Notes under the pieces: model-generated
What the model was told of the DNA's origin: nothing
Databases searched by the model: none
What the model saw: the letters and a program-made list of their open reading frames with translations, nothing else
DNA from: Roseibium sediminicola
GTDB taxonomy: Bacteria > Pseudomonadota > Alphaproteobacteria > Rhizobiales > Stappiaceae
NCBI RefSeq assembly: GCF_023156505.1
Contig: NZ_JALNMJ010000003.1
Coordinates: 310,001 to 374,000 of the forward strand
DNA length: 64,000 nucleotides
Reading direction: 5' to 3'
Part shown: positions 1-64,000 of the stretch, one piece after another
Numbering within the stretch: position 1 is the stretch's first letter
Layout: each line of letters begins with the position of its first letter
Program-made: the position numbers and the translations under genes

Positions 1-617
1 AACCTGCAGCGTTGCAGCGATTTTCCGGCAAGGTCCTTGCCCGACAGATCCGTCTCGGCAAAGACGGCGGTATCTATCCGAAGCCCCTTGAGCTCGACAC
101 TCTTCAGGTCCGCGTTGGTGAGCACGAAGTTTGAAAGAGCGGCGTCCGCCAGCGTCAGGTTTTCAATGTTGCAATCCAGCAGCAAAGCCTGGTCGGCGTG
201 CGCTGCCGTCAGGTTTGCCTCCGCCAGATCGGTTTGGGCCAAGATGATGTCGTCGAGCTGGGTTTCCTGAAGTTGCAGCCTTTCCGCGGAACAAGCGATC
301 AACTGAGCCTCAGAAAGGGTGCATCCGATAAAATCCGCTGAGCTGAGGTCGCAGGAGATGAAGCTTGTTTCGTGAAGATGCGCATCCGAAAACACGGTAT
401 CCCTCAGGCTGGAGGACAGGAATTGTGCCTCCGAGAGGTCTGCTCCCGAGAAGTCGCAGGCTGTGAAGTCGCATTCGAGCCAGACGGATGTCCTAAGATC
501 CAGCCCTGCGAGCGAGACGCCGCGCAAGTCCTTGAAGGGAATCGCCTGACTGTGGGCAACGTACTCCAGCACTTCGGAAGCGGAGATCGGCATCAGATCC
601 GGATTGCGATTGGTCAA
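1..617 (-). CDS. Pentapeptide-repeat protein, C-terminally cut by window edge
   Basis: Translating the minus strand from a TTG at 617 gives an open frame of 205 codons that runs off the left edge. From about residue 30 it is made of pentapeptide repeats of the A(D/N)Lxx type (for example DFSGADLSEAQF, NLTAAHADQAL, NLTLADAALSNF), which fold as a right-handed quadrilateral beta helix. A GGAG Shine-Dalgarno lies about 10 bases before the TTG; an ATG at codon 9 (593) is the alternative start. The gene follows the larger DUF2169-pentapeptide gene after 43 bp in the same direction, so the two are probably co-transcribed. No enzymatic motif is visible. In such loci pentapeptide proteins are thought to act as secretion cargo adaptors or structural partners; that role is inferred. 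Confidence 0.8.
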   Translation of the reverse strand, partial: MTNRNPDLMPISASEVLEYVAHSQAIPFKDLRGVSLAGLDLRTSVWLECDFTACDFSGADLSEAQFLSSSLRDTVFSDAHLHETSFISCDLSSADFIGCTLSEAQLIACSAERLQLQETQLDDIILAQTDLAEANLTAAHADQALLLDCNIENLTLADAALSNFVLTNADLKSVELKGLRIDTAVFAETDLSGKDLAGKSLQRCR

Positions 618-660
618 TGGCGTTTTTCTCCTTTCATTTGTCTGGAGCCGGATGGGCGTG

Positions 661-3600
661 TCACAGCGCGTGATTGCCCTGGGCAATGTTGGTGTTGGTC
701 AGATTGGCGTCGGTTAGATCGCAGCCCGCCAACCGGGCCTCCATGAAGTCGGTGGCGTAGAGGTTGGCGTGGCGCAGCGAAGCCAGCCTGAGGTCGGACT
801 GACTGAGCGAGGCCGAAAAGAAATTCGCCGCGCAGAAATCGCCGTATTTCAGGTCTGACTGAAGAAAGCGGCACTCCTTGAAGGACGCGGCCCGCCCATC
901 CACCGATTGCAGATTGCACTTGTTGAAGAGGCTGGCCCGACAATCGGCCCTGAGGAAAAGGGCTTCCTCCAGCACGGCATTGTTCCAGGAGGTCTGCGTT
1001 GCCTTGACGGATTCGAAATGGGTGGCGGTGAGGTTGCAATTGCCGTGGAAGCCGGTCTCCGCGAGCTGCGCCCTGGAAAAGACCGCTTCGGGAGCCTCGA
1101 CCATGGTGAAGGCCACCCGGTTCATTTTCGCGCAGGAAAAATCGGCTTCGCTCATCGGCAGTTCCAGGAAAACCGCCTGTTCGAAAACGGCGTTGCAGAA
1201 GCGCAGTTTGATGGCGGATCCCCGGACGACAGTTAGATCTGTGACCTGGGCTCCGCTGAAATCGGCGAAGTCCAGTTTGCAATCCATGAGCGTCAGATGG
1301 TTCAGGGTTGCCCCGAGGACACTGGCACCGCTCAGATCCGCGCCCATGACGGTGGCGTCCGACAGACGGACAGCGTTGAGACGCGCTGAGCGAAGGTTGG
1401 CTCCGCTGAAATTGGTGCTGGCCAGGCTGCTCCCGGAAAAATCCGCATCTTCCAGGCGTGCCGACGTAAAGACGGCCCCGTCCAAACAGCAATCGGCAAA
1501 GGATGCGCCCGTCAGGTCCGCCTGTTCAAAGAAGGTCCCGGAGAGGTCCTTGCCGGAAAAATCGAGGCCGCGAAGGTTGAGGCCCGCAAGGTCTGCCCCT
1601 TTGAAATCATGTCCGTCCGCCAGGCCTTTGCGGACCATGGCGCCGACCTTCAGGGTAGTCTCCGGAAAATACGGATCCATCGGAAACAGGGCAGCCGGTG
1701 ACATCCGTCGTCCGGTCGCCAGCAAGGCCTCGACACTGGTTTCGCTTTCTTCCAGTGCGGACACCATCGTGTCGCCGCTGTCACGGATCTTGTCCCGAAT
1801 CGACAGTTCGGCCTCGCCATCCTGCAGTGAAGGCGCGGTCTCAAGCATCGCCATGAGGTTTGACAATGGCTTGTTCGGGTCGTCGCCGGCCAAACTGGGG
1901 TTGAGCTCGGCAAGCAGGCCGGCGGCCCTGTTCATTGCCGACGCCGACCCGGCCTTCATCCGGTCAGTGTCCTCGACCCGGTCGGTCACGCTCTCCGGCA
2001 AATGCGCAAAAGGATCGAAGTCCAGCTTCACCTTTTCCGGGGTGTCCGGGAAATTCGCGGCCAGGCGTTCGGTTTTCCCAGCTGCGTGCTCGGGGATCGC
2101 CGCGCCTCGATCCTCCACAAAATCCGGCAGGTCCAGCTGCGCGGGATTGTTTTTGTCCAGCTCCTGGCGGACAGGATGGAGCAGGCCGCCCCCGGTGAGG
2201 CGGAAAGCGCGCGCGCGTGCCAGCTCGCACTGTCCGGCAATCGCCTCTTCGGAAACCTGTTCGTGCGGATTGAAGGACGTGAGCGCATCGCTCAGGAGCG
2301 CATCTAGGTCGGACGCCCTGCCGAGACAGTCATGTGACGACTGCGCTTCCTGAAGAGCCTGTTCGATGGCATCCGGTGGCGTGATCTCGCTGGCCAGCGC
2401 TGCTTCCATTTCCGGATCGAGGTCCAGCTCGGCCGGATCCGCAGTGAGCGCGCCCGGCTCGGGCAAATGACGGCGCAGGTTTTCAGGCAATTTTTCCTGA
2501 AGGGATCGCATGGTGGAGCCTGCCCTGGCGAATTCGCTTTGTGCCTTTTGGGTCAGGCTGGTTTCCAGTTGTTCGATCTCGTCGATAAGTTCGGCGAGAT
2601 CGAAATCGCCGTTGGCGAGCTCCTCCGATGTGGGCAATCCGACAAGGGGGACATCGTCGATGGCCGTCGTGTCGCTCGGCGGCGCCAGTTCTGCCGGCAG
2701 CCCCTGGTCCTGCAGCGTTTTTTCAAGAAACCATTGCGAATTTTGGAGAAACCTGTCGCGTTCGGCCCGGGCTCGAGCCAGCCGTTCTTCCCGCTTCGCC
2801 TGAAGATGCGCAGGATCCGTCTCCGGCATCAGCTGAAAATCCGAGAGGGCGTGTTTGTAGCCGTCGTCAGGGTCCGTGCGCAGGCGAAAGACCCGATGAT
2901 AGTGCTCGGGAGGTCGCGGGTCGGCGAAGCCGTGTTCCACCGCCAGCATCACAGTGCCGACGTCATCGGCAAACCGGTCAGTGCTTTTGGTCACGCCCCT
3001 GAACGTCAGGACGGCCTTTTCGACATTGGGAAACAGTGTCAGCGTGTCGCAGACCAGGGCCATCTCCGTCAGGCTGTCGTCCGACGGGCGGTGAACAAAG
3101 CCGCGCATCCTGAACTCCGGCAAGGTGCCTTCCACAGGCTGACCGGATCGGGACATGCCGGTGATTGAAAACACCTCGCCGCCGGCGAAATAGGATTCGA
3201 GCCTCTGATCTTCCGGAGCGTCGCAGTGAAACAGGGGATTGTAATCGTCCGGCCTGCAGGGCGATACATGCTCCTGCCAGTGCCTGTCATAGGTGCCGGT
3301 CAGCTGCAGGCGCTGCGGGTTGTCGGCGCCGATCGGTCCGAAATGCGCGGGCGGGGGTGTGTCGTCTGGCGACAGGATCAGGGTATCCGCGCGTTCAATG
3401 TTGGGTAATGGCGCATCCAGACCGGCTTCGACCAGTTGTCGCGCCTTGTGGCCTTTGCCCTTCGGATTGGACTTGTGGCCTTGCCCGCCGAAGGCCCGCA
3501 ATTCGCTGATCGGCATCTTGTCGAACGGCTGTGGCCCGACGATCTCCACGCCGCGGTCGGTTAGACGCCAGACACGATCGCCGAACACCGCCAGGCGTTT

Positions 3601-3897
3601 CACCTTGGTGCCGAGCCTCGCCGTCACCTTCAGGCCCGTGACCGGTTGGTCTCCCGGCGCCAGCGCGTGGCCGGCGACAATCATTTCCGCGCGCGGCTTG
3701 AGCTGGCCCTTGTCGAAGATACCGCCATCCGGCATCTGCTCGGCGACCATTGGCCAAAGGGCTTGTTCGGTCAGAAGCTTGTAAGGGGCGGCAACGTCAA
3801 ACAGTAAAAACGCGGAGACCGTCAGGATGCTTCCGCCTTCAACAGCATGGGGTTGAAGAGCGGCGGAAACTTTCGACGGCTTTACGATTCCGGGCAT
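661..3897 (-). CDS. DUF2169 domain protein fused to pentapeptide repeats (T6SS-associated type)
   Basis: This is a 1078-residue protein. The N-terminal third (about 1-340) has the look of DUF2169, including the lysine/glycine-rich stretch FGGQGHKSNPKGKGHKARQ near residue 140. A charged, low-complexity middle part (about 350-740) follows. The C-terminal third (from about 755) is a long run of pentapeptide repeats such as NLRGLDFSGKDLSG and NFSGANLRSARL. DUF2169 proteins are known from type VI secretion loci, where they sit beside VgrG, PAAR and toxin genes and help load effectors. No signal peptide or membrane segment is seen, consistent with a cytoplasmic adaptor. The neighbour downstream is a second pentapeptide protein. 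T6SS structural genes are not in the window, so the link to secretion is inferred from the family. Confidence 0.82.
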   Translation of the reverse strand: MPGIVKPSKVSAALQPHAVEGGSILTVSAFLLFDVAAPYKLLTEQALWPMVAEQMPDGGIFDKGQLKPRAEMIVAGHALAPGDQPVTGLKVTARLGTKVKRLAVFGDRVWRLTDRGVEIVGPQPFDKMPISELRAFGGQGHKSNPKGKGHKARQLVEAGLDAPLPNIERADTLILSPDDTPPPAHFGPIGADNPQRLQLTGTYDRHWQEHVSPCRPDDYNPLFHCDAPEDQRLESYFAGGEVFSITGMSRSGQPVEGTLPEFRMRGFVHRPSDDSLTEMALVCDTLTLFPNVEKAVLTFRGVTKSTDRFADDVGTVMLAVEHGFADPRPPEHYHRVFRLRTDPDDGYKHALSDFQLMPETDPAHLQAKREERLARARAERDRFLQNSQWFLEKTLQDQGLPAELAPPSDTTAIDDVPLVGLPTSEELANGDFDLAELIDEIEQLETSLTQKAQSEFARAGSTMRSLQEKLPENLRRHLPEPGALTADPAELDLDPEMEAALASEITPPDAIEQALQEAQSSHDCLGRASDLDALLSDALTSFNPHEQVSEEAIAGQCELARARAFRLTGGGLLHPVRQELDKNNPAQLDLPDFVEDRGAAIPEHAAGKTERLAANFPDTPEKVKLDFDPFAHLPESVTDRVEDTDRMKAGSASAMNRAAGLLAELNPSLAGDDPNKPLSNLMAMLETAPSLQDGEAELSIRDKIRDSGDTMVSALEESETSVEALLATGRRMSPAALFPMDPYFPETTLKVGAMVRKGLADGHDFKGADLAGLNLRGLDFSGKDLSGTFFEQADLTGASFADCCLDGAVFTSARLEDADFSGSSLASTNFSGANLRSARLNAVRLSDATVMGADLSGASVLGATLNHLTLMDCKLDFADFSGAQVTDLTVVRGSAIKLRFCNAVFEQAVFLELPMSEADFSCAKMNRVAFTMVEAPEAVFSRAQLAETGFHGNCNLTATHFESVKATQTSWNNAVLEEALFLRADCRASLFNKCNLQSVDGRAASFKECRFLQSDLKYGDFCAANFFSASLSQSDLRLASLRHANLYATDFMEARLAGCDLTDANLTNTNIAQGNHAL

Positions 3898-4388
3898 GCC
3901 TGATCCCCGTCAGTCTCTCCTGCAAACTTAGTGAGTTTTCCGCCCGGAGAACCGGTGTTTGCCCCAACAACCGGCGCCCGACACTTTGCCGTCAAATTTC
4001 GACGGCTCAGAATTTGTCTTAACGACTTCTTAACGTCTATATTTAGGGTTGTAAACTTTCCGGTGCAAGGGGGGATGTGTCGAGTGCGACGCGCTTTGTG
4101 AAAAATCCGACACGAAAAGGCGCGTCTTTTTCAGGAGGGTGAAAAATTGTAGGTATTTTCTGAAAGTTACGCCGTGCGAAATCCCATTTCCGGAAACTTT
4201 TCCTGATGGGATATACCGACCGAGCGGGACGGAGGCCCGCAAATTGCCTCGAATGCAGTCGATTAGAAACGTCGCAAGACACTCTGGCAAAGTGCAAAAG
4301 CAATCAGGGGTTGTGTCAACGTGTGCGGATTGTCATCGCAAGAACGCGGTTTTGCCTTCACTGTTGCCCGCTGTTTCCGGGGCAGGAT
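3898..4388. other. Intergenic region between recO and the DUF2169 gene
   Basis: About 490 bp lie between the recO stop and the DUF2169 gene start. Short open frames exist on both strands, but none has a convincing start site or recognisable product. A short inverted repeat (GCCGTC/GACGGC around 3990-4010) lies upstream of the DUF2169 gene. The stretch is more AT-rich than the flanking genes and probably holds the promoter for the minus-strand pentapeptide operon. I see no RNA gene here. Confidence 0.4.
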
Positions 4389-5144
4389 CTAAAAATTCCA
4401 AGGGTAGTCGGCGCGGTAGCGTTTCTCCAGGGCATTCAGGAGCAATGCTCTGGTGCCGCCTTGGCGCAGGTCGTGGTCATTCACGTGCCGATCCAGGAAA
4501 AAACCCGTCAACTCAAACCCTTGGGTGATGTCAGCCCAAGTCAGCTCACTGCCCGCCTGGCGTTCCCCTTCCAGCAGGAAGGACGGCAGCGGCAGGAGCT
4601 TGTCGTGATAAGGTCGGCCGGCCTCCCGGCTGACGGCGCGGGCGGAACGTGGCGAGACGTAACAAAGCTCCTCCCGGCTCCCGGTCGCCGCGCAGGCGGT
4701 CAGGTCCAGCCCCATGCCGAGGTCGCTCAGAAGCTCCAGCTCGAAGCGGATGAGCAGCGCGCCGGCGGTGTCGGCGGCGTCAAGATGATCGAGGACCACC
4801 GTCAGGGCCTCGAACAGCCTGGGATAGGGGTGCCGTTCCGGCAGGAGGCGGAGCAGGAACGCCAAATGCTGCACACCGGCAAGGCCGACGCCGCTGGTCA
4901 TCAGGTCTCCGGCGCGTAAGGTCTCCGGTTCGATCTTGAATTGTCCGAGATGGTCGGACAGACGTGCCTTCCAGGTGAGCGCCAGTTCGTTGCCGGGCTG
5001 GAGCACCGGCCGGTGGCGTTTCGACCGGCCGCCGCGAACAAGGCCGAGATGGCGGCCGTGATTTTGTGTCATGACCTCCAGGATGATGTCCGTCTCGCCG
5101 TGCTTGCGGGTGGTCAGCACCACGCCGCGTCCGCTCCACTCCAA
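4389..5144 (-). CDS. recO: DNA repair protein RecO
   Basis: The 251-residue product matches RecO, which with RecF and RecR loads RecA onto SSB-coated single-stranded DNA during gap repair. The N-terminal OB-fold region (MEWSGRGVVLTTRKHGETD, then the GLVRGGRSK stretch) is typical. The usual four-cysteine zinc site of many RecO proteins is reduced here to C-C-C (ACAATG and ELCYVS), which is common in alphaproteobacteria. The length is normal for the family. It is the last gene of the lepB-rnc-era-recO run, 59 bp after era, an order conserved in this class. Confidence 0.95.
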   Translation of the reverse strand: MEWSGRGVVLTTRKHGETDIILEVMTQNHGRHLGLVRGGRSKRHRPVLQPGNELALTWKARLSDHLGQFKIEPETLRAGDLMTSGVGLAGVQHLAFLLRLLPERHPYPRLFEALTVVLDHLDAADTAGALLIRFELELLSDLGMGLDLTACAATGSREELCYVSPRSARAVSREAGRPYHDKLLPLPSFLLEGERQAGSELTWADITQGFELTGFFLDRHVNDHDLRQGGTRALLLNALEKRYRADYPWNF

Positions 5145-5203
5145 GGGCCCGTTCCCATCTCAGCTGCGCCGGGAAGTTTGGCGGATTCGCCGGATCGCGC
5201 CAG

Positions 5204-6175
5204 CTATTTCGGAAATTCCAGGCCCATTTCGCGGTACCGTTCCGGATCGTCGGCCCAGTTCTCACGCACCTTGACGAACAGGAACAGATGCACCGGAGCC
5301 TCGATGATCTCGGAGATTTCGGCGCGCGCCGCCTGGGAAATCGCCTTGATTGTCGCCCCGCGCCTGCCGAGCACGATGCTCTTCTGGCTGTCGCGTTCGA
5401 CATAGATGGTCTGTTCGATCCGGGCGGAGCCGTCCTTGCGGCTCTGCCACTGTTCGGTCTCCACGGTGGAGATATAGGGCAGCTCCTGGTGGAGCCGCTC
5501 GAACAGTTTCTCGCGGGTGATTTCCGCCGCCAGAATGCGCAGGGGAAGATCGGACGGCTGGTCTTCCGGATAGAGCCAGGGGCCGTCCGGCACCTTCGCC
5601 GCGAAATGATCGAGGATCGCCTGTGTGCCGTCGCCCGTCAGAGCGGAGATCATGAACGTCTCTTCGAACTGGACATATTCATTGGCTTTTTGCGCCAGCT
5701 GCAGCAATTTCTCGCGCTTGGCCACGTCTGTCTTGTTGAGGATCAGCACCCTGGGAGCAGACTGGTTTTGCAGCCGCTTCAAGATGTTCTCGACTTCCTC
5801 GTCGATGCCCTTGCGGGCGTCGATCAGGAGCGCGATCAGGTCCGCGTCTCGGGCACCGCCCCAGGCGGTGTCGACCATGGCGCGGTCGAGCCGGCGCTTG
5901 GGCTTGAAGATGCCGGGGGTGTCGATGAAGACCAGCTGTGCGGCCCCATGCATGGCGACGCCACGCACGATGGTACGGGTCGTCTGCACCTTGTGGGTCA
6001 CGATCGAGACCTTGGTGCCGACAAGCTGATTGATCAGCGTCGACTTGCCGGCATTCGGCGCGCCGATCAGGGCAATTAAGCCGGCCTTGGTGCCCTCCGG
6101 CATTTCCGGGATAGGTTCCGGCAAAGGCATGTCGAACCGGGGCGGGGGAGACTGAAAGCCGTCCTCTTCGTCCAT
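5204..6175 (-). CDS. era: GTPase Era, 16S rRNA maturation factor
   Basis: Era binds the 3' end of 16S rRNA and couples 30S assembly to growth. The G1 loop GAPNAGKSTL, G3 DTPGIF and G4 NKTD are intact, followed by a C-terminal KH domain (residues about 240-320) that includes GRRGATIKAISQAARAEI. The annotated ATG at 6175 gives 323 residues with a proline-rich leader before the G domain. A TTG at 6205, 7 bp after the rnc stop and 10 bases after an AAGGAA, is an equally plausible start giving 333 residues. The tight spacing with rnc points to one transcript. Confidence 0.95.
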   Translation of the reverse strand: MDEEDGFQSPPPRFDMPLPEPIPEMPEGTKAGLIALIGAPNAGKSTLINQLVGTKVSIVTHKVQTTRTIVRGVAMHGAAQLVFIDTPGIFKPKRRLDRAMVDTAWGGARDADLIALLIDARKGIDEEVENILKRLQNQSAPRVLILNKTDVAKREKLLQLAQKANEYVQFEETFMISALTGDGTQAILDHFAAKVPDGPWLYPEDQPSDLPLRILAAEITREKLFERLHQELPYISTVETEQWQSRKDGSARIEQTIYVERDSQKSIVLGRRGATIKAISQAARAEISEIIEAPVHLFLFVKVRENWADDPERYREMGLEFPK

Positions 6176-6212
6176 CGGTCCTTCAGGGGTGGTATTGTCG
6201 CTCAAAGTCGTT

Positions 6213-6920
6213 CTATTCCTTCCACACGCCTTCCCGGCGCAACACGGCTTCCGCCGCGCTTTGTTCCGCAATCCGCTTCGATCCGCCCTTGCCCTCGCCG
6301 GGTTTCAGGCCCTGTACCGTCACAGCCACAGTGAAGCTGGGCGCGTGGTCAGGACCTTCCCGGCCGGTCACGTCATAACGCGGCGTCGGCAGGCTTTTCG
6401 ACTGGGCCCATTCCTGCAACGTGGTCTTGGCGTCTCGCAACGGCCCGGACCAGGATAGCATACGTGGTTCCCAAAGGCGTTTCACGAAGCTTTCGGCGGC
6501 GCCGAAACCGCCGTCGAGATAAATAGCCGCGATCACGGATTCGCAGATATCCGCCAGCAGGGCGGTCTTCTTGCGGCCACCGGTCTGGGCTTCGGCCAGT
6601 CCGATGCGCATGGCGTCGCCGACACCGAGTTCCTGGGCGATTTCCGCGCAGGTTTCCCGCTTGACCATGTGGTTGAACCGGCGGGCGAGTTCGCCTTCAT
6701 CGGCCTTGGGAAAATGCTTGTGGAGCATCGAGGCGATCACCAGGCCGAGCACCCGGTCGCCGAGAAACTCAAGCCTCTGATAGCTGCCGGAAATGGTCTC
6801 GGACGGGGCCAGCGCGCTGGCATGCGTGAGCGCGACCCGCAACAGCTCCAAATCCTTGAAGTCATATTGCAGGGCGGCCTTCAGCGCCGATACGGGGCTT
6901 CTTAGCGGTTGTTTGTTCAT
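6213..6920 (-). CDS. rnc: Ribonuclease III
   Basis: The 235-residue product is a double-strand-specific endoribonuclease that processes rRNA and structured mRNAs. The RNase III signature RLEFLGDRVLGLVIA (about residues 49-63) carries the catalytic acidic residues. A second acidic cluster follows in LLADICESVIAAIYLDGG. The C-terminal part (about 160-230) has the dsRNA-binding domain, ending near GSKRIAEQSAAEAVL. The gene lies between lepB and era, the usual alphaproteobacterial order. The length is normal. Confidence 0.96.
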   Translation of the reverse strand: MNKQPLRSPVSALKAALQYDFKDLELLRVALTHASALAPSETISGSYQRLEFLGDRVLGLVIASMLHKHFPKADEGELARRFNHMVKRETCAEIAQELGVGDAMRIGLAEAQTGGRKKTALLADICESVIAAIYLDGGFGAAESFVKRLWEPRMLSWSGPLRDAKTTLQEWAQSKSLPTPRYDVTGREGPDHAPSFTVAVTVQGLKPGEGKGGSKRIAEQSAAEAVLRREGVWKE

Positions 6921-6959
6921 GCAGCAGCTTTGCGTTCGGACTGCGCGGGCGACGGACGG

Positions 6960-7712
6960 CTAGAGTGTCCGGCCGATCCGCTCCCAGCGCACGGTCCATG
7001 GCCAGGTCCAGATTTGCCAGGCCGGTGTCTCGTCCTTGATGGAGAAGAACAGGATTTCGGCGCGTCCCATGAAGTTTTCGAGCGGAACATAACCGACCCG
7101 GCCCTGATAGCGGCTGTCGACGGAATTGTCCCGATTGTCGCCCATCATGAAGAAGTGGCCTTCCGGGACCTTGTACTCCCGGGTGTTGTCCTTCTCGCCA
7201 TTCGGGTTCAGATCAAGTGTTTCGTAGGAAACGCCGTTGGGCAGGGTCTCGCGGAAGCGCGGCACGCGGCGCACGATTCCCGAAGAGGATTGTTCGATAT
7301 AGTCGTCGATCCGTTCCCGCTTTACCGGTTCGCCATTGATGTGAACAACTCCGCCCAGCACCTGGACTGTGTCGCCCGGCAGGCCGATCACCCGCTTGAT
7401 GTAATCGATGGACGGGTCGGTCGGCAGCTTGAACACCGCGATGTCGCCGCGCTCGGGCTCGGCGGACCAGATCCGTCCGGAAAAGGGCATCAGGCCAAAG
7501 GGGAAGGAATACCGGGAATAACCGTAGCTGTATTTGGAGACAAACAGGTAGTCGCCGATCAGCAGCGTGTCTTTCATCGATCCTGACGGGATGTTGAACG
7601 GCTGAAACAGGAAGGTCCGCACGATCAGGGCAAGCAGCAGCGCCTGGACGATGACTTTGACGGTTTCCGTCAGGCCACTGTCCTTTTCTTTCTTATTGTC
7701 CGTCACGCTCAT
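6960..7712 (-). CDS. lepB: Signal peptidase I
   Basis: This membrane-bound serine protease removes signal peptides from secreted proteins. One N-terminal membrane segment (VIVQALLLALIVRTFLF) precedes the catalytic serine in PSGSMKDTLL (Ser45). The catalytic lysine lies in YIKRVIGLPGD (Lys106), and the GDNRDNSVDSR box is present near residue 180. The start at 7712 is chosen because AAGGGATAAA lies directly upstream. An upstream in-frame ATG at 7727 would add five residues and has a poorer site. It is followed by rnc 39 bp downstream. The length of 250 residues is normal. Confidence 0.96.
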   Translation of the reverse strand: MSVTDNKKEKDSGLTETVKVIVQALLLALIVRTFLFQPFNIPSGSMKDTLLIGDYLFVSKYSYGYSRYSFPFGLMPFSGRIWSAEPERGDIAVFKLPTDPSIDYIKRVIGLPGDTVQVLGGVVHINGEPVKRERIDDYIEQSSSGIVRRVPRFRETLPNGVSYETLDLNPNGEKDNTREYKVPEGHFFMMGDNRDNSVDSRYQGRVGYVPLENFMGRAEILFFSIKDETPAWQIWTWPWTVRWERIGRTL

Positions 7713-7816
7713 TTTATCCCTTAACATGTTGTTCGGCGGTCCTCGCGGCGCCAGCGCTTCTCAGCGCATCTCTTAGCCTTTCCGCTGGCCGGAAGCAATG
7801 CGACCGGCCGCCCGGT

Positions 7817-8257
7817 CTACGGCTTTGCGGAGGAAACCGCGTTGGGAGGTTCAGGCCAATCGGCGGGCCATGCGGAAATCACCACAAATGCCTGCGCCAG
7901 CGGGAAATCATCGGTGATCGTCAGGTCGATGGTGGTCTTGAAACCGCTCGGAGCCATGGCGGCCAGCCGCTCTGCCGCGCCGCCGGTCAGGGCAATGGTT
8001 GGTTTGCCTGAAGGCAGGTTGACCACGCCCATTTCGCGCCAGGCGACACCCATGCGGATGCCGCTGCCAAGGGCCTTGGAGCAGGCTTCCTTGGCGGCAA
8101 AGCGCTTGGCATAGGAGGCTGCACGCTCGGCGCGACGGTCGGACTTGGCGCGTTCGATCTCGGTGAACACCCGGTTGGTGAACCGGTCGCCGAACCGTTC
8201 CAGCGTCTTCTCGATCCGGCGGATATCGATCAGATCGCTGCCAATCCCTAAGATCAT
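7817..8257 (-). CDS. acpS: Holo-[acyl-carrier-protein] synthase
   Basis: AcpS transfers 4'-phosphopantetheine from CoA to acyl carrier protein. The N-terminal [16 protein letters not shown] holds the metal-binding aspartate (Asp8), and [14 protein letters not shown] holds the conserved glutamate. I place the start at 8257 because the family begins at this MI(L/I)GIG motif. An in-frame ATG at 8287 would add ten residues without family support. The 146-residue length is slightly longer than E. coli AcpS because of a short proline-rich tail. It stands just upstream of lepB in the same direction. Confidence 0.94.
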
Positions 8258-8313
8258 GGTTGTGCTTTCAATCTGGTGTGTTGACACCTAGGTGGGCCGG
8301 CGCGCGGCGGAAA

Positions 8314-8916
8314 TCAAGCGCTGCCGTCTTCTTCCATCTGAGTGCGGGGCGCCGGGAACAATCCGTTGCCCTTGCTGGCGAGTTTGGTCCGGCGCCGGCG
8401 CTGATAGACCTCAACACTCTTGTAGACGATCACGTAGGAAATGGTCGCCACGACCAGGCCGAGGGGCACCGCGCCGATAAACATCGGCTTGAGCATGGGC
8501 CAGAGCGCGTCCAGCGATTTTGCGAACAGACCTTCCTGGAACTGCTGGTGCACCTTGTGCGGATCGGCTTTGGGCGCGTGGCCATGCAGGATCCATTGTC
8601 CAAGCTTGAAGGTGGAGGCCCAGATGAACGGGAAGGTGAGGGGATTGCCCACCGACGTTCCGAGCGCCGAGGCGATCAGGTTGCCGCGGATCAGATAGGC
8701 AAGGGCGAAGGCGGTGAGGAAATGAAAACCGACCAGCGGTGTGAAGGACGCAAAGGCACCCGCGGCAAAGCCGAGCGCAATCGCGTTGGGTGTCGCGGTC
8801 AGACGCAGCACCCGCTTGCTGAAATAGCGGGTCGACCGCGACCAGCTGTTTCGCGGCCAGACGGCGACGCGAAGTCGCTCTATCCTTGAGGGCCTATGTC
8901 TTCGGCGAAACAGCAT
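8314..8916 (-). CDS. DUF2062 domain membrane protein
   Basis: A 200-residue protein with a basic N-terminus and the hydrophobic DUF2062 core: the segments AIALGFAAGAFASFTPLVG and FLTAFALAYLIRGNLIASAL, and the conserved GNPLTFPFIW motif near residue 105. A last membrane segment (FIGAVPLGLVVATISYVIVY) precedes a basic tail. The family is widespread in alphaproteobacteria, often beside acpS or pyrE as here, and its biochemical role is not established. It is likely an inner-membrane protein. It follows pyrE by about 30 bp, suggesting co-transcription. Confidence 0.85.
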   Translation of the reverse strand: MLFRRRHRPSRIERLRVAVWPRNSWSRSTRYFSKRVLRLTATPNAIALGFAAGAFASFTPLVGFHFLTAFALAYLIRGNLIASALGTSVGNPLTFPFIWASTFKLGQWILHGHAPKADPHKVHQQFQEGLFAKSLDALWPMLKPMFIGAVPLGLVVATISYVIVYKSVEVYQRRRRTKLASKGNGLFPAPRTQMEEDGSA

Positions 8917-8947
8917 GGGTAATTGGTCGTATCCGTCGTTTCAGGTG

Positions 8948-9529
8948 TCAGTTCAATCCGCGGCTGCCCGGCTTTACCGCCGGAAGGGCGGCCAGTTCGG
9001 GCGGAAGATTGTCCGGTTCATAGGCCGGAACCTTGTATTCTGCCAGCGCGACCAGCGGTACCGAGACGTCGGCCTCGCCACCGGAGCGGTCGATCAGGCA
9101 GGCTACTGCCAGAACTTCAGCACCAAGAGCTTTCAACGAGGTTACCGTTTCCCGGCTCGACAGGCCGGTGGTGACAATATCCTCGACAATGATGACGCGC
9201 GCGCCCTGAGGCATTTCGAACCGGCGCAGGCGGAACTCGCCGTCTTCGCGTTCCACCCACATGGCCGGCACGCCGAGATGGCGCGCGGTTTCATATCCCG
9301 GAATGAGGCCGCCCAGAGCCGGCGAAACGATATAGTCGATCTCGCCGAGACCGGCGTCCTTGATCTTTTCGGCAAGCGCCTTGCACAGGGTTTCGGTCTT
9401 GTCCGGATACATGAACACCCGTGCCTTCTGCAAAAACACAGGGCTGCGCAGTCCCGAGGTCAGGATGAAATGACCCTCCAGGATGGCGCCGGCGTCGCGA
9501 AACTGGGACAACACTTCGTCACGAGTCAT
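8948..9529 (-). CDS. pyrE: Orotate phosphoribosyltransferase
   Basis: PyrE makes OMP from orotate and PRPP in de novo pyrimidine synthesis. The PRPP-binding loop [18 protein letters not shown] (about residues 111-128) is intact. The conserved [14 protein letters not shown] and [12 protein letters not shown] stretches are also present. The length of 193 residues fits the alphaproteobacterial form. It lies just downstream of the rsh gene (gap 32 bp) on the same strand and upstream of the DUF2062 gene. Confidence 0.95.
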
Positions 9530-9561
9530 TTCTCAAATTCCTTCCTTGGCCGTCTCGCGGT

Positions 9562-11805
9562 CTATCCGTTCACCCGACTGACGCTCGACACATTCGGCTT
9601 GGTCCGCAATTGATTGATAATCCGGTTCAGATGCTTCAGGTCCCAGACTTCCAGATCAATGATCATCTGGTGAAAATCGGGCGCCCGCTGAACCATTTTC
9701 ACGTTGTCGATGTTGCCGCTGTTCTCTCCGATCACCTGGGCAATGGTGGCCAGGGAACCGGGTTCGTTGGCGGCCGATATGTCGAGACGGGCAGGGAAAC
9801 GCTCCGGATTGTTGACATCGATATCCCAGCGCACATCCACCCAGCGTTCGGTCTGGTCGTCGAATTCCTTCAGGGCGGGCGACTGTATCGGATAGATGGT
9901 CAGTCCTTCCGACGGGGTCAAGATGCCGACGATCCTGTCACCGGGCACCGCGCCGCCGTCGGGCGCATAGGACACCGGAATATCACCTGAAAGGCCACGG
10001 ATCGGCAGGGCGGGGCCTTCACCTTCCGGCTGTCCGGCCTCCGGCGCGCCGCCCGGGTGGAGTTCACCGGGCGGGATGCGGAATTTCAGGCCATGGCCCT
10101 GCTTCAGGCCGAACCAGCCTTCCTCGACCGGCGGTCCGGAAATGGCGACACGCTCGTCCTGGTAGTCCGGATGGGCCGATTTCAGCACGGTCTGGGCGCT
10201 GAGATCGCCGCGGCCGACCGCTGCCAGCAGATCGGCGACGCTCGACTGGTGGAGGGTGTCGAGAACAGCTTCCAGCAGGTCTTCCGAGTAGACCTTGTCG
10301 GCGCGGGCGAAGGCGCGCTTGAGAATATGCTCGCCAAGCGCGCCATATTGCTTGCGCACGGATTCCCGCGTGGCGCGGCGGATCGCCGCGCGGGCCTTGC
10401 CGGTGACGGCGATGGCCTCCCAGGCGGGCGGCGGTGTCTGCGCGGGCGAGCGGATGATCTCGACCTCGTCGCCATTATGCAGCTCGGTCACCAGCGGCAT
10501 GATCTTGCCGTTGATCTTGCAGCCGACGCAGGTGTTGCCGATGCCCGTGTGAACCGCATAGGCGAAATCGATCGGCGTCGCGCCGCGCGGCAGTGCGATC
10601 AGGCGGCCCTTGGGCGAGAAACAGAACACCTGGTCGTGGAACAGTTCCAGCTTGGTGTTTTCAAGGAATTCTTCCGGTGTGTCGCCCTGGGCCAGAAGCT
10701 CGGTCGTCCGGCGCAGCCATTCAAAGGCGCGGCAGTCTTCCGTGTGGCGGGCAATGTTTCGACCGCCAAATTCGCCGTCCTTGTAAAGCGCGTGCGCGGC
10801 GATGCCGTATTCCGCGACCCGGTTCATCGAAACGGTGCGGATCTGCAGTTCGACACGCTGGCGGGACGGACCGACGATGGTCGTGTGGATCGACTTGTAG
10901 TCGTTCTGCTTCGGCGTCGAGATGTAATCCTTGAACCGCCCCGGCACGGTCGGCCAGGTGGTGTGGATGACGCCCAGCACCCGGTAGCAAGCCTCGACCG
11001 TGGCAACAGTCACGCGGAAGCCGTAAATGTCGGACAGCTGTTCAAAGCCGATTGCCTTGCGCTGCATCTTGCGGAAAATCGAATAGGGCCGCTTTTCGCG
11101 CCCTTTCACCACCGCCGCCATGCCGCGCTCGCTCAGACGTTCGGTGAGCGTGGTCTCGATGTCCAGGATCAGGTCGCGATTGCGCTCACGCAAATCCGCC
11201 AGCCGGTCCGTGATGGTCTCATAGGCTTCCGGATTGAGCGTCTGGAAGGAAATGTCCTCCAGTTCCTCGCGCATGTCATGCATGCCCATGCGACCGGCGA
11301 GAGGCGCATAGATTTCCATGGTCTCTTCGGCGATCCGGCCGCGCTTGTGCTCCGGCATGTGATGGAGCGTGCGCATGTTGTGCAGCCGGTCCGCCAGTTT
11401 GACCAGCAGCACGCGGACGTCGTCGGCAATCGCCAGCAGCAGCTTGCGGAAGTTTTCCGCCTGCTTGGCCTTGCGGGAAACCAGGTCGAGACGGCTGATC
11501 TTGGTGAGGCCGTCGACAAGCTTGCCGATTTCCTCGCCGAACAGGCTGTCGATCTCTGACCTGGTGGCATCCGTGTCCTCGATCGTGTCGTGCAGCAGCG
11601 CGACAGCGATGGTCGCGTCATCGAGACGCAGATCGGTGAGGATTGCGGCAACTTCGAGTGGATGGGAAAAATAGGGGTCGCCAGACGCGCGCATCTGGGA
11701 GCCATGTTTCTGCATGGCGTAGACATAAGCCTTGTTGAGCAAGGCTTCGTCAGCTTCCGGATTGTAACGCGTAACCCGTTCAACGAGTTCGTATTGACGC
11801 ATCAT
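9562..11805 (-). CDS. rsh: Bifunctional (p)ppGpp synthetase/hydrolase (RelA/SpoT, Rsh)
   Basis: The product of about 747 residues controls the stringent response. Domains in order: an HD hydrolase (YFSHPLEVAAILTDL and ALLHDTIEDTDA), a nucleotidyltransferase synthetase (YKSIHTTIVGPSRQRVELQIRT written in two parts: YKSIHTTIV, then VELQIRT), a TGS domain (PIDFAYAVHTGIGN) and a C-terminal ACT domain (NEPGSLATIAQVIGENSGNI). Both catalytic halves look intact, so the enzyme should be bifunctional. It is the only long Rsh in the window, as is usual for alphaproteobacteria. A double ATG at 11805/11802 is preferred; an ATG at 11826 is an alternative. It follows rpoZ on the same strand. Confidence 0.95.
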   Translation of the reverse strand: MMRQYELVERVTRYNPEADEALLNKAYVYAMQKHGSQMRASGDPYFSHPLEVAAILTDLRLDDATIAVALLHDTIEDTDATRSEIDSLFGEEIGKLVDGLTKISRLDLVSRKAKQAENFRKLLLAIADDVRVLLVKLADRLHNMRTLHHMPEHKRGRIAEETMEIYAPLAGRMGMHDMREELEDISFQTLNPEAYETITDRLADLRERNRDLILDIETTLTERLSERGMAAVVKGREKRPYSIFRKMQRKAIGFEQLSDIYGFRVTVATVEACYRVLGVIHTTWPTVPGRFKDYISTPKQNDYKSIHTTIVGPSRQRVELQIRTVSMNRVAEYGIAAHALYKDGEFGGRNIARHTEDCRAFEWLRRTTELLAQGDTPEEFLENTKLELFHDQVFCFSPKGRLIALPRGATPIDFAYAVHTGIGNTCVGCKINGKIMPLVTELHNGDEVEIIRSPAQTPPPAWEAIAVTGKARAAIRRATRESVRKQYGALGEHILKRAFARADKVYSEDLLEAVLDTLHQSSVADLLAAVGRGDLSAQTVLKSAHPDYQDERVAISGPPVEEGWFGLKQGHGLKFRIPPGELHPGGAPEAGQPEGEGPALPIRGLSGDIPVSYAPDGGAVPGDRIVGILTPSEGLTIYPIQSPALKEFDDQTERWVDVRWDIDVNNPERFPARLDISAANEPGSLATIAQVIGENSGNIDNVKMVQRAPDFHQMIIDLEVWDLKHLNRIINQLRTKPNVSSVSRVNG

Positions 11806-11913
11806 GGCCGCAACCGACCCTGGCAACTGGCTGAGTCATCAGCGGTAAAGACAAAAAACGCCTGAAGCGCAGACCCTTGCCGGCCGCGCTTCAGACGAGC
11901 TTGTGACGAAAAA

Positions 11914-12315
11914 TCAAACGTCGTCGGTCCGCTCTGGCGGGACCAGGCCTTCGAGACCGCGCAGAAGGTCCTCCTCGGACATCCGGTCGAATTCGACAGC
12001 GCCATCGTCGACCTGATTGACCTGGGTCATCTGATGCTGGCCCGACGAGGGTACCAGCGGCACGGCCTCGGCTTCCGGCTCGTCCACTTCCACAAATTTC
12101 TGCAGCGAGTGGATTAGGTCTTCTTTCATGTCTTCCGGGCTGACGGTCTGCTCGGCAATCTCACGCAAGGCAACGACAGGGTTCTTGTCATTGTCGCGGT
12201 CAATGGTCAGCGGCGAACCGCTCGAGATCATACGAGCGCGATGCGCAGCAAGCAGCACCAGCTCAAACCGGTTTTCGACCTTGTCGATGCAGTCCTCGAC
12301 GGTCACGCGCGCCAT
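11914..12315 (-). CDS. rpoZ: RNA polymerase omega subunit
   Basis: Omega helps assemble RNA polymerase and, in proteobacteria, forms part of the ppGpp site. The N-terminal core [20 protein letters not shown] and the following [12 protein letters not shown] are the family hallmarks. The 133-residue protein has the long acidic C-terminal extension seen in alphaproteobacteria. A GGAG lies 8 bases before the ATG. It is directly upstream of rsh, so omega and the ppGpp enzyme share a neighbourhood and perhaps a transcript. Confidence 0.95.
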
Positions 12316-12713
12316 TCGACGTCTCCATAGGCTTAAGGAACTTGAAGAACCAGCGTATAGTGTTCACGTTTCGAAAAAGCAACCCCTTGTCAGTTTTCGC
12401 CGCGAAAGGGCAATCGCCGAACGCGAGAGGCTAAAAACGCCGGATAAATTGCTCCAAAAGATCAAGGTCACTCGCTTTTGCATTGCGAGCAGCCAATATA
12501 ATAGTGTACGCCACTAAGAACGGCCCCGTTCAGAATCAGAAGGCCGTTGGGAAACAAAACTATAAGCTGCCTGAAGTCGTGTTCTACACTGCTCGCTGCG
12601 GCACTATATGCGTTGACTGAATGAGTGGGCTAATTGGACCAGGAGCGGGAAACCAGGTCCCATTAGACAAGTTTTAAGCTCAGCGCATATAACTCGGAAA
12701 GGTTTCAAATTAG
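12316..12713. other. Divergent intergenic region, rpoZ / NYN gene
   Basis: This 398-bp stretch separates the divergent rpoZ and NYN genes and should carry both promoters. A perfect 7-bp inverted repeat (AACGGCC at 12519-12525, GGCCGTT at 12542-12548) lies in the middle without a T-run, so it is not an obvious terminator. A TATAAT hexamer at 12496-12501 has no good -35 partner. I recognise no RNA gene. Confidence 0.4.
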
Positions 12714-13307
12714 ATGTTTGACGCTCGAGAAAAGGTTGCTTTGTTCATTGATGGAGCAAACTTGTACTCAACTGCCAAGGCCATTGGCTTTGACATCGAC
12801 TACAAGCGTTTGCTGAAGGAATTCCAAGGGCAGGCGTATCTCTTGCGCGCGTATTATTATACGGCGCTGATCGAAGACCAGGAATATTCCTCCATCCGTC
12901 CTTTGATCGACTGGCTCGACTATAACGGCTACAAGGTCATCACCAAACCGGTGAAGGAATTTGTGGACAGCGCCGGCCGCCGCAAGGTGAAGGGCAACAT
13001 GGACATCGAACTGGCCGTGGACGCGATGGAACTGGTCGATACCGTCGACCATATTGTTCTGTTCTCCGGCGATGGCGACTTCCGCTCCCTGGTGGAAGCC
13101 CTGCAACGCAAGGGCCGCAAGGTGAGTGTCGTATCGACGCTGAAGACCCAGCCGCCGATGATCGCCGACGACCTGCGCCGTCAGGCGGACCATTTCATCG
13201 ATCTGGCAAGCCTTGCCAACAAGATCGGCCGCGATCCGTCCGAACGGCCCGCCCGTCCGCAGACACCTGTCCATGTGGACGAGGATGACGAGGACGACGA
13301 TTACTAA
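12714..13307 (+). CDS. NYN domain protein (LabA/DUF88 family)
   Basis: A 197-residue protein of the LabA/DUF88 branch of NYN domains, which share a PIN-like nuclease fold. The acidic residues expected of the metal site are visible in VALFIDGANLY (Asp14), NMDIELAVDAM and LFSGDGDFRSLVEALQRKG. The C-terminal tail is acidic and disordered (DEDDEDDDY). The family is thought to act on RNA; the substrate is unknown. It lies upstream of the uracil-DNA glycosylase gene by 8 bp, so the two are probably co-transcribed. In related genomes it also sits next to rpoZ. Confidence 0.88.
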   Translation: MFDAREKVALFIDGANLYSTAKAIGFDIDYKRLLKEFQGQAYLLRAYYYTALIEDQEYSSIRPLIDWLDYNGYKVITKPVKEFVDSAGRRKVKGNMDIELAVDAMELVDTVDHIVLFSGDGDFRSLVEALQRKGRKVSVVSTLKTQPPMIADDLRRQADHFIDLASLANKIGRDPSERPARPQTPVHVDEDDEDDDY

Positions 13308-13315
13308 GGCCCGCG

Positions 13316-13975
13316 ATGCCCTCTCAACGCACAGAGTTCGGACCGGTAGATCCGCCCCTGGATTGTCCGGCCTGCCCGCGGCTTGTCGCCCTGCGCGAAG
13401 AGCTGGTTGAGGCGCATCCCGACTGGCACAACGCACCGGTGCCGACCTTCGGCGCCTCGGCGCCTCGGCTGCTGGTGATAGGCCTGGCGCCCGGCATGAA
13501 GGGCGCCAACTGCACCGGGCGGCCATTTACCGGCGACTATGCCGGCGATCTTCTCTACAAGACCATGATTGACTATGGCTTTGCGTCGGGCACCTACCAG
13601 GCGCGGCCGGATGACGGTCTGGAACTGGTGGATGCCATGATCACCAACGCCGTGCGCTGCCTGCCGCCGCAGAACAAGCCGACCGGTCCGGAAATCAAGA
13701 CCTGCCGGCCATATCTTCTGGCGACGCTGGCGGCCAATCCGTCGATCCGCGCCGTCCTGGCGCTCGGGCGGATTGCGCATGAGACCTTCCTGACCGCTCT
13801 GGGCCAGCGCCGGGCGGCCTTTCCCTTCGCCCATTGCGCCGAGCACAAGCTGCCGGGCACCGAGTTGACCCTTTTCGACAGCTACCATTGCTCTCGTTAC
13901 AACACCAATACGGGCCGTCTGACGGAAGAGATGTTCCGCTCGGTCTTCGACAAGATCCGCACGCATATCCCCTGA
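13316..13975 (+). CDS. Uracil-DNA glycosylase, family 5 (UdgB-like)
   Basis: This 219-residue enzyme removes uracil and related lesions from DNA. Motif 1 reads GLAPGMKGANCTGRPFTGD, in which an alanine replaces the catalytic Asp/Asn of families 1 and 4; this is the family 5 (UDGb) pattern. NAVRCLPPQNKPTGPE and the C-terminal SYHCSRYNTNTGRLT match as well. The N-terminal CPACPRL with further cysteines suggests an Fe-S cluster as in families 4 and 5. The gene follows the NYN gene by 8 bp and converges on the bpt gene. Confidence 0.9.
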   Translation: MPSQRTEFGPVDPPLDCPACPRLVALREELVEAHPDWHNAPVPTFGASAPRLLVIGLAPGMKGANCTGRPFTGDYAGDLLYKTMIDYGFASGTYQARPDDGLELVDAMITNAVRCLPPQNKPTGPEIKTCRPYLLATLAANPSIRAVLALGRIAHETFLTALGQRRAAFPFAHCAEHKLPGTELTLFDSYHCSRYNTNTGRLTEEMFRSVFDKIRTHIP

Positions 13976-13993
13976 AGATCCCGACCGGCACGG

Positions 13994-14776
13994 TCAGTCC
14001 TCCGAGTGCGGCTCTTTCTGATAGGCAGCGGCGTCGGTAACGACCCAGCCATTCGGGCCGAGATGTTCCTGCGGTCTGAAGCGGGCCTTGTAGGCCATCT
14101 TCTGAGAGCCATCGACCCAGTAGCCGAGATAGACGTAGGGCAGGTTCATCTTCCGGGCGCGATCGATGTGATCCAGGATCATGTAGGTTCCGAGTGCCGT
14201 CTCTTCGTATGACGGATCGTAGAAGGAATAGACCATCGACAGTCCGTCCGAGAGCTGATCGCTGAGGGCAACGCCCAGAAGCGGGCCTTCGCCCGCGCCG
14301 GTGATGAAGCTGTTCGGTCCGCGCCGGCGGTATTCGAGCACCAGGGTCTCCACATGGGTGTCCTCGACCATCATCGCATAGTCGAGCACGCTCATCTCGG
14401 TCATGCCGCCGTTCTCGTGGCGGGTCTCGAGATAGTCGCGGAAGAGATCATACTGTTCGGCGGAAGGGCTGGGGGGCAGGCGGGCGCCGACAAGATCGGA
14501 CGCGGATTTCCAGACGCGCTTGAAGGACTTGGTCCATTTGAAATCGTCGACGCGCACACGCACCGAGATGCAAGCCTGGCAGCGTTCGCAGGCGGGCCGG
14601 TAGGCGATGTTCTGGCTGCGGCGGAAACCGCCTTGGGTCAGCACCTCGTTGAGCGCGGGCGCGCCATGGCCGACAAGATGCGTGAAGACCTTGCGCTCCT
14701 GCTTGCCCTCTAGATAAGGGCACGGCGCCGGTGCCGTAAGATAGAACTGCGGATGATCTGTGGGGTGCCGTGTCAC
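13994..14776 (-). CDS. bpt: Aminoacyl-tRNA--protein transferase (Bpt type)
   Basis: The 260-residue product belongs to the ATE/Bpt family that transfers an amino acid (leucine in characterised bacterial Bpt) from tRNA to N-terminal Asp or Glu, marking proteins for ClpS/ClpAP degradation. The conserved N-terminal features are [16 protein letters not shown] and the cysteine cluster in [15 protein letters not shown]. The C-terminal GNAT-like part includes [20 protein letters not shown]. The gene is 28 bp from the SLC13-type transporter gene upstream on the same strand. The exact amino acid specificity cannot be read from the sequence. Confidence 0.92.
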
Positions 14777-14804
14777 CTTGTTGTCCCGCTAATCCCTCTG
14801 TGTT

Positions 14805-16637
14805 TCACAATCCATAATACCATGGCGCGACTAAAGAGAAGGTCAACCAAAGAATAAGGGCGAGCGGCGTGCCGGCGCGCACGAAATCGTTGAACTTGTA
14901 GTGGCCCGGACCCATGACGATCAGGTTGGTCTGGTAGCCGATCGGCGTCGCGAAAGAGGAATTGGCGGCAATGATCAGGCAGACCACGAAGGCTTCCGGG
15001 CTTGCGTCAATCTGCTGCGCCAGGTTGATGGCGATCGGTGTGAACAGGACCGCCGCCGCGTTGTTCGACAGGAAGTTGGTCAGGATCATCACGATGAAGA
15101 ACAGCGCCGACAGCACCATCGGCGCCGACGCGCCTTCCATGACATGCACCAGTGCCGTGGCGATGGCCGTGGCCCCGCCCGTGCCTTCCAGGGCGACCGC
15201 GCCGGCAAGCGACGCGCCGACGAGCATGAAAATGCGGCTGTCGATGGCGCGCATGGCCTGACGGATGTTGAGGCAGCCGGAGGCGATCATGGCGAAGGTG
15301 CCGGCCACTGCCGTGGTCACGATCGGCACCAGGCCGCTGGCGGCGAGCGCAACAACGCAGGCGAAGATGATCAGGGCGCGCGGTGCATAGCGCTTGCGCG
15401 GCACTTCGGCCATCGACCAGTCGAGCAGCAATACGTCGCGATTGCCGCGCAGGCGCGCGATTTCCTCTTCGCTGCCGGAGACCAGCAGCACGTCGCCGGC
15501 TTCCAGGCGGATGTCGTTCATGGCCATGCGCGGCATGCGGCTGCGCCGCTGGATGCCCATGACCAGGCAGCCGGTGTCCGAATAGAACCCGGATTGCGGC
15601 AGGGTCCGGCCCATGAGCCGAGAGGCCGGGGCGACCACCACTTCCGCGAGGCTGATCGATCCGGGCGGCGCGGCCTGGTTTTGACCCGCGTTGCTTGTGT
15701 CCGTGTCGGCTTCCATAAGCGGCTGGCGCCGGGCAAGCGCATTGGCGAGGGCTGTGCGGGTCGCCGCGACGATCACCGTGTCGCCGGGCTGCAGCACCAC
15801 ATTTTCGAATGGCGGCAGGATCGGTTTCTGGCCGCGCTGCACCAGGCGCACGGTCATGTCTTTCAGCTTCGGAAACATGCCGGAGACCGATTCCACGCCC
15901 ACCAGCGGATGGCCATAGGTGATGCTGATCTGGGCAATGAACTGCTTGCCGGAGGTCGCCTGAAATTCTTCCGCCATGGTTTTGCGGACTTTCAACAGCC
16001 TGGGCATCAGGAACAGGACATAGATTGCCCCGACACCGGCGACGATCAGGCCGATTGGAGTGAAGCTGAAGAAGGTCAGCCTGAGATCCGAGGACTGGGC
16101 AGCGTAATTGGCGACCAGAAGGTTGGTCGACGACCCGATCAGGGTGGTCATGCCCCCCAGAATGGCGAGGAACGACAGTGGCATCAGCACCCGGGCAGGG
16201 GACTGGCCAACGGTGGCCGCAACCGCCGTCAGGATCGGCAGGAACATCACTACAACAGGCGTATTATTCAAAAAGGCGCTCAGGATCGCAACGGCGATCA
16301 GGACGGGAACCGCGGCATAAAGGGACCGCCCGCGTGTCATCCGCACGATCGCCTTGGCAGGGGCTTCCAGCGCATCTGTCTGGAACAGGCCCTGACCGAT
16401 GATCAGGAGGCAGATCACGGTGATCAGCGCCGGATTGGCGAAGCCGGCGAGAAAGTCTCCCGATGTGATCGGGGACCCGTTCGGTGCCGTCACCGGGAAG
16501 ACAGAGAAGATGACAATGAAGGCGGAGACGGAACCGAGAGCGACTGTTTCGATCGGGTAACGCTCCAAGGCGTACAGAACGACAGTTGACGCGATCACCA
16601 GAAAGGTCAGCGCCATTGCAATATCAACTGAATCCAT
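14805..16637 (-). CDS. SLC13/DASS-type permease with RCK_C domains
   Basis: A 610-residue inner-membrane transporter. The two halves of membrane helices (for example ALITVICLLIIGQGLF and PVLIAVAILSAFLNNTPVVV) carry the ArsB/NhaD-like superfamily repeat, with the paired signatures GSSTNLLV and IGYQTNLIVMGPG. Between them lie two TrkA-C (RCK_C) regulatory domains (about residues 225-305 and 320-405: VVLQPGDTVIVAATR and IRLEAGDVLLVSGSEEE). Relatives carry sulfate, dicarboxylates or other anions coupled to Na+ or H+. The substrate here is not evident. The start at 16637 has no strong ribosome site. Confidence 0.85.
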   Translation of the reverse strand: MDSVDIAMALTFLVIASTVVLYALERYPIETVALGSVSAFIVIFSVFPVTAPNGSPITSGDFLAGFANPALITVICLLIIGQGLFQTDALEAPAKAIVRMTRGRSLYAAVPVLIAVAILSAFLNNTPVVVMFLPILTAVAATVGQSPARVLMPLSFLAILGGMTTLIGSSTNLLVANYAAQSSDLRLTFFSFTPIGLIVAGVGAIYVLFLMPRLLKVRKTMAEEFQATSGKQFIAQISITYGHPLVGVESVSGMFPKLKDMTVRLVQRGQKPILPPFENVVLQPGDTVIVAATRTALANALARRQPLMEADTDTSNAGQNQAAPPGSISLAEVVVAPASRLMGRTLPQSGFYSDTGCLVMGIQRRSRMPRMAMNDIRLEAGDVLLVSGSEEEIARLRGNRDVLLLDWSMAEVPRKRYAPRALIIFACVVALAASGLVPIVTTAVAGTFAMIASGCLNIRQAMRAIDSRIFMLVGASLAGAVALEGTGGATAIATALVHVMEGASAPMVLSALFFIVMILTNFLSNNAAAVLFTPIAINLAQQIDASPEAFVVCLIIAANSSFATPIGYQTNLIVMGPGHYKFNDFVRAGTPLALILWLTFSLVAPWYYGL

Positions 16638-16884
16638 TCACCTGCCCAAGGCCACCATGGCCGATACACCAAAGCGCACTCTAAATCAGGCGGTCCCGGG
16701 ATTGGAAGGGGCAAGATATCAGTTTGCCGTTGATAGTTTCGCGCCGGATCGCGGCAGGTGCCGCCGGACTATCCGTTGGTTGGGTCACATCTTGGACCGG
16801 GACCAGGCCTGCCCGGTGACGTTCCAGCTGGAGCAGCCGTGTTCTTTGAAGGCGGCGTTTCCGGTACGAGGGGCTGAGGCGGTC

Positions 16885-17391
16885 TTATTCGTGTGTGCTC
16901 ATGTAGCTGCGGTGATAGGCCGAGTTGATCACCACCGTGCCCAGCACGAGATCGTGCAACAGGCGCTTGCGATCGGAGAACAGCGACACCAGCAGCACCA
17001 GCGGCGTCAGCAGCGAGATAGAGAACCAGAACAGGAGCGCGTGGACGGCGGCGAGCAGCGGGTAAGGTTTGGCGCCGTACCAGAGCCGCATTTCCAGGCC
17101 CATCGCGCGCATTCCCAACGTCGAGGCCTGCGGTCCGCCAAGGGTGAAGGCGACATAGAGCAGTGCGACGGCGGTCGGCAGGATGCCGTAGAGCAGAAAG
17201 CCGAGGCCGAGGGTGAAGACACCCAGGAAGAAAACCAGGATGCCGGCGCCGAAGGTCAGGAGTGCGATCACCACCACATCGATGAGAAACGCGAAGATCC
17301 GCCGGCTGCGCACGCCCGAAAACAGCTCCGGATTGCGCACAGGATCGAACACGTCCTGGCGGCCATAGTCCGAGGTGGTTTCAGCTGACAT
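16885..17391 (-). CDS. RDD family membrane protein
   Basis: A 168-residue protein with the RDD signature SRRIFAFLIDVVVIALL near residue 30. Three or four membrane segments follow (GILVFFLGVFTLGLGFLLYG, ILPTAVALLYVAF, HALLFWFSISLLTPLVLLVSLF) and a C-terminal RKRLLHDLVLGTVVI. The start at 17391 is supported by GGGAG nine bases upstream; a longer frame to 17460 lacks such a site. RDD proteins are poorly characterised, and some act in ion homeostasis. About 245 bp upstream of the SLC13 gene start, between 16638 and 16884, no gene is apparent. Confidence 0.85.
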   Translation of the reverse strand: MSAETTSDYGRQDVFDPVRNPELFSGVRSRRIFAFLIDVVVIALLTFGAGILVFFLGVFTLGLGFLLYGILPTAVALLYVAFTLGGPQASTLGMRAMGLEMRLWYGAKPYPLLAAVHALLFWFSISLLTPLVLLVSLFSDRKRLLHDLVLGTVVINSAYHRSYMSTHE

Positions 17392-17615
17392 CGTGCGGGC
17401 TCCCTGAAATTTTGCTGACCTCCATGTGGGGATTGGCGAGGGATTTCGCAAATGCGCCATGAAGGGTGTGCATCCTCTCCAGATGGCGGCACCTTCCGGG
17501 AACCCTGACGCACCTTGTCATGTTCCGGAACGATTGGACCGGTATTTTTGCCGTTGCGTCAATTTCGATCCGCCGCCTATAGTTCGCGGGGGCTCGCGAG
17601 AATTGAGGGAAACAT

Positions 17616-18566
17616 ATGGTTCGCGTTTTTGGTGCGGCAGTCGCTTTTGCAATTCTTCTCACTGGTGCCCCCGTCAGGGCCGCCGATATGGTGATCGGCC
17701 TGCCAGCCTGGCCATCCGCCCAGGTGACCGCCCACATCATCGCCGAAACGCTCAAGGACCGTTACGGCCTGGACGCCGAACTCCAGGAACGCGGTACCAT
17801 GACCTTGCTGGCCGGCGTCGGCCGCGGCGAGGTACAGGTTCACCCGGAAGTCTGGCTGCCGAACCTTGCGCGCCAGGTCGACAAGCTCAGCAACGAGGAC
17901 AAGGTTCTGAAGCTGAATACCGCGGGCGTTTCGGCAACGCAAAACATCTGCGCCACCAAGGCTACGGTAGAACAGACCGGTGTGAAGGCGGTCGCCGATC
18001 TGCTGAAGCCGGAGATCGCCGCGCAATTCGACAGCGATGGCGATGGCAAGGGCGAGATCTGGATCGGAGCGCCGACCTGGTCCTCCACCGAAATCGAAAA
18101 GATCCGCGCGCATTCCTATGGCTACGACAAGACCATGACCTTGCTGGAAATGCCTGAGGACATTGCCATGGCGGCCGTCGATGCCGCGTCCTCCCTCGGC
18201 CGGCCGATCGTGTTTTATTGCTACGGCCCGCATCATGTCTTCCAGCTCCATGACATCGTCATGCTGGAGGAGCCGGCTTACGATCCCGCCCGCTGGACGA
18301 TCGTCCACCGCGCCGACAGCAACGATTGGCTCGAGCAGTCAAATGCCGACACGGCCTGGGACGCGTCCTCGTTCCATGTGGCCTATGCCGCATCGCTGAG
18401 CGAGCAACGGCCCGAGGTGGCGTCGTTCCTGTCAGCCATTGCCCTCAACGCCAAGGATATCACCGCGATGAGCTATGCCGTTGAAGTCGAGGACAAGCCG
18501 GCGGACGTGGTCGCCAGGGAGTGGATCGCCGGCAACAAGGACCGGATCGGGGAGTGGACCAAATGA
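17616..18566 (+). CDS. Glycine betaine/choline-type ABC transporter substrate-binding protein (orphan)
   Basis: A 316-residue periplasmic binding protein of the OpuAC/ProX type. It has a Sec signal peptide (VFGAAVAFAILLTGAPVRA, cleavage before ADMVIG). The motif IWIGAPTWSSTEIEKIRAHSYG and the following tryptophan- and tyrosine-rich segments fit quaternary-ammonium binders. No permease or ATPase gene lies beside it. Its stop overlaps the start of the downstream L,D-transpeptidase gene (ATGA), so the two are translated together. It may feed a transporter encoded elsewhere or act as a sensor; its ligand is inferred only from the family. Confidence 0.85.
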   Translation: MVRVFGAAVAFAILLTGAPVRAADMVIGLPAWPSAQVTAHIIAETLKDRYGLDAELQERGTMTLLAGVGRGEVQVHPEVWLPNLARQVDKLSNEDKVLKLNTAGVSATQNICATKATVEQTGVKAVADLLKPEIAAQFDSDGDGKGEIWIGAPTWSSTEIEKIRAHSYGYDKTMTLLEMPEDIAMAAVDAASSLGRPIVFYCYGPHHVFQLHDIVMLEEPAYDPARWTIVHRADSNDWLEQSNADTAWDASSFHVAYAASLSEQRPEVASFLSAIALNAKDITAMSYAVEVEDKPADVVAREWIAGNKDRIGEWTK

Positions 18567-19255
18567 GCGGCCTGATGAGCAAACTGGCGGCAGGCCTGCG
18601 CGCCGCCTTCACATGGGGACCGGCCGCACTGGTGCTGACCCTGGCAGGCGTCGCCATGGCGCAGAATGTCGGCACCCAGATCTATGACAACACCAACCGC
18701 AAATGGGTCGACTACACGCCTCAGGTCGCCGCGCGCTATTACCGCATCCATGGTCAGGCGCCGGAAGAGTTCCAGCGGCAGGTGGTCCAGTTCCGCACGG
18801 CGGAAAAGCCCGGCACGATCATCATCGACGGCGACCGGCATTTTCTCTATCTGGTTCTGCCCAATTTCCAGGCGATCCGCTACGGTATCGGTGTCGGCCG
18901 GGAAGGCTTCGGCTGGGCCGGTATCGTCAAGGTGGGCCGCAAGCAGGAATGGCCGACCTGGACCCCGCCCAAGGAAATGATCGAGCGCGATCCGGACTCG
19001 GCAAAATGGGCCAACGGCATGCCCGGCGGACCGGACAATCCGCTCGGTGCGCGGGCGCTGTATATCTACGAAGGCAACCGGGACACGATCTACCGCATTC
19101 ACGGGACCAATCAGCCCTGGTCAATCGGCCTGAACATTTCGTCCGGCTGTATCCGGATGAACAATGATGATGTCACCGATCTCTACAGCCGAGTCGAGAT
19201 TGGAGCCAAGGTGATCGTCCTGATGCAGGGCGCGGCGCTCTACAAGGGTGTTTGA
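18563..19255 (+). CDS. L,D-transpeptidase (YkuD family)
   Basis: A 230-residue secreted or membrane-anchored enzyme that cross-links or modifies peptidoglycan. The N-terminal hydrophobic segment (AALVLTLAGVAMA) is a signal peptide. The YkuD active-site motif is complete: IYRIHGTNQPWSIGLNISSGCIRMNN, given in two parts as YRIHGTNQ and ISSGCIRMNN, with the catalytic cysteine in SGCIRM. The ATG at 18563 overlaps the upstream stop, and an upstream in-frame start at 18521 is therefore disfavoured. Paired with the binding-protein gene, it suggests an envelope or osmotic role, which is inference. Confidence 0.92.
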   Translation: MSGLMSKLAAGLRAAFTWGPAALVLTLAGVAMAQNVGTQIYDNTNRKWVDYTPQVAARYYRIHGQAPEEFQRQVVQFRTAEKPGTIIIDGDRHFLYLVLPNFQAIRYGIGVGREGFGWAGIVKVGRKQEWPTWTPPKEMIERDPDSAKWANGMPGGPDNPLGARALYIYEGNRDTIYRIHGTNQPWSIGLNISSGCIRMNNDDVTDLYSRVEIGAKVIVLMQGAALYKGV

Positions 19256-19302
19256 TGGGGCGCGCATGATCGGGGCGTTGGTGGGATAGGAAAGGGCAAA
19301 GC

Positions 19303-19638
19303 ATGACCAGGTCGCACAGCAAGGGAAATTGGAAACTGGGTATCGGTTGCGCCACCGCGGCTGGCCTGCTGTTGATCGGGGGCTGCAACACCTCCAGCTC
19401 CAATGCGGGCGCGTCCCAGACGGTGCGCACATCGGAGGAAACCGCGCCGACCGACCTGCAGCTTCTTTGCGCGTCGAAGACGGTGGAAAAACTCCAGATC
19501 TCGGGCGGCAATGCGCTGCCGGTCAGTTCCGCCCGGTCGGGCGAGCAGGCCTATCAGGTCAATCTCACCTTCGAAGGCGGTCAGGCGACCTGCATTATCG
19601 ACGAGAGCGGTGTGGTTCAGTCGATCACGCCGGTGTAA
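19303..19638 (+). CDS. Small lipoprotein, function unknown
   Basis: A 111-residue protein with a lipoprotein signal: a basic N-terminus, the hydrophobic stretch GCATAAGLLLIGGC and a lipobox LIGGC giving Cys27 as the lipidated residue. The mature part is short and has two further cysteines (LLCASK and ATCIID) that could form a disulfide. I do not recognise the family. It follows the L,D-transpeptidase by 47 bp on the same strand and converges on ilvA, so a joint envelope role is possible. Confidence 0.75.
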   Translation: MTRSHSKGNWKLGIGCATAAGLLLIGGCNTSSSNAGASQTVRTSEETAPTDLQLLCASKTVEKLQISGGNALPVSSARSGEQAYQVNLTFEGGQATCIIDESGVVQSITPV

Positions 19639-19662
19639 CTGCAGACCGTCTTCCGAGCGGCC

Positions 19663-22121
<2,459 letters not shown>

Positions 22122-22178
22122 TCAGAACCTGTGCGGTGGCGACTCTTTCGCCCAATGCCGCTTGAGGGAGGACAAGCC

Positions 22179-23318
22179 GTGGACTTTTCACTCAACGAAG
22201 ATCAGCGTGCCTTTCAGGACATGGCCGCCAGTTTCTCGCGCGACGAGCTGGCGCCCAACGCCAAGCAGTGGGATGAGGACAGCCATTTCCCGATCCCGAC
22301 CCTGCGCAAGGCGGCCGAACTCGGCTTTGGCGGCATTTATGTGAAGGAAGATGTCGGCGGCTCGGCGCTGACCCGGCTGGACGCGGCGCTGATCTTCGAG
22401 GAACTGTCCCAGGGCTGCACCTCGACAGCGGCCTATCTCTCCATCCACAACATGGTGGCCTGGATCATCGACACCTACGGCTCGGAAGAGCTGCGCCAGA
22501 AGTTTTTGGCCAAACTCTGCACCATGGAACTTCTGACCAGCTATTGCCTGACCGAACCAGGCTCCGGATCGGATGCCGCCAGCCTCAGGACCAGCGCCAA
22601 GGACGATGGCGACCATTATGTGCTGAACGGCTCCAAGGCCTTTATCTCCGGCGGCGGGGTCAGCGACCTTTATGCGGTGATGGTCCGCACCGGCGGCGAG
22701 GGGCCGGGGGGCGTCTCCTGTCTGCTGGTGGAGAAAGGCACGCCCGGCCTCAGCTTTGGCGCTAACGAGGTCAAGCTCGGCTGGAAGAGCCAGCCGACGG
22801 CCCAGGTCAATTTCCAGGACTGCCGCGTGCCGAAATCCAACCTGATCGGCGCCGAGGGCCAGGGCTTCAAGATCGCCATGGCCGCACTGGACGGTGGCCG
22901 TCTCAATATCGGCGCCTGTTCGCTGGGCGCGGCCCAGGCCTGCCTCGACCACGCGCTGGCCTATGCGAAGGAGCGCAAGCAGTTCGGCCGGCCGATCGCC
23001 GACTTCCAGGCGTTGCAGTTCCGCCTCGCCGACATGGCGACCGAACTGGAAGCCGCGCGCCTGTTGCTGCACAAGGCGGCTGCCGCTGTCGACGCCAAGG
23101 CGCATGACGCCACCAAGCTCGCGGCGATGGCCAAGCGACTGGCGACCGACACCGGCTTCAAGGTCGTCAACGAGGCGCTGCAGCTCCATGGCGGCTACGG
23201 CTATCTGCGCGATTATCCGATCGAGCGCTATTTCCGCGATGTCCGCGTGCACCAGATCCTGGAGGGCACCAACGAGATCATGCGGCTGATCATCGCCCGC
23301 CAGCTGTTGAAGGACTGA
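22179..23318 (+). CDS. Acyl-CoA dehydrogenase, probably isobutyryl-CoA dehydrogenase
   Basis: A 379-residue FAD enzyme. The signatures [14 protein letters not shown] and the catalytic-glutamate region [13 protein letters not shown] are intact, as is the [14 protein letters not shown] helix. I use the GTG at 22179 because GGGAGGA lies seven bases upstream and the family begins with [10 protein letters not shown]. The next genes encode a 3-hydroxyisobutyryl-CoA hydrolase-like protein and 3-hydroxyisobutyrate dehydrogenase. This context makes isobutyryl-CoA, from valine, the likely substrate; short branched-chain specificity is inferred. Confidence 0.9.
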
Positions 23319-23374
23319 TCGAGGTCTGCTTGCTTAATCCTTGAAACGACTCTTTCTTTCCGTGAGGCGCCTCA

Positions 23375-24412
23375 GTGAGCGACGACATCCTGTTTGAAAA
23401 ACGCGGCCATGCCGGTTTCATCACACTCAACCGGCCGAAGGCGCTGAATGCGCTCAATCATGCAATGGCGAAGGCGCTGGCCGATCAGCTGTCGCGCTGG
23501 GCGGACGACACGGAGATCGCCCACGTGGTGATCACCGGGGCGGGTGACAAGGCCTTTTGCGCCGGCGGCGATATCCGCAGCATCTATGACGCGCGCCAGG
23601 CGGGGGAGACCGACGGGCTCAGCAGCTTCTTTCGCGACGAGTATCTGCTCAACGCGCAGATCAAGGCCTATCCCAAGCCGTATATTGCCCTGATCGACGG
23701 CATCGTCATGGGCGGCGGCGTCGGTGTCTCCGTTCATGGCAGCCACCGGATCGGTACGGAAAAGACCATGTTCGCCATGCCGGAGACCGGCATCGGCTTC
23801 TTTCCCGATGTGGGCGGCACCTATTTTCTGCCGCGCATGCCGAAGAAGAGCGGCGTCTATTGTGCGCTCAGCGCTGGCAGGTTGAAGCAGGGCGACGCGC
23901 TTGCGACCGGCGTCCTCACCCATGCAATCGCAGCCGACAACCTTGCCGATCTGGAACGGGCGCTCGAAACCGCGACGGATATCGGCGCGACTTTGGCGCC
24001 CTATCTGATCGCGCCGGAGCGCGGGCCGATCACAGAGAATCTCGATTTGATCGAGGCGCTTTTCTCCGCGGAAACCGTCGATGACATCCTTGCCAGCCTG
24101 GAGGCTTCAAGCGACGACTTTGCCAAAAAGGCGCTTGCCGCCATCCGCGGCAAATCGCCGACCAGCGTGCTGATTGCCTTTGAACAGATGCGGCGCGGCG
24201 CTACGCTCTCCTTCAACGACTGCATGAAGCTTGAATACCGGATTGTCTCGCGGATTCTGCAAGGTACCGAATTCTACGAAGGCATCCGTGCGGTGCTGGT
24301 CGACAAGGACCAGAGCCCGAAATGGTCGCCTTCTCTGTTCAGCCAAGTGGACAGCGCCGATCTGGCGTCGTATTTCGAGGAACCGACGGACGGAGACCTG
24401 CCGCTCCGATAA
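23375..24412 (+). CDS. 3-hydroxyisobutyryl-CoA hydrolase / enoyl-CoA hydratase family protein
   Basis: A 345-residue crotonase-superfamily protein of the longer ECH_2 type, which includes 3-hydroxyisobutyryl-CoA hydrolase. The oxyanion-hole motifs GDKAFCAGGDIRSIY and DGIVMGGGVGVSVHG, plus FAMPETGIGFFPDVGGTYFL, match that subgroup. The C-terminal half (about 240-345) includes the lid-like region LEYRIVSRILQ. It begins with GTG at 23375, 56 bp after the acyl-CoA dehydrogenase. In valine breakdown it would release 3-hydroxyisobutyrate for the dehydrogenase encoded at 24951. Confidence 0.9.
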   Translation: MSDDILFEKRGHAGFITLNRPKALNALNHAMAKALADQLSRWADDTEIAHVVITGAGDKAFCAGGDIRSIYDARQAGETDGLSSFFRDEYLLNAQIKAYPKPYIALIDGIVMGGGVGVSVHGSHRIGTEKTMFAMPETGIGFFPDVGGTYFLPRMPKKSGVYCALSAGRLKQGDALATGVLTHAIAADNLADLERALETATDIGATLAPYLIAPERGPITENLDLIEALFSAETVDDILASLEASSDDFAKKALAAIRGKSPTSVLIAFEQMRRGATLSFNDCMKLEYRIVSRILQGTEFYEGIRAVLVDKDQSPKWSPSLFSQVDSADLASYFEEPTDGDLPLR

Positions 24413-24436
24413 TTGAGAACCGGACCCGGACGACCC

Positions 24437-24856
24437 ATGATCACCAGCTTTCAGGACCTTATTGAATCGCGCCCGCCCTGGAGCACGGTCCTGATCTGGT
24501 ATCTGCGCCTGATCGCAATCATCCTGATCGGCGGTGGCGTAATCTATTGGGCGCGCATCATCGGCATTGTCGAATGGCGCGGCCTGTGGTTCTGGGACAT
24601 GCCGGTTTCCATGCAGGGCGCGATTGTCTTTTTCGCGGTTCTTGACCTGGTCGCGGCAACCGGCCTGTGGCTGACCGTGTCCTGGGGCACGGTGATGTGG
24701 ATCTTCCGCTGCCTGTGTCAGATCGTGATGCACACCGCCTTTTCCGATCTTTATGGCCGCCGGCCTTATGAAATCAGCTTCTATCTCCTGACGATCGCGA
24801 TTTATGGCCTGCTGGTCTATCTGATGGAAAAGGAAAACAGGGCCGAGACCGGCTGA
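24437..24856 (+). CDS. DUF6163 family membrane protein
   Basis: A 139-residue protein with four hydrophobic segments (STVLIWYLRLIAIILIGGGVIYW, AIVFFAVLDLVAATGLWLTV, TVMWIFRCLCQIVMHTAF and ISFYLLTIAIYGLLVYLM, the first listed being over-long for one helix). It matches the short membrane family DUF6163 found in Hyphomicrobiales; its role is unknown. It lies 24 bp after the hydrolase gene and 94 bp before the 3-hydroxyisobutyrate dehydrogenase gene, so it may be part of the valine operon. A TTG start at 24413 is an alternative. Confidence 0.75.
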   Translation: MITSFQDLIESRPPWSTVLIWYLRLIAIILIGGGVIYWARIIGIVEWRGLWFWDMPVSMQGAIVFFAVLDLVAATGLWLTVSWGTVMWIFRCLCQIVMHTAFSDLYGRRPYEISFYLLTIAIYGLLVYLMEKENRAETG

Positions 24857-24950
24857 CCGGCTTGAATCGGTTTCTCAAGCGCCTTGCACCGCGCTTCAAC
24901 GGTGCCGGGCAACAGATTCAAATACAAAGTGAATTTCCCGGGAGGAAAAC

Positions 24951-25844
24951 ATGACGAGCACTATCGGTTTCATCGGTCTTGGCAATATGGGCGGTCCGAT
25001 GGCGATCAATCTTGTTAAGGCGGGCCATCGCGTGCTCGGCTTCGACCTGTCGGAGACGGCCCTGGCAACGCTTGTCGAGGCGGGTGGTGAACAGGCGGCC
25101 GGCGTCGCCGAACTGGCGGCCGAAGCCGACGTGATCGTCACCATGCTGCCGGCTGGCAAGCATGTCCGTCAGATCTACATGGGCGAGGGCGGCATACTGG
25201 AAAACGCCAAGGCCGGAACGCTGATGATCGATTCCTCCACCATCGACGTTGACAGCGCGCGTGCCGTCAGCGATGCGGCGGGCGCCAAGGGCATGAAGAT
25301 GGTCGATGCGCCGGTCTCCGGCGGTGTCGCCGGAGCGGCCGGCGGCACGCTGACTTTCATGGTCGGCGGATCTGACGAGGCTTACGAGGCGGCCAGGCCC
25401 TATCTCGACATCATGGGCAAGACCATCGTCCATGCCGGTGGCGCGGGCACCGGTCAGGCGGCCAAGATCTGCAACAACATGATCCTCGGCATTTCCATGA
25501 TCGCTGTCTCCGAGGCCTTCGTGCTCGCCGAGCGGCTCGGCCTGGACAAGCAGAAGTTGTTCGATATTTCCTCGACCGCATCCGGCCAGTGCTGGTCGCT
25601 GACCTCCTATTGCCCGGTGCCGGGCCCGCTGCCATCCTCGCCGGCCAACCGCGATTACCAGCCCGGATTTGCCGCCGAGATGATGCTCAAGGATCTGAAG
25701 CTTGCCCAGGAAGCAGCGCAGTCTTCCGGGGCTGCGACGCCGCTCGGGGCCGAAGCCGCGGCGCTCTATGCGCTTTTCTGCAACACCGGAGGGGTGGGGC
25801 AGGACTTTTCAGGCATCGTGAAGTTCCTGCGCGGATCATCATGA
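24951..25844 (+). CDS. mmsB: 3-hydroxyisobutyrate dehydrogenase
   Basis: The 297-residue enzyme oxidises 3-hydroxyisobutyrate to methylmalonate semialdehyde with NAD+. The Rossmann motif GFIGLGNMGGPMA is at the N-terminus. The substrate motif DAPVSGGVAGAAGGTLTFMVGG and the catalytic-lysine helix GQAAKICNNMILG are intact. A GGGAGGA ribosome site precedes the ATG. It completes three consecutive steps of valine breakdown with the two upstream enzymes. The next enzyme, MmsA, is not in the window. Confidence 0.94.
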   Translation: MTSTIGFIGLGNMGGPMAINLVKAGHRVLGFDLSETALATLVEAGGEQAAGVAELAAEADVIVTMLPAGKHVRQIYMGEGGILENAKAGTLMIDSSTIDVDSARAVSDAAGAKGMKMVDAPVSGGVAGAAGGTLTFMVGGSDEAYEAARPYLDIMGKTIVHAGGAGTGQAAKICNNMILGISMIAVSEAFVLAERLGLDKQKLFDISSTASGQCWSLTSYCPVPGPLPSSPANRDYQPGFAAEMMLKDLKLAQEAAQSSGAATPLGAEAAALYALFCNTGGVGQDFSGIVKFLRGSS

Positions 25845-25999
25845 ACAAAAAATGAATCGGACCGTTCAAACACAGGCCAAAAGTTAACGGATGATTCAGC
25901 GTGTCTCTTAAGCGGATTTTAGAATCGCTCGGTTAGATTGCGTAACAAGGCGGGAAAAAATATCCGTCGAACGACAGGTACTATAAGAGGCGCAATCAC

Positions 26000-26515
26000 A
26001 TGATCACCGCAAGTAGGGCAGTCGACGCTGTATCACAGAGTGAAGGGGAAGAGCTGGAAATCAAACCGCTCTATCTGGAAGCTCTGACGCTCGTTGAGCG
26101 GCTGCATAGGCGTCTTCTCGACGTCATCAAGGACGAATTCGACCGCATGGGCCGGTCCGATGTGAACAGTGTGCAGGCACTGCTCCTGTTCAATATCGGC
26201 GACAGCGAGCTGACAGCCGGAGAGCTGCGCACGCGTGGCTATTATCTGGGGTCGAATGTCTCCTACAACCTGAAGAAGCTGGTCGAAACCGGCTATATTC
26301 ATCACCAGCGCTCGCGCATGGACCGCCGGTCCGTCCGGGTCAGCCTGACCGACAAGGGCCAGGAAGTGGCAAAGATCGTCAACGATCTCTATGAACGCCA
26401 CATGCTGTCCGTCGAACAGGTCGGTGAAATCGGTCCCAAGGACTTTGTTGCACTCAACAAGTCCCTGCGCCGCCTGGAGCGGTTCTGGACCGACCAGATC
26501 CTTTACCGGCTCTAA
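26000..26515 (+). CDS. ldtR: LdtR-type MarR family transcriptional regulator
   Basis: A 171-residue winged-helix regulator close in sequence character to LdtR of Liberibacter and other Hyphomicrobiales. The helix-turn-helix and wing are in ELTAGELRTRGYYLGSNVSYNL and HHQRSRMDRRSVRVSLTDKG (each at or near the limit, residues about 72-120). LdtR controls the L,D-transpeptidase gene ldtP and osmotic tolerance in the characterised species. Here an L,D-transpeptidase gene follows 345 bp downstream on the same strand, matching that pairing. It is closed by a strong terminator. Confidence 0.88.
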   Translation: MITASRAVDAVSQSEGEELEIKPLYLEALTLVERLHRRLLDVIKDEFDRMGRSDVNSVQALLLFNIGDSELTAGELRTRGYYLGSNVSYNLKKLVETGYIHHQRSRMDRRSVRVSLTDKGQEVAKIVNDLYERHMLSVEQVGEIGPKDFVALNKSLRRLERFWTDQILYRL

Positions 26516-26543
26516 CGTTTACGCGGCACATTCAGATGACAAG

Positions 26544-26572
26544 GCACCGCCCACTGGGCGGTGCTTTTGTTT
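26544..26572 (+). terminator. Rho-independent terminator after ldtR
   Basis: A 9-bp GC-rich stem (GCACCGCCC and GGGCGGTGC) with a three-base loop is followed by TTTTGTTT. It lies 29 bp after the ldtR stop. Confidence 0.85.
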
Positions 26573-26860
26573 GTGCCGTGGTCACGCAAATTTGCAGGCC
26601 GGCGTCTCCTCTCACTGGCTAAATTTGGCTATAACGGCAAAGATTGGTCGTTCCCGGGGCTGCTGACATCTTGTGGTCACAAAGGAATGGCTCTTTGCGG
26701 TGTTTCCGGCGCCGAGATGGTTAAAAAATCTTGCGATTTGTTAACACCCGTTCGTTAGGACTGGGAGCTGGAACAGGCGGGGCAGGCATGTTGAATGCTG
26801 GCAGCGCCACGCGCATCAACTGAGAACTTGCGTTATCGACGCTGCAACGAGAGGGCTGCA
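26573..26860. promoter_or_regulatory. Promoter region of the L,D-transpeptidase gene with a GCAAATTTGC palindrome
   Basis: About 290 bp between the ldtR terminator and the L,D-transpeptidase start. A perfect 10-bp palindrome, GCAAATTTGC, lies at 26586-26595, and a related TAAATTTGG half-site follows about 25 bp later. Either could be an LdtR site, but no published motif was compared. The rest is AT-rich and has no gene. Confidence 0.4.
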
Positions 26861-28141
26861 ATGAACCTTTTATCCGGACCAGACGGGTTTAAGCTTCAAC
26901 GGAAATCAAAGACAAGGCGCGATTTTTTGCGTCTTTGCGCGATCGGATGCGGATTGCCTTTCCTGACAAGCGCTGCAGCCTATGCCCAGAACCAGCAGGT
27001 CGAGTGGGTCGATAATTTCGACATCGCCACCGAGAACATCACGGAAGTGAAATCCTCGGCGCCCACCCTTTCGCCCGAAACCGCGGATTACATCGCCGCG
27101 GCCATGAACCGCTACCAGGGAATCGTGCAATCGGGCGGCTGGGGCACCGTGTCGCCCGGCGGCAAGGCTCTGCGCATCGGCATGAAGGACCCACGGGTCG
27201 TCGAATTGCGCCGCCGCCTGATCGTTTCCGGCGACCTGGAGCAGCAGGCAGGTCTCTCCGACACGTTCGATTCCTACGTTGACGCCGGACTGCGCCGCTT
27301 TCAGCTGCGCCACGGCCTGATCCCCGACGGCGTGATGGGCGAGGGAACTGTGGCCGCGCTCAACATTCCCGCCCATGTCCGCTTGCGCCAGCTCGAAACC
27401 AACATGGTCCGTCTGCGGTCCATGTCCGGCTTCAAAGGCGACCGCTATGTCATGGTCAACATCCCGGCAGCAGAAATTGAAGCGGTTGAAAACGGCTATG
27501 TGCGCTCGCGCCATACGGCCGTCGTCGGCAAGATCGACCGTCAGACGCCGATCCTGAACAGCAATATCTACGAACTGAACTTCAATCCCTACTGGACAGT
27601 GCCGAAGTCGATCATCCGCAAGGACCTGATCCCGAAGATGAAGCAGGATCCGCAATATCTGGAAAAGAACAACATCCGGATCTTTGATTGGAGCAACAAC
27701 GAGCTCAACTGGCAGCAGATCGACTGGAACACCGACGAGGCGACCCAGTACCGCTTTACCCAGGATCCGGGTTCGGAAAACTCGCTGGGCTCGGTGCGGA
27801 TCAATTTCCACAACAAGCACCAGGTCTATTTGCACGACACACCGTCCAAGACCCTGTTCGGTGAAGCCAACCGGTTCCATTCCTCCGGCTGCGTGCGTGT
27901 GCAGAATGTGCGTGAACTGGTCACCTGGCTGCTGCAGTCGACCACGCCGGACTGGGATCGCGGCCGCGTTGACGGCGTCATTCGCACCGGTGAGCGCGAG
28001 GACGTGAAGCTGAAGAAAACGATTCCGCTTTATCTGACCTATGTCACCGCCTGGGCCAATGCCGACGGCGTTGTCCATTTCCGCGATGACATCTACGATC
28101 GGGACGATCTTTACGGCACAGGCGAACAGGCGCGCCTGTAA
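26861..28141 (+). CDS. ldtP: L,D-transpeptidase with Tat-type signal and peptidoglycan-binding domain (LdtP-like)
   Basis: A 426-residue periplasmic enzyme. The N-terminus has a twin-arginine motif (TRRDFLRLCAIGC) and a cleavage site after AAAYA. A PG_binding_1 domain follows (about 110-160, RRFQLRHGLIPDGVMGEGTV). The C-terminal YkuD domain holds the active-site cysteine in FHSSGCVRVQNV. The ATG at 26861 is chosen for AGAGGG six bases upstream; an in-frame start at 26795 would place 22 residues before the signal. It is likely the LdtR target because the pair is adjacent, as in related genomes. Confidence 0.9.
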   Translation: MNLLSGPDGFKLQRKSKTRRDFLRLCAIGCGLPFLTSAAAYAQNQQVEWVDNFDIATENITEVKSSAPTLSPETADYIAAAMNRYQGIVQSGGWGTVSPGGKALRIGMKDPRVVELRRRLIVSGDLEQQAGLSDTFDSYVDAGLRRFQLRHGLIPDGVMGEGTVAALNIPAHVRLRQLETNMVRLRSMSGFKGDRYVMVNIPAAEIEAVENGYVRSRHTAVVGKIDRQTPILNSNIYELNFNPYWTVPKSIIRKDLIPKMKQDPQYLEKNNIRIFDWSNNELNWQQIDWNTDEATQYRFTQDPGSENSLGSVRINFHNKHQVYLHDTPSKTLFGEANRFHSSGCVRVQNVRELVTWLLQSTTPDWDRGRVDGVIRTGEREDVKLKKTIPLYLTYVTAWANADGVVHFRDDIYDRDDLYGTGEQARL

Positions 28142-28169
28142 CACATCTTTCAGGCTGTCTGAAACCAGC

Positions 28170-28209
28170 GAAGCGCCGGTCTTGATAGGGCCGGCGTTTC
28201 GTGCGTTTT
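28170..28209 (+). terminator. Rho-independent terminator after ldtP
   Basis: A stem of about 10 bp (GAAGCGCCGG pairing with CCGGCGTTTC, one G-T pair) with an 11-base loop is followed by GTGCGTTTT. It lies about 30 bp after the stop codon. Confidence 0.7.
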
Positions 28210-28240
28210 ATCCGCAGTGAAGTCGCTTTGGAGGCCAGTC

Positions 28241-28465
28241 ATGAGTCGCGATCCGCGGCCCGGTGAAGTCTATCTGGAATTCCGTCCGGTCGGACAGCAG
28301 GTCAAAGTCAGTGCCATCGACGCGGCGACCGGGATCGAAGTGTCCGTCTTTGGCCCGACCTCCGCATCGCAGGAAGACCTGAAACGAATTGCCGTGCGCA
28401 AGCTCCAGCGCCGGATCGAGCAGGAAAAAGGGTCCGGCCGGGAACCTGACTCAAATCTTTATTAG
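28241..28465 (+). CDS. Small DUF6898-like protein
   Basis: A 74-residue protein that starts MSRDPRPGEVYLEFRPVG, with GGAGG six bases before the ATG. The body GQQVKVSAIDAATGIEVS followed by VFGPTSASQEDLKRIAVRKL is typical of a short conserved alphaproteobacterial family that I place in DUF6898. The function is unknown. It sits alone between the ldtP terminator and the convergent diguanylate cyclase gene. Confidence 0.75.
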   Translation: MSRDPRPGEVYLEFRPVGQQVKVSAIDAATGIEVSVFGPTSASQEDLKRIAVRKLQRRIEQEKGSGREPDSNLY

Positions 28466-28501
28466 AGTTTTTCCCGGTCAGATTGGCACTGGATCAGGAT
28501 G

Positions 28502-29338
28502 TCAGCGCCGGGCCTGCGCCATTGCCGCCTGTTTGCCGGCGGTGCCGCCTGCGCTGTAGACCGAGGAGACAACCGCGTTGCGGCCATTGGTCTTGGCCTG
28601 ATAGAGCGCGCGGTCGGCATGATGGAACAGCGTGTCGATCGGGTCCTTGCGGCTGCTGTCGACAGGGTTGGGGCCTTCCAGGGTGCACAGGCCGAAGCTT
28701 GCCGTGATCGCAAACGAGCAACGGCCGTCCGAAATGGTCTTGTCCGCAATGTTCTGCCGCAGGCGCTCCGCAAGTGCCGCGGCATCGTCGTTGGCGGTTC
28801 TTGGCATCATGATCGCGAATTCCTCGCCGCCCCAGCGCGCGATGATATCGCTTTGCCGCAAATTGTCCTTGAGCACGTTGCACAGTGTTTTCAGCGCCTG
28901 GTCGCCAGCGGCGTGGCCATAGGTATCGTTGACTTCCTTGAACTTGTCGACATCCAAAAGGGCCATGGTGAGCGGATCCTGGCTGCGGCTGCGCGCCTTG
29001 AGTTCGTGATTGCACAATTCCAGGAAATGTCCGCGCAGATAGGTTTCCGTCAGCGCGTCCGTGGTGGCCAGGATGCGGAACTGTTCGACGAGTTCGGCAC
29101 GTGCCCTGACTTCGCCCTCGAGCCGTGCCTTGACGGCCATGAGCTCTTCCTGATTGCGATCGCTGAGGCGCACCATGCGCTTTTGTTCGCGCACCGCCCT
29201 CTTGTAGGCGAGGGTCAATGAGCGGATCAGCCGCGTGGTTTCGTCCAGGCCGCCAAGAATGGTCTCGGCATATTGCAGCACGCGGTCTTCGTCCTCGAAG
29301 AGCGTGAATTCGCTGTCCTTGTCCGATGAATGGGTCAT
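28502..29338 (-). CDS. siaD: Diguanylate cyclase, SiaD-like
   Basis: A 278-residue soluble protein with an N-terminal coiled-coil helix region (about 20-90) and a C-terminal GGDEF domain. The active site is GGEEF in DIIARWGGEEFAIMM, and the inhibitory I-site RQSD lies five residues before it. No membrane segment or sensor domain is present, which fits the SiaD type that is switched on by binding SiaC. Its start overlaps the siaC stop by four bases. It is the last gene of a four-gene operon with siaA, siaB and siaC homologues and should make c-di-GMP under their control. Confidence 0.85.
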   Translation of the reverse strand: MTHSSDKDSEFTLFEDEDRVLQYAETILGGLDETTRLIRSLTLAYKRAVREQKRMVRLSDRNQEELMAVKARLEGEVRARAELVEQFRILATTDALTETYLRGHFLELCNHELKARSRSQDPLTMALLDVDKFKEVNDTYGHAAGDQALKTLCNVLKDNLRQSDIIARWGGEEFAIMMPRTANDDAAALAERLRQNIADKTISDGRCSFAITASFGLCTLEGPNPVDSSRKDPIDTLFHHADRALYQAKTNGRNAVVSSVYSAGGTAGKQAAMAQARR

Positions 29339-29733
29339 GCCACCTCCGAGTCCGGCTTGAGGTAGAACGACGCGTGCAGGAAGTCCTCGGCGAAATCCTC
29401 GCCCATTTCCGCCATCAGGTCGTCTTCCGGGTCGTAGAACCAGTTGACCGTGACCTTGCGGCCCTTTTCCGCGTTGACCTCGAGCATCTGAAACAGGTTC
29501 ATGATCGCCTTGGCGCTCGAGGAATTGAAATAGATGAACCGGACGTCCACCGTCAGCGGCGCATCGGTCGTGGTTGCAAGATACTGGGCAACATTCTGCA
29601 GGATCGGCCCGTAGAAGGCACTGGCGTCCTCGGGATAGCTTTCGCCGGAAAGGGAAAGGTGTCCGACGGCGGGGTCGAGTTCGACCCGCGGCGACCGCGG
29701 TGTTGCATCGATATAAAGCGGGTTGGGTGTCAT
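29335..29733 (-). CDS. siaC: SiaC-like phospho-switch protein (DUF1987)
   Basis: A 132-residue protein with the DUF1987 signature RFIYFNSSSAKAIMNLF near residue 65-81 and VNWFYDPEDD near residue 100. In Pseudomonas aeruginosa, SiaC in its unphosphorylated form binds and activates the diguanylate cyclase SiaD, and the SiaB kinase and SiaA phosphatase set its state. The phospho-acceptor there is a threonine; at the matching place this protein has serines 71-73, so the target may be serine. The gene lies between siaB (18 bp) and siaD (4-bp overlap). Confidence 0.85.
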   Translation of the reverse strand: MTPNPLYIDATPRSPRVELDPAVGHLSLSGESYPEDASAFYGPILQNVAQYLATTTDAPLTVDVRFIYFNSSSAKAIMNLFQMLEVNAEKGRKVTVNWFYDPEDDLMAEMGEDFAEDFLHASFYLKPDSEVA

Positions 29734-29751
29734 GGCCGATGTCTCCGCTTC

Positions 29752-30324
29752 TCAGATAAAGGCTTTCAGAACGAAAAAACTGCGGTTTTCGTCCAGCTTC
29801 AGAAAGTCATATTCCAGGGGCCGTGTGACCCGCCGCGCGATTTCCAGGAGCCCGATCGTGGCGCCTTCGCTGTGCGGATCCGGTTCTTCCCGGAGTTTCG
29901 TGCGGTAGTGTTTGCGCAAGGCCTCGCCATCCATGCCGGCGATGGATTCAAGGCGGGACCTGAGATTGTCGGCTTCCGCGTTGGAGACGGCATTGCCGCA
30001 AATGACGAAGAAGCGGCTGTTGTCCGTCTCGGCTCCATCATAGTCCTGGCCGAGCATGATCACGCCGGCGGACAACCGGGCGGTCTTGGGTTCTCTCAAC
30101 CATTCTTGCTCGTCGGAATAGCGGATCACGTTCTGCACCTGCTCGACAAAAACGGAAAAGACACGTCGCACCACCTTTCCCTCGGTTTTCTTCAGTTCCA
30201 GCTGTTGCTTGACCGCCGTTCCGAGCGCGTAAAGCAGATCCTCGGTTACAAAGCCGGTATAGGCGAACAGCGTGTTGCGCTTCTGCAGCTCCGATCGAAA
30301 CGCGTAAATGTCTTCTCCAAGCAT
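29752..30324 (-). CDS. siaB: SiaB-like kinase (DUF6272)
   Basis: A 190-residue protein of the SiaB/DUF6272 family, a GHKL-related Ser/Thr kinase. A conserved helix FSVFVEQVQNVIRYSDEQ (about 77-94) resembles the N-box with its Glu and Asn. The glycine-rich EGATIGLLEIARR stretch near residue 150 may be part of the nucleotide site. GGAGG lies five bases before the ATG. It lies 9 bp after siaA. In P. aeruginosa it phosphorylates SiaC; the same role here is inferred from the intact gene set. Confidence 0.82.
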   Translation of the reverse strand: MLGEDIYAFRSELQKRNTLFAYTGFVTEDLLYALGTAVKQQLELKKTEGKVVRRVFSVFVEQVQNVIRYSDEQEWLREPKTARLSAGVIMLGQDYDGAETDNSRFFVICGNAVSNAEADNLRSRLESIAGMDGEALRKHYRTKLREEPDPHSEGATIGLLEIARRVTRPLEYDFLKLDENRSFFVLKAFI

Positions 30325-30333
30325 TGCGTCCTC

Positions 30334-31935
30334 CTATTCAGCCGCATTGCGCACAAGCATTTCGCCTGCCACGGGCGTGAACGCGAGAATCGTGTAGTCG
30401 TCCCGGACGGCTTCCAGGCCGCGAAACTCCGTCAGTCTGTCCTGCAGGTGGGTAAGCTGGCTATCCAGGTCTTCGTCGCCAACGCGGGACAGGACTTCAT
30501 AAAGCCGCTTGCGGCCGAAGGTCCGCTTCGGATGGCCGCCGACATGGTCGGTGATGCCGTCCGTTGCCAGATAGAAAGTGTCGCCGGGCCGGACCTCAAG
30601 CGCATGAACTGCTATTCGGCTTGGGCCGGGGAGGCTGCGATAGCCAAGCGCGGCCTTGTCCGGGGCGACCTTGTTGAAGCCTTCAGCATTGCTGACGATC
30701 AGCGGAATGCCGGCGCCGGCATAGCGCAGGATCCTGGTTTCGTGATTGTAGATGGCAAGCGCGGCGACGAAGCCGTCGTCCGATGCGGTATCCTGAAAGC
30801 CGTCGGAGGGTTTGTCCTGACCCAGCCTGCGCCGCACGGTCCGGTCAAGCGTCAACAGGGTGTATTCCGGATCCTTGAAGGAATTGTCTTCCAGCAACTT
30901 TTCGAAGACGGAGGCAACGACCATGGTGAGCAGAGCGCCCGGCACTCCATGGCCCGTGCAGTCGGCGATAAAGAAGATGGAATTGTTGCCCTTTCGACAC
31001 CCCCAGACATAGTCGCCGCTGACCACCTGCATCGGCTGCCAGATCAGGGCGATATCGGCCATGGTGTCGCGCAGCTCGCTCAGGTCGGGCAGGATGCCCT
31101 TCTGGATGTTGCGGGCGTAATACATGCTTTGAAACAACTGTTCGTTCACCTCCTGCATCGCCTGTTTCTGCGCATGGTAGCGGGCAATGGACTGGTCGTA
31201 TTCGCTCTCCCTGGCCTTCATCGATGTGTTGAGGCGGCTGAAGACGAGCACGACGACCAGCCCGACCAGCGCCAGCATGCCCACCCAGGCGGCAAGACCG
31301 AACCATTCCATCCAGGCAAGGGACTGTGTCGCGTTTGCTTGAAAGGTACGGGCCGCTGCGTCGAACTTGACGGGAAGCTCCCGGAAGGCCAGCCGGGCGA
31401 ACCGCTCGCGATCGGCGGGGGACAGCGTCTGGGCAGCTCCCACCCTTCGGGCCAGATGCAGGAAGTCGCTCAAGATCAGCTGCTGCGAGGTTTCGCCTTC
31501 AAACAGGATTGCGGCAATGTCGGATTTGATATCCGTAGGCGCTGGATAGTCCGGCTTGCCCAGCCGGCAGGACAGGCCGTCTGAAATGACCTGCTGCATT
31601 TTTTTCCGGTTCCCCGACAACAGGGCGGCCTGCGCGCGTTCCATATGGTCGGCGCAGCTGATCACCAGAATACGCGAACCATAGGTGCTGGCGCGGGAAA
31701 ATTCCTCATTGTCCAACGCGGCCATCGCGATGCGTTGGGACAGAAGCTGGAGCAGGTTGGCGATTTTGGCCTCATCCACCTGCACGCGGTGCTGATCGAG
31801 CAGAAACCGGCCGCCAAATAGTAAAGAAGTAAAAACAATGGCAACCAGAGAAAAGCCCACGCAAAAAGCAACCGTCGGCAGATTGAAACGTATCTGCAAC
31901 CTGTTGAGCAATCGGTCTGTGGAGGCCCTGAACAT
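30334..31935 (-). CDS. siaA: SiaA-like membrane PP2C/SpoIIE phosphatase
   Basis: A 533-residue inner-membrane protein. An N-terminal membrane segment (TVAFCVGFSLVAIVFTSLLF), a periplasmic region of about 150 residues and a second segment (WFGLAAWVGMLALVGLVVVL) are followed by a coiled linker and a SpoIIE-type phosphatase domain. The metal ligands are visible in VSGDYVWG, ADCTGHGVPGALLTMV and DGITDHVGG. The family dephosphorylates SiaC-type partners in response to an unknown signal. The periplasmic part is the likely sensor. No good ribosome site precedes the ATG at 31935, so the exact start is less sure. Confidence 0.85.
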   Translation of the reverse strand: MFRASTDRLLNRLQIRFNLPTVAFCVGFSLVAIVFTSLLFGGRFLLDQHRVQVDEAKIANLLQLLSQRIAMAALDNEEFSRASTYGSRILVISCADHMERAQAALLSGNRKKMQQVISDGLSCRLGKPDYPAPTDIKSDIAAILFEGETSQQLILSDFLHLARRVGAAQTLSPADRERFARLAFRELPVKFDAAARTFQANATQSLAWMEWFGLAAWVGMLALVGLVVVLVFSRLNTSMKARESEYDQSIARYHAQKQAMQEVNEQLFQSMYYARNIQKGILPDLSELRDTMADIALIWQPMQVVSGDYVWGCRKGNNSIFFIADCTGHGVPGALLTMVVASVFEKLLEDNSFKDPEYTLLTLDRTVRRRLGQDKPSDGFQDTASDDGFVAALAIYNHETRILRYAGAGIPLIVSNAEGFNKVAPDKAALGYRSLPGPSRIAVHALEVRPGDTFYLATDGITDHVGGHPKRTFGRKRLYEVLSRVGDEDLDSQLTHLQDRLTEFRGLEAVRDDYTILAFTPVAGEMLVRNAAE

Positions 31936-32358
31936 GCAAGTTTGGTTCTTGTAACTTGTGCTGAGGGCGAATAATACCGTGTCAAATGAAAATAAAAACT
32001 AAATACATTTGTAATTTCACGTAGAGTTAATTCTGGTAAGAAAGACAATGTAATAAATAGCGGGAACTCTTTTGTGGGGGAAGCCTAGGTGAGTGTTCGA
32101 CAGCAAGATGGGAAAACAAACTGACTGTTGAGTCATCTTAAGCGGGGAGTGCGGGGCAGATGTGTTCTGCAAGGGAGGCGTATTTTATCTTGCCGGACTT
32201 CGGTGTCGTTTTCCAATCTGGACGCGTCGGTATGACCCTTGGTTTGACCAAAGGGACGTGTTAATTCGTCGCCTCACATTGGCACGACGGCAAAAAGTCC
32301 CTTAAGACGCGACGGTCGCCCGTGCCCCTTATCCTGCAATGAACACAAGGATGGTGCG
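31936..32358. other. Divergent intergenic region, siaA / glyA
   Basis: About 420 bp separate the divergent siaA and glyA genes. The left half is strongly AT-rich and probably carries the sia promoter. The right half has nested inverted repeats, listed separately. No open frame here is convincing. Confidence 0.5.
32251..32303 (+). promoter_or_regulatory. Nested inverted repeats in the glyA leader
   Basis: Two nested perfect repeats lie 55-110 bp before glyA: an outer pair AAGGGAC (32251-32257) and GTCCCTT (32297-32303), and an inner pair CGTCG (32267-32271) and CGACG (32285-32289). Together they could fold into one interrupted hairpin in the mRNA leader. I cannot assign it to a known riboswitch class. 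Confidence 0.4.
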
Positions 32359-33669
32359 ATGTCATTGATGGAAACCTCCGGTCAGTCCCTGCAATCCGGT
32401 TTCTTCACACGCGGTCTTGCCGAGGCCGATCCAGACATTTTCGGCACCATCGAAAAGGAGCTTGGCCGTCAGCAGCACGAAATCGAGCTGATCGCCTCTG
32501 AAAACATCGTCTCCCGCGCCGTTCTGGAAGCGCAGGGCTCGATCTTCACCAACAAATACGCCGAAGGCTATCCGGGCAAGCGCTATTACGGCGGCTGCGA
32601 GTTCGCCGATGTGGCGGAAACGTTGGCGATCGAGCGCGCCAAGGAACTGTTTGGCTGCAGCTTCGCCAATGTCCAGCCGAATTCCGGCAGCCAGATGAAC
32701 CAGGCCGTGTTCCTGGCCCTCCTGCAGCCGGGCGATACCTTCATGGGCCTGGATCTCAACTCGGGCGGTCACCTGACCCACGGATCTCCGGTCAACATGT
32801 CCGGCAAGTGGTTCAACGTGATTTCCTACGGCGTGCGTCAGGACGACCACCTGCTCGACATGGATGAGGTCGAGCGTCTCGCCAACGAACACAAGCCGAA
32901 GCTGATCCTGGCCGGCGGCACCGCCTATTCCCGCATCTGGGACTGGAAGCGCTTCCGCGAGATCGCCGACAGCATCGGCGCTTACCTCATGGTCGACATG
33001 GCTCACATCGCCGGTCTCGTTGCCGGTGGCGTGCACCCGTCGCCAATTCCGCATGCCCATGTCTGCACCACCACCACGCACAAGTCGCTCCGTGGTCCGC
33101 GCGGCGGCATGATCCTCTCCAATGACGAGGACATCGCCAAGAAGATCAATTCCGCGGTCTTCCCGGGTCTGCAGGGCGGTCCGCTGATGCATGTCATCGC
33201 GGCCAAGGCGGTTGCCTTCAAAGAAGCGCTGACGCCGGAATTCAAGGCCTATGCGCGCGCGGTCACCGATAACGCCAAGGCACTGGCCGAAGCCCTGAAG
33301 GAACAGGGTCTCGACATCGTCTCCGGCGGCACCGACAACCACCTGATGCTGGTTGACCTGCGTCCGAAAAACGCCACCGGCAAGGTTGCCGAAAAGGCCC
33401 TCGGCCGCGCCAACATCACCTGCAACAAGAACGGCATTCCCTTCGATCCGGAAAAGCCGTTTGTCACCTCCGGCATCCGTCTCGGCACGCCTGCTGCGAC
33501 CACCCGCGGCTTCGGTGTTGCCGAATTCCGCGAAGTCGGCCTCTTGATCACGGAAGTGTTGGACGGTTTGATGGCAGCAAACAGTGAAGAGGGCAACGCA
33601 GCGGTTGAAGCTGCGGTCAAAGCCAAGGTAGAAGCACTGACGGCCCGGTTCCCGATCTACGGGGGCTGA
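32359..33669 (+). CDS. glyA: Serine hydroxymethyltransferase
   Basis: The 436-residue PLP enzyme interconverts serine and glycine and charges tetrahydrofolate with one-carbon units. The PLP lysine is in [17 protein letters not shown]. The N-terminal [20 protein letters not shown] and the [13 protein letters not shown] loop are also intact. Length is normal. The gene stands at the head of a plus-strand series (nrdR, ribD, ribE, ribH, nusB, thiL), an order common in alphaproteobacteria. Confidence 0.97.
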
Positions 33670-33697
33670 TTGAGGGCTCGGTCAGGAGCTTTGAGAC

Positions 33698-34174
33698 ATG
33701 AGATGTCCTTTTTGCGGCGGCGAGGAAACCCAGGTTAAGGATTCCCGCCCGACCGAGGACAACACCGCCATTCGCCGCCGCAGGATCTGCAACACCTGCG
33801 GCGGCCGTTTTACGACCTTCGAGCGGGTCCAGCTGCGCGAGCTGATGGTTCTGAAACGCTCCGGGCGCCGTGTACCCTTCGATCGCGAGAAGCTGATGCG
33901 CTCCGTTCAGATCGCCGTGCGCAAGCGGCCGGTCGATCCGGACAAGATCGAACGCATGGTCAGCGGCATCGTGCGCCAGCTGGAAAGCTCCGGCGAAAGC
34001 GAGATCACTGCGGAAACCATCGGCAATCACGTGATGGAAGGCCTGAAAGGCATCGACGATGTCGCCTATGTCCGCTTCGCCTCCGTCTACAAGAATTTCC
34101 GCGAAGCCAAGGATTTCGAGGCACTGCTCGACGAGTTGAGCGATCCCGACAGCCAAGCCCTGAAAGACAGCTGA
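33698..34174 (+). CDS. nrdR: Transcriptional repressor NrdR
   Basis: A 158-residue regulator that represses ribonucleotide reductase genes in response to ATP/dATP. The N-terminal zinc ribbon has two CxxC pairs (MRCPFCGG and ICNTCGGRF). An ATP-cone domain follows (about 49-139: [18 protein letters not shown]). The length is standard. It lies 28 bp after glyA and just before ribD, the usual place for nrdR. Confidence 0.97.
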
Positions 34175-34189
34175 GCCCCCGCCGGTTTC

Positions 34190-35314
34190 ATGACAGTTCC
34201 AAGTGATCTCGATCAGCGTTTCATGGCCGCTGCCAAGCGCCTGGCCCGCCGTGGGCTGGGCCGGGTCTGGCCGAATCCGTCCGTTGCCGCCCTGATCGTG
34301 CGCGAGGAGGGCGGCAGGGCCATTGTCGTCGGGCGCGGCGTTACGTCCCGTCCAGGCATGGCCCACGCGGAAGTCAACGCGCTCCGGGAAGCAGGAGACA
34401 AGGCCAGGGGCGCAACCTGCTACGTCACGCTTGAGCCGTGTTCCCATTACGGCCGCACGCCGCCTTGCGCCAAGGCCCTGACCGAAGCCGGTGTCAAGCG
34501 CGTGGTGGTCGGCATGGCGGATCCCAATCCACGGGTCTCCGGCCGGGGCATCGCCATGCTGCGCGAGGCCGGTATTGAGGTCAGTGTCGGCCTCCTGGAA
34601 AATGACATGCAGGCGCTCTATCGGGGCTTCACCCTGCGCCAGCTGAAGCAGCGGCCGCAGGTGTTCCTGAAGCTCGCGGTCTCGGAGGACGGTTTCATCG
34701 GCCGGGATGGCGAGGGCCAGGTGAAAATCTCCGGCCCGCTTTCTATGCGCAAGGTCCATGGCTTCCGGGCCGCCTGCGACGCCATTCTGGTCGGCTCCGG
34801 CACCGCGCTGGCGGACGATCCGCAGCTGACCTGCCGTCTGCCGGGGCTTGCCGGGCGCTCGCCGGTCCGGGTGATCGTCGACCGCTGTGCGCGGTTGCCG
34901 CTGGAGTCGAAACTGGTGCGCACCTGTGTCGATGTTCCGGTCTGGCTGGTCTGCGGCAATGGCGCGGACCCGGACAAGCTGGAGCTTCTGGCCGCCGCCG
35001 GCGTCAATGTCATTCGCGTTCCGGCCATGGAAGACGGCATCAAGCCGTCCGTTATCCTGAGCGCTCTTGCAACCCGAGGCATCACGCGGTTGATGGTGGA
35101 GGGCGGTGCAAGGCTGGCGTCGTCTTTCCTTGCGGCGGACCTGGTCGACGATCTCTGCGTGGTCACCGGAAACATCGTGATCGGCGCGGGCGGCATACCG
35201 GCCCTGCACGGACTGGTCCTTGCGGATGTTCTGAAAGACCCCAAATTCGAACGGGTCGATGCCGGATATTTCGGCCTCGACCGCTATATCTATCTCAGAC
35301 GGCGCGGAGCCTGA
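34190..35314 (+). CDS. ribD: Bifunctional riboflavin biosynthesis deaminase/reductase
   Basis: RibD performs the second and third steps of riboflavin synthesis. The N-terminal deaminase domain has the zinc motif HAEVNALREAG and TLEPCSHYGRTPPC. The C-terminal reductase domain (about 155-370) includes KLAVSEDGFIG and MVEGGARLASSFLAADLVDD. Length 374 is normal. It starts 15 bp after nrdR and ends 1 bp before the ATG of ribE, so translation is likely coupled. Confidence 0.96.
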   Translation: MTVPSDLDQRFMAAAKRLARRGLGRVWPNPSVAALIVREEGGRAIVVGRGVTSRPGMAHAEVNALREAGDKARGATCYVTLEPCSHYGRTPPCAKALTEAGVKRVVVGMADPNPRVSGRGIAMLREAGIEVSVGLLENDMQALYRGFTLRQLKQRPQVFLKLAVSEDGFIGRDGEGQVKISGPLSMRKVHGFRAACDAILVGSGTALADDPQLTCRLPGLAGRSPVRVIVDRCARLPLESKLVRTCVDVPVWLVCGNGADPDKLELLAAAGVNVIRVPAMEDGIKPSVILSALATRGITRLMVEGGARLASSFLAADLVDDLCVVTGNIVIGAGGIPALHGLVLADVLKDPKFERVDAGYFGLDRYIYLRRRGA

Positions 35315-35315
35315 C

Positions 35316-35927
35316 ATGTTCACCGGTATTGTCACCGACCTCGGCGAGATCCTCGCCATTGACGCCATTCCGGCGGGAAAACGCACCCGCATTCGCACCA
35401 TCTACGACACCGACAGCTTCGAGATCGGTGCGTCGATTTCCTGCGCGGGCGTCTGCCACACCGTGACCGCCAAGGACAACGGCTCCAACGGCAACTGGTT
35501 CGAAGTGGAATCGGCCGCCGAAACCTTGGCGCTGACCAATGTGGCGGACTGGAAAGTCGGCCAGAAGCTCAACCTGGAACGCTCGCTCACCATGGGCGCG
35601 GAGCTCGGCGGGCATCTGGTGCTTGGTCATGTCGACGGCCTGGCCACGGTGACGAAGCGGGAGGACCATCCGGATTCGGTCTATTTCCAGTTCGAGGCAC
35701 CCGAAGAAGCCGCGCCCTTCATCGCAAAGAAGGGCTCGGTCGCCCTCGATGGCACCTCCCTGACGGTGAATGAAGTGGACGGGCTGCTGTTTTCCGTGTT
35801 CCTTATTCCCCACACGCTCGACGTCACCACCTGGTCCGACCGGAAGGTGGGCGACAAGATCAATCTGGAGGTGGATATGATGGCCCGCTACGCGGCGCGT
35901 CTTGCGGAATTCTCCAAGACCGGGTAG
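35316..35927 (+). CDS. ribE: Riboflavin synthase, alpha subunit
   Basis: A 203-residue enzyme that dismutates two 6,7-dimethyl-8-ribityllumazine molecules to riboflavin. The hallmark N-terminus MFTGIVTDLGEI and the two internally similar lumazine-binding barrels (about 1-95 and 96-195, the second including GHLVLGHVDGLATV) are present. The start is placed at this MFTGIV, one base after the ribD stop. A longer in-frame opening from 35259 would overlap ribD and lacks family support. Confidence 0.95.
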   Translation: MFTGIVTDLGEILAIDAIPAGKRTRIRTIYDTDSFEIGASISCAGVCHTVTAKDNGSNGNWFEVESAAETLALTNVADWKVGQKLNLERSLTMGAELGGHLVLGHVDGLATVTKREDHPDSVYFQFEAPEEAAPFIAKKGSVALDGTSLTVNEVDGLLFSVFLIPHTLDVTTWSDRKVGDKINLEVDMMARYAARLAEFSKTG

Positions 35928-36079
35928 GGACCGGCCCAACACCTTCGAACAAGAGTATTTCCCATGGCGTTTACCAGGCGGCGAGATAGTTGCCCGGAAA
36001 CGCTAGCCTGCACGATTGAGACTGGACAAACCGGGGCAGACATGGTTCCTGTCGCGGCCTTATAAGGATTGAATGACCG

Positions 36080-36529
36080 ATGAGCGCTGCACCGAAACTT
36101 CTGATCATCGAGGCCCGGTTCTATGAGGATCTGGCGGATGCCCTTGCAGAGGGCGCGATCAAGACCATCGAGGCGGCCGGCGCGAGCTATGACCGGATTG
36201 CCGTCCCCGGCGTTCTGGAAATCCCGGCAGCCCTGTCCATGGCCCTGACGGCGATGGAAGGCGAGGGCACGTTCTATGACGGCTTCGTCCTGCTTGGCGT
36301 GGTGATCCGCGGCGAGACCACCCATTACGACATCGTTTCGATTGAATCGAACCGGGTGATCATGGATCTCATCGTCGATGCGGATCTCGCTGTCGGAAAT
36401 GGTATCCTGACCGTCGAGAACGGCGAGCAGGCCTGGGCCCGCGCGAAGGTGGATGACAAGGACAAGGGGGGCGCCGCCGCCAAGGCCGCCCTCGACATGA
36501 TCGCTCTGCGTGAGCGGCTTGGAGTATAA
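36080..36529 (+). CDS. ribH: 6,7-dimethyl-8-ribityllumazine synthase
   Basis: A 149-residue enzyme making lumazine from the ribityl pyrimidine and dihydroxybutanone phosphate. The substrate motifs [11 protein letters not shown] and [15 protein letters not shown] (with the catalytic histidine) are intact. It lies 152 bp after ribE and 5 bp before nusB. No ribB/ribA gene is in the window. The 152-bp gap shows no FMN riboswitch that I could recognise. Confidence 0.95.
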
Positions 36530-36534
36530 GAAGA

Positions 36535-37056
36535 ATGACCGGAAAGGCCGACCCGGAAAAACCGGCTGGTAAAACCGTGCGCCCCGCCAACAAGCGTGGC
36601 GTGGCACGCCTCGCTGCCGTCCAGGCGCTCTATCAGATGGAACTGGGCGGCGCGCCGCTCACCAGCGTCATCAGCGAATTCACCGCCTTCCGTCTCGGCA
36701 AGGAGATCGACGGCGAACAGTACCGCGATGCCGACGAGCAGTGGTTCAAGCAGATTGTTGCCGGCGTGGTCGAGGACCAGAAATTCCTCGACCCTTACAT
36801 CCACACCGCGCTGAAGGAAGACTGGCCGCTTCGGCGGATCGACAGCCTGCTGCGCGCCATTCTGCGCTGCGGCTCCTACGAGCTGCTGCGCCGCAAGGAC
36901 GTGCCGGCAAAGGTGATCATCTCCGAATATATCGATGTCGCCAAGGCGTTCTTCGAGGATGATGAACCCGGTCTCGTCAACGGCGTGCTCGACCGTCTCG
37001 CCCATGAACTGCGGGAAATCGAACTGGATGCGAAGAAAGCGGACGGCGACTCCTGA
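36535..37056 (+). CDS. nusB: Transcription antitermination factor NusB
   Basis: A 173-residue protein that with NusE (S10) binds boxA in rRNA leaders. The N-terminal region [17 protein letters not shown] and the C-terminal helices [18 protein letters not shown] and [12 protein letters not shown] are the family hallmarks. It has a short basic extension before the core. It starts 5 bp after ribH and is followed by thiL after 2 bp, a conserved order. Confidence 0.96.
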
Positions 37057-37058
37057 TC

Positions 37059-38057
37059 ATGGCTGACGACCGGCCAGGTGAATTCGAGCTGATCCGTCGC
37101 TATTTCGCGCCATTGGCTCAGGATCCCGGCAGTCTGGGGCTTACAGACGATGCCGCTGTTCTGACGCCGTCGGACGGCTGCGACCTGGTGCTGACCAAGG
37201 ACGTGCTCGCCGCCAACGTGCATTTCTTCGTCGACGATGCACCCGAAGCGATTGCCGCCAAGGCGCTCAGGGTCAATCTCTCCGACCTTGCGGCCAAGGG
37301 CGCTCGTCCGCGTGGCTATCTGCTCGGACTGGCCTTGCCGGCGGACTGGACCGTCGCCTGGCTGGAACGGTTCTGCCGCGGTCTTTCCGCCGACCAATGT
37401 GTCTATGACATCCAGCTTCTGGGTGGCGACACCATACGTTCCGGCAACGGATTGCAGGTGTCCGTCACCGCGATTGGCGAAGTGGACAAGGGCAAGGCCG
37501 TCAGGCGCTCAGGCGCCGGTGCCGGGGATCTGGTTTTCGTGACCGGCACCATCGGTGATGCCGCGGCCGGGCTCCAGGCACGCCTTGACCCGGATTTCTG
37601 CCGGGCTCATGACCTCACCGAGGAAGAAGAGACGCGGATCCTGGACCGCTACCTGCTGCCGCGGCCTCGGACCGGTATCGCGTCCTGTCTGGTTGCCCAT
37701 GCCAGCGCAGCGATGGACATTTCGGACGGATTGTTTGCCGACGCCGCGCACCTGGCCTCGGCGTCCGGCATGGATGTCACGCTCGACCTTGCCGCCGTAC
37801 CAATCTCAGGCGCATTGCAACATCTCAAGGTCAAGGCGCCGGACGTCTTCGGTCTCTGCCTGAATGGCGGTGACGACTATGAAATCCTCGCGGCTGTCCC
37901 GTCCGGCCAGGCCGAAGCCTTTGTTCGCGACACCGCAGACTGCGGCACGAAGGTCACACAGATCGGAACGGTCGCCGAGGGCGACGGCCGGGTGCGTCTC
38001 GTCGACGCCGCGCAAGCCTTTGGGCTTGAGCCGGATGGCGGTTTCCGGCATTTCTGA
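37059..38057 (+). CDS. thiL: Thiamine-monophosphate kinase
   Basis: A 332-residue PurM-like kinase making thiamine diphosphate. The ATP/metal residues are in LTDDAAVLTP, LGLALPADW and QLLGGDTIRSG, and the second acidic site is in AAMDISDGLFADAAHLA. Length is normal. It is separated from nusB by only two bases and is the last gene of the rib-nus-thi run. Confidence 0.95.
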   Translation: MADDRPGEFELIRRYFAPLAQDPGSLGLTDDAAVLTPSDGCDLVLTKDVLAANVHFFVDDAPEAIAAKALRVNLSDLAAKGARPRGYLLGLALPADWTVAWLERFCRGLSADQCVYDIQLLGGDTIRSGNGLQVSVTAIGEVDKGKAVRRSGAGAGDLVFVTGTIGDAAAGLQARLDPDFCRAHDLTEEEETRILDRYLLPRPRTGIASCLVAHASAAMDISDGLFADAAHLASASGMDVTLDLAAVPISGALQHLKVKAPDVFGLCLNGGDDYEILAAVPSGQAEAFVRDTADCGTKVTQIGTVAEGDGRVRLVDAAQAFGLEPDGGFRHF

Positions 38058-38173
38058 AATCGGGCCCGGACGGTCTTGAGCTTCCAGCAGGTGTCGGGTT
38101 TAAGATACCGCCTCCCGCCAGCATTCCGGATTCGGTCCGGCCGCGCCTGCATCAGTCAAATCGAGACCAGTTC

Positions 38174-39397
38174 ATGACCGCCCACGCAACGGATACCTTT
38201 GTCGACGACCGTCTGGCCAAGCGCAACGCCCTGTTGCTGGCGCTGGCCCAGGCGATCGGTGGTGCATCTGCCTCCATCGTCATCGCCACCGGGCCGCTGG
38301 TCGGTTACATGATGCTGGACGAGGACAAGGCTCTGGCGACATTGCCGGTTTCCGCGATGGTTCTGGGCACGGCATTCGGCACATTGCCGGCCGGCATGAT
38401 CATGCGCCGCTATGGCCGCCGGACCGGTTTCGCCGGCGCCTCTCTTCTGGGCGCAATCGCCGGATTGCTGGCGTCCTTCGCGGTGTTTCAGGACAATTTT
38501 CTCCTGTTTGCGCTGGCCTGCTGCCTCGGCGGCCTGACCGGGGCCTTCGTGCAGCAATACCGCTTCGCAGCCGCCGACACAGCCAGCGACGCCTTTAAAC
38601 CAAAGGCGATTTCCTGGGTGCTGGCAGGCGGCGTCCTGGCAGGTGTGGTCGGGCCGCAAACGGTCATCTGGACCAAGGACCTGTTCTCGCCGATCCTGTT
38701 CGCCGGAACCTATCTGGCCCAGGCGGGCCTCGCTTTGGTCGCCTTCTGCCTGGTCCTGTTCATCAGGATCCCGAAGCCGCCGCGCATCAGCCGGGCCCAG
38801 GCCGGCGGCCGGCCGCTGGGTGAGATCATGGCTCAGCGCCGCTTCATTGTCGCCGCCGCCTGCGGCATCTGCTCCTACGCCCTGATGAGCCTGGTCATGA
38901 CCGCAACGCCACTCGCCATGATCGGCTGCGGCCTGTCGGAAACCGATGCCGCCCTCGGCATTCAGTGGCATGTCATCGCCATGTTCGGCCCGAGCTTCTT
39001 CACCGGCAATCTCATCGCCCGCTTCGGCAAGGAGCGCATCGTCTCCATCGGTCTGGCCCTTCTGGCGGGGTGTTCGATTGTCGCTCTGATGGGTGTTGAA
39101 CTCACCCACTTCTGGAGCGCGCTCATCCTGCTCGGTCTCGGTTGGAATTTCGGCTTCATCGGCGCGACCGCGATGCTCACCGACACCTACCGGCCGGAGG
39201 AGCGCAACCTGGTGCAGGCGGTCAACGATTTCCTGGTGTTCGGATTCGTTGCCACCGCCTCGTTTTCCTCCGGAGCGCTGCTCAACGCCTTCGGCTGGCA
39301 GACGGTCAACTATCTGGTCTTCCCGTTCGTGGTCCTTTGCCTTTGTCTTCTCGTCTGGCTTGTCTGGGGAGAAAGAAAAGCAGTTACAACCAGTTAA
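38174..39397 (+). CDS. MFS transporter, substrate unknown
   Basis: A 407-residue protein with twelve predicted membrane segments. The inter-helix motif between segments 2 and 3 reads GTLPAGMIMRRYGRRTGF, the classic MFS motif A. The middle loop (about 200-215) is positively charged. A GAG-containing ribosome site precedes the ATG at 38174. It follows thiL by 116 bp, so a separate promoter is possible. No substrate can be read from the sequence. Confidence 0.88.
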   Translation: MTAHATDTFVDDRLAKRNALLLALAQAIGGASASIVIATGPLVGYMMLDEDKALATLPVSAMVLGTAFGTLPAGMIMRRYGRRTGFAGASLLGAIAGLLASFAVFQDNFLLFALACCLGGLTGAFVQQYRFAAADTASDAFKPKAISWVLAGGVLAGVVGPQTVIWTKDLFSPILFAGTYLAQAGLALVAFCLVLFIRIPKPPRISRAQAGGRPLGEIMAQRRFIVAAACGICSYALMSLVMTATPLAMIGCGLSETDAALGIQWHVIAMFGPSFFTGNLIARFGKERIVSIGLALLAGCSIVALMGVELTHFWSALILLGLGWNFGFIGATAMLTDTYRPEERNLVQAVNDFLVFGFVATASFSSGALLNAFGWQTVNYLVFPFVVLCLCLLVWLVWGERKAVTTS

Positions 39398-39614
39398 AGT
39401 GTCTGCGAAATTCCATTTCGTCAGCGCAACATATTTACTGCGCTGCACCAAATCCTGCCGCAACGGAACTGTTAAATTAAACAATGTGAGAGCTTGACGA
39501 AGCGCTCCGATTTGCTGCTATCGTGTTCTTCCTTCACGCAGGTCATTGCCGTGAAGGCCAGTCTGGCGGAAAAAACGACAAGAAAATCAGTCCGCCGCAG
39601 CTTTGGGAGGAAGC

Positions 39615-41750
39615 ATGATCGAGCTTGTCGTCATAATTTGTGGCCTGTTGTCCATTGCCTACGGGGCGTGGGCCATCCAGTCCGTCATGGCAGCAGACGC
39701 CGGGAACGCGCGTATGCAGGAGATCGCCCTGGCGATCCAGGAAGGGGCCAGCGCCTACCTCAACCGTCAATACACGACCATTGCCATCGTCGGCGCCGTT
39801 GTCTTCGTTCTGGCCTGGCTGCTTTTGTCCGGGCCTGCGGCCATCGGATTTGCCATTGGGGCCATCCTTTCCGGAGCGGCCGGATATGTCGGCATGCTTG
39901 TGTCCGTCCGGGCCAATGTGCGCACGGCACAGGCGGCCAGCAAAAGCCTCGGGGCAGGGCTGGAAATCGCGTTCAAGGCCGGTGCCGTCACCGGCCTTTT
40001 GGTTGCCGGCCTCGCGCTTCTGGGTGTCGCCGTCTATTACACCATCCTGACCGGCATGATGGGCTACGAGCCTACCGACCGGACCGTGATCGACGCGCTT
40101 GTGGCGCTCGGCTTCGGTGCCTCGCTCATCTCCATCTTCGCCCGTCTCGGCGGCGGTATCTTTACCAAGGGTGCCGATGTCGGCGGCGATCTCGTCGGCA
40201 AGGTCGAGGCCGGCATTCCGGAAGACGACCCGCGCAATCCGGCCACCATCGCCGACAACGTGGGCGACAATGTCGGCGATTGCGCCGGCATGGCGGCCGA
40301 CCTGTTCGAGACCTATGCGGTGACCGTGGTTGCCACCATGGTTCTGGCGTCGATCTTCTTCGTCGGAGCGCAGGCAACCGAACTCATGATGCTGCCGCTG
40401 TTGATCGGCGCCAGCTGTGTGGTCACTTCCATCATTGGCACGTTCTTCGTCAAGCTCGGCAGCAACAACTCGATCATGGGGGCGCTCTACAAGGGCTTCA
40501 TCGCGACCGCGGTGCTGTCGGCGGTGGCGCTGGCCATCATCATCTTCGGCTGGCTGGGAGCGGGGACCGAATACTCTGTCCCGAACGGCACCACCTTCAC
40601 CGGCTTTGACCTCTTTGCCTGCGGCATTGCCGGCCTGATCGTCACCGGTCTGATCATTTGGGTAACCGAATACTACACCGGTACGGACTACCGCCCGGTG
40701 CGTTCGATCGCCCAGGCCTCGGTGACCGGTCACGGCACCAACGTCATTCAGGGCCTGGCCGTTTCGCTGGAAGCCACCGCGCTGCCTGCGCTCATCATCA
40801 TCGCCGGCATTCTGGTCACACATGCCTTCGCGGGCCTGTTCGGCATTGCCATCGCGGTGACAACGATGCTGGCCCTGGCGGGCATGGTTGTCGCGCTCGA
40901 CGCCTTCGGTCCGGTCACCGACAATGCCGGCGGCATTGCGGAAATGGCCGACCTGCCGGCGGAAGTGCGCTCCACCACGGACGCTCTGGACGCGGTCGGC
41001 AACACCACCAAGGCGGTCACCAAGGGCTATGCCATCGGCTCCGCGGGCCTCGGCGCCCTGGTGCTGTTCGCGGCCTATACGGAAGATCTCAGGTTCTTCT
41101 CGGCCAACGCGGCCGAAGGCTCGATCTTTTACGGCATCGATGTCGGCACCCTGTTCTCGCTCTCCAACCCCTATGTGGTGGCGGGTCTCCTGTTCGGCGG
41201 TCTCCTGCCTTACCTTTTCGGCGGCATTTCCATGACCGCTGTCGGCCGCGCCGCGGGCGCGGTGGTCGAGGAAGTCCGTCGTCAGTTCAAGGAAAAGCCG
41301 GGCATCATGCAGGGCACCGAGCGGCCGGATTACGGCCGGGCGGTGGACATGCTGACCAAGGCGGCGATCCGCGAGATGATCGTGCCGTCGCTGTTGCCGG
41401 TTCTGTCGCCAATCGTGGTGTTCTTCGTGGTGCGCGCTGTCGCGACCCCGGCGGATGCCTTCGCGGCGCTTGGGGCCATGTTGCTCGGCGTGATTGTCAC
41501 GGGTCTTTTCGTAGCGATCTCCATGACCGCTGGCGGCGGTGCCTGGGACAACGCCAAGAAATCCTTCGAGGATGGCTTCACCGACAAGGACGGCGTCACC
41601 CACCAGAAGGGCAGCGAAGCGCACAAGGCTTCGGTGACCGGCGACACGGTCGGCGATCCCTACAAGGATACGGCCGGCCCGGCGGTCAACCCGATGATCA
41701 AGATCACCAACATCGTGGCCCTGCTGCTGCTGGCGATCCTGGCGCACTGA
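39615..41750 (+). CDS. hppA: Membrane proton-translocating pyrophosphatase, K+-independent type
   Basis: A 711-residue, roughly 16-helix membrane pump that uses pyrophosphate hydrolysis to move H+. The substrate site [20 protein letters not shown] and the acidic [18 protein letters not shown] are intact, with a matching acidic cluster at the C-terminus ([18 protein letters not shown]). In [17 protein letters not shown] a lysine replaces the alanine of K+-dependent enzymes, marking the K+-independent, proton-pumping class. The ATG at 39615 directly follows GGGAGGA; a TTG at 39603 is unlikely. Confidence 0.95.
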
Positions 41751-41774
41751 ACCAAAGGCGTAACAGCAAAAAAG

Positions 41775-41807
41775 AAAACCCCGGCCTCGCAGCCGGGGTT
41801 TTTGTTT
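41775..41807. terminator. Bidirectional terminator between hppA and bamE
   Basis: A 9-bp stem (AACCCCGGC and GCCGGGGTT) with a six-base loop has an A-run on its left and TTTGTTT on its right, so it can end both the plus-strand hppA and the minus-strand bamE transcript. Confidence 0.88.
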
Positions 41808-41826
41808 CTCGGGTCGTCGGAGCTGC

Positions 41827-42264
41827 TTAGAGCGACAGGCTCGGGTTGGTCGCGCCCCTGAGGATCTGGGTCAGGAAGCCGTAATCGGCGCCGCCCGTGC
41901 GGGTCTTGCGGGTGACGATGTCGACGATCTTGCCGTCCTCGAGCGTATAGTTGCCCATGTCCTTCACAAAACCGTCTTCGTCGAAATAGACAGCGACAAC
42001 GCGCTGTTCGACAATGTCCGGGTTGAAAAAGGCGGTCGTCGCCGTTTTTTGCGAGATGTAATAATAGGCGTCGCCGGCAAGGCTCGAAGTTGTCGACGGG
42101 GAGCCGAGCACCAGTTCGACCTGCTCTCGGCTGGACCCGACCTGAACCTGGTTGAGCATGTCGCCGGTGACGACATGGCCGTGGGTATAGGTGGATGTGA
42201 AACAGCCCCCGAGCGGCAACGTGGCCAGAAGCGGAAGGAGCACGGCGCTCGCCTTGAAGTTCAT
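41827..42264 (-). CDS. bamE: Outer membrane assembly lipoprotein BamE (SmpA/OmlA)
   Basis: A 145-residue lipoprotein with signal LLPLLATLPLGGC and lipobox cysteine Cys21. The mature part has the SmpA/OmlA features VQVGSSREQVELVLGSPS and DAYYYISQKT. BamE supports BamA and BamD in beta-barrel insertion at the outer membrane. It converges with hppA and diverges from the CBP3-type gene, the order seen in many alphaproteobacteria. Confidence 0.93.
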   Translation of the reverse strand: MNFKASAVLLPLLATLPLGGCFTSTYTHGHVVTGDMLNQVQVGSSREQVELVLGSPSTTSSLAGDAYYYISQKTATTAFFNPDIVEQRVVAVYFDEDGFVKDMGNYTLEDGKIVDIVTRKTRTGGADYGFLTQILRGATNPSLSL

Positions 42265-42393
42265 CTAAGAAGTCCCGTCTCGCCAGACTGAACTGGCTGT
42301 ATTTGAATTTCGTTGCTTGGCAAAGTCACTATCGTGGGATAGGGCACAAGGCAACACCTGACTTCGCTTAACTTAGGCCCAGAAGGATTTGCC

Positions 42394-42942
42394 ATGATAT
42401 TCGGCCTGTTCCGACGCCGGTCCCGCGATGCCGAACACAAGGTGTATTGTGAAATCGTGGCTCAAGCGCGGCAGCCGGTCTTTTACACCGACTTTCTGGT
42501 GCCTGACACCATCGACGGCCGGTTCGACCTGATCGTCGCCCATGCGGTCCTGTTTTTCCGGCGTCTGCGCGGCGGAGGCAAGGACGTCGCGGAGTTTTCG
42601 CAGGACGTTTTCGACCTGTTTTTCCAGGACATGGACGCTTCCTTGCGCGAAATGGGCGTCAGCGACACCCGCGTGCCGAAGAAGGTCAAGGTCATGGGTG
42701 AGGCCTTTTACGGCCGCGCCGATGCCTATGTACCTGCTATCGAGGACAACGACGCCGCCCGGCTTTCGGAAGCCCTTGGCCGCAATATCTTCACGGACAC
42801 TCCAGAACCGCTCGCGCAGATGCGCCTGGCGCAGTATATGCTGCAGGCGTCAAGGGATCTGGAGACTCAGCCGATCGAGGCTTTTCTGAAAGGCGACGTC
42901 CACTGGCCTGACCCACACGCCTTCAAGGACAGACCGGTCTGA
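42394..42942 (+). CDS. Ubiquinol-cytochrome c chaperone family protein (CBP3-like)
   Basis: A 182-residue protein of the ubiquinol-cyt-c chaperone family, related to mitochondrial Cbp3, which aids cytochrome b assembly. Recognisable parts include YCEIVAQARQPVFYTDFLVPD, here given by position (residues 18-38), then DGRFDLIVAHAVLFFRRL and MGVSDTRVPKKVKVMGEAFYG by position (about 86-106). It is followed by the DUF177 gene after 43 bp on the same strand; the pair is conserved in alphaproteobacteria. Confidence 0.9.
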   Translation: MIFGLFRRRSRDAEHKVYCEIVAQARQPVFYTDFLVPDTIDGRFDLIVAHAVLFFRRLRGGGKDVAEFSQDVFDLFFQDMDASLREMGVSDTRVPKKVKVMGEAFYGRADAYVPAIEDNDAARLSEALGRNIFTDTPEPLAQMRLAQYMLQASRDLETQPIEAFLKGDVHWPDPHAFKDRPV

Positions 42943-42985
42943 TTTCGGGGGCGGTGCGGGACAGGTCCACAAAGAAAGAAGAACA

Positions 42986-43564
42986 ATGACAACAGAGACA
43001 TTTCCGTATTCCCACAAGGTGAATGCCAGCCGGGTCGTTGACAAGGACGAGCGTATCACGGTCGCGCCGGATGCCCAGGCACTTGCCGCGATTGCCGAAA
43101 ACTATGAGCTGGAGGCAATTCACGACCTGACGGCCGAGTTCATCCTGAAACCCTACCGCAAGGCGGGAGTGCGGGTCGTCGGACCCATCCGGGCGACCGT
43201 CAGCCAGAAGTGTGTTGTTTCGCTGGAACCTTTTGACAGCACGCTTGAGGTCGATGTCGACCGCACGTTCGAGCCGATGTCGAGCCGGCCGCGCAAGATC
43301 CGAGATTTGAACGAGGACGGCGAGATCGAAATCGATCTGGAAACGCTCGACCCGCCGGATGTGATCCTGGACGGCGTGCTCGACCTTGGTGCCGTGATCT
43401 GCGAGGAATTGGCCTTGTCTCTGGACCCCTTTCCGCGCAGGCCCGGAGCCGAATTCGAAGGTGGCGACGGCGAGGACGACATCGAGGCAGACGAGCCAGA
43501 AGAAAAGCCGTCTCCCTTTGCCGCGCTTCAGGCCCTCAAGGACAAGCCCGAAACCGGTAAGTGA
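42986..43564 (+). CDS. DUF177 (YceD-like) protein
   Basis: A 192-residue DUF177 protein, related to YceD, which in many bacteria is linked to 23S rRNA or ribosomal protein L32 accumulation. The family cysteine and following residues are in VSQKCVVSLEPFDSTLEVDV, and the C-terminal acidic region near EDDIEADEPEEK is unstructured. In many genomes the order is yceD-rpmF-plsX; here plsX follows after 207 bp with no rpmF between. Confidence 0.88.
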   Translation: MTTETFPYSHKVNASRVVDKDERITVAPDAQALAAIAENYELEAIHDLTAEFILKPYRKAGVRVVGPIRATVSQKCVVSLEPFDSTLEVDVDRTFEPMSSRPRKIRDLNEDGEIEIDLETLDPPDVILDGVLDLGAVICEELALSLDPFPRRPGAEFEGGDGEDDIEADEPEEKPSPFAALQALKDKPETGK

Positions 43565-43771
43565 ATGGTGCGGCGCACCAATTCCGGTTCTGACTGCGGT
43601 TTTCAACGCCAGATCCGGGCTAGGTCAGGAAAACGGTTGTCAGCCCTGCCAAAAACGGTATGTTCGCGCCGTTCTCGGCTGTCCGGCCTTGGCGCCTGCC
43701 ACATGAGTGGAAGTTTTTAGGGGCGCCGTCCGGTGCCGTTCTTGGTAGTCACACGTCAAAAGACCTTCTAG

Positions 43772-44836
43772 ATGGCGAAAACAATTCCGATTTCTCTGGA
43801 TGTCATGGGTGGCGACAACGGAGCCGAAGTGGTGATCCCCGGCGCGGAGATCGCGCTCGTCCGTCACCCGGACATCCGTTTCCTGCTTTATGGCAACGAG
43901 AAGGTTGTCGCGCCGCTTCTGGAAAAATATCCCCGGGTCCGGGACGCCTCGACCTTCCATCACTGCGATATTTCCATTGCCATGGACACCAAACCGAGCC
44001 AGGCCTTGCGCCAGGGCCGCTGGCGCTCGTCCATGTGGCGGTCGATCGAAGCGGTGAAAACCGGGGACGCCTCCGTTGCCGTCTCGGCCGGAAACACCGG
44101 CGCGCTGATGGCGATGTCCAAATTCTGCCTGCGCACCATGGCCAATATCGAACGGCCTGCGATTGCCGCGATCTGGCCGACGATGCGGGGCGAATCCGTC
44201 GTGCTCGATGTCGGCGCAACGATCGGTGCCGACGCTCAGCAGCTGATCGATTTTGCCATTCTCGGCGGCGCCATGGCGCGGGCCCTTTTCGGCGTCCAGC
44301 GCCCGACCGTCGGCCTGCTGAACATCGGTGTCGAAGAGGTCAAGGGCCTGGAAGAGGTGCGCACCGCCGGGCGGCTTCTGCGCGAGACACCGCTGCGCTC
44401 GCTGCAATATGCAGGTTTCGTGGAAGGCGATGATCTTGGCAAGGGCACGGTCGACGTCGTGGTGACCGAAGGCTTTGCCGGCAACATTGCCCTGAAAACG
44501 GCGGAGGGCACTGCCAAGCAGATCGGCAGTTACTTGCGCTCGGCCATGAATCGCACCTTTATGTCCCGCATCGGATACCTGTTCGCCAAGGGCGCGTTTG
44601 ACCTGCTGCGTGAGAAAATGGATCCGCGCAAGGTCAATGGCGGCGTGTTCCTGGGCTTGAACGGCATTGTGATCAAGAGCCATGGCGGCACGGACGCCGA
44701 AGGCTATGCCTCGGCGATCGATCTGGCCTATGACATGGTCAAAAACGAACTGACCCACAAGATCGCTCAGGATCTTGTGCATTACCATCGCGGCCGCTTC
44801 GCTGAAGCCGCGCCGACATCGGAAGGTGATTTGTGA
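43772..44836 (+). CDS. plsX: Phosphate acyltransferase PlsX
   Basis: PlsX turns acyl-ACP into acyl-phosphate for phospholipid synthesis. The N-terminus [19 protein letters not shown] and the later [16 protein letters not shown] are the family hallmarks. The 354-residue length is normal. Its stop overlaps the GTG start of fabH by four bases (GTGA), coupling lipid precursor synthesis with chain initiation. Confidence 0.96.
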
Positions 44837-45810
44837 GCGTAATCCGTTCAACAGTGACCGGCTGCGGAAGCTATCTGCCGGAAAAAGTCCTGACCAATGA
44901 CGACCTCGCCAAGATGGTCGAGACGTCCGACGAATGGGTCGTGCAACGCACCGGAATCAAGCAGCGTCACGTGGCCGCCGAAGGGCAGGTGACGTCGGAC
45001 CTGGCGCTCGAAGCCGCCAAAAGGGCTCTGGCCTCCGCTGGCCGGGACGCCCAGGACATCGACACGATCATTCTGGCGACCGCCACTCCGGACAACACCT
45101 TCCCGGCGACCGCGGTCACGGTACAGGCCAATCTGGGCATTCATCACGGCGCTGCCTTCGACGTGCACGCCGTCTGTTCCGGCTTCGTCTATGCGCTGAC
45201 CACGGCGGATGCCTATATCCGTTCCGGCATGTCCAAACGCTGCCTGGTGATCGGTGCGGAAACCTTCAGCCGCATCCTCGACTGGACCGACCGGACCACC
45301 TGCGTCCTCTTCGGCGACGGCGCCGGCGCGGTTGTGGTCGAGGCCGCCGAAGGCACCGGCAGCAATGACGATCGCGGCGTGTTGACCTCGCACCTGCGCT
45401 CGGATGGCCGCCACAAGGAAAAGCTCTATGTGGACGGCGGGCCGTCGACCACCCAGACGGTCGGCCACCTGCGCATGGAGGGCCGCGAGGTCTTCAAACA
45501 TGCGGTCGGCATGATCACCGACGTGATCGAGGATGCCTACAGCGCCACCGGTCTGTCTTCCGACGACCTCGACTGGTTCATTCCGCACCAGGCCAACAAG
45601 CGCATCATCGATGCCAGCGCCAAGAAGCTTGGCATTGCCCCGGAAAAGGTGGTGACCACCGTCCAGTGGCACGGCAACACCTCGGCCGCCTCCATTCCGC
45701 TCGCCCTCGATACGGCTGTAAAAGACGGACGTGTCAAAAAGAACGATCTTTTGATGCTGGAGGCCATGGGCGGCGGTTTCACCTGGGGCTCCGTGCTGCT
45801 GCGCTGGTAA
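44833..45810 (+). CDS. fabH: 3-oxoacyl-ACP synthase III
   Basis: FabH starts fatty acid synthesis by joining acetyl-CoA and malonyl-ACP. The catalytic triad is visible: Cys in [13 protein letters not shown], His in [11 protein letters not shown] and Asn in [11 protein letters not shown]. It has 325 residues and starts with GTG overlapping the plsX stop. The next gene, ihfA, lies 143 bp further. Confidence 0.97.
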
Positions 45811-45953
45811 GGAGCTTTCCGGCTGCCCGGCACAAATATTACAAGGACACCGAGTTCAGGTTGACCGGCCTGCCTCAAGGCCGTACCGTATGGTCTTGCA
45901 TTGGAGTTCTCTTGCAAAATCAGCCAGATCACTGGCGTCCTTGAGGAGGGGTT

Positions 45954-46268
45954 ATGGGCAATCGGACTATTACCCGAGCGGATCTATGTGAGGCCGTTTA
46001 TCAGAAAGTCGGACTGTCTCGTACGGAATCGTCCGAATTGGTCGAACGTGTTCTTTCTGAAATTTCTGACTGTCTTGTGACTGGAGAATCGGTAAAATTG
46101 TCAAGCTTCGGTTCTTTTGTGGTCCGCTCCAAGGGTGAGCGCATCGGCCGCAATCCGAAGACCGGCGAGGAAGTACCGATTTCGCCGCGCCGCGTGATGG
46201 TGTTCAAGCCGTCCAACGTATTGAAGCAGCGGATCAACGATGCGCTGACGGGACAGGCCAGCAAATAA
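45954..46268 (+). CDS. ihfA: Integration host factor subunit alpha
   Basis: A 104-residue histone-like protein that with IhfB bends DNA. The DNA-contacting arm [20 protein letters not shown], here at residues about 47-66, is intact, and the tip proline is in [22 protein letters not shown] site lies before the ATG. Nine bases after its stop the MerR-type gene begins, the order found across alphaproteobacteria. Confidence 0.96.
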
Positions 46269-46277
46269 CAAGACCGG

Positions 46278-46871
46278 ATGAGCTCGCAGGACAAAAGCCC
46301 AGACGCCTTTCGTACCATCAGTGAAGTCGCTGACGACCTGGACTTGCCGCAGCATGTGCTGCGCTTCTGGGAAACGCGTTTCGCGCAGATCAAGCCGCTC
46401 AAGCGCGGCGGCGGCCGGCGCTATTACCGGCCCGACGATGTGGAACTTCTGAAAGGCATTCGCTATCTGCTCTACGGCGAGGGCTACACCATCAAGGGTG
46501 TCCAACGCATCCTGAAGGAGCAGGGCCCGCGTTTTGTGATGCAGATCCGGCATGAAGCCGCCTCTCCGCTACCCACTGTTTCCGGCGAGACGACACTTGC
46601 CTCGGAACCTCAGGCCGAACCGCTCCCGGTCGACGAGCCGATCGCTCCGCGTGTGCCGCTGCCGAGCGGTGTCCTGGCCGATGACGCGCCGGACCCGGCA
46701 GAACAGACCCATGCCGGCAGTTTCAACATTCTGGGCCGCTTGCGCGGTGACAAACCGACCCCAAGCGGAGTTTCCGTCAAGTCGGCCGTGACCAAGGATG
46801 ACATTCGCCGTCTCCAGGCCACGTTGTTTGAATTGCTGGAATGCAAGCGTACACTCGACCAAGCGCGCTGA
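46278..46871 (+). CDS. MerR family transcriptional regulator
   Basis: A 197-residue protein with an N-terminal MerR helix-turn-helix ([19 protein letters not shown] and [18 protein letters not shown], residues about 11-60). The middle is a proline/acid-rich linker, and a short helix ([20 protein letters not shown]) ends the protein. The metal-binding cysteines of CueR/MerR types are absent. The family regularly follows ihfA, but its target is unknown. It converges with the unknown gene at 46904. Confidence 0.9.
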
Positions 46872-46903
46872 TCCCGCAACGCTTCGCTACCTGCACCCGA
46901 ATC

Positions 46904-48208
46904 TTACCCTGATTTTTTGCCGAACAGTTTGCCAAGGAGACCGCGTTTGGGCGATCGCTGCTCCGTGTCTTCCTCGGATGCCTGCGCCTGCTGGGCGAAG
47001 GATCTCAGTTCCTCCATGGAAACGCGCTTGGACGGTTGAATGGGCGGCGGCGAACTCCGGCGGGAAAACTCCGGCTGCTCCGGCTCGCTCACTTCCGGCA
47101 TAGATGCCGTCTGCGGGTCCAGGTCGCTGAAAGCCTGGTCGCTTTCGTCCTCTTCGCTGATCTCAGGGCCGGGCTCCGGGGCTTTTTTGTTGCGTGAGCG
47201 CAGTTGTTCCAGAATGGCCGCGTCGATCGGGTCGTGTGGATTAAGCTCCCTGTCCTCGTCGTCACTGATGCCTTGGCCGATCCGGGAAAAATCCATTTCG
47301 TCGTGGAGAAGGTCCGTCGGCCCCTCTTCGCGAACAATGCCAAGTGCCGGATTGTGGAGGATCTTCAATTCGATTTCCGGCGGGCCACCATCGCTGGCCA
47401 TATGGTGAAGCACCTGGATCTTCTCGTTCTCGTCCTTTCCGAAAACTTCGCCGTCCCGAAGGACACGTCCGCTCCGGCGGATGAGCAAAAGGAACTCGTA
47501 CAGTTTCTGGACGAGATAATTGGGCGGCACGGCGCAGGGACGAAATTCCAGGGCATGGCCGATCAAGGCGTGAGCCCCGGCACCGAACACGCCAAAGAGC
47601 TGTTGGCCGGTCTCGGGGACTGTTTCGCCATAAAGGTGCGGGTGGAGATAAATCAGATCCGCAGTCTCGTCGCGGTCAAGTTCCAGAAAGGTTTCGGGTT
47701 TCATCAGGAACAAGCTGGATCCCCAGAAGACCACGCTGGCCCTGCGTTTGCTGACCACATATCGGGTTATGGCTCGGGCAAACGCCATTGCGACACCTGC
47801 TTCTTCGGTGTCACAAAAGGCGGTCGGAACCGAGGGCGCGGTGCCGTTGGGGAGCACACCCTTTTGCACGGAGATCTGGGTATAGGCTGTTGCGGATTGG
47901 ATGAGATCCGCAGCATCGGGAAAGGAGGACCGGACCGAATGGGCCTCCAGCGCGGTTTGCAGATGCTGTTTGTCCTCAAGCGCGACAGATTGGGTGACGA
48001 GGCAGTGATAATTTCCGCAAAGAACCCGGATGTCTGTTTCCGTAGAGGTGTCCAGAAGTCTGCAGTCCTCCGCCGGAAGTCCAAAGGACTCGGCTGTCTG
48101 GACGATGAAGTCGAAAATTTTCCGGCCGATGATCGGGTGATACGCCTGGTAAAGAACCTGCGCGTCGACGGAGGGAACGGGATGGATCTGCAATTGGACA
48201 CCCACCAA
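46904..48208 (-). CDS. Uncharacterised 434-residue protein with acidic tail
   Basis: I do not recognise this protein with certainty. The N-terminal two thirds (about 1-280) look like a folded alpha/beta domain, and the part FGAGAHALIGHALEFRP with VLRDGEVFGKDENEKIQV faintly recalls the DUF4261 family. The C-terminal 150 residues are acidic and serine/proline-rich, ending in a basic GLLGKLFGKKSG tail. No signal peptide or membrane helix is visible. It starts with TTG at 48208 (GTG next to it) without a clear ribosome site. A strong hairpin and a MITE-like element lie upstream. It converges with the MerR gene. Confidence 0.75.
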   Translation of the reverse strand: MVGVQLQIHPVPSVDAQVLYQAYHPIIGRKIFDFIVQTAESFGLPAEDCRLLDTSTETDIRVLCGNYHCLVTQSVALEDKQHLQTALEAHSVRSSFPDAADLIQSATAYTQISVQKGVLPNGTAPSVPTAFCDTEEAGVAMAFARAITRYVVSKRRASVVFWGSSLFLMKPETFLELDRDETADLIYLHPHLYGETVPETGQQLFGVFGAGAHALIGHALEFRPCAVPPNYLVQKLYEFLLLIRRSGRVLRDGEVFGKDENEKIQVLHHMASDGGPPEIELKILHNPALGIVREEGPTDLLHDEMDFSRIGQGISDDEDRELNPHDPIDAAILEQLRSRNKKAPEPGPEISEEDESDQAFSDLDPQTASMPEVSEPEQPEFSRRSSPPPIQPSKRVSMEELRSFAQQAQASEEDTEQRSPKRGLLGKLFGKKSG

Positions 48209-48226
48209 TTGTTAAATGGATATGCT

Positions 48227-48267
48227 CTGGTCTAAGGCTGAACTCCAGGGTCCCGACCTTAGACCAG
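48227..48267. promoter_or_regulatory. Strong inverted repeat upstream of the unknown gene
   Basis: CTGGTCTAAGG (48227-48237) and CCTTAGACCAG (48257-48267) form a perfect 11-bp inverted repeat with a 19-base loop. It lies 19-59 bases before the minus-strand start at 48208. No T-run follows, so it is more likely an operator or a leader hairpin than a terminator. Confidence 0.55.
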
Positions 48268-48320
48268 TCTCATAAAGAAGAGATTATCAGATTATTTCCT
48301 GAACGTTCTGTTTCAGGTGG

Positions 48321-48590
48321 CTAGGGTCAGGACCCATTCATTTGAGTGAAATGGTAGGGATGAATTTGTTCGGATACGAGGCGCAAAGCTGCAGGAAACC
48401 GTCCGGTTTCCAAAGATTTGCAACGACGTTGCCGGGCAAATTCCCCCTATCCCGGAGGGACGCAAAAACGGCTTTGATTTGCTGCGTCAAACCGCTCAAC
48501 CGGGCAGGAAGCCCGCTTTTCGCGCTTTTCCTTGCAACTCGTTGCCGTTTGTTGCGCCATTTCGATCAAATGAATGAGTCCTGACCCTAG
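48321..48590. mobile_element. MITE-like non-autonomous element, 270 bp
   Basis: The two ends are inverted repeats of about 34 bases (48321-48354 and 48557-48590) with three mismatches, both starting CTAGGGTCAGGAC. No open frame inside resembles a transposase. CTAG lies at both outer ends, as expected if a CTAG target was duplicated, which recalls IS5-group insertion at YTAR sites. A hairpin (GGAAACC/GGTTTCC) lies inside. The right end is 10 bp from the stop codon of the phosphodiesterase gene. It is probably mobilised by an IS elsewhere in the genome; this is inference. Confidence 0.7.
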
Positions 48591-48600
48591 TACACAAAAC

Positions 48601-49800
48601 CTAGTCCAGCCCCATGCAGGACGCATAGAAGCTGGTGGTGGCCGGCCAGTCGGAGAAGATGCCCTTGACGCCGACCTGCTGCGCCAGCACATCGACCACC
48701 TCCAGCACGCGGCCGTCGCCGTCGATGGCTTCGCCGATGCTCTGGTAGTACCAGCCGCCGCCCGACGAAAGTGGACCGGAGCGTTCCAGCGTCCAGGTGA
48801 TCAGATATAGGCCGGCCGCCTTGGCTTCGCGCGCATAGGGCGAGGGCACGATCTTGCCATCTTCCAGGCTCAGGAGCACGAAGAGCGGCGGTGCGATGTA
48901 ATTGACGCCCATGGCCTTCAACTCCGCCATGGACGGCGAGAAACTCGACGGATCCATCGGATTGAGGTCCCGGCGGGCATCGAGATAGACCGCCTGTTTG
49001 CCGAATTCCGGCTCGTTCTCGATCCAGTAGAGGACATCAGCAAGATTGAAGGACTGCGCAAAGACGTTTTCAGGCGCAATGCCGGCCGCCTTGTAGTCGT
49101 CGATCAGTTTCTGGGCATAGTCTTCCTGCGTCATGCCCTCATAGGGCATGGCGACTTCAGGTGCTTTCAGTTCCGGTGTGAACGCCACGCCGAGATCCTC
49201 GAACAGCCGGATGCTTTCGGCATGGGTCATCAGCGTGCCGGCGCCGCCGTAAAGCTCGGTGCGCCAGGGGGCGGTGCCCTTCAGATAGGCTTCTGCGCTT
49301 GTTGCCGTCTTGTCTGCGCCGTCCATCTTGCCGCGCAGAGACTTGAATTCGGCGAGCGTCAGGTCGGAGGTCCGGCATTCGGCCGATGCCGGCTGGTCGC
49401 CTGTTGCCGGGGCAAAGCCCTTGGTGCATTTGCCAGCCAGCTCCGTCGCGAGAATGTTGGTCGTCGTATGCAGATCATTCTGGGAATGCCGGCACACCAG
49501 CTCCTTGTCCGCGGTAAACGTCACATCGCATTCCACAATGCCGGCGCCCATGCGGGCCGCCGCCCGGTAGCCCTCTTGCGTGTGCTCGGGAAACATCAAC
49601 GGTGCGCCCCGGTGAGAGATCGAAAACAGCGTGCGTTTCGCCGGTTCTCCGAGGCAGCTTTCCAGCTTGTCCTTCAAGGGGCCGTCTGCCATCTGGCCGA
49701 CCAGCCAGGCGGGACGGGGACCGAGATCGATCTCGGCGGCAAAAGCGCCATGACCAAAAACAAGAGCAGCCACAAAGGCCGGAGCAAGACAAAAACGCAT
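48601..49800 (-). CDS. Periplasmic glycerophosphodiester phosphodiesterase
   Basis: A 399-residue secreted enzyme with signal [18 protein letters not shown]. The GDPD catalytic residues are in [20 protein letters not shown], given by position (about residues 60-79), with the metal site VECDVTF and the second histidine in VCRHSQND. Such enzymes release glycerol-3-phosphate from deacylated phospholipids. The ATG at 49800 fits the signal peptide; the frame is open to 49860. The MITE-like element starts 10 bp after its stop. Confidence 0.9.
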
Positions 49801-49876
49801 ATTGGGTCCAAATCTTCTGGAGTGGAATTGGGTAACTAAAGCGAACCGGCGAGGGAGCAAGAGTGGGTGAGGGCGA

Positions 49877-51112
49877 TCAGGCCTTCGACCACCTGATCCT
49901 GAGCGCTTCCGGGCCTCTCACCGAAAGGCCCTTCTTATAGCGCACGTCTGTGTCGGCCAGTTCGATGGTCCTGAACCGTTTCAAGAGAGTCGAGAAGATA
50001 ATATCCATGTCGAGCCGGGCCAGGTGATTGCCGAGGCAGAAATGGGCGCCGCGGCCAAAGGCGATGTGCCAGTTGGGCGTGCGGCCGACATCGAAACGGT
50101 CGGCATCCGGAAACTGGTTCGGATCGCGGTTGGCGGAGCCGTAAAGCACGCCGAATTTGGTGCCGCGCGGATAGGTCTTGCCGCAGAGCTCGACCTCTTC
50201 CGTGCTATAGCGGTGGAAGAAGGGCAGGGGCGATTCAAAGCGGAACATTTCCTGCACCGCCGTTTTCATCAGTCCCGGCTCGTCCCGCAAGCGCTGCATC
50301 TCGCCCGGGAATTTCAACAGCGCGTGCATGCCGCTGCCGAGCACGTCGATGGTCGAGCCATGCCCGGCCATCAGGATCAGCATGGCGGTGGAGATGAACT
50401 CGTCATGGCTCAACTGTCCCGCGCGTTCTGACTCGATCATCAGCGACAGCAGATCCTCCTTCGGATCGGCCGCCCGGGCCGCCTTGAGCTCCAGAAGGTA
50501 GTGATAGAACTCGGTGGTGTTGGTTTCGGCGAGGTCCTTGCGCGCGTCCGAGCGATCGATATCGAAATACTGGACGATATTCTCCGACCAGACCCTGAGC
50601 TGAGGACAATCCTCGTCCGGCACGCCAAGCACCCGGCCGATGATATGCCCGGGCACATGAGCGGCGAGGTCCTCGATGAAGTCGATCTCCTGCCGGTCCG
50701 CGAGACCATCCACGAGCCGGTCGACATAGGCCTGGATGTCGTCGCGCAGCCGTCCGACCATCACCGGCGTGAACAGCTTGAACACCTGTTTGCGCAGCCG
50801 GTCATGGACCGCGCCGTCGCTGTCGAGCAGGGAAAACTGCACAAAACGGGAATGATGCGGCATGTCGTGCCAGTTCTGCGCCCGCTTCAGCGCCGCAATC
50901 TCGTCCGGACTGGAAATGTGGTCCATGGAGCGGACCATCTTGCCGTGCTGGACGATCTCGGAAACATCGTCGAACCGGGACGCCAGCCAGACATCGAACT
51001 CCCCGAACCATGTCAGCCCGTCGCGTGCGCGCAGGGCCTCATAGAAGGGGTAGGGGTCCTGGGCGAAGGCCTCGGACAGCGGTTCGAAGGAAAGGTCTGT
51101 GGACGGGCTCAT
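49877..51112 (-). CDS. Cytochrome P450 with atypical I-helix
   Basis: A 411-residue soluble P450. The heme loop [15 protein letters not shown] (Cys359) and the ExxR motif (EMFR, Glu288-Arg291) are intact. The I-helix reads [11 protein letters not shown], so the usual acid-alcohol pair (Asp/Glu-Thr) that guides oxygen activation is Gly252-Ser253. No ferredoxin or reductase gene is adjacent. It is followed 76 bp later by the phosphodiesterase gene. The substrate is unknown, and the altered helix suggests unusual oxygen chemistry or a peroxide-driven reaction, which is inference. Confidence 0.92.
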
Positions 51113-51389
51113 GTAGGGCTCTTGGCGATGGGATCGATCGGTTAGAATTGTGATTCTTGGCAGGGTCGAAGATTTGGCTGGCCGAGCGCAAGCGGAAAGC
51201 GGGAGCTATAGGCCATTAAGCGTTCGTTTTGGGGACTTATCCAAAGCACTGTGGCTGGCTCTTGGGGATAGCGAGGAAATGACAGTTCTGACGATACCCG
51301 TCAGGGTCCGTGTTTCTTAACAATTCCTAAACGCAGGGCGGGGCCCTGCTTGCGCGAGATCAGCAAGAAGTTAGGTGCGTGAGGCCGAC

Positions 51390-51578
51390 ATGCGAGTTCC
51401 AAAGGCATTTTCTGACGAGTATCAGATTTTCCTGAGGGACACCGGATTCGACAATCCCGATCCGCAATCCCTTCTGATGGACCTGGCGTCCTTAAGCATG
51501 GACGTCTACCTCAAGGAAATCGCCTGGCTGTCTGATTTCATTGGCCGGGTGCAGCGGGCGAAACGGGAAGCGGCGTGA
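51390..51578 (+). CDS. Small hypothetical protein
   Basis: A 62-residue frame, MRVPKAFSDEYQIFLRDTGF at its start, with GAGG five bases before the ATG at 51390; a GTG at 51375 is another start. Amphipathic helices and charged residues suggest a folded or partner-binding peptide. I do not recognise the family. It lies between the P450 gene (277 bp away, divergent) and the convergent amidase gene. Confidence 0.55.
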   Translation: MRVPKAFSDEYQIFLRDTGFDNPDPQSLLMDLASLSMDVYLKEIAWLSDFIGRVQRAKREAA

Positions 51579-51620
51579 CCATTGTCCAGTAAAGCCGACG
51601 AAGAAATCGTTCGGCTGCCG

Positions 51621-52973
51621 TCAGGAGTTCATGGCCGCTGCATCGAAAATCCTTATGGCGGTCTCCCGATCCAACCGGGCATTGCGACCGCTGCTGGGCG
51701 GCGCACCCAGTTCCGTTGCAAAAAAGTGGATCTGAAAATACCGGACCGCGCGCATGGCATCCTCATCCAGGGTATTGCCGGGACCGCGGCTGCCGACCCA
51801 ATAGCCGATCTTATTGAGATCCGTGAGGATCTCCTTGATCGGCTCGCCTGTGATGTTGCCCTGCGGGCGTCCTCCATAGACGGAACCGGTGTCATTGTCT
51901 CCCTGGCGCAGTTCGGGGTCGCTACGCAACCCTTGAAACAGGCCGCCATAAAGGCCCTCGAGCGCCGCAGGACCGGCTGCTGTAAAGCTACGAAGGGTCG
52001 GATAGCCGCGTCCGGGACCGGGCGGGCCAAAACCGGCTCTGCCTAGGCGGGGCCAGTCGAATCTGAAACCCGGATCGAAATCCCGGATATTCATCTCGAC
52101 GGCAAGATCCGAATGGCCGATGACCCGCCGCGGATCGATCCCGTGCTGGTCGACAAGTTCACCGAGCAGGCGCAGCAGGGACTGGTATTGTGCCTCGGTA
52201 AAGTCTGACTCATCTTCCGTCGGTTTGACGTTTTCCAGCTCGATGCCGATCGACCGGCTGTTGACGTTCGTGTCTCCAGCCCAGTATGGGGTGCCGGAAT
52301 GACCGTGGCCGCCCGCATGCCCACCCTGAATGGTGTCCGAGAGAAACTTGATGACCTGGCCATCCTGTTTCAGGATCAAGTAATGGGCTCCGGCGTGGCT
52401 CGATATTTTGCGTACGGCGCCATAAGGGTCAGATCCTGATGTAAGATGGACAACGATCAGGTCCGTACGGCTCTTGGTGCGCCGGCGCCCCGTATGCTCG
52501 GTGACCCAAACCGGCTGAAGCACGATGCTGAGGCCGTCATGACGCACGGACCATGCTTCCCCGTCTGCAGTCGACCGGGACGCCGTTGTCGCGCTTGCGA
52601 TACGCGCGCGGCCCGGGTTGCCTTCGATCTTGACCTTGATGTCAAGCGGTCGATACACCCGACCGGCCCCGGCCGCGAAAGGGCGGGACAGGTTTGGGCC
52701 GACCGATGCCTCGCTCCAGAATTCCGGCAGGATACGAAGTAGATACGTGCCATTTGCAGATGGCAGCGTGAGCGTGACACGCCCGCGGCTGTTGGTCTGT
52801 GCCAGCGCATCCGCGCGTCTGAGGGTGGAAAAGGGCCGGCGCGCCTCCTCGGCCGTCACTTCATAGAGAAACACGTCCGCCGCCTCGACCGGGTCATCGA
52901 AATGGTGCCGACCCGCGCGCAGCCTCCGCCGATTGATGCTATAGCGATTGTCTATTCTCAGTTCGGCACGCAT
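51621..52973 (-). CDS. N-acetylmuramoyl-L-alanine amidase (Amidase_2) with PG-binding-like C-terminus, no signal peptide
   Basis: A 450-residue protein in three parts. The first 150 residues are beta-rich and unassigned, with a carboxypeptidase-regulatory-like look. The central part (about 170-310) is an Amidase_2 domain with zinc ligands in LIVVHLTSGSD, GGHAGGHGHSG and VIGHSDLAVE. The C-terminal part (about 385-450) is a peptidoglycan-binding-like repeat (ILTDLNKIGYWVG). No N-terminal signal peptide is present; the start MRAELRIDNRY is charged. It may need another export route or act on recycled or phage-delivered wall material. Confidence 0.85.
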   Translation of the reverse strand: MRAELRIDNRYSINRRRLRAGRHHFDDPVEAADVFLYEVTAEEARRPFSTLRRADALAQTNSRGRVTLTLPSANGTYLLRILPEFWSEASVGPNLSRPFAAGAGRVYRPLDIKVKIEGNPGRARIASATTASRSTADGEAWSVRHDGLSIVLQPVWVTEHTGRRRTKSRTDLIVVHLTSGSDPYGAVRKISSHAGAHYLILKQDGQVIKFLSDTIQGGHAGGHGHSGTPYWAGDTNVNSRSIGIELENVKPTEDESDFTEAQYQSLLRLLGELVDQHGIDPRRVIGHSDLAVEMNIRDFDPGFRFDWPRLGRAGFGPPGPGRGYPTLRSFTAAGPAALEGLYGGLFQGLRSDPELRQGDNDTGSVYGGRPQGNITGEPIKEILTDLNKIGYWVGSRGPGNTLDEDAMRAVRYFQIHFFATELGAPPSSGRNARLDRETAIRIFDAAAMNS

Positions 52974-53113
52974 GCGGGGCGATCCCTTTTCCGCGACGGG
53001 AACCCACGACTATAGAGGAATACCGTATTCCCGATACCTGAGAAAACTGCTGTGATCATACCCTGCATGTGGTTTGGCGAAGGAGCCGGATGCGCGCTTC
53101 GAATGCAGCTTCT

Positions 53114-53620
53114 TCAGGTCACTTGTTGGTGCGGATGCCCCGCCAGATAGGCTGCCTTGGCCGGCACCGATAGCCAGGCTTTCGCCTGCGCCACGCGCTC
53201 GGCCGTATAGTGATCTTCCTCGTGCAGCATGTTGACGGTGCCGACCAGCGTGTCGCCGAGAACCACCGGCAGGTTGATCACCGAGCCGCAGCCGAGTCGG
53301 CCGATCAGTTCAAAATCCGGGAACACCGTGGCGATGTCGGCCAGCGTGTTGGCAACAAAACACTCCCTGTCGGTGTGCACGATCTTGAACCAGCGGTCAT
53401 AGGTGACCGGCTTGGTGCCGGAGACCGGATAGGCCTCCGGGTGGGAGGTATAGGACCGGCGCGCGGTTTCCGTTGCCATATCCACGGTCATGAAAGTGAA
53501 CAGCTTGACACCGACCGTGGCCCGGGTGAGAGCCAGAAGCGCGTCAAAGGCGGCCGCCCTCGACGTGGCAAGCGACAGGGCATGGTCAAAGGCGGCCAGC
53601 GGGCCGTTGAAATCGGTCAT
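53114..53620 (-). CDS. GAF domain protein in the peptide transporter operon
   Basis: A 168-residue single GAF domain with the core LGCGSVINLPVVLGDTLVGTVNML near residues 120-145 (shown here by its first 18 residues only in the key part GSVINLPVVLGDTLVG). GAF domains bind small ligands. It begins 13 bp after the stop of the ABC ATPase gene upstream, so it is the last gene of the dpp-like operon and may sense the transported compound. A longer frame to 53677 overlaps the ATPase gene. Confidence 0.82.
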   Translation of the reverse strand: MTDFNGPLAAFDHALSLATSRAAAFDALLALTRATVGVKLFTFMTVDMATETARRSYTSHPEAYPVSGTKPVTYDRWFKIVHTDRECFVANTLADIATVFPDFELIGRLGCGSVINLPVVLGDTLVGTVNMLHEEDHYTAERVAQAKAWLSVPAKAAYLAGHPHQQVT

Positions 53621-53633
53621 TGAAAATCTCGGA

Positions 53634-54386
53634 TCAGGCAGGTTGCAGGGTGCCGCCACTGGCAGCGTAAAGTTCACGGGAATAGGTGTCTTTCAAGTGC
53701 CCTGATTTCAGGGCGTCCACCCCGGCGATTTCGACAATACGGCCGTGGCGCATGACGGCCAGCCGGTCGCACAGGAACGAAACCACGGGCAGATTGTGGG
53801 TGACCATCAAATAGGTCAGTCCGTTTTCCCGGCGCAGCTTCTTCAAAAGGTTCAGGATCTCCGCCTGAACCGAGACATCCAGTGCGGAAGTCGGTTCATC
53901 CAGCAACAGCACCTTCGGTTCCAGCATCAAGGCCCTAGCAATCGCGACGCGCTGGCGCTGACCGCCCGAGAGCTGGTGCGGGTAGCGGAAGCGGAAGCGC
54001 TGGTCGAGGCCGACGGCCGCCAGCATGTCCTTGACCCTGGCGTCCCTGCCGCCGATGCCGTGAATGGCGAGCGGTTCGGCGAGGCAGCTGTCGACGGTCT
54101 TGCGCGGATGCAGTGAGCCGTAGGGATCCTGGAACACCATCTGGCAGGTTTCGGCGAAAGCGACGTCCGGCGCATGGCCCCGCGCCTTGCCGAGAACCGA
54201 CATCGTGCCGGTCCAGTCCGGTGCGAGGCCGGAGATCGCCTTCAGGATGGTCGATTTGCCCGACCCGGATTCGCCGACCAGCGCAAAACTCTCGCCTGCC
54301 GCGACGCTGAAGGAAGCCTCATGGACGACCTTGGTGGTGCCGTAACTGACAGTGAGTTTGTCGAGATGAATGGCGGGTGTGCTCAT
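53634..54386 (-). CDS. Peptide ABC transporter ATP-binding protein (DppF/OppF type)
   Basis: A 250-residue ATPase. Walker A is GESGSGKSTILKAI, the signature LSGGQRQRVAIARAL and Walker B VLLLDEPTSALD. The start overlaps the stop of the preceding ATPase gene by four bases. It pairs with the other ATPase to power the transporter. The C-terminal oligopeptide extension of DppF is short here. Confidence 0.93.
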   Translation of the reverse strand: MSTPAIHLDKLTVSYGTTKVVHEASFSVAAGESFALVGESGSGKSTILKAISGLAPDWTGTMSVLGKARGHAPDVAFAETCQMVFQDPYGSLHPRKTVDSCLAEPLAIHGIGGRDARVKDMLAAVGLDQRFRFRYPHQLSGGQRQRVAIARALMLEPKVLLLDEPTSALDVSVQAEILNLLKKLRRENGLTYLMVTHNLPVVSFLCDRLAVMRHGRIVEIAGVDALKSGHLKDTYSRELYAASGGTLQPA

Positions 54387-55228
54387 GTGCCTGCTCCCGT
54401 GGTCCAGGTGCTGCGGTCGAGCACGGGCAGTTCCTCGCGGGTTTCATTCATGCGCGGCATGGCGGCAAGGAGCCCGCGCGTATAGGGATGGCTGGCTTCG
54501 TGAAGCTTGCTTGCCACGCATTCCTCGACGATCTCACCGCTGTTTATGACCAGGATGCGGTCGCAATAGCGCCCGACCAGGTTGAGGTCGTGGCTGATCA
54601 GGATCAGCCCCATGCCCTTGCCGGTGACAAGGTCGTCGATGATGTCGAGCACCTGTGCTTGTACAGAAACGTCCAGCGCGGAGGTCGGCTCGTCGGCAAT
54701 CAGCAGGTCCGGTTCCGGGATCAGCATCATGGCGATCATCACCCTTTGGCCCATGCCGCCCGAGACCTCGTGCGGATAGAGCTTCGCGACCCGCTCAGGA
54801 TCGTTGATCCGGACAGCTTCGAGCATGGCCAGCACACGGGCTTTCAGGTCACGGCGCAGCAGATACTTGTGTGTGACAAGGGCCTCGGCGATCTGTTCGC
54901 CGATGGTCATGACCGGGTTCAGCGAGAATTTCGGATCCTGCATCACCATGGAAAGGCGCGCTCCGCGCAATTGCCGCATCTGCCGCTCGCTTTGAGACAG
55001 CAGATCGATCCCATCAAAGCGCATGGTCCTGGCCGTGACCAGGCCCGGCTTGCGGATCAAACGCAGGATCGCGCGGCCGGTCATGGATTTGCCCGAGCCG
55101 GATTCGCCGACAATGCCGAGCCGTTCGCGCCCGAGCGAAAACGAGATGCCCTTGACCACGTCGACGGGGCCGCGTGAGGTCGGGAAGGTGACGGTGAGGC
55201 CGTCGATTTCGAGGAGTGGCGCGCTCAT
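54383..55228 (-). CDS. Peptide ABC transporter ATP-binding protein (DppD/OppD type)
   Basis: A 281-residue ATPase with Walker A GESGSGKSMTGRAI, signature VSGGMGQRVMIAMML and Walker B LLIADEPTSALD. A C-terminal segment (about 245-280, HPYTRGLLAAMPRM) is the oligopeptide-ABC extension. Both ends overlap neighbouring genes by four bases, so the permease and ATPase genes are translationally coupled. Confidence 0.94.
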   Translation of the reverse strand: MSAPLLEIDGLTVTFPTSRGPVDVVKGISFSLGRERLGIVGESGSGKSMTGRAILRLIRKPGLVTARTMRFDGIDLLSQSERQMRQLRGARLSMVMQDPKFSLNPVMTIGEQIAEALVTHKYLLRRDLKARVLAMLEAVRINDPERVAKLYPHEVSGGMGQRVMIAMMLIPEPDLLIADEPTSALDVSVQAQVLDIIDDLVTGKGMGLILISHDLNLVGRYCDRILVINSGEIVEECVASKLHEASHPYTRGLLAAMPRMNETREELPVLDRSTWTTGAGT

Positions 55229-56121
55229 GACTTGTCTCCCTGCTTGGGATCGAGCACGTCGCGCAGGCCATCACCGAGGAAACAGAAGCCGAGGCTCACC
55301 AGGATGATGGCAAAGCCCGGCATGGTCGCGACCCACCACTGGTCGAGAATGAAGGTGCGTCCGCGCGAGATCATCGCGCCCCATTCAGGCAGCGGCGGTT
55401 GGGCACCAAGGCCGAGAAAGCCGAGACCGGCGGCGGTCAGGATGATGCCGGCCATGTCGAGCGTCACCCGGACAATGGTCGAGGACGCACAGAGGGGCAG
55501 CACATGGCGCAGGATCACCCGGGCCGGGGAGGCGCCCTGAAGGCGCACGGCCGCAATGAATTCCGCATCCCGGAAGGTGATGGTTTCGGCGCGGGCGATG
55601 CGGGCATAGACCGGCCATGCGGTGATGGCGATGGCGATGATCGCGTTTTCGATGCCCGGCCCAAGCGCCGCCACGAAGGCCAGCGCCAGGATCAGCTTGG
55701 GCATGGACAGGAAAATATCCGTCAGCCCCATCAGGATCCGGTCGGTCCAGCCGCCGAAATAGCCGGAAACCGCGCCGACGATCAGGCCGATGGGCGCGGC
55801 AATGACCGCGACCATGGTGACGATCAGGAGCGTGATGCGGGCGCCGTAGACGACCCGGGAAAAGATATCCCGTCCGAGTTCGTCTGTACCCATCAGGTGA
55901 TCGGCCGAGGGCGGCATCAGCCGGTTGGCAAGATCCTGGCCGACGGGCGAATAGGGCGCAATCCAGGGGGCGAACACCGCCATGGCGATCAGCACCAGGA
56001 TGATCACGGCGCCGACAACGGCAAGCGGGTTGCGCATCAGCGCGGTGAATACCCGGTAGCTGCGGCCAAGCGTGGCCTGCAGGCGGGAAGTGGGACTGTC
56101 GTCGAGAAGCCAGGCGATCAT
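55225..56121 (-). CDS. Peptide ABC transporter permease (DppC type)
   Basis: A 298-residue inner-membrane permease with six predicted helices. The EAA loop region reads IVRAETITFRDAEFIAAVRL-like (residues about 180-200: ARAETITFRDAEFIAAVRL). It has the N-terminal oligopeptide-permease leader. Start and stop overlap neighbours by four bases. Confidence 0.93.
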   Translation of the reverse strand: MIAWLLDDSPTSRLQATLGRSYRVFTALMRNPLAVVGAVIILVLIAMAVFAPWIAPYSPVGQDLANRLMPPSADHLMGTDELGRDIFSRVVYGARITLLIVTMVAVIAAPIGLIVGAVSGYFGGWTDRILMGLTDIFLSMPKLILALAFVAALGPGIENAIIAIAITAWPVYARIARAETITFRDAEFIAAVRLQGASPARVILRHVLPLCASSTIVRVTLDMAGIILTAAGLGFLGLGAQPPLPEWGAMISRGRTFILDQWWVATMPGFAIILVSLGFCFLGDGLRDVLDPKQGDKS

Positions 56122-57194
56122 CTGCGGGCCCTCGGATCGAGAATGCGGTAGAGCACGTCGGATATCTTGTTGATCAGGATGAAGACCGCGCCGATGACCA
56201 GGGTCGCGCCGAGCACGGCGTTCATGTCGGCGGTCAAAAGCGCGTTGGTGAGATAGTTGCCGATCCCGGGCCAGGAAAACACCGTCTCGATCATCACCGA
56301 GCCTTCCAGAAGAGCGGCATAGGAGAGGCCGATGACGGTGATCAGCTGAATGCGGATTGGGTAAAAGGCGTGGCGCCAGATCACCCGGCGCTCCGGCACG
56401 CCCTTGACCCGGGCGGTGGTGACATATTCATGGCCGAGCTGGTCGAGCATGAAGGACCGGGTCATACGGGCTATGTAGGCCAGGCTGAAGAAACCGAGGA
56501 TCGAAGCTGGCAGCAGCAGGTGGTCGAGGGCATTCCAGAAGATGTCCCACTCGCCGGCGATCACGCTGTCGATCAGGTAAAGCCCGGTGACCGGGTCGAG
56601 AATGCCGTCATAAAAGATGTCGATCCGGCCCGGACCTGCCACCCAGCCGAGACCGGCATAAAAGACGGCCAGTCCCACCAGTCCCAGCCAGAAGGCGGGA
56701 ACGGAATAGCCGAGCAGGCCAAGCACGCGGATCAGCTGGTCCGTCCAGGTTCCCTGGCGGGTCGCCGCCAGGACGCCCATGGGCACGCCGAGCAGCACAC
56801 CGATCAGGATACCGATCGTGGCCATTTCCAATGTTGCCGGGAAGAACCGCGCAAGATCCTCGACCACCGGTCGTCCCGTGGAGATCGACATGCCGAGATT
56901 GCCGGTAAAAACATCGCCGACATAGGTGAAGAACTGGACGATCAGCGGCCGGTCCAGCCCCATTGCCTGGCGGGCGGCCTCATAGACTTCGTTCGAGGCC
57001 CGGTCGCCGACGACGGCCAGCACTGGATCGATCGGCACGACGCGGCCAATGAAGAAGGTAATCGCCAGCAGACCGAGAAAGGTGCCGGTGGTGACCAGGG
57101 CAAACCGGAACAGGGCGGCCATACTGCCAAGGACCCGGTCCGCCAGCTGATCACCGCGCGCTTCGGCGGCGCTTTCGACCGGCTCAAAGGACAT
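56118..57194 (-). CDS. Peptide ABC transporter permease (DppB type)
   Basis: A 358-residue permease, the first gene of the minus-strand operon. It has a long N-terminal extension (about 30 residues) before the first helix (FALVTTGTFLGLLAITFFIG). The EAA loop is in DQLGHEYVTTARVKGVPERR, residues about 275-294. It stands divergent from the regulator and binding-protein genes with a 220-bp shared promoter region. Confidence 0.92.
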   Translation of the reverse strand: MSFEPVESAAEARGDQLADRVLGSMAALFRFALVTTGTFLGLLAITFFIGRVVPIDPVLAVVGDRASNEVYEAARQAMGLDRPLIVQFFTYVGDVFTGNLGMSISTGRPVVEDLARFFPATLEMATIGILIGVLLGVPMGVLAATRQGTWTDQLIRVLGLLGYSVPAFWLGLVGLAVFYAGLGWVAGPGRIDIFYDGILDPVTGLYLIDSVIAGEWDIFWNALDHLLLPASILGFFSLAYIARMTRSFMLDQLGHEYVTTARVKGVPERRVIWRHAFYPIRIQLITVIGLSYAALLEGSVMIETVFSWPGIGNYLTNALLTADMNAVLGATLVIGAVFILINKISDVLYRILDPRARR

Positions 57195-57382
57195 GTTGCC
57201 CCCGCCGGATCGATTCTCGCTGCCCTTTTGACTGTGTCATGGCGTGTCCCTGGCTGTGTGACTCAACTTGCGAGCAAGCGAAGTCAACTGTCTGATCCTA
57301 AATGTACTTTCCTGATATCCGCAGCGCCGGAATCTCGAAAGCCATCTAAAAAGTTCTTGGAGCATACAAAAAAATCTGCTTA

Positions 57383-57401
57383 CATCAAAAAAATTTTGAT
57401 G
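57383..57401. promoter_or_regulatory. Perfect palindrome at the XRE-cupin gene start (putative operator)
   Basis: CATCAAAA-AAA-TTTTGATG is a perfect 8-bp inverted repeat with a 3-base centre. It lies 13-31 bases upstream of the TTG start of the regulator gene and touches its GGGAG ribosome site, so a bound regulator could block its own expression as well as the divergent transporter operon. Confidence 0.65.
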
Positions 57402-57414
57402 GGAGTAAAAATCT

Positions 57415-58089
57415 TTGAGCAGCTCGACGGCACGTACCGCCACCGATACGGAGACGAGGGTCGGCACGCTGATCCGCGCCCGCCGCAAGCAGCTCGGCTT
57501 GACCCTGCAGCAACTCGGCGATGCGTCGAATCTCTCGGTCGGTTATCTCAGCCAGGTCGAGCGCGATCATGCGACGCCTACCCTCGGTTCGCTTGCGGGC
57601 ATCGCCAGGGCGCTTGGTGTGGGGCTGGATTATTTCGTTGCCCAACCGAGGGCGCAGGATGCGCTGACGCGGTCCGGTTCCCGGCCGCATTTTTCGATTT
57701 CCGGATCTACGGTTAGTTATGAGCGGCTGGCGACGGAATTTCCAGGCAGCCAACTCTCCTCCTTCATCCTCACCGTGCCACCGGGCTATGCCTCTGAAAC
57801 GGTAAGCCACGAGGGTGAGGAGCTGATCTACATCCTGGAAGGCTCGATCACCCAGTTCCTGGACGGCGAGGCCATGGTGATGACGGCGGGCGACAGCCTG
57901 CATTACCGGGGCAACACGCCCCATGCCTGGTCGAACCCCAACGAGGCACCGGCCCGGATCCTGTGGACCGGCACGCTGACGATCTTCAATGCCGGCGACG
58001 AGAAAACCAGCCGCATCGAGCTGGTGTCGCCGGACAAGACCGGGGCGGAAACGCCCCAATCCAACAACAAGAACAAAACCCAACCCTGA
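57415..58089 (+). CDS. XRE family regulator with C-terminal cupin sensor
   Basis: A 224-residue regulator. The N-terminal HTH_3 domain (about 16-70) contains LGLTLQQLGDASNLSVGYLS and the C-terminal cupin (about 110-195) includes VSHEGEELIYILEGS and HYRGNTPHAWSNP, the latter with a metal-binding-like histidine. Relatives control amino acid, amine or peptide use. It starts at TTG 57415 after GGGAG. It is followed by the binding-protein gene after 16 bp, and it faces the transporter operon. Confidence 0.9.
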   Translation: MSSSTARTATDTETRVGTLIRARRKQLGLTLQQLGDASNLSVGYLSQVERDHATPTLGSLAGIARALGVGLDYFVAQPRAQDALTRSGSRPHFSISGSTVSYERLATEFPGSQLSSFILTVPPGYASETVSHEGEELIYILEGSITQFLDGEAMVMTAGDSLHYRGNTPHAWSNPNEAPARILWTGTLTIFNAGDEKTSRIELVSPDKTGAETPQSNNKNKTQP

Positions 58090-58105
58090 CAGACGGAGAC
58101 GAGGA

Positions 58106-59692
58106 ATGAAGCTCTTGAAAGCAGCGCTTCTGGCGGCCGCCCTGGCCCTGCCGGTCGCGCAACAGGCCAATGCGGCAACCCCGGACAACCTTTTGGTCGT
58201 GGCCCAGAACATCGACGACATCGTCGCCATCGATCCGGCCCAGGCCTATGAATTTTCCTCTGGCGAACTGGTGACCAACGTCTATGACCGTCTGGTCCAG
58301 TATGACGCTGAGGATCCGACCGTGCTCGCCGCCGGCCTGGCCTCCGACTGGCAGGCCGACGCGGACGCCAAGTCGATCACTTTCACTATGCGCGACGGGG
58401 CGACCTTCCATTCCGGCAATCCGGTCCGCCCGGAAGACGTCGCCTTTTCCTTTGCCCGCGTCATCAAGCTCAACCTGACCCCGGCCTTCATCCTGGCCCA
58501 GCTCGGCTGGACGGCGGAGAATGTCGAGGACATGGTCACGGTCGACGGCAACAAGGTCATCGTCAAATACGAGGGCGATTTCTCGCCAGCCTTCGCACTC
58601 AACATTCTGGCGAGCCGTCCGGCTTCCATCGTCGACGAGAAGACGGTGATGGCCAACGAGACCGACGGCGACATGGGCAATGCCTGGCTGAACGCCAATT
58701 CGGCCGGCTCCGGCCCGTTCGAGCTGCAGTCCTACCGTCCGGGCGAACTGGTGCGCTTCAAGGCCAACGCGAACTATTTCAAGGATGGCCCGAAGGTTGA
58801 TGGCGTTATCATCCGCCATGTTGCCGAAGCGGCAACCCAGCAGCTGCTGCTGACGTCCGGCGATGTCGACATGGCCCGTAACCTGACCCCGGACCAGATC
58901 GCCGGCATGGACAGCGATGCATTGAAAGTGGAGACCTATCCGCAGGCCGCCGTGCATTTCCTGTCCTTCAACCAGAAGCAGGACGCGTTGCAGCCGGAAG
59001 CCGTCTGGGACGCCGCGCGCTATCTCGTCAACTACAAGGGCATGACCGACAGCTTCCTGAAGGGGCAGATGGAAATCCACCAGGCCTTCTGGCCAAAGGG
59101 CTTCCCGGGCTCCTATGACGAGACGCCGTATTCCTACGATCCGCAAAAGGCCAAGCAGATCCTGGCCGATGCGGGCATCGAAACCCCGGTCACCGTCACC
59201 CTTGACGTCATCAATGCCGCACCGTTCACCGACATGGCCCAGTCGCTGCAGGCAAGCTTTGCTGAAGCCGGCATCAATTTCGACATCATCCCGGGCACGG
59301 GCTCGCAGGTGATCACGAAATACCGCGAGCGCAGCCACGAGGCGATGCTGCTTTACTGGGGCCCGGATTTCATGGACCCGCATTCCAACGCCAAGGCCTT
59401 TGCCTATAACAGCGACAATTCCGACGACAATTACCAGGCAACCACCACCTGGCGGAATGGCTGGGCCGTGCCGGAAGAACTGAACGACATGACCAAGGCG
59501 GCCCTGTCGGAAAGCGATCCGGACAAGCGCAACGCCATGTATGGCGAGCTGCAGAAACGGGTTCAGGAAAAATCGCCGATCGTGATCATGTTCCAGGCCG
59601 CCTATCAGGTTGCCATGGACAAGAAAGTCGAAGGCTACGTCAACGGCGCCACTTCGGACTTCGTCTATTACCGCCTGGTGACGAAGAACTGA
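58106..59692 (+). CDS. Peptide ABC transporter substrate-binding protein
   Basis: A 528-residue periplasmic SBP_bac_5 family protein. The signal peptide MKLLKAALLAAALALPVAQQ precedes ANAATPDN. Typical motifs include MRDGATFHSGNPVRPEDVAFS, by position (about residues 94-114), and SYRPGELVRFKANANYF near residue 210. GGAGACGAGGA precedes the ATG at 58106. A strong terminator follows. Together with the divergent permeases and ATPases it forms one importer, probably for peptides or related amides. Confidence 0.92.
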   Translation: MKLLKAALLAAALALPVAQQANAATPDNLLVVAQNIDDIVAIDPAQAYEFSSGELVTNVYDRLVQYDAEDPTVLAAGLASDWQADADAKSITFTMRDGATFHSGNPVRPEDVAFSFARVIKLNLTPAFILAQLGWTAENVEDMVTVDGNKVIVKYEGDFSPAFALNILASRPASIVDEKTVMANETDGDMGNAWLNANSAGSGPFELQSYRPGELVRFKANANYFKDGPKVDGVIIRHVAEAATQQLLLTSGDVDMARNLTPDQIAGMDSDALKVETYPQAAVHFLSFNQKQDALQPEAVWDAARYLVNYKGMTDSFLKGQMEIHQAFWPKGFPGSYDETPYSYDPQKAKQILADAGIETPVTVTLDVINAAPFTDMAQSLQASFAEAGINFDIIPGTGSQVITKYRERSHEAMLLYWGPDFMDPHSNAKAFAYNSDNSDDNYQATTTWRNGWAVPEELNDMTKAALSESDPDKRNAMYGELQKRVQEKSPIVIMFQAAYQVAMDKKVEGYVNGATSDFVYYRLVTKN

Positions 59693-59708
59693 TTGTTATG
59701 CCTGTGAG

Positions 59709-59736
59709 ACCGCCCCGGATCCCGGGGCGGTTTTTA
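59709..59736 (+). terminator. Rho-independent terminator after the binding-protein gene
   Basis: A 10-bp stem (ACCGCCCCGG and CCGGGGCGGT) with a three-base loop is followed by TTTTAAA, 17 bp after the stop. Confidence 0.88.
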
Positions 59737-59761
59737 AATGTCCCGCACCTACCTCTCCAAC

Positions 59762-59867
59762 GTCATCCCGGCCAAGCGAAGCGCGAGCCGGGACCGGGGA
59801 GCCACCCAAACTCATAGGGCACTGGCTCCCCGGTCCCGGATCTCCGCTGCGCTCCGTCCGGGATGAC
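59762..59867. repeat. Palindromic intergenic repeat, copy 1
   Basis: A 106-bp element opening GTCATCCCGGCCAAGCG and closing with CCGGGATGAC. The inner arms (GGACCGGGGAGCCA and TGGCTCCCCGGTCC) are also inverted, so the whole can fold into one long stem. Its first 36 bases recur at 61081 in the same orientation with one change. It lies between the transporter terminator and the M24 peptidase gene. Confidence 0.8.
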
Positions 59868-59926
59868 GAACTTGATGCAACAAGTCATCATCGCATGGTG
59901 GTACGACTTTCCTCCGGAGCTCCAAA

Positions 59927-61021
59927 ATGTCTTCCCTACACGATCAGCGCCTGGCCGCCCTGCGCCAGCGCATGTCCGAGACCGGCACCGACCTGGTTGT
60001 CCTCGGCCCCTCCAGTCACATGGTCTATCTCGCCGGTGTCGACCCTCATGGCGACGAACGTCCGGTGATGCTCTTGGTGTCGCAATCCCATGCCGGTTTC
60101 CTGATGCCGGCGCTCAACGCCGACAGCAGCCGCCAGAAAACCCATTTGCCGTTTTTCACCTGGGGCGACGACAACGGCCCGGACACGGCGCTCGCCGATC
60201 TTCTGGCGGCCTCCGGCCTGCCGGACACCCCGAGCGTCGTTCTTGATGAGACCATGCGCGCGGATTTTGCGCTGCTGCTGCTGGACGCGGTGCCGGGCGC
60301 AAGCCGCCGCTTCACCGAAGACACGGTCGGCTTCCTGCGCGCCCGCAAGGATGACGGGGAATTCAAGCTCCTGAAGCAAAGTGCCTTGTTGAACGACCGT
60401 GCGATCCAGGCCGGCTTCGACGCGTTGAAGGAAGGTGTTTCGGAACTGGAAATCGCGGCCGTCATCCGGGACGTCTACAAGCAGGCCGGAGCTGTCCCTG
60501 TCTTCACAAGCGTCTGTTTCGCCGGCAACGGCGCGTTCCCGCATCACCATACCGGCGAAACAAAACTCAAAGCCGGTGAGGCCGTCCTGATCGACGCGGG
60601 CGGCTCTCTGGACGGTTATCCCTCCGACATGACCCGGGTCGGTTATCTCGGCACACCGAGCGAGGAGTTCCGGAAGGTCCACGCCATTGTCGACCGCGCG
60701 GTCGAGGCAGCGCTGGCCGCGGCAAAACCCGGCGTCAAGGCTTGTGAAGTCGACAAGGCTGCGCGCGAAGTCATCGCGGCTGCCGGCTATGGCGACCGCT
60801 TCCCCCATCGCACCGGTCATGGCATGGGCATCGACATCCACGAGCCGCCCTATCTGACGGCGACCTCTGAAACCGTGCTGGACGAAGGCATGGTGTTTTC
60901 CATCGAGCCCGGCATCTACCTGCCGGGAGCGTTCGGTCTGCGTCTGGAAGACATCGTCATCCTGCGCGAGAACGGCCCGGAGATCCTGTCCGACATGCCA
61001 CGGACGGCGCAGCTGCGCTGA
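59927..61021 (+). CDS. M24 family metallopeptidase (Xaa-Pro aminopeptidase-like)
   Basis: A 364-residue cytoplasmic enzyme with the N-terminal creatinase-like domain (about 1-130) and a C-terminal pita-bread domain. The five metal ligands are visible: Asp in LIDAGGS, Asp in PSDMTRVG, His in HRTGHGMGIDIHE, Glu in FSIEPGIY and Glu in RLEDIVIL. Its place after the peptide importer genes suggests it splits imported proline peptides. It is flanked on both sides by the same palindromic repeat. Confidence 0.92.
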   Translation: MSSLHDQRLAALRQRMSETGTDLVVLGPSSHMVYLAGVDPHGDERPVMLLVSQSHAGFLMPALNADSSRQKTHLPFFTWGDDNGPDTALADLLAASGLPDTPSVVLDETMRADFALLLLDAVPGASRRFTEDTVGFLRARKDDGEFKLLKQSALLNDRAIQAGFDALKEGVSELEIAAVIRDVYKQAGAVPVFTSVCFAGNGAFPHHHTGETKLKAGEAVLIDAGGSLDGYPSDMTRVGYLGTPSEEFRKVHAIVDRAVEAALAAAKPGVKACEVDKAAREVIAAAGYGDRFPHRTGHGMGIDIHEPPYLTATSETVLDEGMVFSIEPGIYLPGAFGLRLEDIVILRENGPEILSDMPRTAQLR

Positions 61022-61080
61022 GGGGCAAGGGGCGATAGCAATCTTTCGCCAAAGCTCTTGGCAACGACGTCACCTTCGGA

Positions 61081-61224
61081 GTCATCCCGGCCAAGCGCAG
61101 CGCGAGCCGGGACCCACTCGCAGAGCCGCTTGTCAAAGCGATGGTGGGACTTCAAAGGGGGGCTTCACGCCTGCGCTCTGCAAACGAGTAGGCCCCGGGT
61201 CTCCCTCTGGTGGCCCGGGGTGAC
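61081..61224. repeat. Palindromic intergenic repeat, copy 2 (diverged)
   Basis: The left 36 bases match copy 1 at 59762 with one difference. The rest has diverged, and the closing arm is only an imperfect CCCGGGGTGAC ending at 61224. It lies after the M24 gene. The stretch from 61225 to 61414 holds no gene that I can support. Confidence 0.7.
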
Positions 61225-61414
61225 ACCGGGATATGTGGCCTGCCTGTCAAATGCGATAGCCCTGCGGCTGGGGGAGGGGCCCCCGGCCGGTCATACGGCT
61301 GTCGGTGATCAAGACCCGCATTCCCGTGACTAAAATCACTGATTGTCACTACGGTCTGATACACTCTCGTTGTTCAAAGGTGTCCGGGTGCCTTGAAACG
61401 AGAGCCGCTGCCCC

Positions 61415-61996
61415 ATGTCCAAGACCGAACTTTATCTGCCGAGCAATCTGAACGCGGTGCACGTGATCGGCGTGACACCGGCCGATCACCACAAGCTGGC
61501 CGGTTTGCGCATCGCCGGCTATCTGGAGGCCGACCGGGCCGGGCATCCCGACCGGTCGTTCACTGACCACGGCAAGATCCGCCCGACGGTCTATTTCGCC
61601 AACGGTTCCCGCTACACCCAGTCCCACCGGGATCCCGACAATATCGGCTACCACCCGCCGAGCGGCAAACATCTCTTCTTCGGCAACGTCGACAAGGACA
61701 TCTACGACAGCAAACGACGGGACAGGCGTGAGTTCATAGCCTGGCTGGAAGGCCTTGCGGGCCCCTCCGGCCAGCCCTGCTCAACCATGCCGCCACCTCT
61801 GGGCGACCGCTTCGAGGGCCGCAAGCTGTTGGAAATCAAGGAAGGCGGCATGATCCATCCCTCCCGCTCGGCGCTGGTCTCGGTCTCTTACCAGGTCGCT
61901 GTCCAGCTCGTCAAAAGCATCCGCCTGCGCTATGGCGGCAAACGGAAGTTTGCCCCGACAGGAGAATGGTATTTCGGTGAAACACCGTTTGGATAA
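61415..61996 (+). CDS. Hypothetical protein next to the tRNA scar
   Basis: A 193-residue protein I do not recognise. It is basic overall and has no signal peptide or membrane helix. Notable parts are IRPTVYFANGSRYTQSHRDP and YHPPSGKHLFFGNVDKDIYD. The base composition resembles the core genes to its left rather than the AT-rich island to its right. It ends 23 bp before the tRNA-Pro fragment. Frame length and codon use support a real gene. Confidence 0.7.
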   Translation: MSKTELYLPSNLNAVHVIGVTPADHHKLAGLRIAGYLEADRAGHPDRSFTDHGKIRPTVYFANGSRYTQSHRDPDNIGYHPPSGKHLFFGNVDKDIYDSKRRDRREFIAWLEGLAGPSGQPCSTMPPPLGDRFEGRKLLEIKEGGMIHPSRSALVSVSYQVAVQLVKSIRLRYGGKRKFAPTGEWYFGETPFG

Positions 61997-62018
61997 TCTG
62001 GAAAATTGTCCGGAAAAA

Positions 62019-62095
62019 TGGTCGGGCAGGCCGGATTTGAACCGACGACCCCTTCACCCCCAGTGAAGTGCGCTACCAGGCTGCACCGCCTTCGG
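62019..62095 (-). tRNA. tRNA-Pro(GGG), 3' portion only; probable island attachment site
   Basis: On the minus strand the sequence from about 62084 down to 62019 is a normal proline tRNA: D-arm region GCAGCCTGGTAGCGC, anticodon arm CTTCACTGGGGGTGAAG with anticodon GGG, T-arm with TTCGAATCC, then CTGCCCG, A and an encoded CCA. The 3' acceptor strand CTGCCCG needs CGGGCAG at the 5' end, but the sequence there is CCGAAGG, which pairs at only about three or four of seven positions. The tRNA is therefore probably a non-functional remnant left as attR/attL by site-specific integration. The match to normal tRNA ends at about 62084. Confidence 0.8.
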
Positions 62096-62509
62096 CTATC
62101 ATAGAAGACTGAATGAATTCAGCTGCTTATGGCAGTCTACGATCTTCCTTTCGCTACTGCAAGACCCGAATTTATCGTACTAGCTGTGCCCACAGTGTGC
62201 CAGGAGTGTGCCAGGGGCTCCGGTATATACACAGCAGCCACACACTTGAATTCAGGAGTTTTGTACAGACGGGGAAAGGACTGCAGTTCGGAAGGGCGGG
62301 GGATGCTGCCACCCCGGGGGTATGGGGATACTGAGCATGGCCCATCCATATTTTCTGTTGCTGGAGGTTGTCCAATCCAAAGTCAAAACTTTGATGCTGC
62401 AAAAACTCCCCACGGTGCGGCTTGGCACCTCTTTTCAACATCGCCTGAATGAGATACAACTTATAATTGTTTATGTGTTCGCAGCGGGTTGAAGTATGGC
62501 GGAAATTGC
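62096..62509. other. Island leader region without a supported gene
   Basis: About 400 bp between the tRNA remnant and the SIR2 gene. It contains the direct repeat GTGTGCCAGG (twice in 22 bases, around 62195-62217) and a TATAAT hexamer at 62462-62467 that could be the -10 of the defence operon. Short open frames on both strands have no recognisable product. Confidence 0.4.
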
Positions 62510-63535
62510 GTGACAGAAGAAGATATCTCGAAGGTTGCTCAAGCCTGTTTTCAAGGCTGTCCTACCATCGTCCTTGGTAGCGGGGCTTCGATGCCTCATG
62601 GACTCCCAAGCATGGGCGATTTGAGCACATACCTTTGCAAAAACATCAACGTAGAAGGCAAAGCCGAAAAAGACGCCTGGTTGACGGTCGAGAACGCTCT
62701 CTCCAACGGCGACCACCTTGAAGCGGCTTTGGAGGGTAAGAATCTGCCCAACTCACTTCTGTCGAAAATCGTAGGTTTGACCTGGCGTTGTGTGAACGAC
62801 AAAGACATGCTGCTATTGGAAGCCGCAGGCACCGACAATGAGAATTTCGCGTTGGGGGAGTTGCTGGCGAGTATGTTCAGCAGCACCCAAAACGAGATTC
62901 ACGTCGTTACTACCAACTATGACCGCGTTGCTGAGTTTGCTTGTAATTCCAAGAACGTGCTGTTTCAGACAGGCTTCGCACCGGGTTACATTCAAAAATG
63001 GGAAAGCACGGGGCGCGTCAAGTTTACACACGGCACCAAGCCGTCCCGCGTCGCAAAAATCTGGAAAATTCATGGTTCGCTCGACTGGTTTCGTACTGCG
63101 GATGAGAGGACCATTGGGCTCCCCGTGTTCGAACTGCCTTCAGCTGAGCACTACACTCCGCTCATCGTTACCCCAGGTCTAAACAAATACGAGAAAACTT
63201 ATGAGGATCCCTTTAGAACAACCATCAACGGGGCGGACGCCGCACTAAAAAATGCCTCCGCTTTCCTCTGTGTAGGCTTCGGATTTCGAGACCAGCACAT
63301 CCATCCGAAGATTATCGAGCGATGCCGGGAGAGGAATGTGCCCACCGTGGTTCTGGCACGCACGCTGACAGATGAGGCAAAAAGCTTTCTGAAAGAAAAG
63401 GCGGGTACGAACTATTTGGGCATCGAACGATCCGGAACTGGGAGCCGGGTTTTCTCGCCAACTTCGCCAAAGGGAAGCGAGGTGAACATGCCAGATCTTT
63501 GGTCCCTCGACGGCTTCAACAATTTAGTCCTATAG
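62510..63535 (+). CDS. SIR2 domain protein of a SIR2-HerA defence pair
   Basis: A 341-residue protein with a SIR2-like domain. The nucleotide loop is VLGSGASMPHGLPSMGD (residues 21-37), followed by VVTTNYDRVAE (133-142), the catalytic-type histidine in KIHGSLDW (His188) and GFGFRDQHIHP (256-266). These elements mark the NADase-type SIR2 of phage defence systems. GTG at 62510 has GCGGAA seven bases upstream; a TTG at 62489 is the alternative. The HerA-like gene starts 9 bp after its stop. Known SIR2-HerA complexes cleave NAD+ and DNA upon infection; the same role is inferred. Confidence 0.85.
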   Translation: MTEEDISKVAQACFQGCPTIVLGSGASMPHGLPSMGDLSTYLCKNINVEGKAEKDAWLTVENALSNGDHLEAALEGKNLPNSLLSKIVGLTWRCVNDKDMLLLEAAGTDNENFALGELLASMFSSTQNEIHVVTTNYDRVAEFACNSKNVLFQTGFAPGYIQKWESTGRVKFTHGTKPSRVAKIWKIHGSLDWFRTADERTIGLPVFELPSAEHYTPLIVTPGLNKYEKTYEDPFRTTINGADAALKNASAFLCVGFGFRDQHIHPKIIERCRERNVPTVVLARTLTDEAKSFLKEKAGTNYLGIERSGTGSRVFSPTSPKGSEVNMPDLWSLDGFNNLVL

Positions 63536-63544
63536 GCGGTCCTT

Positions 63545-64000
63545 ATGCCCATTTTTGATTTCTCAGACAAAGAAGCACTTGGAAGCGTTATTTCCGTGGA
63601 CACTGCAGCAGCTACAATCCGTGTCGATGATCTTGATCGTTTGAAGCGTCTCCAGGTCAACCGGTTAGTGGTTCTTCAAAGCAGTAGGCCTGGACAACAT
63701 CTGATCGGCATTGTCGTGAAGATCACCCGCAAGCCTGATGCGCAAGAGTTGAACGAAACTGAGCTTGGCGACGACGAACTTGTTCCGAACGAAAACAATC
63801 TTGTGAAGATCACACTTATCGGCACGCTTTTGAACCGAGTCGGGAGCGATCAAAATGTGTTTCGCCGGACTCTTGAGACTGTTCCCGAAATCGACGCGAA
63901 TTGCTTTTCGTTGGAAGGGGATCGACTCACAAAATTCATGCAAGTGATCTCTGATGTCGATACTGACGGGCCAAAGTTGTCGTTGGGAAATTTCACGTTA
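63545..64000 (+). CDS. HerA-like ATPase, N-terminal part only (cut by window edge)
   Basis: A frame starting ATG at 63545 stays open for 152 codons to the window end. The N-terminus ALGSVISVDTAAATIRVDD, followed by VNRLVVLQSSRPGQHLIGIV, has the pattern of the HAS-barrel that opens HerA-type translocases. The Walker A and B motifs would lie beyond the edge. It is 9 bp downstream of the SIR2 gene, so the two are one operon. The HerA assignment rests on the barrel and the pairing, not on the ATPase core. Confidence 0.78.
   Translation, partial: MPIFDFSDKEALGSVISVDTAAATIRVDDLDRLKRLQVNRLVVLQSSRPGQHLIGIVVKITRKPDAQELNETELGDDELVPNENNLVKITLIGTLLNRVGSDQNVFRRTLETVPEIDANCFSLEGDRLTKFMQVISDVDTDGPKLSLGNFTL

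Follow-up and report, generated by a model that had tools for sequence, protein, structure and literature searches.

A SIR2–HerA gene pair of a separate subtype on a small integrative element in tRNA-Pro(GGG) of Roseibium sediminicola

The SIR2–HerA (Nezha) complexes with known structures, from Escherichia coli (8j4u, 8su9) and Paenibacillus (PsSIR2; 8w9l, 8wld) as well as 8yhx, are encoded by a SIR2 gene followed by a HerA gene. In the Vibrio Nezha system, alanine at SIR2 residue N168 or H227 abolishes immunity and deletion of herA lowers it, according to excerpts of PMC11559045, and passages of PMC11514479 describe SIR2/HerA pairs of Streptococcus thermophilus that are protective when cloned. 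A review table in the excerpted part of PMC12948488 gives the HerA–Sir2 complex as a 6:12 assembly of about 1 MDa and lists phage genome degradation as its effect. The HerA–DUF4297 complex, with a Cap4-like nuclease as partner, has the same stoichiometry and becomes active upon assembly (excerpts of PMC12198126).

The window analyzed here, a stretch of 64,000 nucleotides (C23:310001-374000) in a genome of 62 contigs and 6.35 Mb, ends within a gene pair that an earlier note had named a SIR2–HerA anti-phage system. Gene order, motifs, profiles, and folds bear the name out: the locus encodes a system of known type that belongs to a separate subtype and is carried by an element with well-defined bounds. 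Contig C23 ends at 378776, and the 4776 bases beyond the window were also read (locus L004, in which the window position equals the L004 position plus 61000). The first gene (62510..63535, forward strand) encodes a SIR2 protein of 341 aa from a GTG start, with matches to PF13289 (2.6e-10) and PADLOC PDLC04087 (1e-124). Its reading frame could open at TTG 62489 or at GTG 62510, 21 bases apart, with the stop at 63535; the GTG equivalent is the start codon in many SIR2 relatives. The catalytic histidine that had been called intact is H188 (63071-63073 in GTG numbering), which is invariant, as is N136 (62915-62917), in alignments of 11 and 40 SIR2 proteins. As had also been claimed, a HerA-type gene follows on the same strand after a gap of 9 bp, from an ATG at 63545 through the window edge (63545..64000) to window-equivalent position 65293. 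It encodes 582 aa, of which the first 152 codons lie inside the window and the remainder on the same contig, and matches PF01935 (2.4e-29) and PADLOC PDLC04105 (3.5e-244). Both motifs expected downstream of the edge are present in the full-length protein, namely a Walker A motif, GSTGSGKS, at residues 174-181 and a Walker B motif ending in D432 E433; across 38 aligned HerAs, K180 and E433 never vary, and at least 90% keep D432.

Like the solved SIR2–HerA systems, the pair combines the SIR2-then-HerA order, the NADase Asn and His residues, a SIR2 fold, and a HerA fold with Walker A and B motifs, which places it among SIR2–HerA systems in the broad sense. In a monomer model, the SIR2 fold matches the SIR2 of SIR2–HerA complexes over about 300 residues, with 16-20% identity in aligned parts, and these chains outrank other SIR2 families by profile and fold, so that the family assignment is upheld. 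ThsA, DSR2, KomC, and the deacetylase sirtuins were rejected as nearest kin, being weaker matches by both measures. By the same low SIR2 identity, the pair does not belong to the E. coli or Paenibacillus lineage; the window SIR2 is shorter than those of the solved systems (341 aa versus 381, 415, and 428), and its HerA is 22-28% identical to theirs by fold alignment. NCBIfam cut-offs were reached by neither protein: the SIR2 scored 24 of 500 bits against SIR2_antiphage, and the HerA scored 174 of 800 against HerA_antiphage and 307 of 850 against HerA_antiphage_2. Assignment to the E. coli-type equivalogs NF042942 and NF042943 (24 of 500 and 174 of 800 bits) was accordingly rejected. The two PADLOC-DB matches are full length, and the subtype is therefore already covered by a defence database, in models without a mechanism attached. 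No PDB match above 33% identity belongs to the subtype among the PDB matches listed, and no paper on it was found among the matches listed in the open-access literature on SIR2–HerA, Nezha, and DUF4297.

The closest solved HerAs are instead those of DUF4297 systems (9c1m, 8ziq, 8xau), which precede 8wiv and 8j4u by sequence and, for the monomer model, are nearer in fold than those of solved SIR2–HerA complexes. Membership in DUF4297–HerA was rejected, since the partner here is a SIR2 and not a DUF4297 nuclease. HerA–NurA, TdpA, and DndH-type ATPases were likewise dismissed as closest kin, as they rank below the DUF4297 and PsHerA chains; E. coli SIR2–HerA chains rank under HerA–NurA 9x1m in Z (28.1 and 30.2).

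The pairing is conserved. A scan of genome contigs with the HerA alignment matched at least 583 stretches, and in the best 80 of 517 confirmed relatives a SIR2 reading frame lies directly upstream of HerA in 79, 77 by an automatic rule and two (L081, L087) by position because their HerA frames were called with a long upstream start; in the exception, L088, the contig ends inside HerA. The SIR2 has a match in 13 of 385 genomes of the class, including its own, and 10 of the other 12 adjoin HerA, with two (L028, L029) lacking it. Within the genus, any HerA match (E 0.001) occurs in 8 of 45 genomes, own genome included, yet the subtype is found over its full length only in two, the source genome and G398 (68%), which fits acquisition. 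A tblastn search gave HerA matches of any kind on 664 plasmid records; identity reaches 60% or higher in 12 (best, Phaeobacter inhibens, 87%). Among the matches listed, record titles for the subtype span Pseudomonadota, Bacteroidota, Clostridiales, Paenibacillus, Verrucomicrobia, a planctomycete, Arcobacter, and others. SIR2–HerA pairs are common, and the window pair is a further member of a known system type, adding a full pair with defined boundaries to a large, widespread, and little-studied branch.

Two HerA trees bear on the subtype's relationships, both built from uncharacterized HerAs; partner labels come from neighbouring reading frames scored with profiles built here or read by eye, and "Nezha-type" denotes HerAs with the longer kind of SIR2. 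The first tree (40 rows, midpoint rooted) includes some very long sequences as well as others of unknown partner, and two of the latter proved to have a SIR2 when wider flanks were viewed. Here, two DUF4297 HerAs fall outside a group of window-type, Nezha-type, and other HerAs (90/83), a clade of window-type plus DUF4297-type HerAs is unrejected (p 0.28), and a single clade of all SIR2-partnered HerAs is disfavoured (p 0.016). The second tree uses 34 hand-chosen rows, leaving out long or odd rows (L026, L027, L030, L031, L155), six window-type rows, and three unknown-partner rows, replacing L147 and L149 by L179 and L183 (the same genes), and adding L185, L207, L209, L219, L220, L221, L223, and L225; the matches L208, L214, L216, L217, and L218 stayed unused. 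Seven of its eight stand-alone HerA rows were viewed with wide flanks, and L154 with 1.5 kb only.

In the 34-row tree, the 12 window-type HerAs form one clade (100/100) and group with three DUF4297-linked, four stand-alone, and three other SIR2-linked HerAs; six Nezha-type, four more stand-alone, and two more SIR2-linked HerAs lie on the opposite side (98/97). Forcing window-type and Nezha-type HerAs together lowers lnL by 11 (AU p 0.0165), a p value that, like the others of this tree, is post hoc, the groups having been named after the earlier tree. The Nezha-type lineage in the narrow sense was rejected on this separation, although the 40-row tree is less clear. A forced single clade of all SIR2-partnered HerAs lowers lnL by 188 (p 2e-62), a value that stems largely from stand-alone HerAs placed next to other SIR2-linked ones and that may reflect loss of SIR2. 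The SIR2 tree gives no resolution at that depth and does not contradict the HerA split (AU p 0.49). Within the subtype, the nested order window, L037, L051, L045 is shared by the 34-row HerA tree and the SIR2 tree, as expected of genes that travel together. One other kind of SIR2–HerA (SIR2 342-346 aa, HerA 565-605 aa) is represented by L185 (G423:C6, 4311-7047) and L225 (G993:C130, 2366-5142), which pair with each other in the HerA tree.

HerA was also scored by domain. With a profile of the window-type motor, two DUF4297-type HerAs reach 236-241 bits and five Nezha-type ones 136-154, yet L147 and L149, both SIR2-partnered, reach 259-261, so that the motor does not sort by effector. With the N-terminal 140 residues, none of the HerAs listed from outside the subtype reaches 4 bits, which could reflect an effector-specific adaptor on a shared motor; the score of the C-terminal "hook" is too weak to be of use. 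Tentatively, SIR2–HerA may not be one lineage, and the subtype may go back to an early, separate union between a compact SIR2 and a HerA of the DUF4297/stand-alone branch. The HerA ring would then serve as an exchangeable effector chassis with its N-terminal region as adaptor, and activation may differ from that in the solved complexes; we consider this scheme possible rather than probable. Effector exchange on HerA versus descent with loss of SIR2 is the main question that the pair raises, and if exchange is true, comparison with DUF4297–HerA would show by what means one motor activates a nuclease in one case and an NADase in the other.

The island boundary is a tRNA scar, as the earlier note had recognized. 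Positions 62018..62084 (reverse strand) hold 67 bp of the 3' part of tRNA-Pro(GGG), 100% identical to C28:16417-16483, where the intact tRNA occupies C28:16406-16482. At the scar, Rfam reports a partial tRNA with 29.1 bits (gathering score 29), and ARAGORN finds no tRNA in the 64-kb window. The DNA around the pair was also described as AT-rich, which holds relative to the left flank but not in absolute terms: G+C is 50.7% in 62086-64000 versus 61.1% in 1-62018, and none of 602 sliding windows of 1915 bases left of the island is as low.

The two ends of the element lie on different contigs of the source genome, with the scar on C23 and the intact tRNA-Pro, adjoined by a tyrosine integrase (Phage_integrase 1.1e-13), on C28. 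An IS21-like element (L005:6490-8895; gene pair named IstA/IstB by eye) interrupts the integrase, and beyond it C28 reads like chromosome (58% G+C). The outer 122 bp of this insertion also form the end of C23, the end of L004, so the assembly most likely broke there. In the congener G407, both flanks are found on one contig (83% identity to the C28 left flank, 78% to the window left flank), and between them lie an intact tRNA-Pro, an integrase region of 84-85% identity, and a tRNA scar about 8 kb away. Window positions 62006-62379 (about 375 bp) are 91.2% identical to the scar side of the G407 element and include the element end region between scar and cargo (62085..62379). Similarity ends at 62379, so that the two genomes carry similar elements, inserted in one and the same tRNA, whose cargo differs. 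In G418 and G415, the window's flanking gene stands 1.3-1.6 kb from the tRNA, that is, without this island. With a scar at one end and an intact tRNA and integrase at the other, the arrangement is that of a tRNA-targeting integrative element, and this sequence context indicates that the pair was acquired via a small tyrosine-integrase element inserted into tRNA-Pro(GGG).

Taken together, the two genes very probably constitute a SIR2–HerA anti-phage system brought in by that element: both genes are whole, their motifs are intact, their order is conserved, and their folds match. By analogy with described systems, HerA, with its N-terminal HAS-type region and RecA-type ATPase motor, would form a hexameric ring that handles DNA and acts as a scaffold for SIR2, and the likeliest mechanism is that the ring assembles and activates the SIR2 NADase. 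Infection would trigger the complex, SIR2 would hydrolyze NAD+ via N136 and H188, and the loss of NAD+ would stop phage growth at the expense of the infected cell. The ring, complex, trigger, NAD+ loss, and phage protection are inferred, and the NAD+ depletion and DNA cleavage by a large complex that the earlier note proposed are carried over from distant relatives. Against the reading as a SIR2–HerA anti-phage system stand the subtype's distance from every solved member, its scores far under the NCBIfam cut-offs, the two class SIR2 matches without HerA, and the lack of a prominent promoter-like site.

The pair might instead be a defence system in which SIR2 does not hydrolyze bulk NAD+ but acts, for example, in ADP-ribosylation or sensing, with DNA translocation by HerA as the main weapon or sensor. 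This would suit a HerA nearer, in sequence and fold, to those of nuclease systems, but the high motor scores of the SIR2-partnered L147 and L149 make the motor no predictor of the effector, and the subtype never varies at N136 and H188, which match the residues that, in the excerpts on Vibrio Nezha, are needed for immunity. We regard this alternative as improbable. Less probable still, the pair could be an inactive leftover on a stranded element, as the C28 integrase frame ends after 315 aa at the IS21-like insertion, compared with 350 aa in its G407 counterpart, and a sigma-70 consensus scan for promoters found two sites versus 3.2 expected from shuffles, none of which stands out. However, damage to an integrase does not switch off the cargo, the scan covers the sigma-70 consensus only, and both proteins are full length with intact motifs.

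A role other than against phages, such as DNA repair or plasmid exclusion, has the smallest likelihood. HerA also acts in end resection with NurA (excerpts of PMC12977600), and the number of plasmid records with HerA matches would agree with such a role; yet NurA is absent here, SIR2 is the near-constant neighbour in the best 80 relatives, and the patchy presence of the subtype in the genus fits defence cargo. Phage records yielded three HerA matches; one of them, in Blautia phage ON453898.1 (hit H41, 8776-10152), extends over 86% of the query with 32% identity and is annotated there as a terminase large subunit. In one relative (L020, G325:C1, 10424-13437), about 1.2 kb of inserted DNA splits the HerA gene behind residue 502.

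Further defence genes had been considered possible past the window edge, and two candidates were found there, both on the strand opposite to HerA. A convergent gene at L004:4323-4733 (window-equivalent 65323-65733) encodes a GIY-YIG-like protein of 136 aa, with the motif recognized by eye, a 33-residue match to UzuA (7.7e-6), and no match in Pfam. It is followed at L004:4875-6128 (65875-67128) by an AspBHI-like modification-dependent restriction gene (417 aa; PF18062 9.5e-64, mREase_II 4.7e-158). Both were rejected as system parts: by tblastn they occur in one of 100 related loci, the window's own (L171), with a flank of only about 1.5 kb for some loci, and are therefore fellow cargo.

The island suggests that this genus harbours a family of small elements that target tRNAs and whose cargo can be exchanged. 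In the G407 sister element (L163, G407:C1:519001-536000, 5182-10464), a homologue of thymidylate synthase (PF00303 1.6e-25) adjoins a protein resembling alpha-glutamyl/putrescinyl thymine pyrophosphorylase (PF18746 2.1e-79), a combination suggestive of thymine hypermodification; the cargo also includes a PD-Lambda-2_B-like protein (6.8e-29). A second G407 element (L205, G407:C1:4595001-4610000), with an integrase of 69% identity, adjoins tRNA-Arg(CCG); weak defence matches in its cargo are confined to one protein. At L204 (G426:C1:5779501-5799000), an integrase of 85% identity (L204:17320-18351) adjoins tRNA-Thr(CGT), the other end is partly similar, and the cargo includes homologues of MzaB, Vsr, a DNA methyltransferase, and a ZorD/DpdE-type helicase, so that related elements use other tRNAs and also carry defence genes.
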